Assembly (NCBI RefSeq): GCF_026151205.1
Contig: NC_087082.1
Location: 11,417,997-11,481,996, forward strand
DNA from: Bolinopsis microptera
Lineage: Eukaryota; Ctenophora; Tentaculata; Lobata; Bolinopsidae
Reading direction: 5' to 3'
DNA length: 64,000 bases
The translations under genes were made by a program, and so were the position numbers. This document shows positions 1 through 64,000 of the stretch, piece by piece (the first letter of the stretch is position 1; the number at the start of each line of letters is the position of its first letter). Under the pieces are notes generated by a model. That model worked only from the letters and a program-made list of their open reading frames with translations, had not been told where the DNA came from and did not search any database.

Positions 1-615
1 CAAAATTTCTGATAATTCCGTATACCAGCTAATAACTATAAACATTAATAATAATATATAAAAATTATTATTATTAATTATAGTTGTTCATTATTTTACT
101 AGTGTTACAAAGCAAATACGTATTAAACTCGATTTGAGATAACGTGATCTTTCATCCTAGAGACAATTGAACAGAAATCTTCCTCCAGGACCTAATAAAT
201 AAACAGTAAATGCTAGTCTACAAGCCACTAACTTTGGAAAGTTGTTGTAGTAGTAGACTGTAGCCAAACAGTTGATTCTCCCGGAGATTGTAGGGAAATT
301 TCAGAAAGATCAGCTCCATACTCAGTTTAATGTATTCAAACAATCTGGAAGATTATGAAAAACTCAATTTCGTCTGGCATATATAGTATCGATATTATAG
401 ATGTGGCCTAAATATATCTCATGCTTTTCAATTTTTCGCAGGGCAATTTGCCCTTAAGCTCGACGAAACATCTTCTTAAAACAAATAAAACCTTTCCATT
501 GATTTCTCTTTAATGTCATGCTGACTTTTTCTCAATGTAGCCCTCGATATTCTGAAAGGATAATTTAATAACTTGGATTTATCCTTACTTCTAAATTAAG
601 CTTTTTTTGATAACA

Positions 616-778
616 GTTTTAAGTTTTGTTAATAGTTTGGGCTATGTAGTATGTCACTAGTTTGTACTGACTGTTCCATGATTTGCAGGAGATGTTGGTA
701 ACAGTTTTAAGTATTGTTAATAGTTTGGGCTATGTCACTAGTTTGTACTGACTGTTCCATGATTTGCAGGAGATGCTG
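616..778. repeat. Tandem duplication (2 copies, about 80-88 bp)
   Basis: Two adjacent near-identical copies begin at about 616 and 704; the first has a few extra bases (an additional GTAGTAT). Both end in TTTGCAGGAGATG, which looks like a plus-strand splice acceptor. After the second copy a short open frame of about 21 codons ends in TAG near 836, so a terminal exon of a plus-strand gene is possible but weakly supported. The rest of 1-1027 shows nothing else I recognise. Confidence 0.6.
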
Positions 779-1027
779 GTAGTCCACATAGTAACCATCT
801 TCAACCTTCCTCGTCAAACAGTCCAACATTGTAGTGTAGTACAAACCGTTGCTGATATCTGTTATATTGGACTTTTAAACTCAGAAAACTTGTTCATTTC
901 AAGGAGAAAGGTGCTGTTCAAAAGTTTGGCATTTCACAAAATATGTTCATATTTCATATGCATTATGTACTAAAAAAGTTGAAGAAAGTAACAGCTCCTG
1001 GTAATAAAGGATAATTGGTTAACTCAC

Positions 1028-4000
1028 CGTATCTATCTTTATACTCCAGAAGAAGCGCCTCGTGGGCTTTATGTAGTCGGCCGTCAGCTACCGGTCTCTC
1101 CAAATCCTGAAGGGGTGTTTAATTTACACCACGTGATGTCAACAGTGGTTCAATGTTGCTTTTTTATTGATGTACGTATAGTTTTGCTAAAATTATAAAC
1201 TTCATATTTTAATCCCTACCAGTAACTTTCAGACTTGTTTCAACTTCCACCCCACGGTCTCAAATACATATTACATAAGCACTATATTTCGATATCCTAA
1301 TGTGCCTTTATCTCTATACCTCTATCATTGAGTAAAAGTACTATCCCTCATTTTTATCAGATATCCCTGGTACCTTCTACGTTCTATTTGTGGTTATTTA
1401 TGAATTTGTATTACTTTTTACGTCCATTATCCTAAAAAGATCAGTAAAGTGTTTCTGGGGAACACAGCAAATCATTATAGACCGCTGATGGATAGAAATA
1501 CATGATGAGTCAGGCCTTTTTCGGTTATCAAAAGTTGAAAAGTTCACTATAAAAAACAAAATAAAAATAAAGCGTTACATTAGACATTAACGCGTTGCAT
1601 CGGACAGTAGAAAATAGGGAGAAATAAGTGACTCACCATGTTGAGGTGTATCATAGAGTTGGTGATTTCTGTGAAGTATTTACTATGTCTACCCTGCACA
1701 GCGGTAATGTCTGTAGTTGGGAAGCACCTCCCATCTGAACCACCCAATGCGTCACTCCCCTCTGGCTGTGTTGCTGAGGGTAAGTGTGATCAGGATTTTC
1801 TGACTTTATTTATTCTAATGATGTCATCAATTCCCGTGCCGTCATCAACCTCCATGACGTCATCACACAAAATGACGCTATTACCGTAAAATTTTATCTG
1901 GATTTGGTTGAAGAAAAAAGTTAAGCTTACAAGATGAGGATCTGGACCGATCATCTGTCTCGTGGGTCTGTTTGGTTAGCAGAAATATCTGTCGTACCCA
2001 CTTCTCCTTCTCATCGTTAGTGGGAGCGTAGAAATATATCTCTTCTCCTGGAGACAGAAATTTCTCAAACACAAGGAATTGTTTTGTTTGGTTGTCCATA
2101 CTTTTACAGAGTTATAGCCTACACTACAATAAAATTGTTCGTGTATTTGTCTAAGAGAGTCAAAAGTAAACATGTTTTGCTGCGTCGCCGGTTAGCTTTT
2201 ATAAGCTGTAACAAAGCATTAGCAGATTTTACGACCAATGAGCAACTGACCCTCCTGGAATAGTGTGAACCCATACAACTCATCCAGCTGTTCTCGCTCG
2301 CCCTGGTTATCATTGGTCCAGTTCATGACGTCATAGTCGGTTAGGGTGTGGATAATCCGTATCACGCTGCCATCCTTCCCGATCTCTTGTAACCCGTGAT
2401 CCTCCAATCTGTGAAGTGATCACGTGATGAGAGCCAAAAAGCTGTGTTTATTCGCAGGATTATCCAGTTTTCAAACTTTGAGTTGAAACTGTAGACACCA
2501 TTCTAGATATAATATATTGGATTTGTTTTCATAATTTGTATTTACCCTGTTCCTTTGTAAAGAACAAAGAAACTTTTCCTCTCCCCTTTCCAGTGCCCGC
2601 TCTTTGCGCTCACAGTCAACCAGCCAAGCATCTTTATCTTTTCACTGAATGTCACCTGTTCAATGGTACCCTTTCTAACTGATTTATTAGAAAGATTGCA
2701 ACATTCTCATAGAAAGCTGATATTATGTGCTTACAAAACAGTTGCCCTAAATTGAAAAATGTTAATATTATATGCTATAATTGATATATGTGCTATAATA
2801 TGTGCTATAATTGTGCCCCATACCTCGTATTTATATTCAAGTAACACGCTAACGTCGTCATGGTGGAACGTTTCCGCCTTCATCAACTCCCTTTTCCAGG
2901 GCATCTGCCCACTTTTATGTCTTATGTTAAGTTTGATCCTCTTCGAGGCTATCGGTTTTCCTAAAACGTACCAGAAGTCATAATTTGGTAGGTTCAATCG
3001 TACAGGGAAAGCTGTGCCTGCCCCTTAATGCCCCTTTTGGATTTTATATACGTCAGAAGATTTGCCAGGGTAATCTATATCTGTTTGGTAACTTAGCTAT
3101 GACTGTGTGAATTGTAGTTATGACTCTCACTCAGGTTATTGTCAAATGTTAAGATAAGAGTGTGGTTTCAACCCATACTTTGTCGATAACATTGCCTCAG
3201 TTAATTTGCGATAATTACCGATATATCCAGGATAGGGGACTTACGAGTGCCAAAATATAGTCCATCTTTAAGTTTCTTGAGCTTGACCGAAAGCACTGGG
3301 GCCGGTCTCCTTGTGGTAAAGTTATACTCGTTTTCGAATTGAATCTTACCATCCTTGCCCAACAGCTTGATATCCGAACTGAGCAAGTGATTTATGGTTT
3401 TGCGATTAGATCGGGTAGATTTTCAGTGATTATAAGCAATGTTGAGAGATATCATTAAAAAATAAATCTTTTCAGAAGAATTATAGATTTATGTTTAATT
3501 AATAATCGTTTAAATAGGAAGAATTATTCATTGTATTTTGTTAGCAGTCTGACCATTCTTTGCAACATTCATAATTTATACCTTTTCTTTTTATTAGAAC
3601 CGCTACATTTTGCTGTGCAGTTGAATTCGCTAGAAGTGTGGTGTTCCCGTCCTTGTAAAACTTCAACCTGCCAAATCTGAAAAAGTAGGTCGATGAAACC
3701 ACCAAAACATACATTCAAAAATGTAATCTGTAATTTAACCCATATAAAATTGATAAAAAAGTTTCTCCCTGAAACAGATTTAGAATTGATCTAGGAAACA
3801 AAAATAAAACGTTAGGTACAATATGTATCAAATATTACTGAGAGTTTGACTCTGAATTGATTGTCACTGAGGGCTGCAGCGGTTGGTCGCTCCATGGTAC
3901 CACTGAGGGACCTGATGGCGCCGTGAGCTCTACTGCTCTTAGGTGTGTGGTGAGGTGAAGGGTACTTGGTGGTCCCTGTTGATCCTACAGGGGGTTGTAA

Positions 4001-7000
4001 GTTACTGTTGATCCTACAGGGGGTTTGTAAGTTACTGTTGATCCTACAGGGGTTTGTAAGTTACTGTTGATCCTACAGGGGGTTGGTAAGTTACTGTTGA
4101 TCCTACAGGGGGTTTGTAAGTTACTGTTGATCCTACAGGGGTTTGTAAGTTACTGTTGATCCTACAGGGGGTTGGTAAGTTACTGTTGATCCTACAGGGG
4201 GTTTGTAAGTTACTGGCTATATCTGCACATTTTAAAACCATTTCTTTATTTCTGTTTGGTTGAATAATTTTCATTAAATTGATCTGGATCTGATACATGT
4301 AAATTTGTAATGATCTTTCTAATTTCTAATTTCTAATTCATTTCTAATTTCTAATTAATTTCTAATTAATTTCTAATTTCTAATTAATTTCTAATTTCTA
4401 ATTAATTTCTAATTTCACTACAGCAAAATTCAGAATACCCCACCTCCTAATATTTGAAATAGATCTAGAACTAAATCTTAAAGTCGGTTCCAGGGTTAGC
4501 TAACCTGCTTGGACTCTCTCTTTAAATAACCGCAGATTCTCCTCTTCTTCTTTTAAAGCCTTATCAGCGTCCTCCTCGTTCATATAAGAATCTACTGATG
4601 ATCTTCTTTGGTTTAGTAACATCGCTTTGTCCCTGATATTGAGAGAAATAAATGGATTGATTATTAACATTAATAAGTAATGGATTGTGAAACTGCAGAT
4701 TTGCAGACTTTGAGTCTGAATATCTTTTATGTATCACAACCCTTGCTGTTCATATCATGCATAAATTTCAAATGTAAAATTTGACTCCGAAGAACTGGAG
4801 GGCGGAAGCAACTTGAGACAAATATTGTTAGAAAGTGAACTCTAGCCGAGTCTCTAAAATAACCTGTCATCAATCTCAGCTCTGAGCCGGACAATCTGAG
4901 CCTCAAGACTGTTCAGCCTGCTGTGATTGTAGATAAGCTTGTGTCTTTGGGTCCCTACTTGGAGCAGCTTCTGCAGCAGCTCTAGATAATAGTCCATTGA
5001 CAACTCCTGGAGATATGATGGATATCTTAAAGTATATTGTACTGTGTATACATTGTACTGTGTATACATTACTTGTACTGTGTATACATTACTTACATAT
5101 CAAAGTATTGTGAATATATCAACTTTAATGTTCAGCTAATCATGGGTTTATTGCCAGCTTGCAGGGTTATATCTTTTGGATTTCGTAGTTGCATAAAAGT
5201 TGGAGCGCTTCATTCCATAATAATAGTATGATGTTAATTGTGCAATCAATGTCTCATGTAATCATTCTTCACATGACTGATTCAATGCTGAAGTTTCATC
5301 ACAAGAAAATATTGCAATATCAAAGCGAGCTAAGATAATCCTACTGAGGTGTTGTTTTTCTTACCCTAGTGGGTGCGGTTGTGAACTGAATGCCCCTAAA
5401 AACAACATCGCACACCTCATCCTTTATCTTATTGTCCTTGTGTTCTTGTTTGCAGAAGTTGTCTATGAACGACTTGGTAATTGAGGTGAGGGATTCCAAG
5501 GTGAAACCGTTAACACGTCCACCAGGACTGCGGTGAGATGGTCAAGTGGGGGGGGGGGGGGGGGGGGGGGTCAAGTTAGTGGCTGACAATTCCAAGGTTA
5601 GTGGCTAACAATTACAAGGTTTCTATAATTAATCCAACATTAGTACCAGGACTGCGTTGAGATGGTCAAGTTAGTGGCTAACAATTCCAAGGTTTCTATA
5701 ATTAATCCAACATTAGTACCAGGACTGCGGTGAGATGGTCAAGTTAGTGGCTAACAATTCCAAGGTTTCTATAATTAATCCAACATTAGTACCAGGACTG
5801 CGGTGAGATGGTCAAGTTAGTGGCTAACAATTCCAAGGTTTCTATAATTAATCCAACATTAGTACCAGGACTGCGGTGAGATGGTCAAGTTAGTGGCTAA
5901 CAATTCCAAGGTTTCTATAATTAATCCAACATTAGTACCAGGACTGCGGTGAGATGGTCAAGTTAGTGGCTAACAATTCCAAGGTTTCTATAATTAATCC
6001 AACATTAGTACCAGGACTGCGGTGAGATGGTCAAGTTAGTGGCTAACAATTCCAAGGTTTCTATAATTAATCCAACATTAGTACCAGGACTGCGGTGAGA
6101 TGGTCAAGTTAGTGGCTAACAATTCCAAGGTTTCTATAATTAATCCAACATTAGTACCAGGACTGCGGTGAGATGGTCAAGTTAGTGGCTAACAATTCCA
6201 AGGTTTCTATAATTAATCCAACATTAGTACCAGGACTGCGGTGAGATGGTCAAGTTAGTGGCTAACAATTCCAAGGTTTCTATAATTAATCCAACATTAG
6301 TACCAGGACTGCGGTGAGATGGTCAAGTTAGTGGCTAACAATTCCAAGGTTTCTATAATTAATCCAACATTAGTACCAGGACTGCGGTGAGATGGTCAAG
6401 TTAGTGGCTAACAATTCCAAGGTTTCTATAATTAATCCAACATTAGTACCAGGACTGCGGTGAGATGGTCAAGTTAGTGGCTAACAATTCCAAGGTTTCT
6501 ATAATTAATCCAACATTAGTACCAGGACTGCGTTGAGATGGTCAAGTTAGTGGCTAACAATTCCAAGGTTTCTATAATTAATCCAACATTAGTACCAGGA
6601 CTGCGGTGAGATGGTCAAGTTAGTGGCTAACAATTCCAAGGTTTCTATAATTAATCCAACATTAGTACCAGGACTGCGGTGAGATGGTCAAGTTAGTGGC
6701 TAACAATTCCAAGGTTTCTATAATTAATCCAACATTAGTACCAGGACTGCGGTGAGATGGTCAAGTTAGTGGCTAACAATTCCAAGGTTTCTATAATTAA
6801 TCCAACATTAGTACCACTATGATACTAACAGATATCCTAACGACCATTCTAAAGACGACCTCCAAAGTTCAATTATTATAACATGATGCAAATTTGGTGA
6901 TATAGAATACTCAACATTTATTAATATTATTCAAATATACATATCAATATTAAAATAAATTAAATATTTGACTTCACGTAAACAGTCCATCGTATGAGAC

Positions 7001-8473
7001 GTCATACCTGTCGTTGACTAGCCGATAAGCGTGACCAAGAGAAGATATGTCCCAGTCTGAAGTCTTGCCCGTTGTAGTCCCGCCACCGTTCGTTGGTGTG
7101 ATCTGTAGGAGAAAAATAATAATTGGTTTGAATAAATCATGTGATAAACGAGCTAGGTCATGTGACAGCAGTGTGAGATTATATTATATGGGACATGTTG
7201 TTTAGTCTTAGCTACTTCAAGATAGATAACAAATCGAAAGAGAATTAATCGCTATTTTTAAACCTGACAGTAGAGCCAGAGTATAGCTAAATCCTGCGGG
7301 TCGTAGTCCTTGTCAGGGGTAACATACCGCTTTCTGATGTACAGCTGTGATCATTGTTTGGTTTTGTTAAAGCGGTTATGGGAGTTAATAAACAAGATCT
7401 TTTTAAAGATCGTCCATAAATTTAAACGTTGGATGAAGTCATTAACTTAATTAAATGTTAACTTGATCTTGCCATCAAGCAGCTTTCACTCACTAGCATT
7501 ATTGAACACCTAACTAGGTAAGTTGTCTCCTTCAATCTTATAAGCACAGTCATCGGTCATATGCCTCACCTCAGTCGAATTAAAACACGAGATGACGATA
7601 TCGAGCAGATGAAATGCACTGACCTCAGTGTTCCAGCGGTTATCTCTGCCAGGCTTCCCCGGTGGAACTGGGAACTTCATCTCCAGCTGGGTCTTGCAGT
7701 TAAAAGCTACCTGCTCCATACTCTCACAGTTAAGGCGCTTATCCCTGACCAATAGTTCGATTTATTAAAACTGTGACATAATATGTATAGATGTGCAATG
7801 TGCATTCTGGTGGGGAGATGAGGTGTACTATTTTAACACATTACAGCAATTTATAACCGGCCCACCGATTTGACATGTATCTTTAAACGATTTCACCATC
7901 TCAGTTTAAATTTTTTTAAATCAATTTTTACTCTACGGCACGTGATTATATTACGATTTGACCATCTAAACTGATATGAACGTTAAGTACTGACCTAGGT
8001 TCCATAAGCTCGTTGTTGAAAAGAGGCTGGGAGATAGGACAAGCAACACAGCGTGCCATGAAGCTGTACGCGTGCTCCTTATTCATGTCCTCTACAAACT
8101 GTTCCGTTTCCTGTTCGATGACGTCCCGGCGCCTCAACTCATGTCGCCTGTAAATAGTGGTAAAGTGGTAAAGTGGTAAAGTGGTGGTAAAATGGTTGTT
8201 AGGTTCGAGTGTAGGTATTGGTTGGATTTCAATCATGGATAGTGGATACGGATACAAAATTCTCTGCAATGAAGTACGCCCAGTTCCACTTGAAAAAGGC
8301 TAGTATCGGTGAACATGTTATTTATAACTAACATTAACAATTGATTACCTGCTGATACCAGTACCACTGCTTGTTACACTGCAGGAATTCCCGGTCGTGG
8401 TGGAGATATCCTCGGTGGAGACATCGTCTGAGTTAGTATCTGAACCGGAGTCTGATTCTCCTCCAGACATCAT
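1028..8473 (-). CDS. CAPS/CADPS-like secretion activator, partial (C2 + PH)
   Basis: Multi-exon gene read from spliced translation. Exons (high to low): 8473-8349, 8147-7995, 7744-7624, 7344-7264, 7102-7008, 5527-5365, 5006-4864, 4632-4505, 3975-3839, 3676-3582, 3378-3245, 2960-2824, about 2637-2546, 2408-about 2233, 2100-1931, 1773-1637, 1106-1028. Most junctions keep phase. The N-terminus is Ser/Asp-rich. The exon at 5006 (YYLELLQKLLQVG ... AEIDDR) matches the CAPS region before C2. Exons 3975-2824 form a C2-like domain (WQVEVLQGRE, FENEYNFTTRRP). The exon at 2637 starts a PH domain (LGWLTVSAKSGHWKGERKSF), which ends in exon 2100 (APTNDEKEKWVRQIF). The middle of the PH domain (2230-2100) did not resolve into clean splicing. 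CAPS proteins prime dense-core vesicles for Ca2+-triggered exocytosis. The MUN region would lie left of the window. The family call rests on domain order and by-eye similarity; a diverged C2-PH protein of another family is the alternative. Confidence 0.6.
3977..4214. repeat. Minisatellite, about 30 bp x 8, abutting an exon
   Basis: Eight copies of a 29-31 bp unit containing TGTTGATCCTACAGGGG and TTTGTAAGTTAC. It lies in the intron directly upstream (in minus-strand sense) of the exon at 3975-3839 of the CAPS-like gene. The true acceptor ends GGATCAACAG, and the same string is repeated in each unit on the minus strand, so the array repeats the splice acceptor. Short frames across it are repeat artefacts. 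Confidence 0.85.
4311..4415. repeat. Low-complexity (TTTCTAAT)n
   Basis: Imperfect runs of TTTCTAAT/TTTCTAATTAA inside an intron of the CAPS-like gene. No coding potential seen. Confidence 0.8.
5548..5570 (+). repeat. Poly(G) run, 23 nt
   Basis: Uninterrupted run of 23 G on the plus strand (poly-C on the transcribed strand of the CAPS-like gene), 20 bp upstream of the 5527 splice acceptor. It sits in a truncated first copy of the 73-bp minisatellite that follows. Confidence 0.9.
5646..6813. repeat. Minisatellite, 73 bp x 16
   Basis: Exactly 1168 bp = 16 x 73 bp, nearly identical copies (some with CGTTGAG instead of CGGTGAG); partial copies lie on the left at 5519-5645. It fills the intron between exons 7102-7008 and 5527-5365 of the CAPS-like gene. 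On the transcribed strand each unit holds TACTAAT, CACTAAC and CTCACCGCAG followed by TCCTGG, which is the same context as the real acceptor of exon 5527. The array is therefore a tandem amplification of the 3' splice region. Confidence 0.95.
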
Positions 8474-9990
8474 CTTTACAGAGTGTTTCTGTTGGGTAGC
8501 AGCTGGTGTGGATTATGGCTACCTGGTAGCAGGCTGTTGTTTATTTAAGATTCTAGGTTAGTTTTTACTGAAGAATGTCTTTAACGTTGACGCGGATGTT
8601 GAGATTCAATTTGTTGTAGAGTTCCCTTTCCGCCGCTTGTGATCAAGATAAAATTGAACTAAAAAGCAGAGTGACTATACAATGTATACAATGTATAGGC
8701 AATGTTGGATGTATCACCTGGAGTTAGAGAGCACAGTACAGTTCAAATGAAAGTATTCTGTCCCAGTGCGTCATCAAACTTTCTCCCTAGAATACAGTCA
8801 ATGGTAAATACTTAAATACAAATCTGTGTAAAATTGACATAATGACCTCTTATTAGGCGGTCCCAGTTTTAGATTATACAATATAAATGTGGGACATCCA
8901 GTCTTAATTAAAAACTAACACTGGTTCTCACTACGAGTATTTTCTACTTGATTCTGTATGTTCGAATGGAAATTACAGAAACTGAAACCAGATCATAAAA
9001 TTGTTTGCTATAATTGCTAATTGCTCCCACAAAAAATACACGGCACAGAAAGAGTACTGCTCACGGACAATCCGACAAAGAGACGGACAAAGACGGACAA
9101 ATACGGACAAAGAGTGATGCTCTACAACCTCAGGTTTAAAAACCTTCAAACATAACTTACAGACCTGAACAGCATCATTTCCAAATGCTTATAATATCTA
9201 GATGAAAGACATGCCGTAACATAAAAGTTATGCAACAATCACAATGTCTGATATCCTGCAGAACTTAACTATTAGTAGTTGGGGTAGTGAAATCCGTGCT
9301 AGGTAATAGTTAGGATTGGTAGCGACGAGTCACGTGGTCACACAGTGTGTAATGATTGGCTGGTGGGTCTGGGTGAAGCATGTTATTTGATATTCTCCCT
9401 CCCTCCTTCTCCCTCCCTCCTCGGTCTGCTGTGCAGAGTAGGCGGATCTCTTCTAAACTTATATTTGGTGCATTTTGGACTGCTCATTTTTTGGATTTAT
9501 GCAAGAATGAGTGGGATTTTGGGAAGATTATGGAATCATAAACTAGAACCGAAAGAAATTTGTTCAAAACCTAGGTGATATGCGATTATCATTTTCAACA
9601 ATATATATAATAGAAATAAAGACTGCTACATTGCCAGTGACTGTGAGACAAACATTATGAAAGTAACTAAATCGGCTTAGGACTACATTTGAGTGCAACT
9701 GAAGAAAATTGTGTTAAAAATAAGAGATGTATATCTCTAAACAACTGAATCATCGAACCATACAATATTCGTCGTTTTTATGTAAGCCAAAGAGAATGAG
9801 ACCAGCTTTGTTTTAAAAAGTTTAACGGAGATGTAAGGATTTAGGGAGGGGTTAAGCGGGGGGGTGATGGTGGCGAGGTGACCACTGACCCTGGACATGA
9901 AAAAGTGGCGATAATTACATGTCAATATCAGCGCAGGTATCAAAGATAAGTAAGTCAGCTTTATCGAAGATCTATTGAGCTGTTGGATCA
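8474..9990. other. Intergenic, no gene recognised
   Basis: Upstream flank of the CAPS-like gene. It contains a degenerate decamer repeat (ACGGACAAAG-like) at about 9063-9112 and a pyrimidine-rich TCCCTCC stretch near 9397-9422. No convincing coding exon or RNA gene seen. Confidence 0.4.
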
Positions 9991-10425
9991 TCTGTCTGCT
10001 AATTTCACAGAGCAGCAGAAACTCACTTGCGACTTAATGAAACGTACTGCGCCACAGAAAGCTGTTGTACTGGGCTCAATGGGGAATTGGTTTGTTTCCT
10101 GTACTGAGGAAGTAGGGGCTCTACGACTTGCAGGATGAGAAGAAAACCTTCTTTCTTGACACGAAATCGGTGATAAAAATCGACGGATCTTTACCGATTG
10201 TGGAAATTCGACATTATATAGCGTCATCTAGCGTCATCTAGCGTGAAGTGACGCTAGATGACGCTATATGTCGAATGTCAACAATCGGTAAAGGTCCAAA
10301 TAGACGTCATCGTATGCCTCTAGTGGGTTCAATTGGTCTCTTAATGAGGGAGGCCTGCTCTGAATAACTCTAGATTCTCCCCGCTGCTGTTGTCGGTCTA
10401 ACAAGTCACTGTTATAGTCATCCAT
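9988..10425 (-). pseudogene. PIF/Harbinger transposase relic (N-terminal part)
   Basis: Reading the minus strand from ATG at 10425 gives MDDYNSDLLDRQQQRG ... LRDQLNPLEAYDD, the typical start of PIF/Harbinger nuclease proteins. After an inserted hairpin (10187-10296) the frame resumes as FYHRFRVKKEGFLLILQVVE, then PQYRKQTNSPLSPVQQLSVA. A one-base shift then gives AVRFIKSQVSF, where intact family members read like ALRFxATGSF. This matches the conserved region before the DDE nuclease. The nuclease core itself is not visible, so it is a decayed 5' fragment with at least one frameshift and one insertion. Family recognised by motif only. Confidence 0.6.
10187..10296. repeat. Inverted repeat (hairpin) inserted in transposase relic
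   Basis: Two arms of about 45-55 bp, GATCTTTACCGATTGT... and ...ACAATCGGTAAAGGTC, meet near 10245. The inner parts are made of repeated GCGTCATCTA. It separates the two parts of the Harbinger reading frame, so it looks like a small foldback/MITE insertion. Confidence 0.7.
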
Positions 10426-10992
10426 TATTCAAGTTTACTAAAGTTAAATCGGGAGCAAACAAAACAGACAAACGGATTTCAATCAGAAACGAATTACAGC
10501 AACTTCGCAAACATTGGATCATGGATTACCTCCTGAGTCCTGATAGCTTTGTGCTAGCTTTGTGCTAGCTTTGTGCTACTTCTTACTTTTTAAAATTTAT
10601 AATTATTTTGTGTTTTTATGCCCTCCATTTAATCTCTCAGCAGTTAATTTCCCCCAATTACCTCCTGATATTCATAATATTTTTATACAATACAATACAA
10701 TACATCTAATTTTGCACTTAAAGTGTCAGTTCAGTGATACAATTTTGGTGAATGACGATTGGAGTTCACTTTGCGCATAAGTGGGAGGTCGCCCTATTGA
10801 TTAAAGTGCGAGGTGTTTTCAGTTGGTAAATACGAATTTCGATTAAGTTCCAACTTGGTAATTGCCACTTTAATGTGGCACTTAAAATTCTTTCCTTTAA
10901 GGTCGTACTTTAAGCAAATTTGGGAAATACAGGTTATTTAAAAGAGCTTTGTTGAATACTGGGTTATCAAATCAAGAGATCAGTTAACAAGT

Positions 10993-11105
10993 CTGAGCCC
11001 GGCAGCTGACCTGTTGTCACTTTGTAATTGGGGCCCTGGCTTCAACCTCATCGGAGAAGACATCGTCATCTAAAGTAGTCATAGAAACTTGGAAATATGA
11101 ACCCC
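10993..11105 (-). repeat. Dispersed repeat, copy 1 (also at 59966-60080)
   Basis: About 105 bp almost identical, in the opposite orientation, to 59966-60080. Both copies can be read as GSYFQVSMTTLDDDVF ... ARAPITK followed by a stop, then the bases of GACAACAGGTCAGCTG. Here it is preceded on the minus strand by a Gly/Arg-rich frame that comes from the pyrimidine-rich tract at 11101-11190. Origin unknown. Confidence 0.7.
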
Positions 11106-11190
11106 ACCCCCTTCCTCCCCCCTTTCCTCCCACTCCGCCTCCGCCTCCCCCTTGACCGTTCCTCCTCCCCCTCCCCCTTCCCCCCACATC
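11101..11190 (+). repeat. Polypyrimidine tract (CCT/CCCT-rich)
   Basis: About 90 bp almost purely C and T on the plus strand, capable of triplex or G-quadruplex formation on the other strand. The glycine-rich reading frame opposite it is an artefact of composition. From 11200 to 12216 I see no gene. Confidence 0.8.
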
Positions 11191-12216
11191 TACCACATAA
11201 TTTAGGTAATTACCCTCCGCTGACTGGTAGCTCCGAATGTGAACCATCCATTTAGAAGCCTACATTCAGACGGTTTCTTTGTGGAAGTAATCAATGTCTG
11301 AGTGCCTCAGAGTACTTACTGTCCTTTAACTTATTTACATTAAATAAAACTAGAACATAAAGCGGTTCGAACGTGGATGAAAGATCAAATTGAACGAAAA
11401 TTATTCGACATGGTCTAACACAAGGTTAGAATCTCTAATGAAATGTGAAAGATCAAGTCATGTCTTCAACTGTCACGTCTTGATTACTGTAGTCACGTTT
11501 CAACTGAAGGGAAAATCAGCCCGATCATGCTTTGCTGTCAGAAATTTCAAATGCTTGTTGTAATGAACCTAGTAGTAGTACTCTACTTATGAGATTTACA
11601 AACAGAAGTCGGTCCAATCATACATCATAAATTCGTATTTCGTATAGAAATGAAGTCAACCCGAACATTTTGGTCACTGGTATATTCAGTACAGTTTGCA
11701 CAGGGCGGTAGCTAAAATGATAAAATTTATCTCGGTGGGATGCCGGCTGAAACCTGACTTTGGTATTTGCAAGGCATAAACGGCCTCGAACATTTTTCCC
11801 AAATTAGATTCCCTAACTTAACTAGCAAAGTGGGAAAAAGGCCCACCAACGCCCACCAACAGCATTTAATGACGATAACGTCTAGACCAGATAGGTTGAA
11901 GTGTTTCCGGCCTCAAACTGGATTTTGTCCAAATTTTGACCAGCTCAGTACTTAAACGTCACTTCACTAGTAAAGGTGTTTGATGGTTATGCGGTCTAGA
12001 CCAGGTAGGTAAAATGGTAGTAATGACCTGATAATAAAAGGTCTATAATATGTCCCCTCCCTTCCAATGTAGAACGAAAAGATATCTCACCCTTTTTGTC
12101 GTTACTCGCTGATTTATACGATTAAAATGTCCTCCCCTAGTGTATGAACTGGTAAGCGTTTTTTATTACTTTAAATTAAAAAAAACTTTTCAATTTAATT
12201 ATTCCCACTATTTCAG

Positions 12217-13592
12217 ATTGAGGTTGTTACAGTAACTGTGGTTGAAGACAGGGCCAGGAAGTTGGAGGAGAGAGTGGAGTTACTTAACAACAACTACGAC
12301 ACTTTGGAGACAGTCCTTCGTGCCGAGTGTGATAACAGGTATGAGGAGTTTTAAACTTGAAGGAAGAACTTGAATTAAAGTAGTGCCATTCGGTCAGGAA
12401 AAAGGGGGCAACATGAATGATGCTGCCCTGTCTTCTTCCTGGTATTTCGTTATCTTCAATTGAAAATCCAATTGAAAAACAAAAGTCCCAACTAATTTAG
12501 GAAATTTAGTCCTCATTACCATACTACCATTAATTAGTCCTGATTACTATACTATACTGTTTTGTTCTGCATAGGAAAAGTGATCTAAGCACGATACACG
12601 CTGAGATCGCAGTCAAACAAGACAAACTATCCCACGAGAAAGAGATGAACACTATTCGCAGCGAACTCTCAAGCTCTAACAATAATGTATATGAGGTATA
12701 TGTGATGAGTTGTACCTTCATCAGTGATCAGTGATATTGTGACATTTTTTATATGATATTAAAGTGTTTCCTCCATTAGAATTGTCTGTGACGTGGTTGA
12801 TGACAATCTTTGAAGTGATCTTATATTTATAATTATATGTAGATTGTGAGGGCGTTGTCGCCGTTTGTTTCAATGATATGGGTTTTCCCTCTGCAATTCA
12901 TGGTGGGGATTGCAAAATATCTCGTCATGCTATTTTGTTAACAACATCCCGCCCTTTTTATTCTAAAACATCATAAAGGTCTACGACGTTGAGTTCGCGA
13001 CGGTGCTACCCCCAATACATTTGTAATGAAAACATAATTTTTGAATCTATCAATGCCAAATTGAACGTCTAGTTTGTTAACTTTTTTGTTAGGTCGAAGA
13101 GAAGATGACAATTATTGAGGCTAATTGCGAGGAATCTTTGAAAAATCTGAGCGATCAGGTGGAAGCTATCCAAAACCAGGTACGTTTTATAACATCAGTG
13201 ATTATTGATCACGTTCCAATATATATTAAAGTCACTATTACTCTTTTATAGGGGAAACCGTCTAGTCGTCGAAATAGATTAGAAGATTAGATTATTAAAT
13301 TTTAGTAACCATATTTTTACAGTTGAAAGAGTTAACAGATTCAACAGTTGGAGATCAGATCGCCACTCTCATTGACGAAGTTGAAGGTGCCAAGGATCTT
13401 ATCAATAAACTACAGAAATCCAAAACCCCGAATCACCAGTCTCCAAAACCAGCGGCCGGTCCGCCTTTAAAATCACCGGAAAACAGTCCCTCAATTCAGC
13501 CCAAATTACCGATAATTACACCTCCCAGCCCACCCAAACCTGCTGAAACACCTGATAATAACTCCGTAATACTTATTCCAGAGCAGCTTTAG
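12217..13592 (+). CDS. Coiled-coil, proline-rich-tail protein (3' exons)
   Basis: Four exons with phase-consistent GT-AG junctions: 12217-12338, 12575-12695, 13093-13179, 13323-13592. They translate to about 199 residues. The first 120 form acidic/basic heptad-like helices (RKLEERVELLNNNYDTLETV; EEKMTIIEANCEESLKNL); then comes a Ser/Pro/Lys tail (SPKPAAGPPLKSPENSPS; PPSPPKPAETPD) ending VILIPEQL-stop. The 5' part was not found: an 11-nt micro-exon at about 12140-12150 between CCCTAG and GTAAGC would keep phase, but this is speculative. AATAAA-like signals occur near 14202. Family not recognised; a cytoskeletal or scaffold protein is possible. Confidence 0.65.
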
Positions 13593-15715
13593 AATTTTAA
13601 GCGAACTTCTTTATTCGATCAAGTAGATTGTATTTTGTAGATAATTTATTAATCATGAGGTAGGGTAGATCCTTGACAGATTTCGTAGAACTGAACATAC
13701 GGCCAAGTATGTTTTTAATTATTAGAGCTACGTTTTTGACATCCGTTGTCATCGAAGGAAATAATTTTAGAGCCTCTAGATTGTTTGTAATCGATTTTTT
13801 CTTTTTAGTTTAATTTTTACTTTTAGCGAGCGGTCGCTGATCTGTATTCTTATTCAATGAATTTATACTAGTACTAGTACTATAGTGTTGTTACATCGTT
13901 AAAACTTATATTTATTTCAGTCACTGTCAGTTTATTAGTCACTACCAATTATTATGTATTATGACTAAACTTTTTTGTTGAAATTATTTCAACTTTAGTC
14001 TTAATAGCTTAATGTAGATGATAAGATTTTATTTCAGACTGTAAATATATATCGTGTGTAACATTATTGTAGTCCCAGCATGTTACTCATCATCAGATTT
14101 TATCAATGTGATTGTGCAATGTACAATGTACAAACCAATTTTATTTCAGATTCTGAAAAGAAATATATGTGCTCTTAATTTGCTATTATATATCGATACT
14201 CAAATAAAGTGTATTGAAAATACAGAGATTAAATTGTGTCAATGATAACGGAGCCTTTTAATCAAGTTGCAAAATGATATAAGAATAATAATATAGACGC
14301 AATAAGTAGTCCGCAGACTGGTGTACGAACTGTATTGGGTTGGGCTTCTTGGATGCTGACCAGTGACCCTGGCCTCTATTCTACAATTACGTGCTGCGCG
14401 CTCACAGGAACGCATGTTTGTGCGATAACGATATCATACTTTTCATTTTAAAATTTGAATCAATCACCGCGTTCAGCTAAAATTCATCTCCCGGTGTCTA
14501 TAATCGCATTCCACGTAGCAGCATACACGAGCTAAAAATCGACGAGCCAACGCATAATATGCTGTCATATCAAGTTAATGATTAGTCACTATATGTTTAC
14601 TGTATGTGATTTACTTTAACTCGTTCTGTATGTGGATCTAACGGATATAAAAACTCTGAAGCAAACATATCCGAACTATAGGCCTAAATTTTAAATATTT
14701 TCGAATATGGGAATGTCACGGGTGAAAAGTGGAATTAATTCGAAATCAGCGTCCAAGAATTGGTCCATTCATTGCAGATTTAAGCTGCCTTTTGATAGAA
14801 TATCGGCATTAAAATCTGATTCATCATGCTCGGTCATATCACTTAATTATTCGAACTTCCGGTTTTACAATATAAATAATGTGGTTTTTCATTAAGAGAT
14901 GCATGTATGTTTATGTTTCGATTGTCAGTTGTCACAGTAGCCGACGGGCTTGTTTGGAAAATAAAGAAACATTTTAAGAATAATTTGTTTAAACCATTTA
15001 AACATAGTCCAATTTCGAAAAGAAACTGTATAATTTTCACATTCAGCCAGCAATTGGTACAATAAGAAAGCAGTATTCTTCATATATGCCAAATTCCTAT
15101 TTGCAAACTGATATTATTCGATTCACTTTGCAAATAGGAATTTGGTCAACAACTTTGTTATAACACAATTGAGAGTCTTAAATTGATGTCAAAGTTTTAC
15201 CGTACTACCACATATCGAGACAATAAGTAGGTACTTGGTTCAAACACCCAACGTTTCCTCGATCAAATCAGAAGATAATACCATTCGTAAATATTTTAAA
15301 TAGTATTTGTTCATTAAAATATGTATCAAAACTCTATTAAATAATTGCCTAAGAAGTGTTGGTTAGTTACCGATAGATGCAATCAATGTAGTGATATTTT
15401 AAATAAATGCTTTCCTAAAATAAGCACTAACATTATAATAATAAATCGCCTATCTGAGACTACCCTGTCAATAAATTAAAATCAAACTAAAGAGCAGAAA
15501 GATACAAACAATCCATAAGTATTTATTACTCGCCTTTCCGACCAAAATAAAAATAAAAATAAATATAGTAATATGCAATCTTCAGCAATTGGCACACAAC
15601 ATCAATTACTTTCAGTAATAAGTAAACTATAAAGACCTGTAGTCATAATAACAAGTGCAGTCTGCAGTCTAGTCCTTTTACTCTAATCCCAGCAATGTTT
15701 CCCGGTTCCCTAAAG
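13593..15715. other. 3' flank and intergenic DNA
   Basis: Downstream of the coiled-coil gene and of pyrroline-5-carboxylate reductase copy A (the two genes converge). It contains a perfect-looking inverted repeat, CCAAATTCCTATTTGCAAA at 15089-15107 and its complement at about 15128-15146. Nothing else recognised. Confidence 0.4.
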
Positions 15716-18700
15716 TTATTGATTTAACCGAGCTAACTCGTAGTTTCGTTTTATGCACGCGTCCACTGCGTCCATCATTGCAGCACGTACGCCGGCTTTT
15801 TCCATCGAATAGATAGCATCGATAGTGACACCTCCTGGAGAACAAACCTCGTCTTTCAACTAAGGAGAAATGTAAATGGTTTTAGAATTATTAATGGCCC
15901 TCATTGGTGATTGCAATTAAAAAGCACGATTTAGAAAAGCATCAGTGGCGTAACGTTGCCTGTTGATCCCCCCCCCCCCCAGTACCTCAGTTAAAATTGT
16001 CCCACATTTAAACGACGATTTGGCGCCCCCCTAAGATGGCGCCACCCCCCCCCCCCCCCCGCCACTGAAAAGCCTCCTATTAATTTCCCCTGAGGTCACC
16101 AAAACATGGCGGCTAATTTGTATAATTAATAATAATACACTGAATAGAGTATGTATTTAGTTTACAGTGCAATTTGTACATATACATGACGTGTGGTTGA
16201 CACAAAGGAAGACTGCAGTGTGCTGAGTGTATTCTCCAGAATCTAGAGGTATGTACTCCAAAAGTTATCGTTACACAGAATAAATCTGCTATTGGATTAC
16301 ACGCGTACATATCACGCCTATAAAATGGATGACGTGATATTATAGTTACACCCCAGTGTTAGGCTGAGAGCTGATGAAATTGTCGAGTATACAGTGGAAA
16401 ACCTAATAAGTAATCTGAGCCGGTAACGGATTTTTATACTAGCCAACTGCCATGAAGTGACAAGTGTGATTATTTTGGTCATGACAAATCAAGCGTAATG
16501 TTTCCATATTACCAACTTGGTAATGACATAAACATTAGGTTTAAGGAAGTTAGCAACTGCAGACAGCAGAATTAACATTTTACTGCGGCCTCTTTCATTA
16601 GTCAGTCACGTGTAGATTTGTAAGATTCACTTGAAAATCCAATGTTTCACCCACTCTTCGCAAATGTAACACCCATAGCTAACCAACCCTATCCTTACTC
16701 CCAACACTATCCCAAACCCTTACTGCAACCATTAACTTTGTTCAAAACGGATGTGAGTAGAGTGTCCGGTCCCCACAATATGCAGAAACCTGGACAAGTC
16801 TTATATACGTATCAATGTCATTACGATATTATTGGTAGTTTCTGATTGATAATCAAACTCTACACATAATTTTCTTCTTTCCGGACTTTCTTAATTGAAA
16901 TTGTAAATAATTCACAATAAAAGCGTCACAACGTTGTTATCTTTGGGATCTGAGTGTTACCCGTGACTCACCTCTCCTGGATGTCTCCCTGACTCCAGCA
17001 CCATACGCGCAGCACCCTGAACATTGACAATCAGCACGTGCAATAACTTAGAAGAGGACTGAACTGAGCTAACTGTTTTCAGTAGATCACAATGAGAATC
17101 TGCACATTATGCTGGGTTTTGGCATACTCTCATCAAGGATCTGAAGGCAGCCAGACTAGTTCACCTCTGCTTGTAGCACACAAACTTACATTTAGCACAG
17201 CAATATAATACCGTGTTACTATCTCCTTATAAGGAAATAGCAACCCTCTACCTTAAATGGGCTTCTAACTTCAGGAGGCTTGGATTTGGAACCCTGCCTT
17301 GGATTAGTTCCAAGTACCATTCTAGCGGCACCCTAAGTATTGAGGTAAATCAATTGCGAATCTTGTTTCGTACTAAGTGTGCTACAAGCAGAGGTTTCTT
17401 TAGTTATAATAAATAAAATTTAGCAAAATGTCAAAAAGCAAATATCAAAATCAAATCTGCATTCAACGACCCTGACCTAAAAGAAGATATATTAAATAAG
17501 CCCAAATCTTCTGACAATAAAAACAAAGGACTAAAGAAGACTTACCAGCATAGCCTGACTAGCGTGTCTTGTAGAAACGTCTCTACTGAGGCCATGTCTC
17601 ACACCGGCGTCACTCAGTGCCTCCAGTATCAAGTAAAACTGTGGAAATGAAGTAGGGTTTGATTCCTAAATCGGTACAATAATTTCTTGCCAGATTTTTA
17701 TTTCACAATGCAAGATTTCAATCCTTAATATCAAAATCAAATTATTTGAATCGTTGATCGTTGAAAATTATCTCTAATGTTAAATTGCTTTTAAGCCTTT
17801 TATTTTGTTCGAACAAAATTCTCAACAACAAAAAATCGCCATTACCATTGGCGCCACTAAATACTGGGTCATCTCTAACTCACATAGGCTGGAGCACTAC
17901 CACTGAGACCCACAATAGCGTCCAAATGTTTCTCCTCTGCCTCCAATGTTAACCCAACTGAAGAGAACAACCTGTGTACCAGTTCCTGGTCAGAGTCTTC
18001 CACGTTCTTACCTGAGATTAAGGATTGGTTAGTTTGATTCACGTGATGATGAGGACTGGGTTTGCGTCATGTAGTGTAACTGATGACAATAACTTTCAGA
18101 TCAAGTGAGTCATCAAGTCTAACAAAGCTGATAAAGGTTATGTAGTTACCAGTAGAGTAAGAGATAGCTCCGTCTCTTATCTGGACTGCAGTGTTCAACA
18201 TGGCTCGTACTACTTTAGCGTGGTGAGGTAATCTCTGTGGGGGAGAGGTCAGAGGGGTCAAATCATAGCAATATCAAAAATATTAGTAAAATACTATTTA
18301 AAGCTGATGGAGTTTTTAAATTTACCTTGTTAGGCAAACATAGATTGCAAGAGAAGAAAGATCTGGAACAGAATTAAAATTCGAATCATTGCATTTGGAT
18401 GACACATTTAGCCTCTTTACCTGTTGTATAGAGTCAATGGTGACACCTGCTGCCAGAGAAACGATCACATTATCGGGTCCGACAGCGGGGGCTATCTCGT
18501 GAAGTACTTTGGGGAAAACAAGAGGCTTGACAGCCAGTATGGTTATGTTGCTGTTCTTCACAGTCCACAAGTTATCCAGACACGTGTTCACACCAAACAC
18601 CTGAAACCATGGGATTATTTGTCATTATTTAACTGAATTATAGAAACAATAATTTGCAATTTGATCAAAATTTGGTTTTCCCTAATGGAAATGCATACAT

Positions 18701-19013
18701 GACAATAATTTGAGGATTTCAAAAGGCGATTGAATGTTTTGAAAGTTAAACCTTAAGTTTTTGAAGGGATACTTCAGTCTTTGAACTTGCATAGATACGA
18801 GATGGAGTTACTGCACCTGAAAAAGTTACAGGCTTCAATTTCAATTTCCCAAATCTAGTTTCCTAGCGCTAACATGTTTTTCATGAGAAAACGAATATGA
18901 TAGTAGGATCCTAAAATAACCAATACAATAATTAGGTTTTTACCTGAAGAAAGAAGTCCTTTCGTTAAGGCCTGGGTAACCTTTCCTGCTCCTATGAACC
19001 CAATCGTAGTCAT
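15716..19013 (-). CDS. Pyrroline-5-carboxylate reductase, copy A
   Basis: Eight exons: 19013-18944, 18816-18752, 18600-18421, 18234-18150, 18011-17884, 17638-17546, 17016-16972, 15859-15716. Their sum is 810 nt, one intact frame of 269 aa, normal for the family. The enzyme reduces 1-pyrroline-5-carboxylate to proline with NAD(P)H. Rossmann motif MTTIGFIGAGKVTQAL is at residues 1-16; ILAVKPLVFPKVL and IVSLAAGVTIDSIQQ follow; the C-terminal signature is SPGGVTIDAIYSMEKAGVRA. Copy A reads GLSGSAPAY where copy B and the family read GLSGSGPAY, and its N-terminus (KVTQALTKG) departs more from the usual GAGxMAxAL pattern. It may be relaxed or specialised. Introns are compact. It lies in direct tandem with copy B (22861-39274). 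Confidence 0.9.
15968..16060. repeat. Poly(C) runs in intron 7 of copy A
   Basis: Runs of 12 C (about 15968-15979) and about 15 C (about 16046-16060) on the plus strand, i.e. G runs in the transcript. Confidence 0.75.
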
Positions 19014-20435
19014 GATAACTCTATTAGAAGTTACTCCTGATCAAATTTCTATTTATATCTGAGTGTCACTTTCAATAGATAAATACATAATTAGTTTAAT
19101 GGTTAGGAGTGTAAGCACAGATTTACTCATCCCACCAAACAATAGATCGATATGAAGTGGCATTTCTTCTGCAAGGATCGCTGTGTTTGCTCTAATGGCT
19201 ACAAATAAGGGTAGTAGTGTAAATTAGGTGCTTGTATATATAAGCTATTTCAAGTATGTCAGGTATAAGTTGCGCACAAGCTAGCACAAGTGAGCGGCCT
19301 CTTTGCGAATCGGGACGTAAAACAACTGCGAAGTTGGGATGAAGTCAATGTGCTAGCTAGAGGAATTTCACGTTTTTGAGGGCAAATCTAGGCTACTGCC
19401 TATGTCTTTATGCCTTTCTGTCTCTGGGCTTCTGCCCGGATGGACCTTTCAATTAAAAAGAATTGTGTGACTGTATAAGTAGTTTCCATATGGCAATCCA
19501 CTTATGTTGCATGATTACCACACCCTCTTTCGATTATTTTGAGTATATATAATAAATGTGTATAAAAACTGAATCGGATATACAATGCTCAGGCTAAAAA
19601 TTCAGCATTTTAGAAAATAAGGGGTTTATATTAGAAAAGAAGGGGCTTAGAAAAGAAGAGGTTTCGATGAAAGGAAGGGGTTTCCATAAAAGAAGAAGGG
19701 GTTTCCAGAAAAGAAACGGTTTCCATAAGGCAAGAAATGTCTTTTCACAAAATGTTTCTACAAATATCTACACGTCAGTGCTATTAATATTCGCAATTCG
19801 GTTTTGAAGTCACATCCTTATGTGGCAAAGAAGCGTTTTGTAGATCTTTATTCCACTGGGAAGTTTTTAAAATAGAATAATGTTTTTGATACTTTTAAAA
19901 AAAATTGTATTTGATAAATAATCAATGTTGGTGGGGAAGTATTTATTATATATTTTTTCACATAGTGCGATGATATTTTGTAGACATGTGTGATAATGTG
20001 ATGTCATACATTTTACTTTACTTTACTTTACTTTATAACAATGCACAATGTATCATGAGCAATTCTAAGTGTTCCCTTATTATGAAACTACTATACCAGA
20101 CCAAATGGAACTCACTTATTATATTAATTAAAAACTAGTCACTTGGTGTCCTCAAATGTCAACTGAAGCCAATTAATAGCACATGCAGAATTCACCAACA
20201 TAACATGTAACAATAGAACATTCAAAAGATATATATATAACTACTGTGTAATAAAGCAATGAAAGGCATTAGTTTGGTCAAATCAAACGGAACATATGCT
20301 ATCAGACTTTCAACTGACTATGGCAGGGTTTACTAATGCAATGTTTATTAGCCATTGCCATGCTTGCCATGCAAGCAACAAGGCACAATGAAATGGCCTG
20401 GCCGGCCCTACGAACTGTGAAGGATTGCAAAATCA
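19014..20435. other. Upstream flank of copy A, no gene recognised
   Basis: Contains degenerate GGGGTTTCCATAAAAGAAG-type repeats at about 19620-19735 and a short (CTTTA)n at about 20010-20035. Presumably it includes the promoter of copy A, but no recognisable core element was identified. Confidence 0.35.
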
Positions 20436-21700
20436 TATCATCAATCATTGTCCATTGCATTGTTAATGGCATGGACTGACCCGGCGCGCGCTAATTTGAG
20501 CTTAACTGCGCAGGTGATATTTGTGAAAAATTTTTCAATCAAATTAGACCGTCAACGAGTTTATATTAACTGATCGGCGCGCGTTTTGGTTAGTTATAAA
20601 CCTACAAATTTGACCTAAAAGAAATTTTAGTGGCGCGGCGCGCGCTACTAATTTGGAACAAAATTGAAAATTAGACGACTAGTATTATAATATTATTTGT
20701 TTACAACATCGTCAATCAATTTAATTCTTTAAGTTTCATGTTTTAAATTGTTACATGCAGTTAACAAATAATTTTTAAGATTCGGTGCGGAGAGAGAATT
20801 GTCCGCGGCGCCAGTTATGATTTGACCATTGTTAATGATTTGGCCCGGCGCGCGCTACTTTGTAGCTCGTTCCATCGGGCCATTTCGAGAAGAAAGCGGC
20901 GCGCGCTACTTCGAAGAAATTTAGACGAGTAACATCCGTCAAGTTATGATTTAATTGTATGTATGATGTATTGTGTATTCAGTATTGTTAATGAACTGAC
21001 CCGGCGCGTGCTACTATATACTTCAAAGCTTTGACCTTTGTGAATTGTGCCTGAGTGGCGCGGCGAGTGCCATGCTTCGTTGCTGGCAGCTGGCAGCGCA
21101 TGTGGCAAGCACGCAGTACTTAACTTCGAGTACATACATGACAAACTCAAAAATCGACTCATTGCACTTGCAGCAAAATTACTGTCGCAGCACCCTCCTA
21201 ACGGGGATTCGCAATATTGATTTTGAAATTAGGCTATTTTCCCACGTACATGCAATTATCGCATATATTCGCACGTGCAAACGTGTTTTTTTATAATATT
21301 TAAACACATGACACTCTAAATAATTTCATTTTTGTTGCAATTGTTTGTTATTTCACTGCTCTTTCCAATACAATAATGTATATTGAAATTTGACATACCG
21401 TACCATTGAAGGAATTTGCCGGCCGATTCAACGTGAACTATTTTTTTTTGTTTCTGCTTCGCATCCAGCATCGACGATTTGGAAGGGTTGACATCGTCAT
21501 TCAAGACATGATACAATAAGTTAATCACAGAAGAATCGCAACTCAGCTCTGAGTGCATAGAAATCGCAGGGAATTCTTTATGAACAATAAACAACCTGAT
21601 CGTTGCTCAAATGTTCGTGCACCTCGTGCACGAACAAAGCGGCACGCGCTACTTAGAACAAATTTAGAAGAGTATCATCCATCAAAAAGAAAATAACAAG
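20436..21700. repeat. Cluster of CpG-rich GGCGCGCGCTA repeats
   Basis: At least six copies or fragments of a motif around CCCGGCGCGCGCTACT, at about 20481, 20575, 20634, 20847, 20897, 21001, plus a diverged end at 21640. Typical companions are TTGTTAATGRTYTGG on the left and AATTTAGACGAGTAACATCC on the right. One complete copy with target duplication is listed separately (20822-20942). CpG density is far above the surrounding AT-rich DNA. Confidence 0.7.
20822..20942. mobile_element. GCGCGC-family MITE, complete, 121 bp
   Basis: Begins TTGACCATTGTTA and ends ACATCCGTCAA (imperfect terminal inverted repeat TTGAC...GTCAA). It is flanked by the 8-bp direct repeat GTTATGAT (20814-20821 and 20943-20950). 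8-bp target duplication is typical of hAT-like transposition. Non-autonomous, no ORF. Confidence 0.85.
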
Positions 21701-22860
21701 TAACGTTACCGTTTCAAATCTTAAACACAATATATATGCAATACCTTTCATGTTCAGTTTCAGTTTGCATTTACAATTGAACATGTCAAATTAGTGCCAT
21801 AGTTTTAATCGTTATAATCAATAATATGAAATATGCTAGATAAATTGACATCACATTGATAATGATAACGCCAAACGCTGAATACGACGACGCAAATTAT
21901 TAATATTATTATATACATCGTCTATTATTCAATTGCAATCACAATGTTGATTATTGTTATGCGAATAAAAGGCAAAGAAAGCAACTTAACGAAACAAAAG
22001 TGTTACACATATTGTCATTGATATAGCTCATTTATTACTGATATTTACAAAACGTAACTTCAACCAAGCACTACACATCAAATGACCGACTGGCAGTTAA
22101 TTGCTTATAGTAATATCAGCTAATCTGGTTCAGTCTATCACTAAAACTGAAACTTGTGACCACGTGGCAAATTAAGGTCTTAAGAACCAGGAAATTAGGA
22201 CACCTCTCCGTTCAATAACCCGCACAGACGTCTCCTAATTTAGCTCGTTATATCAGGCTAACTGCGGAGTTTGCAGCTTTATATTGGAGGAGTTGCTTTA
22301 TAAGTATTAGCAATGTTAAGGATAGACTTTCGAGCGACGTTGATGTAACGTCATGAAGCCGTTATATTTGACCTTTACCAAGCAGAAGGCACAGTTGTGC
22401 TGCAGTTTTTGTACAAATTAAACATCAATTAAGAACTATCAACCCACCAACATTATAATAATTGTTCTGAGATCTGAGACTTCCAATTAGGAAAGCAAGT
22501 TAATAATTACTTCACACAAATATATTAATTACGATAATAAACATCAAACAATAAGTTTGATATCAATAAATTAATATCAAACTGAATAACAGAAAGATAA
22601 AAACGATCGATTCGGATTAGTATTTATGACTTACCCTGACCCAATCGAAATAAAAATAAAAATACGTTGTCATAAACACAACATCATCACACAACATCAA
22701 TTACTATCCGTCTGATTATAAAGACCATAGTCATAAATATAATCACAAATATAGTCTACAGTATTATACTGTATTAAAGTATACTATATTAAATTTACGA
22801 CTATAATTTATAGTCGTAACTTTAATCCCAGCAATGTTCCCTATGCCAGTTCTCTGTAAT
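21701..22860. other. 3' flank of reductase copy B, partly duplicated
   Basis: No gene recognised. The stretch from about 22480 to 22860 resembles 15380-15715 (shared runs of AATAAAAATAAAAAT, shared wording around the stop codon), so the tandem gene duplication included several hundred bases of 3' flank. Confidence 0.5.
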
Positions 22861-25800
22861 TTATTCATTTAACCGAGATAATTCGTAGTTCCGTTTAATG
22901 CACGCGTCCACTGCGTCCATCATTGCTGCACGTACGCCGGCTTTTTCCATCGAATAGATAGCATCGATAGTGACACCTCCAGGAGAACAAACCTCGTCTT
23001 TCAACTAAGGAGAAATGTAAATGGTTTTAGAATCTTTAATGGCCCTTATTGGTTAGATGAACCTTGTTTATGTGTAAAAGCAGGATATAGAAAAGCACCC
23101 TATTAATTTGGAAATAATTCACAATAAAATGTAAAAGCGTCACAACGTTGCTAAGTTAGGGGATTCCCGCACTATATAGATTATCTGGGTGTTACCCGTG
23201 ACTCACCTCTCCTGGATGTCTCCCTGACTCCAGCACCATACGTGCAGCACCCTGAACATTGACAATCAGCACGTGCAATAACTTAGAAGAGGACTGAACT
23301 GAGCTAACTGTTTTCAGTAGATCGTAACAAAGGACTAAAGAAGACTTACCAGCATAGCCTGACTAGCGTGTCTTGTAGAAACGTCTCTACTGAGGCCATG
23401 TCTTACACCGGCGTCACTCAGTGCCTCCAGTATCAAGTAAAACTGAGGAAATGAAGTAGGGTTAGGCACTAAGATGAGAAGTACGAATGAGTCGGACTTT
23501 TCAATTTACTCGTATCGTACGTACTTTTCAATTCTACTGAAAAGTTCTCCTTCTAGAAATTAATGGAAGAGTTCTAAATCGCAAGTTAATGACTTATATT
23601 GAGCGTTTTCAAAACAGCTTTTAAACAAGCTGTTTGAATAAGTAAATTGTCTAGTAATTTTTGTTTTACTTTTAAATTTAAATGCCTGCCTGATCTAAGA
23701 ATTGTGTGTTCAATTTGTTCGCGAACGGCATATTTTCTCTAACATCGGCAAACAATTACATTTACGTTTTACAACCGCCCTGATGATAATAATTCAAAAA
23801 CAAAAAAATTCTATCTTAATCGTACGTCGTATGAGTCGGACTTTTCAAAGTTGCGTACAAGTACGTACTTTTCCCCCTAAACGAGTCCGTACTTCTCATC
23901 TTAGGTTAGGCAAGTTGGGGTTTGATATTTGCAGGGTGATAAATAAAAGTCTAGTAGAAATGGAATATTCTAACTGAACAGAACCTAGAAATATGTTAAC
24001 AACCGTTTTAAGCAATCAATCATTTTAAACACAGCTACAACGGTGATGTGTAAATATTCCCACAACAGGATATCTAATACCTTACTCGGGATTATTACGA
24101 CGGGTTTATTAACGACCGGTTAAAATATGGTTCGGGAAAAATATGGCAAAATTGCTCAAAACCCACCACATTTTCCCGGTCGCCATTTTACCGGTGTCCA
24201 ACCTTTCAATTTTAGATTCAAAAATTTTGTCTCAGATTTAAATGGCAAGTTTCCATAAACGATATTTTATGATCGTCGCCGATAATCGCTTATTGAGCGC
24301 TTTTTCGGCGCTTTTTAAAAAAAAAACCGTTTACAATCGCTTTTTTTACGATTATAAACGGTTCAAAAAAAATCGCTTATAATCGACTATAATTGGTGTC
24401 ATAATTCAAAAAAGCGCTTTTTTGAATTTAAAAGCGCTTATAAGCGCTTTTAAGCGCTTACTAGCGTCGCTGAGCGATTTGAAAGCGGTTTTCCAGTAGG
24501 ATTAGCGCCAAAAACGGGTGGATAAGCGGTTGGCCGGATAAGCGATTCGTAGGCGCTTTTTTGAACCATTTATAAGCGATTATAAGCGCTTATAATTGGG
24601 GTGCAATTTAGCTGTTTGTAAAGCGCAAATAAAGCGCTTATAAGCGCTTTTAAAATTGAGTCAGGAAAACGCTATATTACATCTTACAACCGCTTATAAT
24701 CGATTATAAGCGTTTTTTCAGAAATCGCTTATAACAGCTAATTCATCGCTATTTCACCACTTTTACCGCTTTTCCTATCATCCATGGCCAGGTGAGCAGG
24801 AATTAAAAAGCGCTTATAAGCGCTTTTTCGATGCTGCCCCTAGCCTGGTCGGAACGGGGTAGTGCCCGGAATTTAAAAGCGCTTATAAGCGATTTCTCAA
24901 TTCCCCTTAACCTGGTTGGAACTTTCATGTGCTTTTATGAGCAACCTGGGGTGCACAGGCAGAGTCAGGATTTAAAAGCGCTTATAGGCGCTTATGATCG
25001 CTTTTCTACCGCTTTTTCTATCACCCATGGCCTGGTTGGCAAGAATTATAAAGCGCTTATAAGCGTTTTTTCAATGCTGCCCCTAACCTGTTCGGAACAG
25101 GAGTGTGCCCGGAATTAAAAAGCGCTTATAAGCGCTTTTTCAATGCTGCCACTAACCTGGTCGGAACGGGGGAGTGCCCGGAATTAAAAAGCGCTTATAA
25201 GCGATTTCTCAATTCCCCTTAACCTGGTCGGAACTTGCATGTGATTTTCTGAGCAACCTGGGGTGCACCGGCAGAGTCAGGATTTAAAAGCGCTTATAGG
25301 CGCTTATGATCGCTTTTCTACCGCTTTTTCTATCACCCATGGCCTGGTTGGCAAGAATTATAAAGCGCTTATAAGCGTTTTTTCAATGCTGCCCCTAACC
25401 TGTTCGGAACAGGGGTGTGCCCGGAATTGAAAGCGCATATGATCGCTTTTCTACCGCTTTTCCTATCACCCATGGCCTGGTTGGCAAGAATTAGAAAGCG
25501 CTTATAAGCGCTTTTTCAATGCTGCCACTAACCTGGTCGGAACGGGGGAGTGCCCGGAATTAAAAAGCGCTCATTAGCGCTTTTTTAATGCTGCGCTTAT
25601 AAGCGATTTCTCAATTCCCCTTAACCTGGTCAGAACTGGAAATCAGTGTGCCCGCTTATAGTTATAAGTGCTTTTCTGTGCAACCTGGGGTCACCGGCAG
25701 AATCAGGATTTAAAAGCGCTTATAGGCGCTTATGATCGCTTTTCTACCGCTTCTACTAAATCGCTTGCCCAAATTTTAAGGAAATTCTTGTGAAAAGGCC

Positions 25801-28800
25801 CTTTGGGGCATGAAAATGATCCATATATGTGTATTTTTGGACGCTGATTCCGAATCACCCCCCATGACGTAGGGTTAAAATGCTTCCCTGGAGAGTTATG
25901 GGCAAAAATCCGTTTTGGTCACGTGACAGGCTAGGCTAGTAAAATACGAATTCGATTGTTTAGGGCCCGGGTTAGGGTTAGCTAGGCTTGTGGAACGGGT
26001 TATGGTTAACTTCGGGGTTATGGTTAGGGTTAGGGTTGGGATTAGGATTTATGTAAAACCGTTTTGTACGGCTGCAAAACCATAAAAACCAAAGTCACGT
26101 GAAATTTTTGGGCGAGCGAATTAGTAAAAGCCGAGTTGGACTCCAATATATGGAACAAATATTTTACGAGTGTCACCCGTCAATTCTCGCAATCACGTTC
26201 AACATTGCGCTTCGCACAAATACGGCGCGCGCTAACATTGACTCTTAAAATAATCGGATTGCTTTAATGTTTAAGTACCCGGGTTTTTACGCTTGCAGTG
26301 GCGCCCCACCTCCCGGTGACACAGAGGCGGTACTTGTGCGAAAAAATGCTTGCAGCCTGGGCACGGATTTAAGCAATTTTATATTGGGTGTCAAAATTTT
26401 GTCCTCATATCTGCAATCTGACGTTGCGCGTGGCAACATGAATACTGCGGGCGCGCGCACGAAGGCGAGTTGATGCTTTTCTTTACTTGTGAAACAAGTG
26501 GCGCGAATTTTACCAGGTGACCCCAAGCTAGTATGTTCATAAGCATAGCCTGGCGTAATTAAACCCTCTAAAACGCGCAAATAGGCGTGTTTATGCGATT
26601 TTACAATCAAATAATCAGATTTTACAATCTAACTCAGCGCGCGGCTCTTGTAGTGCATACGTCACTTCTTTTTTATTGGTAGTTGGCGTGCACGTGATCT
26701 TTTGCGCGGCTCTAATTGGTTCTGAACGATCACGTGAATGCTAGTCCAATGAGCATTCGCACTTTTTTAGGGCGATGAAAGTCGTAATTCACTCAGCCCG
26801 AATAAAGATTTGGCGGAATGCAGATAATGACAGGCTGAGCGCCGCCCAGTAACGCGAATTGTAAGCACCCTGTCACCCGATCTTAAGGTGACGTACGACA
26901 CTTCGTTTAACAAACTAATTAAAACGTTTTTTGTTTCCCGCTAGGCTCATTGGACCAGGTGAGCTTGCATGCTTGTGAATGTGATTGTAAGTACAGCTGT
27001 ACTGTAGTTTATACCTAATTACCCCTACTGCAGAAACTGCAAAGTGCGGGAAATTTTGGGAACCAATATATGGTTGCCAAAATCGATGGAGGGTTGGCGG
27101 CTAGATCAAAGCTCAACGGCTTTGGATTAGGGGTGGACGATAAAATAAACTTGCTCAGATTTTAAAATTTTTTTGTAACACTGTTTTCTAGAGACTGTGA
27201 GAATTTTCACAATACCAAATTTGTCATACCTTTTTGGAAAGATCAGTGAGTTTCGCCTCACTAGCTGGGTGCCATTTGCTCTATCCAGAGCCCTTGCGCT
27301 TGCAGTAGCGCGCGCCCACTCACTTCTTGACGTACTTGTGAAACAAGCGCGCCCGAAGTGGCGCGAAAGCACATGGTTAGGTAATGGGAAAAGCGGTAGA
27401 AAAGCGATCATAAGCGCCTATAAGCGCTTTTAAATCCTGACTCTGCCGGTGCACCCCAGGTTGCACAGAAAAGCACTTATAAGCGGGCACTCTGATTTCT
27501 AGTTCCGACCAGGTTAAGGGGAATTGAGAAATCGCTTATAAGCGCTTATTAATTCCAGGCACTCCCCCGTTCCGACCAGGTTAGGGGCAGCATTGAAAAA
27601 AAGCTTATAAGCGCTTTATAATTCTTGCCAACCAGGCCTTGGGTGATGGGAAAAGCGGTAGAAAAGCAATCATAAGCGCCTATAAGCGCTTTTAAATCCT
27701 GACTCTGCCGGTGCACCCCAGGTTGCTCAAAAAAGCACATGCAAGTGGGCACTCTCCAGTTCCGACCAGGTTGAAGAGAATTGAGAAATCGTTTATAAGC
27801 GCTTTTTAATTCCGGGCACACCCCCGTTCCAAACAGGTTAGGGGCAGCATTGAAAAAACGCTTATAAGCGCTTTATAATTCTTGCCAACCAGGCCATGGG
27901 TGATAGAAAAAGCGGTAGAAAAGCGATCATAATGCTTTTTAATCCTGACTCTGCCGGTGCACCCCAGGTTGCTCAGAAAAGCACTTATAAGCGGGCACTC
28001 TGATTTCCAGTTCCGACCAGGTAAGGGGCAGCATTGAAAAACGCTTATAAGCGCTTTATAATTCTTGCCAACCCATGCCATGGGTGATAGGAAAAGTGGT
28101 AGAAAAGCGATCATAAGCGCCTATAAGCGCTTTTAAATCCTGACTCTGCCGGTGCACCCCAGGTTGCTCAGAAAAGCACATGAAAGTTCCAACCAGGTTA
28201 AGGGGAATTGAGAAATCGCTTATAAGCGCTTTTAAATTCCGGGCACTACCCCGTTCCGACCAGGCTAGGGGCAGCATCGAAAAAGCGCTTATAAGCGCTT
28301 TTTAATTCCTGCTCACCTGGTCATGGATGATAGGAAAAGCGGTAAAAGCGGTGAAATAGCGATGAATTAGCCGTTATAAGCGATTTCTAAAAAAACGCTT
28401 ATAATCGATTATAAGCGGTTATAAGATGTAATATAGCGTTTTCCTGACTCAATTTTAAAAGCGCTTATAAGCGCTTTATTTGCGCTTTACAAACAGCTAA
28501 ATTGCACCCCAATTATAAGCGCTTATAATCGCTTATAAATGGTTCAAAAAAGCGCCTACGAATCGCTTATCCGGCCAACCGCTTATCCACCCGTTTTTGG
28601 CGCTAATCCTACTGGAAAACCGCTTTCAAATCGCTCAGCGACGCTAGTAAGCGCTTAAAAGCGCTTATAAGCGCTTTTAAATTCAAAAAAGCGCTTTTTT
28701 GAATTATGACACCAATTATAGTCGATTATAAGCGATTTTTTTGAACCGTTTATAATCGTAAAAAAAGCGATTGTAAACGGTTTTTTTTTTAAAAAAGCGC

Positions 28801-31800
28801 CGAAAAAGCGCTCAATAAGCGATTATCGGCGACGATCATAAAATATCGTTTATGGAAACTTGCCATTTAAATTTCCTTATTAGAGATAAGCAAGTTTAGA
28901 AATTTTCGCATTGCTAAAACTTGTGAAACAAGTCGAATTATCATAATAATTGTTGAAAGTAGACAGAAATAATGACTCGTGGTTAATCAAACTAGATGGA
29001 AAATAATTTTTAACATTTGAAGCGTAACAACCAGATCGATATCTTACTATATATAAAGCGAGACGATATATATATATCTGTGCCATTTTACTGACACCAC
29101 GGCATCAACTTTAACGCGACTTTCCGCATAAACCGTAAAAGATATACAACTGGAACTTTTTTGGCTGGGTCAAATGCTTTGATGGCCTTCAAATCAGCAT
29201 GAAAAAATAAATAATTGGCCAAGGAATAATGATTTTAGAACCGAAAATTTGGACCCCCAAGTGGTGTCAAAAACGCCAATTAAATAGGTAATAACTATTT
29301 TAGTATTTTGACTCTTGACACCGTTTAGGGTTATATTATACGGGTTCCTGCTAGTTAAGATAAAGGGAGAGCTGTTTAGTCTTCCAATAAGTTGTAATCA
29401 TCTTCGTTATCTTCATCTGGATCATCCCTTTCATCAGTTTTAATTAATTCAAGTTTTAATTTAACTGTTACTTTTACTTTGAGTCCTATTTCATTATGTA
29501 GAGATATTCAATACCTAAGATATTAAAAATTGGCCTATTTAAATCAAATTTGACAATAAGGATATATGACAAGAATTGGGCAAAAAGGTGAATTTTTTGC
29601 AATTTTAGCCAAATGAAGTCGAAAAACCTACAACAAGTGTCCCAATAGTCTTCTTTGACTTTAGTGAATATAAGACAACGATTAAAATATGAGCACCCAT
29701 ACCCCTTGGGAACCCTAAAAGCTGAGTAGGCGGGTTTATTAACAACCGGTGAAAATGTGGTTCGGGAAAAATATGGCGAAATTACCCTAAACCCACCACT
29801 TTATCCCGGTCATAATAATCCCGAGTAAGGTAGATCAAATAGAGATAGCAGCTGCGCCCCTCTATACTTGACTGGAAATAATTATAACTTATCACTGGAT
29901 AACTAACTCACATAGGCTGGACCACTACCACTGAGACCCATAACAGCAACCAAGTGTTTCTCCTCTGCCTCCAATGTTAACCCAACTGAAGAGAACAACC
30001 TGTGTACCAGTTCCTGGTCAGGGTCCTCCACGTTCTTACCTGAGGGATTGGTTAATTTGACTCACGTGATGAATATTCTGTGATCTGAGGACTTGGTTTG
30101 CGTCATGTAGTGTAAATTATGACAATCACTGTTAGATCAAGTGAGTCATCAAGTCTAACAAAGCTGATAAAGGTTATGTAGTTACCAGTAGAGTAAGAGA
30201 TAGCTCCGTCTCTTATCTGGACTGCAGTGTTCAACATGGCTCGTACTACTTTAGCGTGGTGAGGTAATCTCTGTGGGGGAGAGAGGGGTTAATTAATCAT
30301 AGCAATATCAAAAATATTAGTAAAATACTATTTACAGCTGATGGAGTTTTCAACTTGACCTTGTCAGGTAAAAATAAATTGTGAAAGAAGAAAGATCTGG
30401 AACAGAATACGATTCAAATTCGAACTAGCTTTGTATTTGGATGACTCATTTAGTCTCTTGTTTGTTTGTTTGTTTATAGAACCCGTCCCCAATCTCGTAT
30501 TTAGAGTTCTGTAAAACTGCAGTTACAATAATTGTGCTAGAGTATTGTTAGTATTTACGATCGATATCAGATCTTGATCCCTGCGGCCTGCATGCTTCCA
30601 AAATTGAAATCTTCAACTTTCTGCACAATTTACTCGAATGAATAAAATCAACGATTTAATTTTAGGAAAGTAAAATTAATTCCCTGATTTCTTAAGTCAG
30701 TTTTAAGTCGGAAAATCAGAGTATGTAACGTCGATACCAAACCGATAATTAAGTAGTTGATTCCTGGGTTGCAGAGTCCTCCTGATTCCTCAGTCTTTGA
30801 ATGTGGTTTTTGTTCTTGTTCAGTTCTGTCCATATTTTCTCGTGTTATGTTCAAGGTTTTGGAGTGTCATGTTGTCCTCAAATGATATGAGATGTGACTT
30901 CTGGCTTCTTGTCAACTTTTCCAATACTCCTCATCATATTATGATATCTTTTACAATTAATACTACCACTTAGACAAGTTCTTTTTCTACATTCTACAGA
31001 AACCATTATTATTCGGGAAATCACGCTAGACAATGAGCTCCGCTCGATACTCGGGAATTTTTACATTATTTGTAGAAATCTGTGAATAGAAGGACAATTG
31101 GAGTTTTTAGTGAAGGGCTTATTCGTGGAAATTTGATTACTCATATGCCAGCAATATCCGGGAAATTGATCTGCCGAAATTGGAGGTCTGGACAATTTAT
31201 TGAATTAAATGTTGCTTTTTAAGTGTGCCAAATAAAGTAGGTATTGGTAAAGACTGTTATAAAACATTATTCACATTTCACCACAAAATTCAAGGAATTT
31301 TGTAAGGTTGTTCCAAATCAACATAAACTAGGAAAGCCCTGATTCCTAGTGTAGACGGCTGACCACTTCTCCTCTTCTAGATAAACGATTGCCGTCAGTT
31401 TCCTGGCCAAGCTGGATGGTAAAGACTAAAGATGCTAACCCGGTTATCTAAACAATATCACTATCAGCTGTAGTGAAGTCAATCCAGATCAAAATAAATA
31501 ATCCCGGGATTCTGGAATCCCGACCAAAAAAAATCCCGGCATTCCCGAAAATCGGGATTCCCGAAAGCAAATGGTGCTCATCTCTAAGTCCAATTTTGTG
31601 TAATAAAGTCATGTCCATGCCATGACCCAAATTTTAATTTAATTTTTAAAATTATATTGCAGTCAATTCATCGAATATTCTTAAATTTGCAACTATAACT
31701 CAAATATTTAAAATTCTCGAAACCGGGAATTGAGAAAATTTCCCGGTCGGGAATTCCCGACTGAAAATCGTTGGGAAATCCCAGGATTCGGGAATCCCGA

Positions 31801-34800
31801 TGTCTGGACCGACCTGCGGCCGCACTCATTCTTTTTTAATATCTATTATTTTTATTTCCCGTACCTCACATAATTATGACATCATGACTCACAGATCTTT
31901 GGTTTCCGAGCAGATTCGGAGCGCGAATTCCTAAATTCCGCGAACAGATCAATTAAATAATAAAGGGGCAAGATGACCGAGGCAAGATGACCGATCTGTT
32001 GTTCATGTTCACGTTTGGTATGTGTTTTAGCTGGCAGGTAGCAATCATGAATTCACGTTTAGCGATAAGAAAATATCGCGCCATGACTGCTTTTTTCGAG
32101 CTTATCCACTTCTAATGTGACTGAAGCTTTGGGAAATCGCGATAGTTTTGATTAATAAACTATCTTAGAATCGTAAAATATCTCGTTTTTATTAGCATTC
32201 CAAGTATTTGCTATAAATATTTTACTTTATGTTTATGTAATATACATAAATGTCCAGAATGAGGATTACTTGATTCCATTTTTGGCATTATGGAAAACTA
32301 ATACGAAAAAACTTAACGGTAAATAAACCCATACAAAATTTCGAAGAAATAAATTATAAAACGCTTAAAATATGATATATAATTGTATAATCCATTGGAA
32401 GGCTTCTTGCCCGGATTGTAAGTAACGTTTAGTAAAAAAATCATTTTTCAAAATTTTCGAAAAAGAAAATAATTTTTTTTCGAATGTGCGTATATATTCT
32501 CAAAAATTTTTTTCAATGCCTCAGATCTTACAGTTGTAATATATACTTTCATAATATGAAGTCAAATCCCGGGTCCCGGCAAAAAAGGTTTTGGTGTATG
32601 TCCCCTCAAAGTCCATCTCGATAAGGGGTTTATTTGTACATCGTTCCCACCAGTAGTTCTGTAACCTAACATTGAAAAATGTAGATATATCTCCCATGCT
32701 CCTTAACCTTAAGTTTTAATACTTTCAACACTACTATATAACAAATAATTTGAGGTATCGAATTATTACAAAACAGTTGTTTAGTTTTTTTAAGAACTGA
32801 CAATTTGTCACTTGTCCCTTCGGTCCTTGATCTTTCTAGCAGGGTTTTTGACATGGAAAAGATGAAGTTGGACATGAAAAAGATGGAGGAACAATTGGAA
32901 AAGATAAACCGCAATACTCTTTTGTTTAAAGGTAAGAAAGATGATAATGACAATAAGATTAAGGTAACTATTCAATCAGCGATATTTGATGACCTTACGT
33001 CTGCAAATAAAAAAATGGAGATGTTTGTTGTTATCCAGGATTTGTACACTTTCTCCAAGAATGCTCTTCAACTAACACAAACAGTTTTAGGAACAAAACA
33101 AGCCACAACTACTACAGTACAGGAATCACCAGATTTCAAGGAAATTATAAAGACACAGCTCAAAGAGGTACTAGCAGAAGTACTGCCCACATTACTACCA
33201 GATTTATTGAATACAGTGGTAGCAACACTACCCAAAGAAAAGAAAGCAAAAGAAGAAACTATGCTTGCAGAAAAACACACACTCACAGTTGAGAAAAAGA
33301 CCACAGACTCTGAAGACGCAGAACCTATCACAATTGATGATGAAAAGGAAATGAAAGGTTCCCTTAAAATAAACCCAGTGAAGAATTTTAGAGTGTCCGG
33401 AAGTACTGCGACTTTCAAGTTCAGTACCAAGGATCAACTTAACAAAGCTGAGACGGTATTTAAAAGTCAAGATAAATACAAGGTATCGAAAAAGTCTGAA
33501 CCAGGAAAGAAATTGGACCCCAAACTGTCTATTCGGAATATTCCCTCTGACATCACAAACAAGGAGACATTGCTAGAGAAACTTTTGGAAAAGAATGAAA
33601 TACTGAAGTCCTCTTCTGGAAAAGACGATGCAGTAAAAGTGGTTTTCTTCGATGAGATTGAAAAATCGGCTGTCATCCGTGTCACTGCAGCAATGCGTGA
33701 GTTAATCAGACAAAACAGAGATTATATACACATTGACCTCAGGGAACACCATGTCACAGACCGAATTCATGTCATTCAATGTTATCATTGCCAGGAATTT
33801 GGTCACATGGCCAACTCCATGTACCGTAAAGCCAAAGATAAAGACCCAACATGTTTCTTCTGTGCAGGAAGCCACAAGTCGAAAGATTGTAACAACAAGA
33901 GTGAAAATAATGTAAAAAAGATAAAGTGCTCTAACTGCGCCAAAAGTAGTAAACACTCGGAGAAGAACTCAGCAAAGACCCATAAAGCCTCTGATAACCT
34001 ATGTCCCTCGTATGTAAGAGAACGGACTGGAATAATGAATAGGACAGCAGGATGTGAGAATGCAAAAAACTGGTACATACAGAAGACAAAGGAGACCAAA
34101 CTACGCCTAGGAAGAGTTTAAGGATTGGAACGTTCAATGTTAGATCCTTAGTGAACAAAACAGTCGGAGTGTTAGAGCATCTTCGAGAAGTTGATTGTGA
34201 CATCTGTTTTGTACAAGAAACCTTCTTTCGTGATGGAAACACAGCTAAGATAAAGGAGATCAAAGACCTTGGTTGGAATATACTCTCGGATCCACGAAAA
34301 CACAGAGGAGGAGGAGGTATAGCTATGCTATTTCGTGATGTGCTCCAGTTAAAGTGTAATAGTAAGGTCATGAAGTACAAATCCTTCCAAGTGATGGAAT
34401 CACTGCTACAATCTCAACAAGATATTGTGAGACTTGTGAACTTGTATCGGCCTCCTTATACCAAGAAGGCTCGGTACACGGAGTGTGCCTTTCTAGAAGA
34501 ATTCGAAGACTACCTTAAAGACCTCACAGTCAAACCTGGTTTCCCCATCATTGCTGGAGATTTCAACTTTCACATGGAAAAGCCTGAAGAACACTACCCA
34601 AAGAAGCTCTACCAACTCCTGGAGGAGTATGATCTATACCAACACGTTCCCCTTGAGCCAACCCATGACCAAGGTGGAACCCTAGATCTTGTAGTGACTA
34701 ACCGATCCTTCAAGGAAAAACTGACTTCATTTGAAATCTGTCCCTCTAGAACCAAATCTGACCACTTCCTTGTCCTCTTCGATGCAGACATCAAGACAAA

Positions 34801-37800
34801 GACCAAAGAAGACGCAAAATTCATGAACTACAGAAACTTTAATTTAAATGATACAGAACAGTTTAAAGAAGATATTTTAATTTCAAAACTGACAAACTTC
34901 CCTAAAGACATGTCTCCGAATGATGCTGTTGTCCTTTACAACACTGTGCTCACTCAGTTAATGGATAAACACTGTCCTTACATAAAAAAGAAGATTACTA
35001 AGAAGCCAATGCCCTGGTTAGACCTGGAACTTCGTATTCTCAGGCGAAAGAGAAGAACTGCTGAACGTGCGTGGAGAAAAGATAAAGTAGACTATATAGA
35101 CAGTACAAGATCTGAGTACCTGAGATCGGATTATGTTAAGCTAAGAGATGAGTTTTCCCGACTAGAGTTTGTCAAAAGATGCGCTCACCACAAAACCTCT
35201 CTTAGGTCCTCTTCAGGGGATACTAAAGCGTTGTACAAAAAAGTCAACAGGCTTTTAGGAAATGACACCCAAAACCTTCCAAACTACAAGGATCCTGTGA
35301 AACTGTCAGAAGATTTCAAAGATTTCTTCGCTGAAAAGGTTGCAACCATCAGACAAGCCAGTGAGAAGGAAGGAAAAGACAAAGACAAAGACAAAGACAA
35401 AGACAAAGACAAAGACAAAGACAAAGACAAAGACAAAGACAAAGACAAAGACAAAGATAAAGACAAAGACAAAGATATAAACAAAGACAAAGACAAAGAC
35501 AAAGACAAAGACAAAGACAAAGACAAAGACAAAGACAAAGACAAAGACAAAGACAAAGACAAAGACAAAGACAAAGACAAAGACAAAGATCCTGTTCTTG
35601 ACAAAGACTGCATCTTTGATAATTTCTCTGAGATAACAGCTGATGAACTCAAAGACCTGGTATCAAAGATGTCCAACAAGTTCTGCTGCTTGGATCCGAT
35701 CCCAGCATTTCTCTTAAAAAACTGTGTTGATGAACTAACACCTTTTATACTCCACGTCTTGAACTCATCCTTGAAGACTGGAGTTTTTCCCTCAGATATG
35801 AAGAAAGCAGTCATCAAGCCGACTTTGAAGAAGGAAAATGCTGATGTTGATATTCTCAGTAACTATCGACCAGTGTCTAACCTCTCTGCCTTCTCTAAGA
35901 TCCTAGAGAGAATTGTACTAAACCAGCTTAATGTCCATCTAACTAACCATAGCCTTTACTCAGAAGTCCAATCTGGATATCGCCCTAATCATAGCTGTGA
36001 AACATTACTTGTTAGAATGTGTGATGATCTAAACAAAGAAATTGAAGCTGGGAATGTTGTTATAGTTGTACTTCTCGACTTAAGTGCAGCATTTGATACC
36101 ATTGACCACACAGTCTTGTTGGAAAAGCTTATGAAGGACTATGGAATTACTGGAAGTGCACTGCAATGGATAAAGTCCTACCTTGAGAAAAGACACTTCT
36201 GTGTTAAGATTGATGATACTCTTTCAACTTTCTTGGAGCTTCTGTTTGGAGTTCCCCAGGGATCACTCTTGGGGCCTATTCTTTTCATCCTTTATATCAA
36301 AGCTCTCCAGAAAATTGCGGCCAAATATGGTCTTGATATACAGCTCTATGCAGATGATTCTCAACTGTACATCTCATTTAAACCAAACCGTGTGGTACAG
36401 TTCATTGATGTCCAAGACAGAACAAACAAATGTCTTGCAGAGATAAAAGCATGGATGGTGAACAACTACATGAAACTGAACGAAACAAAGACAGAACTAC
36501 TGGTGTTAGGAAAGAGCCATGTTCTAAAAAAGTGTGAACTCAGTGTCAGACTGCAATTTGGAAGCACTGAAATTCTGCCTACGGAGTGTAAAGGAGACAG
36601 CTGGAAGAGTCTGGGTGTCAAATTTGACGAAACTCTAAATATGGAAAGACAGATCAATAATGTCAAAAGGAAATGCAGCTGGACAATGATGAACCTAAGA
36701 ACCATTGGTCGTTACCTGGATGAAGGCATTAAATTGATGCTGGTGAAACAACTGGTCATATCTAAATTAGACTACTGTAATTCTCTTTACATGAATCTAC
36801 CCAAGACCAGATTGAACAAACTTAGATCAACCCTTAATGGGGCAGTTCGTTTCATCTACAACATAGAAGAGAGGACCACGGACTTGGTTCCCTTCTATAA
36901 GAAGGCCCACATACTCCCTATAGACCAACGAATCTTCTTCAAAGTTTGTCTTTTAACCCACAAATCAGTTCACGGTACTGCACCTGATTACCTCAAAGCA
37001 CTACTGGATGTGGATGTAGTGGATATAGAGCTTTCAAACACCATGACCAGGTCGAAAAGACCGGATGACCATCTCATGCTCAAGATACCAAAGAATAAAA
37101 GATCCAAAGTTGATGACAGACGTTTTTCAAGCCATGCACCGGTTGCATGGAACTCTCTTCCGCTGATGTTGAGAAGTATTACTGATACCAACTGTTTCAA
37201 GCGAATGTTAAAGAATCATTTATATAATCAGTTCTGATGTTTTTTCTTTCCATTGTCTTCACTTTGCAAGACACGTTGGCTTTTATTTTTTACCGCACTC
37301 CATTTTATGTCTTGATGTCTCTTTCTTGATTGATTATGTCACTGTACCTTTATTTTACCTACATGTATTGTATGGTTTCTGCTTCTATTTAGTTTAGTGT
37401 GGTTTACAATAAAAGATGTTTTAATTTTGTCTTTACCTTATGACGAGTTATACTTTAGTTCACTTTTTACGCATTTGCTCACATCACTCACAGTCAGCCG
37501 CTCTGACATGGTTAACCACCTTCCTTGTGTTGTTGGTTAATCATATGAGCGGGATATAAATACCTCATTTCATTTCATTTCATTTCATTTCATTTCATTT
37601 CATGTGTATTGTGTATGTGATTTTATGCTATATCTGTTATAGGAGGAAGCAACGTTATTCGGAAGATTATTTGTTACTGTGTGTAACTCGAATTCGTTGA
37701 TATAATACCAAGTATTTTCATTAAATCAATTATCATGTTGATATCATTGTTGATATCAACACGATACGATTTACATTATCGGACCTTATTTGACCGGACA

Positions 37801-39274
37801 TTAAATGAACGGAAATAATTATGAACGGACATTAAAATGAACATTGAACGCTCGAACGCATTCAAAACCATCAAAAACTAAAATTTTTTCATATTAAAAA
37901 AAATACAATATGCAAGAAAAGCAATCATTAAGCAGTTAAAATTTCAAAATATCTGTAGATCAGTGTCTATGATTATGAAAGTTGTGTAAAAACAACAGAT
38001 ACGAAATATGACCAGATTTGGTGAGCATATCACAGGTCATCTTCGTCAAATGGATTATCGTGCATTCAATATTCCATGCTTAAAGCATCTAATTAGTAAT
38101 CGTCTAATCAGTAATACCCGCTTTTTGAAAACAATTTTTTATTTGACCACCTCAGTCCTGCATTTCAGTGTAAACTTTTACAAGATGTGGAGGTAATAGT
38201 AACTCCGAAGAAGTTGGAGGACTTCGCCGCTGGCCCGCTTCGACGCGCCGTGCAAACTATCATTCTGACTTGTGACTAGATCGTTGCTCTGTTAATTCGC
38301 AGAGCAACGATCTGGAAGGGTTGACATCGTCAATCAACGAAGAAGTGAACGAGGAAGCCGAAAATCAAGAATGTGATGCTTAGAATATTTAAATTTTATA
38401 CTAACTCGCTTTTCATTCATCATTGATCCAATCACCAATGATATATTTTAGTCCGACTCCGATGATAGAAATTACAATTGACTGAAATTCAGAAATTAGT
38501 TGTCAAGAGTTCGCAGCTAGTGGAATAATTTTGGAAAAAATCTCAACGGACTTTAACTTGGACGGACCTTAAACCGATGGACTTTATTTGAACGGACATA
38601 AAGATGGACGCTAGGACCTCCAGCGTTCAATTAATGTCCGTTCAAATAAGGTCCGATAAGGTAGTCTCTTTACCTGCTTACCTGTTGTATAGAGTCAATG
38701 GTGACACCTGCTGCTAGAGAAACGATCACATTATCGGGCCCGATAGCGGGGGCTATCTCGTGAAGTACTTTGGGGAAAACAAGAGGCTTGACAGCCAGTA
38801 TGGTTATGTTGCTGTTTTTCACAGTCCACAAGTTATCCAGACACGTGTTCACACCAAGTATCTGAAACAATGATATTAATTGTCATGACTAACTCATTAT
38901 AGAAACAATAATTTGCAATTTGATCAAAATCTGGTTGGTTCCTATAAATTATATAAATGTAAATGTGTACAGGAAAATAATTCGAGGATTTTTAAAGGTA
39001 ATAGACTGTTTTGAAAATTAACCTTAACTTTTTGAAGGGATTCTTCAGTATTTGAACTTGCATAGATACGAGATGGAGTAACTGCACCTGAAAAAGTTAA
39101 AAGTTTTGATTTCAATCTCCCAATTCTAGTTTTTTAGCGCTGAATATGATATTCGGATAGTAAAAGTTTTATTAAAATAACCAATGTAATCATTAGGTTT
39201 TTACCTGAAGAAAGAAGTCCTTTCATTAACGCATGGGCAATCTTTCCCGCTCCTATGAACCCAATCTTTGTCAT
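22861..39274 (-). CDS. Pyrroline-5-carboxylate reductase, copy B
   Basis: Eight exons: 39274-39205, 39087-39023, 38861-38682, 30270-30186, 30039-29912, 23442-23350, 23251-23207, 23004-22861. Each has the same length as its counterpart in copy A, and together they give an intact 269-aa frame. Start MTKIGFIGAGKIAHALMKGL; conserved GLSGSGPAY is present; C-terminal signature SPGGVTIDAIYSMEKAGVRA; ends ELSRLNE. It makes the last step of proline synthesis. Introns are swollen: intron 3 (38681-30271, 8.4 kb) holds a TIR element and a near-complete LINE in the opposite orientation; intron 5 (29911-23443, 6.5 kb) holds a 5.75-kb nested palindromic element and a 436-bp MITE. After exon 3 there are two overlapping donors 8 bp apart (GTAAGC then GTAAAG); only the first keeps frame. 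The intact frame argues that it is still spliced and functional. Confidence 0.9.
23469..23904. mobile_element. 436-bp MITE with 8-bp target duplication
   Basis: Terminal inverted repeats CTAAGATGAGAAGTACG / CGTACTTCTCATCTTAG. Flanking direct repeat GTTAGGCA at 23461-23468 and 23905-23912. Inside are inverted copies of GAGTCGGACTTTTCAA. Located in intron 5 of reductase copy B. The 8-bp duplication suggests a hAT-type mobiliser. Confidence 0.85.
25964..26048 (+). repeat. Degenerate TTAGGG telomere-like repeats
   Basis: Interspersed GGGTTAGGGTTAG, GGTTATGG and TTAGGGTTGGG words inside the spacer of the palindromic element. A weaker set occurs at about 40010-40075. Interstitial, not a chromosome end. 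Confidence 0.6.
27129..27260 (+). mobile_element. End fragment of the GTGCACGATAAAA element family
   Basis: TAGGGGTGGACGATAAAATA, AACTTGCTCAGATTTTAAAA and AGACTGTGAGAATTTTCACA match the ends of the foldback element at 46217-52586 (left end 46219-46280; right end 52450-52586, inverted). It is a solitary end embedded in the spacer of the palindrome. Confidence 0.65.
30271..32560. other. Intron 3 of reductase copy B, left part
   Basis: AT-rich; no coding exon or complete element recognised. Short self-similar words around TCCCGGGATTC / GAATCCCG occur at 31500-31800 and suggest an old inverted-repeat element. A segment at 32567-32607 (CCGGGTCCCGGC, GGTTTTGGTGTATGTCCCCT) recurs inverted at 40257-40300. 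Confidence 0.35.
32853..34121 (+). CDS. LINE ORF1 (coiled coil, RRM-like, CCHC knuckles)
   Basis: 422 aa from ATG at 32853 (the frame is open slightly further upstream). N-terminal Lys/Glu-rich coiled coil (MEKMKLDMKKMEEQLEK), a charged middle, an RRM-like stretch (LSIRNIPSDITNKETLLEKL), then zinc knuckles: CYHCQEFGHMANSM lacks the final Cys (Met instead), CFFCAGSHKSKDC is complete, CSNCAKSSKH... follows. This is the Gag-like RNA-binding protein of I/Jockey/CR1-type non-LTR retrotransposons, which coats the element RNA. It overlaps ORF2 in the -1 frame near its end (slippery site at 34064-34070). It lies antisense in intron 3 of reductase copy B. Confidence 0.9.
   Translation: MEKMKLDMKKMEEQLEKINRNTLLFKGKKDDNDNKIKVTIQSAIFDDLTSANKKMEMFVVIQDLYTFSKNALQLTQTVLGTKQATTTTVQESPDFKEIIKTQLKEVLAEVLPTLLPDLLNTVVATLPKEKKAKEETMLAEKHTLTVEKKTTDSEDAEPITIDDEKEMKGSLKINPVKNFRVSGSTATFKFSTKDQLNKAETVFKSQDKYKVSKKSEPGKKLDPKLSIRNIPSDITNKETLLEKLLEKNEILKSSSGKDDAVKVVFFDEIEKSAVIRVTAAMRELIRQNRDYIHIDLREHHVTDRIHVIQCYHCQEFGHMANSMYRKAKDKDPTCFFCAGSHKSKDCNNKSENNVKKIKCSNCAKSSKHSEKNSAKTHKASDNLCPSYVRERTGIMNRTAGCENAKNWYIQKTKETKLRLGRV
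34058..37237 (+). CDS. LINE ORF2: endonuclease + reverse transcriptase
   Basis: Frame open from 34058 (after TGA 34055-34057), about 1059 codons. There is no ATG before the first endonuclease motif (RIGTFNVRSL at about 34120-34149), so the start is probably by -1 frameshift from ORF1. The apurinic-like endonuclease has FVQET, GDFNFH, LDLVVTN and KSDHFLVLF. Then comes a Lys-Asp repeat linker (35374-35590), then RT with NYRPVSNLSAFSKILE, LLDLSAAFDTIDH, FGVPQGSLLGP and QLYADDSQL (YADD catalytic core), and a C-terminal domain typical of CR1/L2/Rex elements. No stop or frameshift interrupts it, so it may be recently active. The 3' UTR ends in (TTTCA)n at 37565-37602. Confidence 0.93.
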   Translation, partial: ECKKLVHTEDKGDQTTPRKSLRIGTFNVRSLVNKTVGVLEHLREVDCDICFVQETFFRDGNTAKIKEIKDLGWNILSDPRKHRGGGGIAMLFRDVLQLKCNSKVMKYKSFQVMESLLQSQQDIVRLVNLYRPPYTKKARYTECAFLEEFEDYLKDLTVKPGFPIIAGDFNFHMEKPEEHYPKKLYQLLEEYDLYQHVPLEPTHDQGGTLDLVVTNRSFKEKLTSFEICPSRTKSDHFLVLFDADIKTKTKEDAKFMNYRNFNLNDTEQFKEDILISKLTNFPKDMSPNDAVVLYNTVLTQLMDKHCPYIKKKITKKPMPWLDLELRILRRKRRTAERAWRKDKVDYIDSTRSEYLRSDYVKLRDEFSRLEFVKRCAHHKTSLRSSSGDTKALYKKVNRLLGNDTQNLPNYKDPVKLSEDFKDFFAEKVATIRQASEKEGKDKDKDKDKDKDKDKDKDKDKDKDKDKDKDKDKDINKDKDKDKDKDKDKDKDKDKDKDKDKDKDKDKDKDKDPVLDKDCIFDNFSEITADELKDLVSKMSNKFCCLDPIPAFLLKNCVDELTPFILHVLNSSLKTGVFPSDMKKAVIKPTLKKENADVDILSNYRPVSNLSAFSKILERIVLNQLNVHLTNHSLYSEVQSGYRPNHSCETLLVRMCDDLNKEIEAGNVVIVVLLDLSAAFDTIDHTVLLEKLMKDYGITGSALQWIKSYLEKRHFCVKIDDTLSTFLELLFGVPQGSLLGPILFILYIKALQKIAAKYGLDIQLYADDSQLYISFKPNRVVQFIDVQDRTNKCLAEIKAWMVNNYMKLNETKTELLVLGKSHVLKKCELSVRLQFGSTEILPTECKGDSWKSLGVKFDETLNMERQINNVKRKCSWTMMNLRTIGRYLDEGIKLMLVKQLVISKLDYCNSLYMNLPKTRLNKLRSTLNGAVRFIYNIEERTTDLVPFYKKAHILPIDQRIFFKVCLLTHKSVHGTAPDYLKALLDVDVVDIELSNTMTRSKRPDDHLMLKIPKNKRSKVDDRRFSSHAPVAWNSLPLMLRSITDTNCFKRMLKNHLYNQF
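34064..34070 (+). promoter_or_regulatory. Candidate -1 ribosomal frameshift site
   Basis: A_AAA_AAC in register with ORF1 codons (GCA AAA AAC at 34062-34070). The -1 frame is open from 34058 and leads directly into ORF2. ORF1 stops at 34119-34121. Heptamer and register are seen; the stimulatory structure downstream was not demonstrated. Confidence 0.55.
35374..35590 (+). repeat. Hexamer array (GACAAA)n coding for (Lys-Asp)n
   Basis: About 36 hexamers, with one GATAAA and one GATATAAACAAA variant, in frame inside ORF2 between endonuclease and RT. The complementary strand reads as Leu-Ser repeats, which is an artefact. Confidence 0.95.
37565..37602 (+). repeat. LINE 3' tail (TTTCA)n
   Basis: Seven to eight CATTT/TTTCA pentamers directly after the LINE 3' UTR. 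Short tandem-repeat tails rather than poly(A) are typical of the CR1/L2 group. Confidence 0.75.
37776..38659. mobile_element. 884-bp TIR element beside exon 3 of copy B
   Basis: Ends TTATCGGACCTTATTTGA and its complement (TCAAATAAGGTCCGATAA), with further internal words CGGACATTAA on both sides. No clear target duplication seen. The right end lies 22 bp from the 5' splice site of intron 3 (exon end 38682). No ORF of substance. A hairpin AGATCGTTGCTCTG / CAGAGCAACGATCT sits at about 38277-38313; this part also resembles 21460-21610. Confidence 0.7.
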
Positions 39275-39727
39275 GATAATTCTATCACAAGTTACCCCTG
39301 ACGTGAAAATTTTAGAAACTAAAGCTTTTATCATCGAAAAGATAAACACCCTTGATAAATATACACTCTGCAGCCTTCTACGATGTTCACAAATCTCAAC
39401 TAAAGATATTTGACAAACAAAAAAAGTTGGTAAACAGTGGCAAATAAAAAAGTTTATTTAATCGTAATTACTCTTAACTGTTAAACAAAACGTTACTTCA
39501 ATATTTGTAGTTTCAATATTAATGCCTGCAGTCGTTAAGTTTACAGAAAAAAATGTATATACTTATACTCTTAATCTAAAGCTCCCTCATAAGAATTGGA
39601 ATTTTACCAATACTTAATACCGCATATCTGCTCATTATTGAACAGGACGTCGTCAGATAACATTTAGGGGCACGTCTTACAGCCGTCAAAAGGCAGTAGA
39701 ACTTCAACAGCAATTTGGTTACAAAAT

Positions 39728-40378
39728 AAAACATGGAGTTAAAACCTGCACAAGGATCAGTTAAAACCTGTACAGAGAGTTAAAATCTAACCTCCCTAAT
39801 CTAACTCAAACACGAGCGTGCTAAATCACTTCTAGATTTTTCTAAAACTAAAAGGGCTCCCACCAGTTGAGCAGTTGAAACCAACCTTGAATCGATGTAT
39901 TTTTGAACGCTGATTTTAAATCATAAATGACATAGGGTTAAATGCTCCCTTGGTGAAAAACTGTTTCGATCACTTGACATGACCATGTAAGGAATTTGGT
40001 CTAATTTCTTGGTAGGGTTAGGGTTCTAGCATATGCTTCAGTTCGGATTGGGTAATGGGTTAGGGTTAGATTTGAGGTCAGTCCCTCAGAGCTATCTAGA
40101 GAACGTGTTTAAGTAATTAACGAGTCACGTGATAGTCGAGTGTAGAGATATTCATCCGACATCCGACCCATACAGTAAGTTAAAACCTAACAGTAAGTTA
40201 AAACCTAACAGTAAGTTAAAACCTAACAGTAAGTTAAAACCTAACAGTAAGTTAAGGGGACATACACCAAAACCTTTTCTGCCGGGACCCGGCAAGAAAG
40301 TGTAGATAAAAACATAACAGGGAGTTAAAACCTAACAGGGAGTTAAAATCTAACGATGGCAGGGAGTTAAAACCTAAC
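39728..40378 (+). repeat. AGTTAAAACCTAACA tandem/dispersed repeats
   Basis: An 18-bp unit CAGTAAGTTAAAACCTAA is repeated four to five times at 40172-40255, with related AGGGAGTTAAAACCTAAC units at 40316-40378 and degenerate ones from 39728. In between lies a segment shared (inverted) with 32567-32607. Confidence 0.8.
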
Positions 40379-40485
40379 ATTGCCGTCACACGAACTCCAA
40401 CAAGAAGGAGTATATTGTATATTGTGAAACTCAATTCCCAAATGAAGATGACCGGTAGTATAAGGTTATCTTTGACGGTTTCTAC

Positions 40486-40621
40486 GATAACCCCCAAATA
40501 TCTCATTTCGACACTCGGCGACAACGAGCTTGAACTTTTCATATCTGGTCTCCCAACCATCGATATCATGAATCTGAAAGCGAGCACCGAGTATCACAAA
40601 TTCATCGATTTTCAATCATAA
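40486..40621 (+). pseudogene. HECT ubiquitin-ligase fragment (HUWE1-like)
   Basis: The plus frame reads ITPKYLISTLGDNELELF, ISGLPTIDIMNLKASTEYHK, then FIDFQS-stop. This matches the stretch of HUWE1-type HECT domains around ISGLPxIDxxDLKxNTEYHxY. Only about 40 residues are recognisable; upstream and downstream residues do not continue the domain and a stop follows at once. No splice sites frame it convincingly. It is most likely a captured or decayed gene fragment in a repeat-rich stretch. Confidence 0.65.
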
Positions 40622-42224
40622 ACAGGGACATACATTTTTGGACAGAGAACAAGGCAAGAATAATCTTTTCGGATAATCATCAGAATATAAATAGAAGGAA
40701 CAATTTTTGAGGATTTTTGAATGACCGTTTCCTTGAACGACATTTCACAGTTTTGACTGAATTTTTGACCAGTGACCAATCAGTGAGGTCAGTTTGAGTG
40801 ACACAAGTCACCATCGGGGCACTGGAAGCTGAATATCCGGAGAAAACTGAGATAAAATGACAATTTTGAAAATATCCTACCGGTAGGACATTTTTACTTA
40901 TAGATTTTAGCTTTTCACCGACCCAAATTTCACTGTTTTGACTGCATTTTCATTGAATGACCAATTAATGAGTTTACTGTGGTTGGAAAAGACAGAATTG
41001 TCGCTTCTTATGTGCTCATAGTTATAGTTGTTAATCAGCAATAAAATAAACACTTTTTTGTTGAAAATATGAATGAAATGAATGATAATTATATCTTCAT
41101 AATTTTTAACAACTAGTTCATATGCCACACAAATGAAATCAAACATAAGTAGTAAGTACTGCCTGTTTCTTTAAAGTTTATCGTTACCAACAAAAGTTTC
41201 CAGAAGATAGTGACCGAAAATAGGTATTTATAATATCTTCATTATTGTCGCTATACTTAATGTTCATATACCACATAATTGTAATTGTACTAATTGTTTC
41301 TAGTTCTGGTTTGAGTTTCTAATCCAGGTTTGAGTTTCTAGTTCTGGTTTGAGTACCTCCGTCAAGTCCATCTGCCACAAACCCGACATTAACCCCTATA
41401 TCTGAAAATGAGATTATCACACTTTCGAGCCAAATTTGGCAGAAAAGCAGAATTGATATCACATGCCCCGATGGGGAGCACTGCTAGCAGTTGCTCTCAT
41501 AGAGGGCATGAGATATCAATCAGTTGATCAGAGAGTCCCATGGAAACGAGAACCCCAATCTGATACAATGGGGCTTAAGCCTTAAGGTAAAGGTTACGGA
41601 AAAGGAAATCAAATTTTACAAGTAGACTTGAAAGTTGCACCAAGTTTTGGTACTTGTCAAATGTCAGCGATACAATCAATCAAGCTAATTAATTTCCTTA
41701 ATCGCTTACTTGAAATTAAAGAGGAAGTGTCAGAACAAAGTATAGCGACCTTCGCAAAAAATAGTAAACGATATTTGAACAATTCGAAGGAAGAAAAAAC
41801 ACAAAACAAGATTGGTGTCAAGTATTTACATACGAAAGAAAATTATTGTCAAGAATTGTTTTGTAGGTGAGCTTAAATAATTTGCACGCAGTAATCGATA
41901 CGCGTATTGGACATTGGTGGTGTCGGGCAGGATAAGGACTGCAGCCACTCGAGTTTTAATTAGGAATAGGATACACAAATACAAACACAAACTTGGGTGC
42001 GGGACAACAAAATGCAATTATAATATCGATTACTTAATCGGGTTAATATGGGATCAGACGAAGTTTTTCATTTTAGGGCAGAACTTGAAAAGATTTGTAA
42101 TGGACTGAGGGACAAAACAATATTTTACAGTATGTGATTGATGTAATTAATCGAAACTTATTACAATTACACAAATTTTATTTAGCCTGTGTTTTGGGAT
42201 TCCACCCCAGCAACTTATACAATA
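40622..42224. other. Intergenic, no gene recognised
   Basis: An 80-codon plus-strand frame at about 41628-41870 (RLLEIKEEVSEQSIATFAKN) looks protein-like but could not be assigned. GTTCTGGTTTGAGTTTCTA repeats occur at 41300-41360. Confidence 0.35.
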
Positions 42225-43494
42225 CCTTAAGAACGACAAATTTAGTCTACCATAAATTTAGTCGAACTTTTAACTAACATTTTTGTAAACCAAATTTCAT
42301 GAGACTAAATTTTTCGGCGACTAATTTCAAAGGAGACCAAAATTTCAGTAGAGCAAATATGACATGAATATTATTAAGCTAACATTGTTTATAATTAATA
42401 TATGACATCACCGTTCCTACTGCACAAAACCATACCAAATTCCTATTGCATTTTGATTTAAAGGGTTAGAGCTCCTCTTGGACATTGTCATTACATTTTT
42501 AATCGATCCATCCCAATGCATGCTCTGTTGAAACGGCTGAAGGATCATATCGATGGTAAAAATGGTAAAGTCGAAAAAGGGTGAAAAAGAAACTGAACAG
42601 TGTACTGAAGAACTTAGTGATACAGAGTCACAAACTCTGGATCTGATGTTATTGAAATTCTTGATTAATGCATTGCAGCTTAATCTGTAATGCTCAGACG
42701 GGGTACCTTACTCGGGATTATTATGACCGGGATAAAGTGGCGGGTTTAGGGTAATTTCGCCATATTTTTCCCGAACCACATTTTCACCGGTCGTTAATAA
42801 ACCCGCCGACTCAGCTTTTAGGTTTCCCAAGGGGTATGGGTGCTCATATTTTAATCGTTGTCTTATATTCACTAAAGAAGACTATTGGGACACTTGTTGT
42901 AGGTTTTTCGACTTCATTTGGCTAAAATTGCAAAAAATTCACCTTTTTGCCCAATTCTTGTCATATATCCTTATTGTCAAAGTTGATTTAAATAGGCCAA
43001 TTTTTAATTTTTTAGGTATTGACTATCTCTACATAATGAAATAGGACTCAAAGTAAAAGTAACAGTTAAATTAAAACTTGAATTAATTAAAACTGTCAAT
43101 AACATGAATCAGTTTCATCAGTCATTTATTCATAATTCTAAACAATGTGAACGATGCATTCTTTCGAAGAAAATTATTTTCCATCTAGTTTGATTAACCA
43201 CGAGTCATTATTTCTGTCTACTTTCAACAATTATTGATAATTCGACTTGTTTCACAAGTGTTAGCAATGCGAAAATTTCTAAACTTGCTTATCTCTAATA
43301 AGGAAATTTACATCTGAGACAAAATTTTTGAATCTAAAATTGAAAGGTTGGACACCGGTAAAATGGCGACCGGGAAAATGTGGTGGGTTTTGAGCAATTT
43401 CGCCATATTTTTCCCGAACCATATTTTAACCGGTCGTTAATAAACCCGTCGTAATAATCCCGAGTAAGGTATACTAAATTTGTCGTTCTGAAGG
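42225..43494. mobile_element. TIR element (TA target) with nested second element
   Basis: Ends CCTTAAGAACGACAAATTTA / TAAATTTGTCGTTCTGAAGG, flanked by TA (42223-42224, 43495-43496). Interior words such as GTAAACCAAATTTCATGAGA recur at about 44490-44608, so the family is repeated. A 764-bp element (42706-43469) is inserted close to its right end. Confidence 0.7.
42706..43469. mobile_element. 764-bp TIR element, short form of the 24080 family
   Basis: Ends CCTTACTCGGG / CCCGAGTAAGG with TA duplication (42704-42705, 43470-43471). Terminal repeats of about 100 bp. It matches the outer parts of 24080-29830 and preserves the empty site where the 4.6-kb palindrome inserted there. No ORF: a MITE, Tc1/mariner-like by target choice. 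Confidence 0.88.
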
Positions 43495-43496
43495 TA

Positions 43497-44480
43497 AATG
43501 GAATGGAAAATGATCTCGAAAAGTCGAAAAATGTGACTAAAACTGTTGTAGACTAAAAATTTGCGAAATTTGTGACTTAAATTATGGTAACCTAATTTAT
43601 TGTGAACCAAATTTATTGGCCCTAAGGTAGCTAGTGCCTATTCACTAGTACAAGCTAAGCATAAAGACAATGTGCCGTTCTCCATGCGGTTCGGCTTTGT
43701 ATTAGAGATTCCTTAAGGTAAGCTGATCGAGAATAGACGACTTCAATTAGTCTCCGTCGTACTCCGTTTTATCGAATCGCATCTACCTGGATATAAATTA
43801 TAATAGCTTATATAAGTTAAAATGTTAGTTATACGTACATTTTACCAAAACTCATAATTGGGTAGAGTAGACTGGACCGCTTTTCCTATTCCATATTCAT
43901 TCACGGCTTACGAATTGTAATAAGTTTCGATTAATTACATCAATCACATGCTGTACAAATCTCTTTGGGTTGCTTTTATATCAGGTCGATACCTAGTATT
44001 TCGGGATAAGGGCGGTATAGTTAGTGTCAAATTAGCTGATGTTTATTGAATCTTTATTACCGAGTACAGCTGCCTTCGAACAGTTCTTCTTAATTTATCA
44101 CAATTGTAAATGAATGGGAAAAGCGAGCGACCGATTTCATTCTCGGTATCATTTTGCATTTGCAGACAGTCATTCAAATTAATATCATTTCCTTTTGTTT
44201 GGGAGCCGGAAAGAGAGACACTGGCAGCAGTCCACTCTACCCAATTATGGGTTTTGGTCAAATATCATCTCTTTTTGATAATTTATGTCAAGGTACTTTA
44301 CTAAGTCGAAATATAAAGTGATAACTTCATTAATAAGGAGGTAATTTCAACGATTTCGAAATTTTACCTTTGAAAACATTTCCTTGTGTTAAGATAAGCA
44401 TATCTGTCGATCACTGACTGAATATGCCACTTTATACTCATTCAAGTTGGCATTAAATTCATATATACCTTAAAAACAAC
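43497..44480. other. Intergenic, no gene recognised
   Basis: Opposed short frames near 44043-44304 overlap each other and have no supporting motif. Fragments of the ACCAAATTTATTG repeat are at 43500-43620. Confidence 0.35.
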
Positions 44481-44700
44481 AAATAATTTGTCTATCATAA
44501 ATTTAGTCAAAATGTTGACTAAAATTTTTGTAAACCAAATTTATTGAGACTACATTTTTCGGCGCGGCGATTAATTTAGAAGCAAACCAAAATTTCAGTA
44601 GAGCATATATGGATTTACGTACTCTAGTTCGACACGCACTATAGTTCGAAAATTTAAGTCCGCCTGCAGATATCATCCCTATCGAACTTCGGTACGTGTC

Positions 44701-45627
44701 TTGACCATTGTTAATGGTCTGGCCCGGCTGTAGGACTATTGAGCGGAGGACTGTTGAGCGTAGGACTGTAGGTCGGTGAAGGTCGGAAGTAGGACTGTAG
44801 AGCGGTGTCAAATCGCCAGGGTAGGACTCTAGAGCGGCCGCCCTTATAGATCTCACAACATGAGGACTTTAGAGCGGTACGATCCTAAAATGAGGACTGT
44901 AGAGCGGTGGACTGTTGAGCGGTTGACTGTAGGCCGGTGAAGGTCGGAAGTAGGACTGTAGAGCGGCCCTCCCTTATAGATCCCATAACATGAGGACTAT
45001 TTATAATGAAAATGTTCATTAACTCCATGACTCTTTAATAGAGTTATCATCCTAGAATGTCATGACCATAATCAATCACGAGTTTCAATGTATAACTTAG
45101 CTTCGTTGAGTGTTTAATCTTCAAATTTTCAACCGCTATAGAGTCCTCATGTTATAGGAGGGTACCGCTCTAGAGTCCTCATGTTATGGCATCTATAAGA
45201 GTATACGGGAGGGCCGCTCTACAGTCCTACTTCCGACCTTCACCGGCCTACAGTTAACCGCTCAACAGTCCACCGCTCTACAGTCCTCATTTTAGGATCG
45301 TACCGCTCTAAAGTCCTCATGTTGTGAGATCTATAAGGGCGGCCGCTCTAGAGTCCTACCCTGGCGATTTGACACCGCTCTACAGTCCTACTTCCGACCT
45401 TTACCGACCTACAGTCCTACGCTCAACAGTCCACCGCTCAATAGTCCTGCTCCCGTCTGGCCCGGCGCGCGCTACTTGAACTTCGTAGCACTTGCCGTCG
45501 GGCCAGTGCCTGACGGCAAGTAGAAGAAAGCGGCAAGTAGAAGAAAGCGGCAAGTAGAAGAAAGCGGCAAGTAGAAGAAAGCGGCGCGCGCTACTTCGAA
45601 GAAATTTAGACGAGTAACATCCGTCAA
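44701..45627. mobile_element. GCGCGC-family MITE, interrupted by a foldback
   Basis: Begins TTGACCATTGTTA, ends ACATCCGTCAA, flanked by the 8-bp direct repeat TACGTGTC (44693-44700, 45628-45635). A 726-bp foldback (44729-45454) is inserted at the CCCGGC core. The right part contains four tandem copies of a 17-bp AAGTAGAAGAAAGCGGC unit (about 45520-45590). Confidence 0.85.
44729..45454. mobile_element. Foldback element of GTAGGACTGTAGAGCGG units
   Basis: Left arm (about 44729-45000) and right arm (about 45145-45454) are inverted copies built of repeated TAGGACTGTAGAGCGG / CCGCTCTACAGTCCTA words, around a loop of about 140 bp. It is flanked by the 12-bp direct repeat GTCTGGCCCGGC (44717-44728, 45455-45466), i.e. 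a clean target duplication inside a GCGCGC MITE. No ORF. Confidence 0.85.
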
Positions 45628-45899
45628 TACGTGTCGAACTTGACATACGTTGCATGCCACATACGTAACATGTATCAATGTCGAACTTCAACTATACTAC
45701 TACTAGAGTATAACAGGTAGCGTACTCTAGTTCAACAAATAATTTCTGCTAATTGTAATCCAACGGTTATTACCGGGTCCTCATCAATACTGATAGATAT
45801 GATGCTTAAAGCATGGAATATTTTACTAGGCCGCGCTCGCCGCTCAGCATGTCATTCCGCCTAATCTCTATGTTTATGAACATGATAGCCTGAGGTCCC

Positions 45900-46216
45900 C
45901 ACTCACCCCATGTAATAGGTAGTGCACCATCGACAGTGAGCCGCGCGTGCCGACTGTAGGATGGTTTTTTAGCGCTAATTTCGGCCAGCACAATTTTCTT
46001 CAATTAAATAGATATTGAGTATCCTTCCCGACCTCCGATTGCAACAAAAATTTGTAAGCTTACTTATAGACTTACAAGGAAAGTGTCCGAAAAATTTAAA
46101 GCATATCCAACCATCAGACATTATGTAACAGCTAAAAGCAGCGTATTTTGCCCCATTTTGATCACTATATCAACTCCGATATCCACCAAATTTTTCGGAC
46201 AGTTGTGAAAGCCCTA
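45900..46216. repeat. Segment repeated inverted at about 51975-52290
   Basis: Sequence around CGACAGTGAGCCGCGCGTGC, GGTCGGGAAGG-type words and TTTTTCGGACAGTTGT recurs in inverse order on the right side. With the flanking 46217-52586 element it makes a complex nested palindrome. Confidence 0.7.
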
Positions 46217-46639
46217 TTGGTAGGGGGTGCACGATAAAAATAAACTTGCTCGGATTTTAAAAATTTTTGTACCACTGTGGCAACTTGGTCGTTTAGCTCC
46301 GGACAGTCTATGCAACGTCTATGCAACAACAAAAGAAGCGTCTATGCAACGTCTATGCAACGTCCCTGCACAGTACCATATGAACACCGGCTACTAGCCG
46401 GCTAGTAGCCACTTTTGTAATAACAGCTCCTCAACTTCACATTACCAACCGGCTACTAACCGGCACTTGAAAAGTGGTCACTAGCCGGCTACTAACCGGC
46501 TACTAGCCGGCTAGTGACCACAAAGTGGCTACTAACCGGCTACTAAGCGGTCACTAGCCGGCTATTAGCCGAGCTCTAAAGCAGACCTACTAGTAGCCGG
46601 TTCCAAACCGGCTACTAGCCGGCACTTAGAAAGCGGTCA

Positions 46640-49600
46640 CTAGCCGGCTACTCAACCTCCAGCTCCTCAACCTCCAGCTCCTCAACCTCCAGCTCCTCAA
46701 CCTCCAGCTCCTCAACCTCCAGCTCCTCAACCTCCAGCTCCTCAACCTCCAGCTCCTCAACCTGCTCCTGCACAGCAACCTGTTACTGATCAACAACCTG
46801 CTCCCAATTCTCCTCAACCTCCTGCTCAGCAAGCTGCTCCTGGACACCAACCTGCTACTGATCAGCAACCTGCTCCCAATGCTGCTGCTCTGCCTACTGG
46901 TCGCAGAACGAGGCGGATATTTTCTTTAGACGGGGTTATAGCGGAATACGACGCCGTTGTGCAGCTATAGTTAGGGCAAGAGTTGATTTTTCTGTGAACA
47001 AATTCGTAACAAAGGTTTGTCTACAGGAATGTGTTGTCCATAGTCCCAGGAACCACAAAAAAAACCTTCCAGCTGAAACTTTTGGGCAAACATTTTTATA
47101 GTAATTTTTCTCCAGGAACCCATACGCCCCACCCCTAATATTGGTTATTCGGCTCCCGAAGGTCTTGAGATCTCCATAGGGGGTGCAAAATGACCGCAAT
47201 GGCCACATTATGGCAGGCGTATGATAGTTTCAGAATAGAACAATTGGGGCTTTATTTTTCGAAATAGATGGAATTTTTCGAAATTTTTCGAAATTTTATT
47301 GAAATTTCGAAAAAAAATACACCAAATTATTTTTAACGCTTATTTCAAATCTATTTCAAAACTCATCTACAAATAACAAATACAGTTAATCTAAAATGTG
47401 TATTCTCAGTAAATACCATGACAATTATTAATACACAGTTAATATTAATCAAAATTCGCTTGTTCTTCAGGTTCATAATGTCTAATGTTTGTGCAGTTCA
47501 AACCATGGCATCGTCCACAAGCTGGCAAACAATTGAAGCCATATTTCCCACAGGAACATCTGAAAGTCAAACAGGCCTGTTGCTCATCGACAGAACAGTT
47601 ACAACATATTTAAAGGTTCAAAATAGACTCTGGAGCAATTATAGCTTTTGTTGCAACTGGTTCGTAAGTGCCACCAGGAGCCAATTTCCAGCCGTAGTCA
47701 AGGGGATTCAGACTGTCAGCGTTAAGCATGACCCAGTTATGGTACTGTAAGTAAGCTCTAAGGATGTGCTCCGTTGCTGAAGCTATTGTTGGAGGTAGCC
47801 TATTCGGATTGAGACTCTTTTTCGCTACCATCCTATTGTATGCTAGGAATCTCAAAGCAGAAAGAGTCTTTGTCTTGTCACCATAAATGTACTGCAAGAA
47901 ACAGAGGCCTGCCTCAATAATCTTTTCTTTTGATTCTCTCACCGAAAGTAATGTTGCCAACTGACCTTGCTCATCAAAGGTGAGAGCTTTCTTTAGCACT
48001 TTAACCTTGCTAAAACCAAACAGTCCACTGACGCTATCACAACCTGAAATACTATGAATTAGAAGAAATATCTCCTTTTCTTTATGATCTAGATGACTTG
48101 ATATTTCTTTGATTGAATATGCACCCTTCTTCGTTGTTAGATAAATATCATTGTGATGGTCACTGTTGAAATGATGTACTAATAGACAAACTATATCGGT
48201 ATCCTCTGCCTTCAATTCAACATCGCCAAGGAATGACATTTCCAATGTTTTCTTTGTAATTAAAGTATCAGCATCGTTACAAGCTCTGATCACTTCAATA
48301 CCATTTACAGTAAAAATGCTTGAGATAAGGTCGATCAGTTCTTTTTTGTTATTGTTGTTGCTCAGAAATGTTGTTTTGGTGACAGTACAAAAGGTGGATT
48401 TCTTTACAGCAATATTAGCACAGAACGCTTTTACTCTCCTCTTGTGCTCGTGATCTTTAGTAGAAGGCTCATATCCATCAAAAATCACAGTAACTTCCCG
48501 ATTTTTAGGGATAAGCTTCAAGTACTCCATTGCTACCTCACCATAATTGTCACACCCTTTAAATGAGCTTAGTTGGTGAATTAGCCAACCTCCATCAATG
48601 ATTAGTGGGATCGTGAAGCTGCAAGATTTAAGTATAGATTGGTTTATGTTTTTGAGGTAGCTACCAAGAGCAGCCTTATTAGATTTCCTCATCATCTGAT
48701 ATTGATCAAATAAGCTCATCGGCACCACAGTTAACTCGTATGTTAGGCATTCCTCTATTGAAGTCTCTCTATCAGCAACCAAGACTAGACGGTTAAAACA
48801 CTTCAACGGATCGACTGCAACGCTTTTATTATTCACTTTAACCTGCTTTCTTAGTTGTGTCAAGTTCTTTGCTTTACCTTTGATACTTATCTTATCGATG
48901 AATGTCAACCCATCTAGCTCACGTTGAAGGACAGCCCCAACGGCCAAACATTCCTCGGGATTCACCTCATCGTTCCCAGACTGTGATATAAGACCAGTCG
49001 AAAAAGATATTAACTTAGTCTTATCTTCGGATTCTGTAAAGTCGACAGTAACTTTAAACCAAGTTAATCATTTTCCAAATACATCACAGTTTTTCTTGAT
49101 TGATGACTTGGTAAGATCTGAGTGGATGGCAGCTTTAGTTGGTACTCCTTGCTTCGATGAATTAGCTAATGAATCTCTAAAAGACTGATTTATTAAAGCC
49201 ATCTGATTCAGGGTGGCCACCCATAACTTGTGAGCGGACTCACGATTACGCATCCTTCCACTTGTTAATCCACCACTAGATTTAGCTGCCCTCATAAGAC
49301 TCTGCTCTATGGAGAGGTCAGTCCACACCCCGGCCCACTCGTGGTCGTTGTAACAAACCGTGTGAAGCCCAGTTACTTTAAAGGTCTTTAAAAGCGCCCC
49401 ATACTTGACTTCAAAAATAGCATCCTGCTCCAAATACAGTCTTAAAGCTTTTGCATACTGTCCCCTCCCAGCTGCTGCGAAGTAGGGCAGCATCAAAGCT
49501 ACTGCTGATAAATGCATATTGTAGTCGTGCAACCTCTCTGCTCTTATGAAATCCTTTACTAGTGTTATCATGTTGTGGTAAGTAACCCATAGAGCTGCTG

Positions 49601-50870
49601 TTCTACTGTTGGAAAACAGGTTCTTTAGAAGCAGAGTTATTTTCTCTGATAGATCCTGAATAGATTTAGTCTTAAAGTTAACACCTAGATTTTCGTTCAC
49701 ACATTTGTTGATGTAACCTTCCAAGTCTACTAGTTCATCGTCGCAAACTTCTTCCTCTATAATGAAACAACAAAGAGCGGCGTCGATCAGAAAGTGGGCT
49801 CTCGACGCTTTATAGTAAGATCCTCCATCCGATATATGCGTGACGTCTCCAGGATACACGAGTTTGATGAGCTCCTCTAAACCCGAGTCTGCTATTATAT
49901 AGCCTATGCAGCCAAGAAAACTCTTGAGAGTGTGGAAGCCCCCAACCCTGGCCACAATAGGCATCCCAGTTTCCAGTACTATTTGGGTGGCCTTAATCCA
50001 CAATGGCAAATCGATTATGATTATCATCGGCTCTCTGTAGAGTGTAGGATAACTTAAGACATTCAACCAGAGTAGTATATACCGTCGAATAGCTGTCTGG
50101 GGGTTGGTCAAGTTTTCTCTCATCACAATTTGTTCTTATCTGCTGTTGTTTGTTAGTTAACCTTGATATTTGTTAATTGAAGTTATTTCCCGAGTAAGAT
50201 TTGAAATAAGCGTTAAAAATAATTTGGTGTATTTTTTTTCGAAATTTCAATAAAATTTCGAAAAAAATTTCGAAAAATTCCATTTATTTCAAAAAATAAA
50301 GCCCCAATCGTTCTGAAACTATCATTCGCCTGCCATAATGTGGCCATTGCGGTCATTTTGCACCCCCTGTGGATATCTCAAGACCTTCGGGAGCCGAATA
50401 ACCAATATTAGGGGTGGGGCGTATGGGTTCCTGGAGAAAAATGCCTATAAAAATTTTTGCCCAAAAGTTTCAGCTGGACGGTTTTTTTTGTGGTTCCTGG
50501 GACTATGGACAACACATTCCTGTAGACAAACCTTTGTTACGAATTTGTTCACAGATTGACCCATAAACAGCAATTCTTGCCCTAACTACTAGTCAACTCT
50601 GGTCTCTCAAAGTCTGCCGCTCTGGAGCAGATACACATTTCTCGGAGTCACTTCTCAAGAAAGCGATGTATCGCTGAAGCAGCAAAAGTTGACCTACCAG
50701 GTGTCCAACACGCACTGCTGCAACTACGAGACGTCAGACTTCCTAGTGTTTACACCTTCGCAAACGAGATCTGCAACCGTAATCTTGCCACTCTTAGGAC
50801 CCTTTGTACCCAAGGCGTCGTCCTAGCGCCCAAAAACAATTACACTGCTCCTCCACCACGAAGAAATTGA
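46640..50870 (+). CDS. Mobile-element ORF with HTH-like region, split by insertion
   Basis: Left part 46640-46967: Pro/Gln-rich repeats (PQPPAPQPPAP) from a 15-bp CTCCAGCTCCTCAAC array, then TGRRTRRIFSLDGVIAEYDA. Right part 50592-50870: VNSGLSKSAALEQIHISR, then HFSRKRCIAEAAKVDLPG and ..., ending PPPRRN-stop. If the inserted 3621-bp element and one CTA copy are ignored, the two parts join in frame with no gap. The segment LVNSGLSKSAALEQIH looks like a helix-turn-helix DNA-binding region. No ATG is visible at the left end, where the frame enters the minisatellite. Family unknown to me; perhaps an accessory DNA-binding protein of the outer foldback element. Confidence 0.6.
46968..50588. mobile_element. 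3.6-kb TIR element encoding a GGFH + XPG/FEN1-like protein
   Basis: Terminal inverted repeats of about 380-430 bp starting TAGTTAGGGCAAG / CTTGCCCTAACTA. The direct repeat CTA flanks it (46965-46967, 50589-50591). The host reading frame (46640-50870) is restored exactly by excision, which fixes the borders. The short frames in both terminal repeats (MWPLRSFCTP ...) are mirror copies of non-coding TIR. The only substantial gene is the minus-strand one at 47610-50123. Confidence 0.88.
47610..50123 (-). CDS. GGFH-domain / XPG-FEN1-like nuclease protein, one in-frame TGA
   Basis: Two open stretches, 50123-49071 (351 aa) and 49067-47610, are in the same frame and separated only by TGA at 49068-49070 (codon 352). 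The N-terminal half has IIIIDLPLWIKATQIV, VARVGGFHTLKSFLG, YYKASRAHFLIDAALC, WTDLSIEQSLMRAA and GGLTSGRMRN. The C-terminal half has an XPG/PIN-like acidic skeleton: LIIDGGWLIH, TVIFDGYEPSTKDHEHKRR, CNDADTLITKK, KAEDTDIVCLL and HSISGCDSVSGLFG. I recall uncharacterised multicopy invertebrate proteins with the same pair of halves. Role in transposition is inferred from its being the only gene between the TIRs. The N-terminal half might be a diverged RNase H-like transposase (D38 ... E of IEQS), which is speculation. The TGA may be a mutation or a recoded stop. Confidence 0.8.
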
Positions 50871-50999
50871 ATGTAATCAGTTTTCAGTATTTTTTTATTT
50901 TTCATAAAAATGTTGTAATCGATTTTGGAACTTACTTTCAAATAACGTGTTTCAAATAATTTGTTTCAAATAATTTGTTTATTTGGCAATAATGAATTA

Positions 51000-51720
51000 T
51001 AGCCGGTCTGATTTAGAGTCGCCTAGAGCAGGTTAGTACTAGCCGGTTAGTAGCCGGTTAGTAGCCGGTTAGTAGCCACTTGGTGGGTACTAGCCGGTTA
51101 GTAGCCGGTTAGTAGCCGGCTAGTGACCGCTTTCTAAGTGCCGGCTAGTAGCCGGTTTAGAACCGGCTACTAATAGGTCTGCTTTAGAGCCGGCAAGTGA
51201 CCGGTTAGTAGCCGGTTAGTAGCCACTTGGTGGTTAGTAGCCGGTTAGTAGCCGGTTAGTAGCCGGCTAGTGACCGCTTTTCAAGTGCCGGCTAGTAGCC
51301 GGTTTAGAACCGGCTACTAATAGGTCTGTTTTAGAGCTCGGCTAATAGCCGGCTAGTGACCGCTTAGTAGCCGGTTAGTAGCCACTTTGTGGTCACTAGC
51401 CGGCTAGTAGCCGGTTAGTAGCCGGCTAGTGACCACTTTTCAAGTGCCGGTTAGTAGCCGGTTGTTAATGTGAAGTTGAGGAGCTGTTATTACAAAAGTG
51501 GCTACTAGCCGGCTAGTAGCCGGCTAGTAGCCGGTGTTCATATGGTACTGTGCAGGGACGTTGCATAGACGTTGCATAGACGTTGCATAGACTGACCGTG
51601 CAGGGAGTGTGCATAGAGTGTTCATTGTGCAGGGACGTTGCATAGACGTTGCATAGACGGTTCTTTTGTTGTTGCACGGACGTTGCATAGACGTTGCATA
51701 GACTGTCCGGAGCTAAACGA
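51000..51720. repeat. Right arm minisatellites (CCGGTTAGTAG and GACGTTGCATA)
   Basis: Dense GCCGGTTAGTAGCCGGCTAG units to about 51535, then GACGTTGCATA repeats. These are inverted counterparts of 46290-46650. Confidence 0.85.
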
Positions 51721-52586
51721 CCAACTTCCCACAACTGTTTTCTAGAGACTGTGATAATTTTCACAATACCAAATTTGTTATACCTTTTTGGAAAAATCAG
51801 TGAGTTTCACCTAGGTGCCATATTTGATGGTGCGCGGCTTTTGGAGCAAAAGAAGTTGTAAAATTTGCGTAATTTGACCAAATTCGTCCAAATTTGACCA
51901 TTTTTGTCGTATTATTCGGATTTATCTCCAGTTCCTTAAATGAGATCATTTTGGAAATTGGCGACGACCTTCCAATAGGGCTTTTACAACTGTCCGAAAA
52001 ATTTGGTGGATATCGGAGTTGATATAGTGATCAAAATGGGGCAAAATACGCTGCTTTTAGCTGTAACATAATGTCTGATGGTTGGATATGCTTTAAACTT
52101 TTCGGACACTTTCCTTGTAAGTCTATGAGTAAGCTTACCAATTTTTGTTGCAATTAGAGGTCGGGAAGGATACTTAATATCTTTTTGTTTGAAGAAAATT
52201 GTACTGGCCGAAATTAGCGCTAAAAAACCATCCTACAGTCGGCACGCGCGGCTCACTGTCGATGGCGCACTACCTACTATTGGAAGGTCGTCGCCAATTT
52301 TCAGAATGATCAATGATTTCATTCAAGGAACCGAAGATATATCCGAAAAATACGACAAAAATCAACGAATTTGGTCAAATGACGCAACTTTTACAGCTAT
52401 TTTTGCTTCAAAAGCCGCGCAGCATCAAAATCAAATATGGCACCTAGGCGAAACTCACTAATCTTTCCAAAAAGGTATAGTATGGCAAATTTGGTATTGT
52501 GAAAATTCTCACAGTCTCTAAAAAACAGTGGTACAAAAATTTTTAAAATCCGAGCAAGTTTATTTTTATCGTGCACCCCCTACATA

Positions 52587-53137
52587 ACAGGTAAGAAATA
52601 TTTAATGCACGATAACCTGCATTTGAGGAAGATGACCTTTAACGGGTGATACTTGTAAAATATTTGTTTCAGGATCGTCGACGAGTCCAACTCGGCGCGC
52701 GTCATGGTAGGTTATAAAGTATAAACCTACAAAATGACTTGTGATATGATCATCAAATCTGGTCATAATATTTCGTATCTATTGTCATGTTTTTACACAA
52801 CTTTCATAATCATAGATACTGCAATCTAATTCTACTGATATTTTGACATTTTTTACTGCTTAACAATTGCCTTTTTGCTCATTGTATGACTATGAAAAAT
52901 TAATTTACAAATTATTTAAAAAAATATGAAAAAATTTAGATTTTTGATGATTTTGAATAAATGCCTTCGAGCGTTCATTTTGAGGTTCAATAAGATATGC
53001 TGTTTTATAGCAATAATATATTCGAGATTATGTTATATGCTATAATTGTTTTGCCTATCGCTCCCTTATCTGTTATCTAACTAGACTATCACTAACGCGA
53101 ACGAGCTAGTTTAACGAATATATGACATCTATAACTT
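52587..53137. other. Intergenic, no gene recognised
   Basis: Contains a GGCGCGCGTCATGG fragment near 52693. AT-rich remainder without motif. Confidence 0.35.
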
Positions 53138-53145
53138 AGCTCTAC

Positions 53146-53364
53146 TTGTCCATTGTTAATGCAGGACTACTAGCCCGACTAGCCCGGCGCGCGCTACTTC
53201 GTAGCACTTTGTCATACGTTGTATGACCCGCCGCGCACGAAGTGCGCGGCTCCCCCTGTATCGTCAGGACGATAAAGTGAAACGACCGTGGGGGTCGCAA
53301 CGTGATACAAGTAGCACTTGCCTCGCTATACTCCGAAGACATTTAGACGAGTAACATCCGTCAA
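53146..53364. mobile_element. GCGCGC-family MITE, 219 bp
   Basis: Begins TTGTCCATTGTTAATG, contains CCCGGCGCGCGCTACTTC, ends ACATCCGTCAA. 8-bp direct repeat AGCTCTAC on both sides (53138-53145, 53365-53372). It carries an extra internal CpG-rich hairpin (CCGCGCACGAAGTGCGCGG). Confidence 0.87.
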
Positions 53365-53372
53365 AGCTCTAC

Positions 53373-55203
53373 AAATATATTATTTTTCGCCGTAATTTTC
53401 GAGATTTTCGCCCTCAATAATCGCGATTTTCTTTTGTCCTTGTTGCTAGAGCCAGAGGTTCACTTTTAGACTTTAGTCAACTATTATATTCGACCATCAC
53501 CAAGCAAAAGGCGTAGTTGTGTTGCAGTTTTTGTACAAATGAAACATAAATTAAAAACTTTGCAACGTTAATCTAGATCACTATCAGCATATACAAAAAC
53601 TAATTCACAAACGTGATATGCACTTTCAAGTTCAACTTAATGTATCGTATTGAAATTAAATAAATAATATACAACCTATAAGGCAACAGAATAATCACAG
53701 TTATTCCGTCCAGTCTATTAAAATGAGAGCAAAAACATTGAACTATGTTTTCACTCACAACTCTAATTCTAGTAAAATACATACGTTTTATAATTATATG
53801 GTTTAAATCTGACATAAATGAGTACAATTGTTCATATTGTCAATTTTAAAAATGAGATGGTCACCGTCAAAATACATCTGCAAAACTAGCAATACTTCAA
53901 AGAGGGTCCATCTAGTCTTAGCAGTAAAAATATCAATATGTATCACTTTCAGTATCATCAAAATATGATGTTCATAGACATATTATGATTATCATCTACC
54001 TAATTGACGGTTACAATTAAAATTTCCATGAGAGAAAATAGATATTTTTGAAGTGTCATAAAGCAGCTAAGTCAGCTCAAAATTAACTTAAACGCTGAAA
54101 ACAAATCGTTTATAAGTTCTATTTTTGTTAAAATAAACATTAATTTAATTTCTTTTTTATGTTAAATAATTTTAACAATCATACAACGTAAACTGTAAAC
54201 AAAAAAGGAAACAAAACATGTATTTTCTGATTTCAGGACTGTTTTCAACGAATATAAGTTAAAGTATACTAAAGTAGATTAAAAAGTACTATACTTGAGC
54301 AGCTGATAGTTTTTTAGTCGCATAGTATGAAATTTTGTTTAGATAGATTTTCTTTCTCTGTTCGACTACGAGTAAGTGACAAATTGTTTTAGGTAAAAAT
54401 TTAATTAAGTAATTTTCTGACTGTGACGTCCATAATCGTTTTAATACTTTCAATACAGCTATATTGTAATAATAACAAATAATTTGAGATTATTGTGGAC
54501 GTGTCAGCCAGATGATTATTTCATGAAAGTTTTACCAAAAACAGCTCATCACCTAGTCGAACGGAGAAAGAAAATTAATCAAAAGATTAAAAAAACCAAA
54601 TTATCATGGTTATAACTTTTTCGTTCTGGACAAGTAAATGCGACAGACAACAGAATCATAATAATGTAATCCAAAAACCTATAAACAATCAAATAGCTTG
54701 GGTTACCTTGAATCTATATTCAATGAATCTTAATTACAAAATAATTTATGTAAGGTAAACGAATAAACTTATCTACAACTATCTACATTAAATAACAACT
54801 AATGGACTTTCTACAACATTAAATAACGATTAATTTGCAATTCACGGCTCAACCAAGTAACGGTTGTTATACAATATATATGAGATTACGAGTATATACT
54901 ATCCAATCTTACAAAGCAAGATTAAGAGTTATGTAAGCAATATGAGTCCTAGTCAGCTACGAATCTGCCTGTAAAATGTAGCTAATTCAAATCTTAAAGT
55001 GAACCTAGTGGTGGAAATCAGTTGACGATATAATATGAAACTGTCCAATTACAATAATTGCCCTCACAATTGTCTCAATTTGTGCGGTTCAATCTACCGA
55101 TTATATCTCTATTTTACCCTATTTTAATCAAATATACACTATATCAGTTGGTTTATGTCCTAAAATGTAGAGTTAATCGGCCAAACAATGCGAATAAAAT
55201 AAA
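53373..55203. other. AT-rich intergenic DNA
   Basis: Nothing recognised; short frames have no motifs. It probably includes the 3' flank of the basic-protein gene. Confidence 0.4.
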
Positions 55204-55800
55204 CTATCGCTGTCTATATTTAGAGTACATTCCACTGTATTTGCTGACAGCTCCAGAGGATGATATCTTGTTGTTGTTGTTGTTGTCTCCTCTGACGATC
55301 GGTTTAGATGCAAGAGCAGCTCTGTTTGTCTGAACGTTTTGGGCGCCCTGGGTGAGATACTGTTAGATTGTTAGAATAGGATAAAAAACGTTTTGGGTGC
55401 AGTGAGATTTTTAAGGTAATGTGATATCGGGCTTTATAAAAATATCTGCTGGTAACCTTCACAAGAAAAATCTCGGAGTCGCATTTTTATCTGAAGACAA
55501 TTGCATAGTTAACACAATTTCGCAGTAAAATCTTACTGCAGGTCTAAGTTTACGAAAGGATTTCTTGGCCCCGGCCTCCTTGTAAGCCACCCCAGGTTCC
55601 AGATACTTCCTCATAGGTCCAGTTATCTGTTGTTTCTTGTAGCTCAGCCAGCTGTCGCCTGTCTTCTTGGGGTTGATCCAGGTGTCTGTACCGGCAATCT
55701 TCTTGCTCCGGGAGTCCAGCCTGGTGTGTCTGGCCGTGTACCGGTTTTCAAACCCCCCGTTTAGCGATAAACGTTTACCACTGATAGACTCTATTGAGAC
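55204..55800 (-). CDS. Small basic protein, last two exons
   Basis: Exon 55800-55537 (88 codons) and terminal exon 55347-55204 (48 codons with TAG), joined in phase 0 with GT-AG borders. The protein is Lys/Arg/Ser-rich: NRYTARHTRLDSRSKKIAG, TWINPKKTGDSWLSYKKQQ, MRKYLEPGVAYKEAGAKKSF, then RAALASKPIVRGDNNNNK, ending SKYSGMYSKYRQR. The Asn run comes from a (GTT)n on the plus strand. The N-terminal exon(s) lie above 55800; the AlkB-LINE (55989 on) is inserted, antisense, in the upstream intron. Family not recognised; nuclear or microtubule-associated are possibilities only. Confidence 0.65.
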
Positions 55801-55988
55801 CTGGGTATTATTTAGAGGCTTTAGCGTCTATTTAATTGGGTGACACCTAATTTTCGGGTGACTCGTGAGCTGTGAAACTGTTAGCGTTGAAATTTGAGCT
55901 ATAACTCAAGCTAGGATTAGTGTATTATCATAATATATTTGTCTTTTACATTACGCATGAAATTCGTTTGCTGATAAGAAAATTTACC

Positions 55989-57800
55989 ATGGTCGACGCC
56001 GCGCTCAACTTATTGGATCAGCCAACCACCCACCCATCTCACGAGACGAATCCTTCATCAGATGACAAGGGGCTACCAGGTAGTGACCCACTCACTACCT
56101 CTTCAAAGACCTGCCTGGTACCCCCACAACAAGACGGTACGTACGATAAAACTTTTAGGACGGCACTATTATCTCCTAAAACAAGTTTAGAGCTCTTCTC
56201 AACCCTGACAGAAGAACAACTTAAACATGAATCGGAATACCATTCAACAATCTGTGGTTTTACAGATCATACAATAGGAGTAGGGATGCTAACTAGGGAT
56301 AGAAAGGCACATGCCTATGAACATTTAAAGCAACACCTAGAGCAACACCTAACTAGCAATGTAGATGATATTTCTAAAAATTTGCATCAGTTCACTTCCG
56401 TAACCTCCCTCATTTCCGAGAAACTTCAAGAAGCAGAAAGCCATCATGCGAGGATTATTGAACAACTAACAGAGTCGATAGCGGCAGCGAAACAGTGTAT
56501 CACGGACATGTTAGCTTATGAAAGCGCCGCCAACTCTAGAAGAACTCCTCCATCAACCCCACCGCCATCACCAGCACAGCTCAACACGGTGACGTTACCA
56601 GCTATACCAGGTGCTGTTGAACCGTGTGATATAAACTTTGACCATTTAGACCTGGAGACAGTTTGCCACGGAGTACATTTTACTAAGATAGGGCATCGAC
56701 AGACAGCATTTTTTGGTAGAACAGAGTATCGTTATGGCAGAACAGTACACAAACCACTTGATATTCCCACGAATCACCCACTCCTTGAAATCATAGACTC
56801 AATCGCTCATCACACAGAAGACCCAACATTCACCACAGACAACATAACTTGCCTTCTTACTCGTTATGAGAACGGTAAATCTTCAATTCCCATGCACAGT
56901 GACAACGAAGCTTCCATCGTCAATCCCAGTAACATAATCACAGTCAGTCTCGGTGCTACCCGAACAATTGACTTCCGCAGCAAAATAGGACCTCTCACGA
57001 CACAATCCATACACCTCAAACACGGGCAGACTTATTGCATGTCAAGGTCCTCCCAGGACTTTTGGGAACATGGTATTAAAGCAGATCCCACAGCACAAGG
57101 CGAAAGACTATCACTAACTTTTCGCAGACTCTCAGCTCCCACCACACCACAGCATATACCACCAATCCGCCAATCTAGTAGACCAGAAACAGACCCGACT
57201 CCGATTCCAACGGAACGTGTTCTGCTATTGACGGATTCAATTCATTCAACCACACCCGTCAGCTTGTTTCCTACTCACTTGCCATGCACCAAGGAGACAA
57301 TGTACAAAATCACTGATCTTCACAAGTTTGAGCACCTATTCCCTCACATGAGTTACGTGGTGATCTCGGCAGGCATCAACGATTTGTCCAGGTATAATCA
57401 CCGTTCTTACTCGTTGTTTGATGTCGTGGCGAATGATCTGCGTACTTATTGTGAGAGATACCCAAACACCACATTCATCTTTAACTCCATAACACTAACC
57501 ACTTATCACTGGCTAAATCCAGAAATTCGTAGGTTTAACGAGTCTTTATTTATTTTAACCACGAAGGTTGAAAATCTATTGATGTTTGACTCGCATCAAA
57601 TATGCTTTGAGCTGATGAGGAAAAGGTGCACTATACTAGATCCAAATGGGAACGGTATTCATCTAACCTTAGCAGCCAAGAAAGGGATCGTTTCGCGTCT
57701 CCTGGAGTGCATCATTGAACTGGCCAGGCGAAGACCGACAGTAATCGAAGAGGTGTGGCCTTTAAGGGATGAGTTCCGATCTCTTTTGCCAATGCAGTAG
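55989..57800 (+). CDS. LINE ORF1 with AlkB-type dioxygenase and SGNH esterase
   Basis: 603 aa from ATG at 55989 (context ACCATGG). Residues 60-180: helical, coiled-coil-like (EHLKQHLEQHLTSNVDDISK). Residues 215-382: AlkB fold of the 2OG-Fe(II) superfamily, with a nucleotide-lid region (FFGRTEYRYG, 241-250), iron ligands H303 and D305 (MHSDNE), H361 (FWEHGI), and 2OG-binding R373/R379 in RLSLTFRR. Residues 408-585: SGNH hydrolase, block I TDSIH (S417), block III AGINDLS (N464), block V NGIHL (H558); the residue three before H558 is Asn555 where Asp is usual. Esterase domains in ORF1 are known from CR1-like LINEs; an AlkB domain in front of it is not something I know from them. ORF2 (58384) follows after 583 bp. 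Confidence 0.85.
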   Translation: MVDAALNLLDQPTTHPSHETNPSSDDKGLPGSDPLTTSSKTCLVPPQQDGTYDKTFRTALLSPKTSLELFSTLTEEQLKHESEYHSTICGFTDHTIGVGMLTRDRKAHAYEHLKQHLEQHLTSNVDDISKNLHQFTSVTSLISEKLQEAESHHARIIEQLTESIAAAKQCITDMLAYESAANSRRTPPSTPPPSPAQLNTVTLPAIPGAVEPCDINFDHLDLETVCHGVHFTKIGHRQTAFFGRTEYRYGRTVHKPLDIPTNHPLLEIIDSIAHHTEDPTFTTDNITCLLTRYENGKSSIPMHSDNEASIVNPSNIITVSLGATRTIDFRSKIGPLTTQSIHLKHGQTYCMSRSSQDFWEHGIKADPTAQGERLSLTFRRLSAPTTPQHIPPIRQSSRPETDPTPIPTERVLLLTDSIHSTTPVSLFPTHLPCTKETMYKITDLHKFEHLFPHMSYVVISAGINDLSRYNHRSYSLFDVVANDLRTYCERYPNTTFIFNSITLTTYHWLNPEIRRFNESLFILTTKVENLLMFDSHQICFELMRKRCTILDPNGNGIHLTLAAKKGIVSRLLECIIELARRRPTVIEEVWPLRDEFRSLLPMQ

Positions 57801-58383
57801 AAATTCTTAAATCAAATTTTTCGTCGCGAATACATAATCGTTTACAACACAATTTTGAACAAATTTAATTTTTCAAAGCTAAACGTATAGTAACGTTCAC
57901 AGAAAGTACCTAAGTTCAAATTTTTTCAAAGAACAGCAAGTTCCTTATCTTCTTTTTTCTTTTCTAATCATAAATTATTTTTTATTGCGATGGCTTATAG
58001 ACTATGGTAAATGCATCACAGTAAATTTTAAACGGTTTTTTACTCTTTCTTATCTTATCTGAACCGGTTATAAGCAAAATTGCAGATAACAACAACATAA
58101 ATCCGGACCGAACTAATTTCAACACAACACAAGCGTAGAATTACTGGAGTAAATTCAGTGTATTTATATTTAAATATTTTAACTATTTAATCAATTATTT
58201 AACCTTTACAGATTTTTACTGATTTTGGAACTAGGATTCAAACATAAAACTTAACCCGTTTTCTTGACCCACAGTTCCTGTATAAATCTCTTTAGATCTT
58301 TAATTTTAATTTTATATTGATAATCAGTAATCTATCGTATATCATATAACCAGTAATCTATAGTTATACTTTGCAAATTAAAG
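57801..58383 (+). other. Inter-ORF spacer of the AlkB-LINE
   Basis: AT-rich, no reading frame of note. Unusually long for a LINE inter-ORF gap; ORF2 may therefore be translated from its own ATG at 58384 or from a separate transcript. Confidence 0.5.
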
Positions 58384-60063
58384 ATGTGCAAAGAGTCTTG
58401 TAGATGTAGATTATGTTCTAAAAAATGTTTAGAACGTAAAGATCCGCTAAAATGCAGCCTTTGTAACGGTATTTTTCATCGGAAATGTGCTAATCTTGAA
58501 CCAAATGACGTAAATCGAATGAAATTAGACAATAGTCTCATAAACTGGTATTGTTTGGCATGTACTACTGACATATTTCCGTTTACTAATACTGATATTA
58601 CCACTCTAACTAATGAAAATTCGTGTAACACTTACATACCCTGTAGTACAGAAACAAAAGCTAAATCTAAAGTAAGTTTTGCCAGGGTGAGCTGCAAAAC
58701 TTGTAAAAAGCTGGGAAACAAATCAAAAATGGCGGTTTGCTGGATATGCGACGCTTATTCGCACAATAAATGCTCAGCGGGCGAGTTAGGATGCAAAAGC
58801 TGCACACGTGAATTGTTTCCTGGTTTCGAGGTATCACCTAGACAATTATACACCGTACACGGTAATTACGAGAATAGCGCAAAATTTAACCCATACCATA
58901 GAAACCATGACTCTAATTATATAGGTAATACTTTTGAAGAAAACAATGACTTAAACTTTAATCCATGGGACAACTGCTCAGATGTACTAAATAGCTGTAA
59001 ATACTACGAACCACGGCAAATCAACACGAGTAGGCCTTATGAATTTAAAGTACAATCTCTTAATATTCGATCTTTGAGCAAAGCAATCTCTAATATACGT
59101 GATGAAATTGAACAGCACCTAAAATTTGATGTTCTGTGTTTCAACGAAACAAACTGCACGGTTGTAAGTATGGCTTTTCAAGGAAAAGAATTAGAGTTAG
59201 AAGGCTTTCATCCCCCCTTTATTCAGGCTCCCGCAAGGGACTCTGGCAAGGGCGGTGGTCTAGTAACCTATGTAAACAAGAATCTCTGTGAATTATCTGA
59301 TGTCACTGCACGATCTGAATTATCTTATAGAGATGATCCAAACGTTGGCGAATTTCAGTTAATAGAGATAGCTCAAAATGGCCACAAAAACATCATACTA
59401 TGCAATATGTATCGGTCTCCCAGTGGTAATGTCCCCAGTTACTTAGAAAAATTGGAAAACACCCTAAAAGATTTGGCGCGACATAGCAACAAAAACGTAT
59501 TATTTCTAGGTGATACCAATATTAATCTATTAGAATATGGCGTAAATGACCATACTACTAAATATGTTGATATTTTTGCAGAGTATGGATTCGCACCAAC
59601 GATATCACGACCAACTCGTATTACTTGTCACAGTGCTACACTTATTGATCACATTTTCGTAAACCAATGCCATGCTATAACAAAGTCAGGCATTATAACT
59701 GAATCGCTATCTGATCACCTTGCCACATTTACCGGCATACTTCTCGACACTAATAGAATAGGAAATAAATTGAAAAATGAAACTTGTGAATCATCAAACC
59801 GAGTAATAAATGAAGAGAAAATCGCTCGTTTTGAGGAGAAAATAGCGTCTATTGATTGGAATTTTTTACACAACGTTGACGGGACAAATACAAAATTTGA
59901 AGCTTTTCACAATAGATATGAAGAAGTCTATAATGAGTGTTTCCAGTTGAAACATACTGTGGGTGGGAAGAAGGGGGGTTCATATTTCCAAGTTTCTATG
60001 ACTACTTTAGATGACGATGTCTTCTCCGGTGAGGTTGAAGCCAGGGCCCCAATTACAAAGTGA
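58384..60063 (+). CDS. LINE ORF2, truncated: PHD fingers + endonuclease
   Basis: 559 aa. Residues 6-60: PHD-type Cys4-His-Cys3 finger (CRLCSKKC, CSLCNGIFHRKC, WYCLAC). Second Cys/His finger at about 103-140 (CKTCKKLG, CWICDAYSHNKC, GCKSC). Endonuclease from about 220: VQSLNIRSL, DVLCFNETN, GGGLVTYV, NMYRSPSGN, FLGDTNINLL, LIDHIFVN, LSDHLATFTG; all catalytic-type residues are present. It would nick target DNA for target-primed reverse transcription, but the reverse transcriptase is missing: homology ends near 59965 and the frame runs into a 105-bp dispersed repeat (GSYFQVSMTT ... ARAPITK) and a stop. A broken, chimeric copy. Confidence 0.85.
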   Translation: MCKESCRCRLCSKKCLERKDPLKCSLCNGIFHRKCANLEPNDVNRMKLDNSLINWYCLACTTDIFPFTNTDITTLTNENSCNTYIPCSTETKAKSKVSFARVSCKTCKKLGNKSKMAVCWICDAYSHNKCSAGELGCKSCTRELFPGFEVSPRQLYTVHGNYENSAKFNPYHRNHDSNYIGNTFEENNDLNFNPWDNCSDVLNSCKYYEPRQINTSRPYEFKVQSLNIRSLSKAISNIRDEIEQHLKFDVLCFNETNCTVVSMAFQGKELELEGFHPPFIQAPARDSGKGGGLVTYVNKNLCELSDVTARSELSYRDDPNVGEFQLIEIAQNGHKNIILCNMYRSPSGNVPSYLEKLENTLKDLARHSNKNVLFLGDTNINLLEYGVNDHTTKYVDIFAEYGFAPTISRPTRITCHSATLIDHIFVNQCHAITKSGIITESLSDHLATFTGILLDTNRIGNKLKNETCESSNRVINEEKIARFEEKIASIDWNFLHNVDGTNTKFEAFHNRYEEVYNECFQLKHTVGGKKGGSYFQVSMTTLDDDVFSGEVEARAPITK

Positions 60064-60080
60064 CAACAGGTCAGCTGCCA
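59966..60080 (+). repeat. Dispersed repeat, copy 2 (also at 10993-11105)
   Basis: Plus-strand copy of the 105-bp repeat that truncates the LINE ORF2. It is followed by TTCATGTT and a 23-G run. Confidence 0.7.
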
Positions 60081-60098
60081 GACTGACCTGTTCATGTT

Positions 60099-60121
60099 GG
60101 GGGGGGGGGGGGGGGGGGGGG
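60099..60121 (+). repeat. Poly(G) run, 23 nt
   Basis: Uninterrupted G23 between the dispersed repeat and the last phosphodiesterase exon (C-run on the coding strand, downstream of its stop). Confidence 0.9.
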
Positions 60122-60169
60122 TGGGAAGAGGAGAATACTCTACTTATAATCAATGTTATTGGTATTCCT

Positions 60170-60864
60170 TCAGCGCTTTACCTTGTGGGTAGGAAATCTA
60201 TCCTTGCCAACATTCTTCCCCTTTTTGTTGCCGTTAGTTTTGGTCCGTCTGAGTTTAGCGGCCGGCTTGGTAACCTCCTGATTCTCCACATTATTTGTTG
60301 GAATTTCAACAGCTTCGGGACCATGTTTAGCCACTGTCTCCCACTTTTTAAGGTTACTCCTACAGTAAATATGGTCGTTATTTGGAAGCAAGAGCTTGGT
60401 TTTTTGGTTTTTTATAATACGAATAATAAACGATAAACATTTACTACGTATTTATTTATTTGTATATATTTCAAAAAGTTTCAAAGTTCAATCATAAACC
60501 TATAAACAAATAAAACCTAGACAACAGAAATGATTGGAAAATATCAGTATATATAACTCACAGTGCCCCCTCGTACATAGGTGAGGTTGATGGCATTAAT
60601 TCGGAGAGAAGCTTGTAAGCTGGCAAACACACCGAGGTTATGAAATCTACCTGAGGTTATCAAGGTTAAATACTGCTAAACACAGAAATCGATCAATTAC
60701 AAAACCGAAGTTATTCGTTTTACTGTGGGTGGTTCCAAACTGCTAGTTTGTAAAAGAATCAGCCAACTGGAAAAATAAACCTGGCTTTGAGCTGTTTGGG
60801 TTTCTGCTTTAGCACGGTCCATCAAAGGTAGAGGTTCGAACCCAAGAGCCTTTTCCTGGTCTCC
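60170..60864 (-). CDS. Class I cyclic-nucleotide phosphodiesterase, C-terminal exons
   Basis: Three phase-consistent exons: 60864-60781 (GDQEKALGFEPLPLMDRAKA ... TAQSQ), 60650-60562 (VDFITSVCLPAYKLLSELMP ... SPMYEGAL), 60359-60170 (SNLKKWETVAKHGPEAVEIP, Lys-rich tail ending PTHKVKR-stop). This is the end of the PDE catalytic domain: the QGDxExxxG...P..MDR motif, the invariant Gln that reads the purine ring (Q of AQSQ) and the clamp Phe (VDF). The enzyme hydrolyses cAMP and/or cGMP. By eye it is closest to PDE2, with PDE5/10/11 also possible. The basic tail is lineage-specific. Upstream exons with the metal-binding His residues must lie beyond 61000, probably outside the window; the intron holds transposon DNA. 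Confidence 0.85.
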
Positions 60865-61044
60865 CTGGAAATGGTTTATTGAATTTATTCGTGGAAAACT
60901 GACTATCATAAATTGTAACTGAACTACCAATTTGGTAAAGGGCTGGCATGTATCAAAATGTATAATAAATATTTGTCATATAAGTGTGCCTGAGTGAGAA
61001 ACTATCCGCTCTACTGCAGTTTAATAAGTTCAGCATAGTACTAT

Positions 61045-61068
61045 GGGGGGGGGGGGGGGGGGGGGGGG
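61045..61068 (+). repeat. Poly(G) run, 24 nt
   Basis: Uninterrupted G24, directly followed by an ATGGCATAAA-repeat inverted-repeat element. Confidence 0.9.
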
Positions 61069-61195
61069 TACCAATGGCATAAAATGGAGACAAATGGCAT
61101 AAAAATCGTCAAATGGCATAGAAATTTCATGGCATAAATGGAAATTTAGCTTGGCCAATTCTCCATTTATGCCAATTTATGCCATTAATTTAGGT
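61069..61195. repeat. ATGGCATAAA repeats with inverted ends
   Basis: Four direct copies of ATGGCATA(A/G)A followed by inverted copies (CCATTTATGCC, TTTATGCCATT). A small foldback-like element. Confidence 0.65.
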
Positions 61196-61419
61196 CTTCA
61201 TATTTGACCTTTAGGATGACTTTAGATTCGCAAATACTATTAGTACTTGAATAAGAGACATGTTTCATGCTTTATAACGCTTGGAATGATCGTTAAAGTC
61301 AAAGATTCATATGACAAATAACTAAATAAAGAAAATAGAAATGTATTATATCAAATATATACCAAACATTTCACTATTCAAGAATACAAACATTGACAAC
61401 ACAACGATTTTGAATGTCA

Positions 61420-62456
61420 TCAAGGAACAATGCATCTGATGTATTTGTCTTCGACGAGTAGCCAAACATTAGGAGATCCATTGATTAGGCTATGTTCCTG
61501 GCAGTAGTACTTCATCGGGCATGACTGATAAGAAATAAATCTAACCACTCCTGTTGCAAAGTCCTGCTGAGATTTTAAGACTTTAAGAGTTTCTGTACTG
61601 CCAGCTTTCAAAACTGTAGAACATCCGCATTCAGGTTGATTGTATATGCGAACATCAGAAGACACTCCAAACGCGTCCCCCTTGAATCTTGAAAGACGAG
61701 ATTTTGTTGATAAAGTGCTTCTTCCTCCATTGAGCGTGAGTGTCTCAAAAGACCGGAAGGATAGTGTTCCATATTTATCTGTTGATATCGTTTCTCCATC
61801 ATCACAATCATCAACTCCAGGTTCTACCTCATAAGCTAAGTCGTCCTCATCCTCGAGGCATCCAGCTTCATCATCTACAGCTTCCCAAGAAAGTTCTTGG
61901 CCATGGACGATTGGCTTCCCACTCCGTTCTTCAGGATCTGCGACTGCGGCGAACACAGGGAAATTGTTTCTTTTCCCTTCTCGAATGCAGTCCCTCGATG
62001 CCCTGTCCAGCGTTTTTGCCAACTTGCCTAGGCTTATCATACCACCAGTCCATTTCACTCGTTCTGCTTTCTGGCCTGTAGATTTAACCTTTTTGAGGTG
62101 AACTGTAGGATGCAAAACTGTACTTCCACGTGCATGTGCAATTGCAGATGTGTCTTCATGTAATGATAAAGCACTATACACATTCTTTCTCTCCATTCCA
62201 TGGGCCATAGTTATCGCATCCATATTTCTTGAGCGACCAGATGAAAAAGAAACCTGAATAAATGCAAACAGCTGCTCATTCTGATCACTTCCAAGGTAAT
62301 AAGTGACGATTTCAGCATTAGGGAATTGCCTCTTCAGCAGAGTTAAATAAAAAACAAGACCGTCACAAGTACATATAAGATCAAGGTACGTCTGATTCGT
62401 TATGCTGACAGCTGAGTAAGTATTCTCTTTCCAAGTAACGAAAAATGTTTTTTCTC
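61420..62456 (-). pseudogene. Transposase-like C-terminal fragment
   Basis: Open frame without a usable start (a TGA precedes it at about 62457). It reads TYLDLICTCDGLVFYLTLLK, AEIVTYYLGSDQNEQLFAFI, SGRSRNMDAITMAHGMERKN, then an acidic region (CLEDEDDLAYEVEPGVDDCD) and a Cys-containing tail to a stop at 61420. The block GSDQNEQLF...GRSRNMDA resembles the last acidic-residue segment of RNase H-like transposases (KDZ/P-like), where SDxxENxF...GRRxxxD is usual. The rest of the catalytic domain is missing from the window. Alternative: an element-encoded protein of unknown type. Confidence 0.45.
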
Positions 62457-62819
62457 AAACAGTTCCATTTTTATTATACTTTATAGTTTAGAGTATAATT
62501 TGGCATGATATCAGATCATGTGATATTACATGGCCCCATGGAGAGCATTGCCAGAGCAATTGGCCAGAGAGCTCCATAGAAGTAAGGGGCCTACTCTAGC
62601 CAACAGCTCTAATACATTTCCTTCCTCAACTTCATTTTCTTCATCTAACTGCTGCTGCTGCTCAGCAACTACTTGATAGCTGGCACAGTGACAATTGTCT
62701 GCGTAGTGTATCTGTTAGCCTCAATTTTGCCTCAAGGAGGGAAGGTAGCCTCAATCCAACCTCACATAAGTTTCGATAAAGTTTCAATAACCTTCGGGCT
62801 ACAATTACAAGTTTTATAG

Positions 62820-63770
62820 TGGGTCTATAACATGTTTCCATACATTAAAGTTAAAACTTAAAATGCGGTCGAATCATTAATTAGCCTCATTTTGGCCTCC
62901 TACAAGAAGACTCTGCGATTTCTGAAATGTTGAGCTTGAAGAGGATGAATAAATTTTTATTGTTGACACATTAGATAGTCACAATACCGAACATGCTCGA
63001 AAATATACACAAAAGTATACTTGTTAGCCTCATTTCACCCTCTCACAAGGTGGTTAGCCTCATTTTCACCTCGAAAATTTGAAGCTATAATCCGACGGAA
63101 TTTCATGTGCATCATAGATATCAAGTAACTTGTGAGTTGTTAACCTGTTTCCGTACATTAAAGTTAAAATGCGGTCGAATTTTTTATTAGCCTCATTTTG
63201 GCCTCCTACAAGTAGACTCGGCGATTTCTGAAATGTTGAGTTTGAAGAGGATGAATCAATCTTTATTGTTGACGTATTAGATAGTCACAATACCGAACTA
63301 ACTCGAAAATATACACAAAAGTATACTTGTTAGCCTCATTTCACCCTCTCAAAAGGTGGTTAGCCTCATTTTCACCTCGAATATTTGAAGCTTAAATACC
63401 GATTAAATATAATCCCAAGGAATTTCATGTGCAACATGGATATCAAGTAACGTGTGAGCTGTTAACCTGTTTCCGTACATTAAAGTTAAAATGCGGTCGA
63501 ATTATTTATTAGCCTCATTTTGGCCTCCTACAAGTAGACTCGGCGATTTCTGAAATGTTGAGTTTGAAGAGGATGAATCAATCTTTATTGTTGACATATT
63601 AGATAGTCACAATACCGAACCAACTCGAAAATATACACAAAAGTATACTTGTTAGCCTCATTTCACCCTCTCAAAAGGTGGTTAGCCTCATTTTCACCTC
63701 GAATATTTAAAGCTTAGATCTCGGTCAAGTATAATCACTATGGATTATACTTGCAACTTGGATATCATGG
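62820..63770. repeat. About 310-320 bp tandem repeat, three copies
   Basis: GCGGTCGAAT recurs at 62865, 63171 and 63493, with the same order of words between (TTAGCCTCATTTTGGCCTCC, GATTTCTGAAATGTTGAG, CAATACCGAAC, GTTAGCCTCATTTCACCCTC). The short word TTAGCCTCA occurs about ten times. No coding potential. 63771 to the window end shows nothing else. Confidence 0.85.
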
Positions 63771-64000
63771 ACGTAACATGAGAAAGTTCTTTTTTGAAAG
63801 TGGTGAGGCTAACTTGTTAGCCTCAATTGTCCCTCGCAGTTAAATCACTCCTACTGAGTCTAGTGAGTGAGCTAGGAGGTCGCCGAACATCTCATTTTAA
63901 AGCCGTATCGATTTTCTATACGCATACCAAAAATCAAATGCGTAACTAAAACATAAATGAAATTACAGAAGTTTTAAATTTTTTGTCAAAAAACGAACTT

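Follow-up and report, generated by a model that had tools for sequence, protein, structure and literature searches.

Among the components of LINEs, the ORF1 protein is poorly understood, and one reading frame in the 64,000-nucleotide stretch of Bolinopsis microptera DNA analysed here (the window) raises the question of whether such a protein can carry a nucleic-acid demethylase of its own and, if so, what the enzyme would do for the element. The frame (55989..57800, + strand) encodes 603 amino acids arranged as a disordered N-terminus, a helix/coiled coil, an AlkB domain, a linker, and an SGNH-fold domain. It is uninterrupted and about three times as long as the longest stop-free run (206 codons) found among 50 mononucleotide shuffles of the window. 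A conserved N-terminal motif (FSPxTCLELLxxLxxEQL-like; residues 61-92, 56169..56264, + strand) has a mean pairwise identity of 0.42 in the family, and residues 105-181 (56301..56531, + strand) were predicted by structure prediction to form a single long helix, which is probably a coiled coil for multimerisation. The protein is acidic (pI 6.3) and has no 20-residue stretch with seven or more Lys/Arg; no RRM or CCHC was found in it. The original prediction, an intact ORF with a complete AlkB iron and 2-oxoglutarate (2OG) site fused to an SGNH-fold domain, was borne out in this copy and in many related proteins, and the existence of a LINE ORF1 with this fusion is confirmed as an observation.

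The AlkB domain, a 2OG-Fe(II) dioxygenase of ALKBH2/3-like type (residues 203-383, 56595..57137, + strand), was recognised by Pfam, by PDB sequence comparison, and by predicted fold. Conservation was scored in an alignment of 64 sequences, which comprises the window copy and the 64 protein-search matches minus P0065 (a match to AlkB only). The motif H303-S-D305-N-E307 (56895..56909, + strand) supplies the His and Asp iron ligands, each present in 64/64 sequences, and a conserved Glu (62/64) which we take to match the base-contact acid of ALKBH2/3. The third ligand, H361 (57069..57071, + strand), is likewise present in 64/64, and the 2OG-binding arginines R373 and R379 (57105..57125, + strand) in 63/64 and 64/64; their individual roles in 2OG binding are assumed from the ALKBH2/3-like subfamily. 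The ligand set read from the window copy beforehand is in place and near-invariant. Y247 and Y249 (56727..56735, + strand) align with Tyr141 and Tyr143 of the ALKBH3 base-binding loop (numbering assigned by motif) and are invariant in the sequences that cover them (61/61 and 62/62), which puts Y249 at the place of the base-binding aromatic Tyr143. The predicted fold of the segment contains the double-stranded beta helix that the original prediction had made its structural check, Pfam calls the domain in ORF1, and the 2OG-FeII_Oxy_2 profile matches all 62 sequences of a second alignment, A2 (the window copy and 61 relatives, with P0017, P0063, and P0065 left out).

We then compared the domain with characterised AlkB enzymes. 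When the family profile was searched against PDB sequences, ALKBH3 ranked first (3.9e-28) and ALKBH2 next (5.7e-24); neither ALKBH5 nor FTO was among the 38 matches (E up to 0.01), and the 6mA demethylase NMAD-1 matched weakly (E 0.004). The fold pointed the same way: the nearest structures to the predicted AlkB fold among the matches listed were DNA-bound ALKBH2 and ALKBH3, with ALKBH5 scoring clearly below both. Human ALKBH3 and ALKBH2 share 23-29% identity with the LINE domain, which, in contrast to theirs, is part of a retrotransposon ORF1 protein. An AlkB domain holds a nucleic-acid strand and flips a base, and m1A and m3C lie on the pairing face and block reverse transcriptase. Both modifications are acted on by ALKBH3 (PMC10816986). 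The resemblance to ALKBH2/3 nevertheless leaves the substrate of the LINE domain unfixed. The original prediction had offered two roles, repair of RNA or DNA and erasure of m6A; the former is the better supported because both sequence and structure are nearer to ALKBH3/ALKBH2 than to ALKBH5, and the latter drew no specific support. With ALKBH3/2 ranking above ALKBH5, the m6A eraser was lowered from its place as the first-choice reading.

The C-terminal domain (residues 409-580, 57213..57728, + strand) has an SGNH-hydrolase fold by profile, Pfam, and structure matches, and the coiled coil lies N-terminal to it as in Type IV (esterase) ORF1 proteins. Lipase_GDSL_2 matched 25 of the 62 A2 sequences unaided. 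Positions are named here by the block numbering of SGNH enzymes. The nucleophile position S417 (57237..57239, + strand) is conserved in 63/63 sequences, as are both G462 and N464 of block III (GxND; G462-I-N464, 57372..57380, + strand), and the block V His is present in 61/62 (N555-G-I-H558, 57651..57662, + strand). Ser and His are both present in 59 of the 62 SGNH domains. Two catalytic elements are altered. Residues 431-442 (57279..57314, + strand), the expected location of the block II oxyanion Gly, have no Gly in the window copy and instead show the pattern C-[IV]-K...[YF]-x-L, which is conserved. Block II, whose Gly in ZfL2-1 is G165, was located from residue spacing and the alignment rather than by superposing structures; on this placement, 5/62 family members have any Gly in the segment, and P0062 and P0064 alone have PG. 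The catalytic Asp of DxxH is replaced by Asn at position 555 in the window copy and in 49/62 sequences overall (Asp in 5/62, other residues in 6/62, a gap in 2/62), and the five that keep Asp are P0039, P0053, P0061, P0062, and P0064.

The His191 position of transposon esterases, four before the block III Asn, is S460 here (Ser in 57/62, His in 1/62), and Ser228 of the transposon-specific pair may correspond to S500 (Ser in 56/62). The His typical of transposon esterases is retained by P0062 and replaced by Met in P0064; P0061 has the Asp and no PG. Judged by these residues, P0062 and P0064 appear to be two deep members with a near-ordinary transposon esterase. The description of a CR1-type SGNH esterase given for this ORF was therefore overstated, since most family members have lost the block V Asp and the block II Gly, and a standard esterase was dropped for the window copy, which is missing both. 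The main branch, the window copy included, has instead a remodelled SGNH domain. With Ser, Asn, and His kept, the swapped Gly loop and the Asp-to-Asn change possibly create a binding site or a new kind of chemistry.

To what extent the architecture extends beyond this copy can be seen from its relatives. With an E cut-off of 1e-5, the protein search returned 64 matches, every one with PF13532, a count larger than the number of independent elements as P0062 is contained in P0063 and most relatives lie on short contigs. Their identity to the window copy runs from 84% down to 21%. The nearest named relatives are proteins of the ctenophore Mnemiopsis leidyi, which are also the named animal ones; P0019 is labelled as a Planctomycetes metagenome-assembled genome (MAG) and lies on a contig of 1320 bases, and we took the label for presumed contamination. 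In A2, 55/62 sequences cover at least 85% of both AlkB and SGNH and the rest are mostly partial; 54 of the 61 aligned relatives span the two domains in unchanged order. The original prediction had allowed for a host exon fused in this single copy, an explanation which these numbers and the 64 relatives rule out. Two Mnemiopsis proteins extend further: in P0017 AlkB-SGNH is joined in frame to a LINE endonuclease, although the joining of ORF1 to the endonuclease in this gene model may be a prediction artefact, and P0063 (which includes P0062) carries a PHD at its N-terminus together with AlkB and SGNH. No confirmed ORF1 relative was found in viral contigs or in the genome-contig set, as expected for a eukaryotic element.

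For the AlkB tree, the AlkB slice alone gave 7 matches and ten AlkB slices gave 651, of which the best 120 were used; 7 of 191 sequences were removed for short coverage. In the midpoint-rooted tree of the 184 remaining domains the family falls in a single branch with support 0.784, of 74 tips (62 protein-search or window sequences and 12 AlkB-slice matches, hence at least this many among the matches listed), within which the main branch has 64 tips and support 0.985. The 110 AlkB domains outside are, where named, mainly bacterial, with one fungal and one giant-virus sequence; no animal ALKBH2/3 is knowingly among them, and it is from these 110 that the family stands apart. The AlkB domains of P0064, P0074, P0076, P0078, P0083, and P0084 branch off together as a deep-lying sister clade with support 0.826; P0064 represents another type of AlkB-SGNH protein, in which DxxH is ordinary and block II has a PG. 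AlkB domains share a mean pairwise identity of 0.42, SGNH domains 0.39, and the coiled coil 0.20. AlkB and SGNH distances are correlated (r 0.79 across 55 sequences, exceeding all of 2000 permutations; r 0.78 across 52 sequences without three deep members), which shows that the two domains have travelled together. The fusion probably originated once, in the common ancestor of the family as sampled, and was retained thereafter.

The sequence downstream of ORF1 places it in a LINE. After a gap of 583 bp, ORF2 begins (58384..60063, + strand) with an N-terminal PHD finger (7.4e-5, 23.1 bits, slightly below the Pfam cut-off of 24) followed by an APE-type endonuclease (Exo_endo_phos, 5.5e-12, ORF2 residues 225-445), and it matches Mnemiopsis P0017 at 54% identity over 357 aa. 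The match ends at 59979; the remainder of ORF2 is repeat sequence, from a short interspersed repeat (59962..60092, + strand; second copy at 11122-10986, 91% identical) which ends the frame before any reverse transcriptase (RT). In the 4 kb downstream, no RT was found by tblastn with the ORF2 of an unrelated LINE, the sole RT query, or in a comparison with P0017, which itself has no RT domain in Pfam. A 12-base match, TACTGTGGGTGG, at 59955 and 60721 was considered as a target-site duplication flanking an insertion and rejected, as no continuation of ORF2 was seen by eye beyond it. What the window contains is the 5' portion of a LINE of the PHD and APE-endonuclease type, and this copy looks incomplete and dead because no RT was found. 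The domains, their sites, their conservation and co-divergence, and the LINE endonuclease context are direct observations; what connects the element to reverse transcription is the endonuclease, the sub-cut-off PHD finger, and one Mnemiopsis gene model.

Other features lie elsewhere in the window. The unrelated LINE is uninterrupted at 32754-37237 (+ strand), with an ORF1 of 455 aa that has a weak CCHC knuckle below cut-off and an ORF2 of 1059 aa with an endonuclease, an RT (RVT_1, 3e-29), and a long Lys-Asp simple repeat between the two. At 47610-50135 (- strand), frames of 355 and 485 aa share one reading frame with one stop codon between them and have no Pfam match, and 62828-63767 holds overlapping direct repeats about 90% identical across 634 aligned bases.

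Among known elements, the closest layout is that of ZfL2-1 and CR1-type esterase ORF1 proteins (Type IV), which also have a coiled coil followed by an SGNH fold upstream of an APE-endonuclease ORF2. Here, in contrast, AlkB lies between the two, and the block V, block II, and His191 residues of those esterases are changed in most members as described above; the ZfL2-1 esterase is strongly basic (pI 10.8; PMC3905857), unlike the acidic protein of this locus with no arginine-rich stretch. Its structure (4c1b) is absent from the best 50 structure matches listed, which says nothing against a relationship. Esterases occur in CR1, RTEX, and Penelope-like elements of many animal phyla, and Schneider and colleagues regard enzymatic function as what makes esterase ORF1ps unique among ORF1ps (PMC3905857). 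A survey of 448 Jockey-superfamily elements sorted ORF1 into RRM, CCHC, PHD, coiled coil, and esterase types, with esterase ORF1s in two vertebrate groups only, and the words 'AlkB' and 'oxygenase' have 0 occurrences in its main text (PMC4120745). The AlkB-SGNH architecture is a variation on the esterase-type LINE in which ORF1 has a complete ALKBH2/3-like site and the SGNH domain is remodelled.

Other parasitic replicons have AlkB domains as well. Those of plant RNA viruses and other riboviruses gave structural matches in BFVD; they sit in replicase polyproteins, without a LINE context. Closer in kind is Gypsy_Pa_2799, a Ty3/gypsy element of the orchid Phalaenopsis with an AlkB of its own for which m6A demethylase activity was measured (PMC9289625); it was the one retrotransposon AlkB among the papers listed. 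The orchid element is an LTR retrotransposon that carries an ALKBH5-like domain in a separate extra ORF and is described as recent (PMC9289625); ours is a LINE with an ALKBH2/3-like domain inside ORF1 and very divergent relatives. The LINE AlkB is probably a capture independent of the orchid one. No AlkB in a LINE ORF1 was found among the papers listed by our literature search, outside of which lie Repbase Reports and most subscription journals; as far as searched, the AlkB-SGNH ORF1 is a real and conserved architecture that is undescribed.

We propose that an ancient LINE lineage captured an ALKBH2/3-type demethylase into ORF1 for RNP-borne repair of m1A and m3C in template or cDNA, a reading to which we give a probability of about 0.45. 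For multimerisation, RNA contact, substrate, timing, and benefit we infer the following course. The long helix would multimerise ORF1p on or near the element RNA, and the AlkB domain, with Fe(II) and 2-oxoglutarate, would oxidatively strip N1-methyl-A and N3-methyl-C; the site for this is intact and conserved. It would act on the packaged template RNA and/or, in the course of target-primed reverse transcription, on single-stranded cDNA; in the simplest model, a coat of ORF1p would clean the template before and during that process. AlkB may double as the main nucleic-acid contact of ORF1p, because neither RRM nor CCHC was found and the protein has no arginine-rich stretch. The SGNH domain would derive from the ORF1 of an esterase-type element and would have changed in the main branch, probably so as to bind a partner or to catalyse an atypical reaction. 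That ORF1 is, as its domains suggest, a self-assembling RNP protein that has a remodelled SGNH domain and uses a built-in demethylase of ALKBH2/3-like type to clean template or cDNA is in our estimate an even bet.

Of the other roles conceivable for a conserved AlkB in this place, the one with a measured precedent is epitranscriptomic evasion, in which the domain erases m6A or m1A from the element RNA and so hides it from host readers. The activity of the orchid enzyme speaks for it (PMC9289625), and the same domain could remove m1A; however, the orchid protein is ALKBH5-like, the LINE AlkB is nearest to ALKBH3/ALKBH2 by sequence and fold, and ALKBH5 is both lower in the fold scores and missing from the PDB sequence matches, so that we consider evasion rather unlikely. 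A slightly less probable use would be structural, with AlkB mainly a nucleic-acid-binding module in place of an RRM or CCHC and catalysis incidental. No RepBase esterase ORF1p has a known structural RNA-binding domain, according to PMC3905857, and a protein lacking a basic patch needs a binding module. Pure binding would not need iron and 2OG ligands that are invariant or nearly so in very divergent relatives, and loss of catalytic residues does occur in the family, as the neighbouring SGNH domain demonstrates.

Action on DNA is a shade more doubtful again, whether as repair of the target site or single-stranded cDNA or as demethylation of chromatin DNA at insertion. The DNA-bound state of the nearest structures among the matches listed agrees with it, and the ORF2 PHD finger could steer the complex to modified chromatin; on the other hand, RNA packaging is the presumed role of ORF1 proteins (PMC3905857), and the match to NMAD-1 is weak (0.004). 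That a host ALKBH exon was fused to a single copy, or that the ORF is a domesticated host gene, would fit a window copy for which no RT was found and is very improbable given the shared domain order of the aligned relatives and the Mnemiopsis relative in frame with a LINE endonuclease.

If the proposed repair of template or cDNA is true, two enzyme folds would be combined in the family's ORF1 protein, and, within the reach of the searches, this would be the first LINE known with its own nucleic-acid demethylase. That SGNH has lost two catalytic elements cautions that domains of this ORF1p can depart from the chemistry they started with, and the LINE and orchid gypsy domains together point to more than one capture of AlkB by retrotransposons. 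In tRNA sequencing, AlkB clears the methyls that stop reverse transcriptase. It serves there as a laboratory tool which eases the procedure (PMC7968990), and a natural reverse-transcribing element appears to use the same device. The conservation of a demethylase-type domain in ORF1 suggests that elements of this family are under real selective pressure from methyl lesions or marks on their template.
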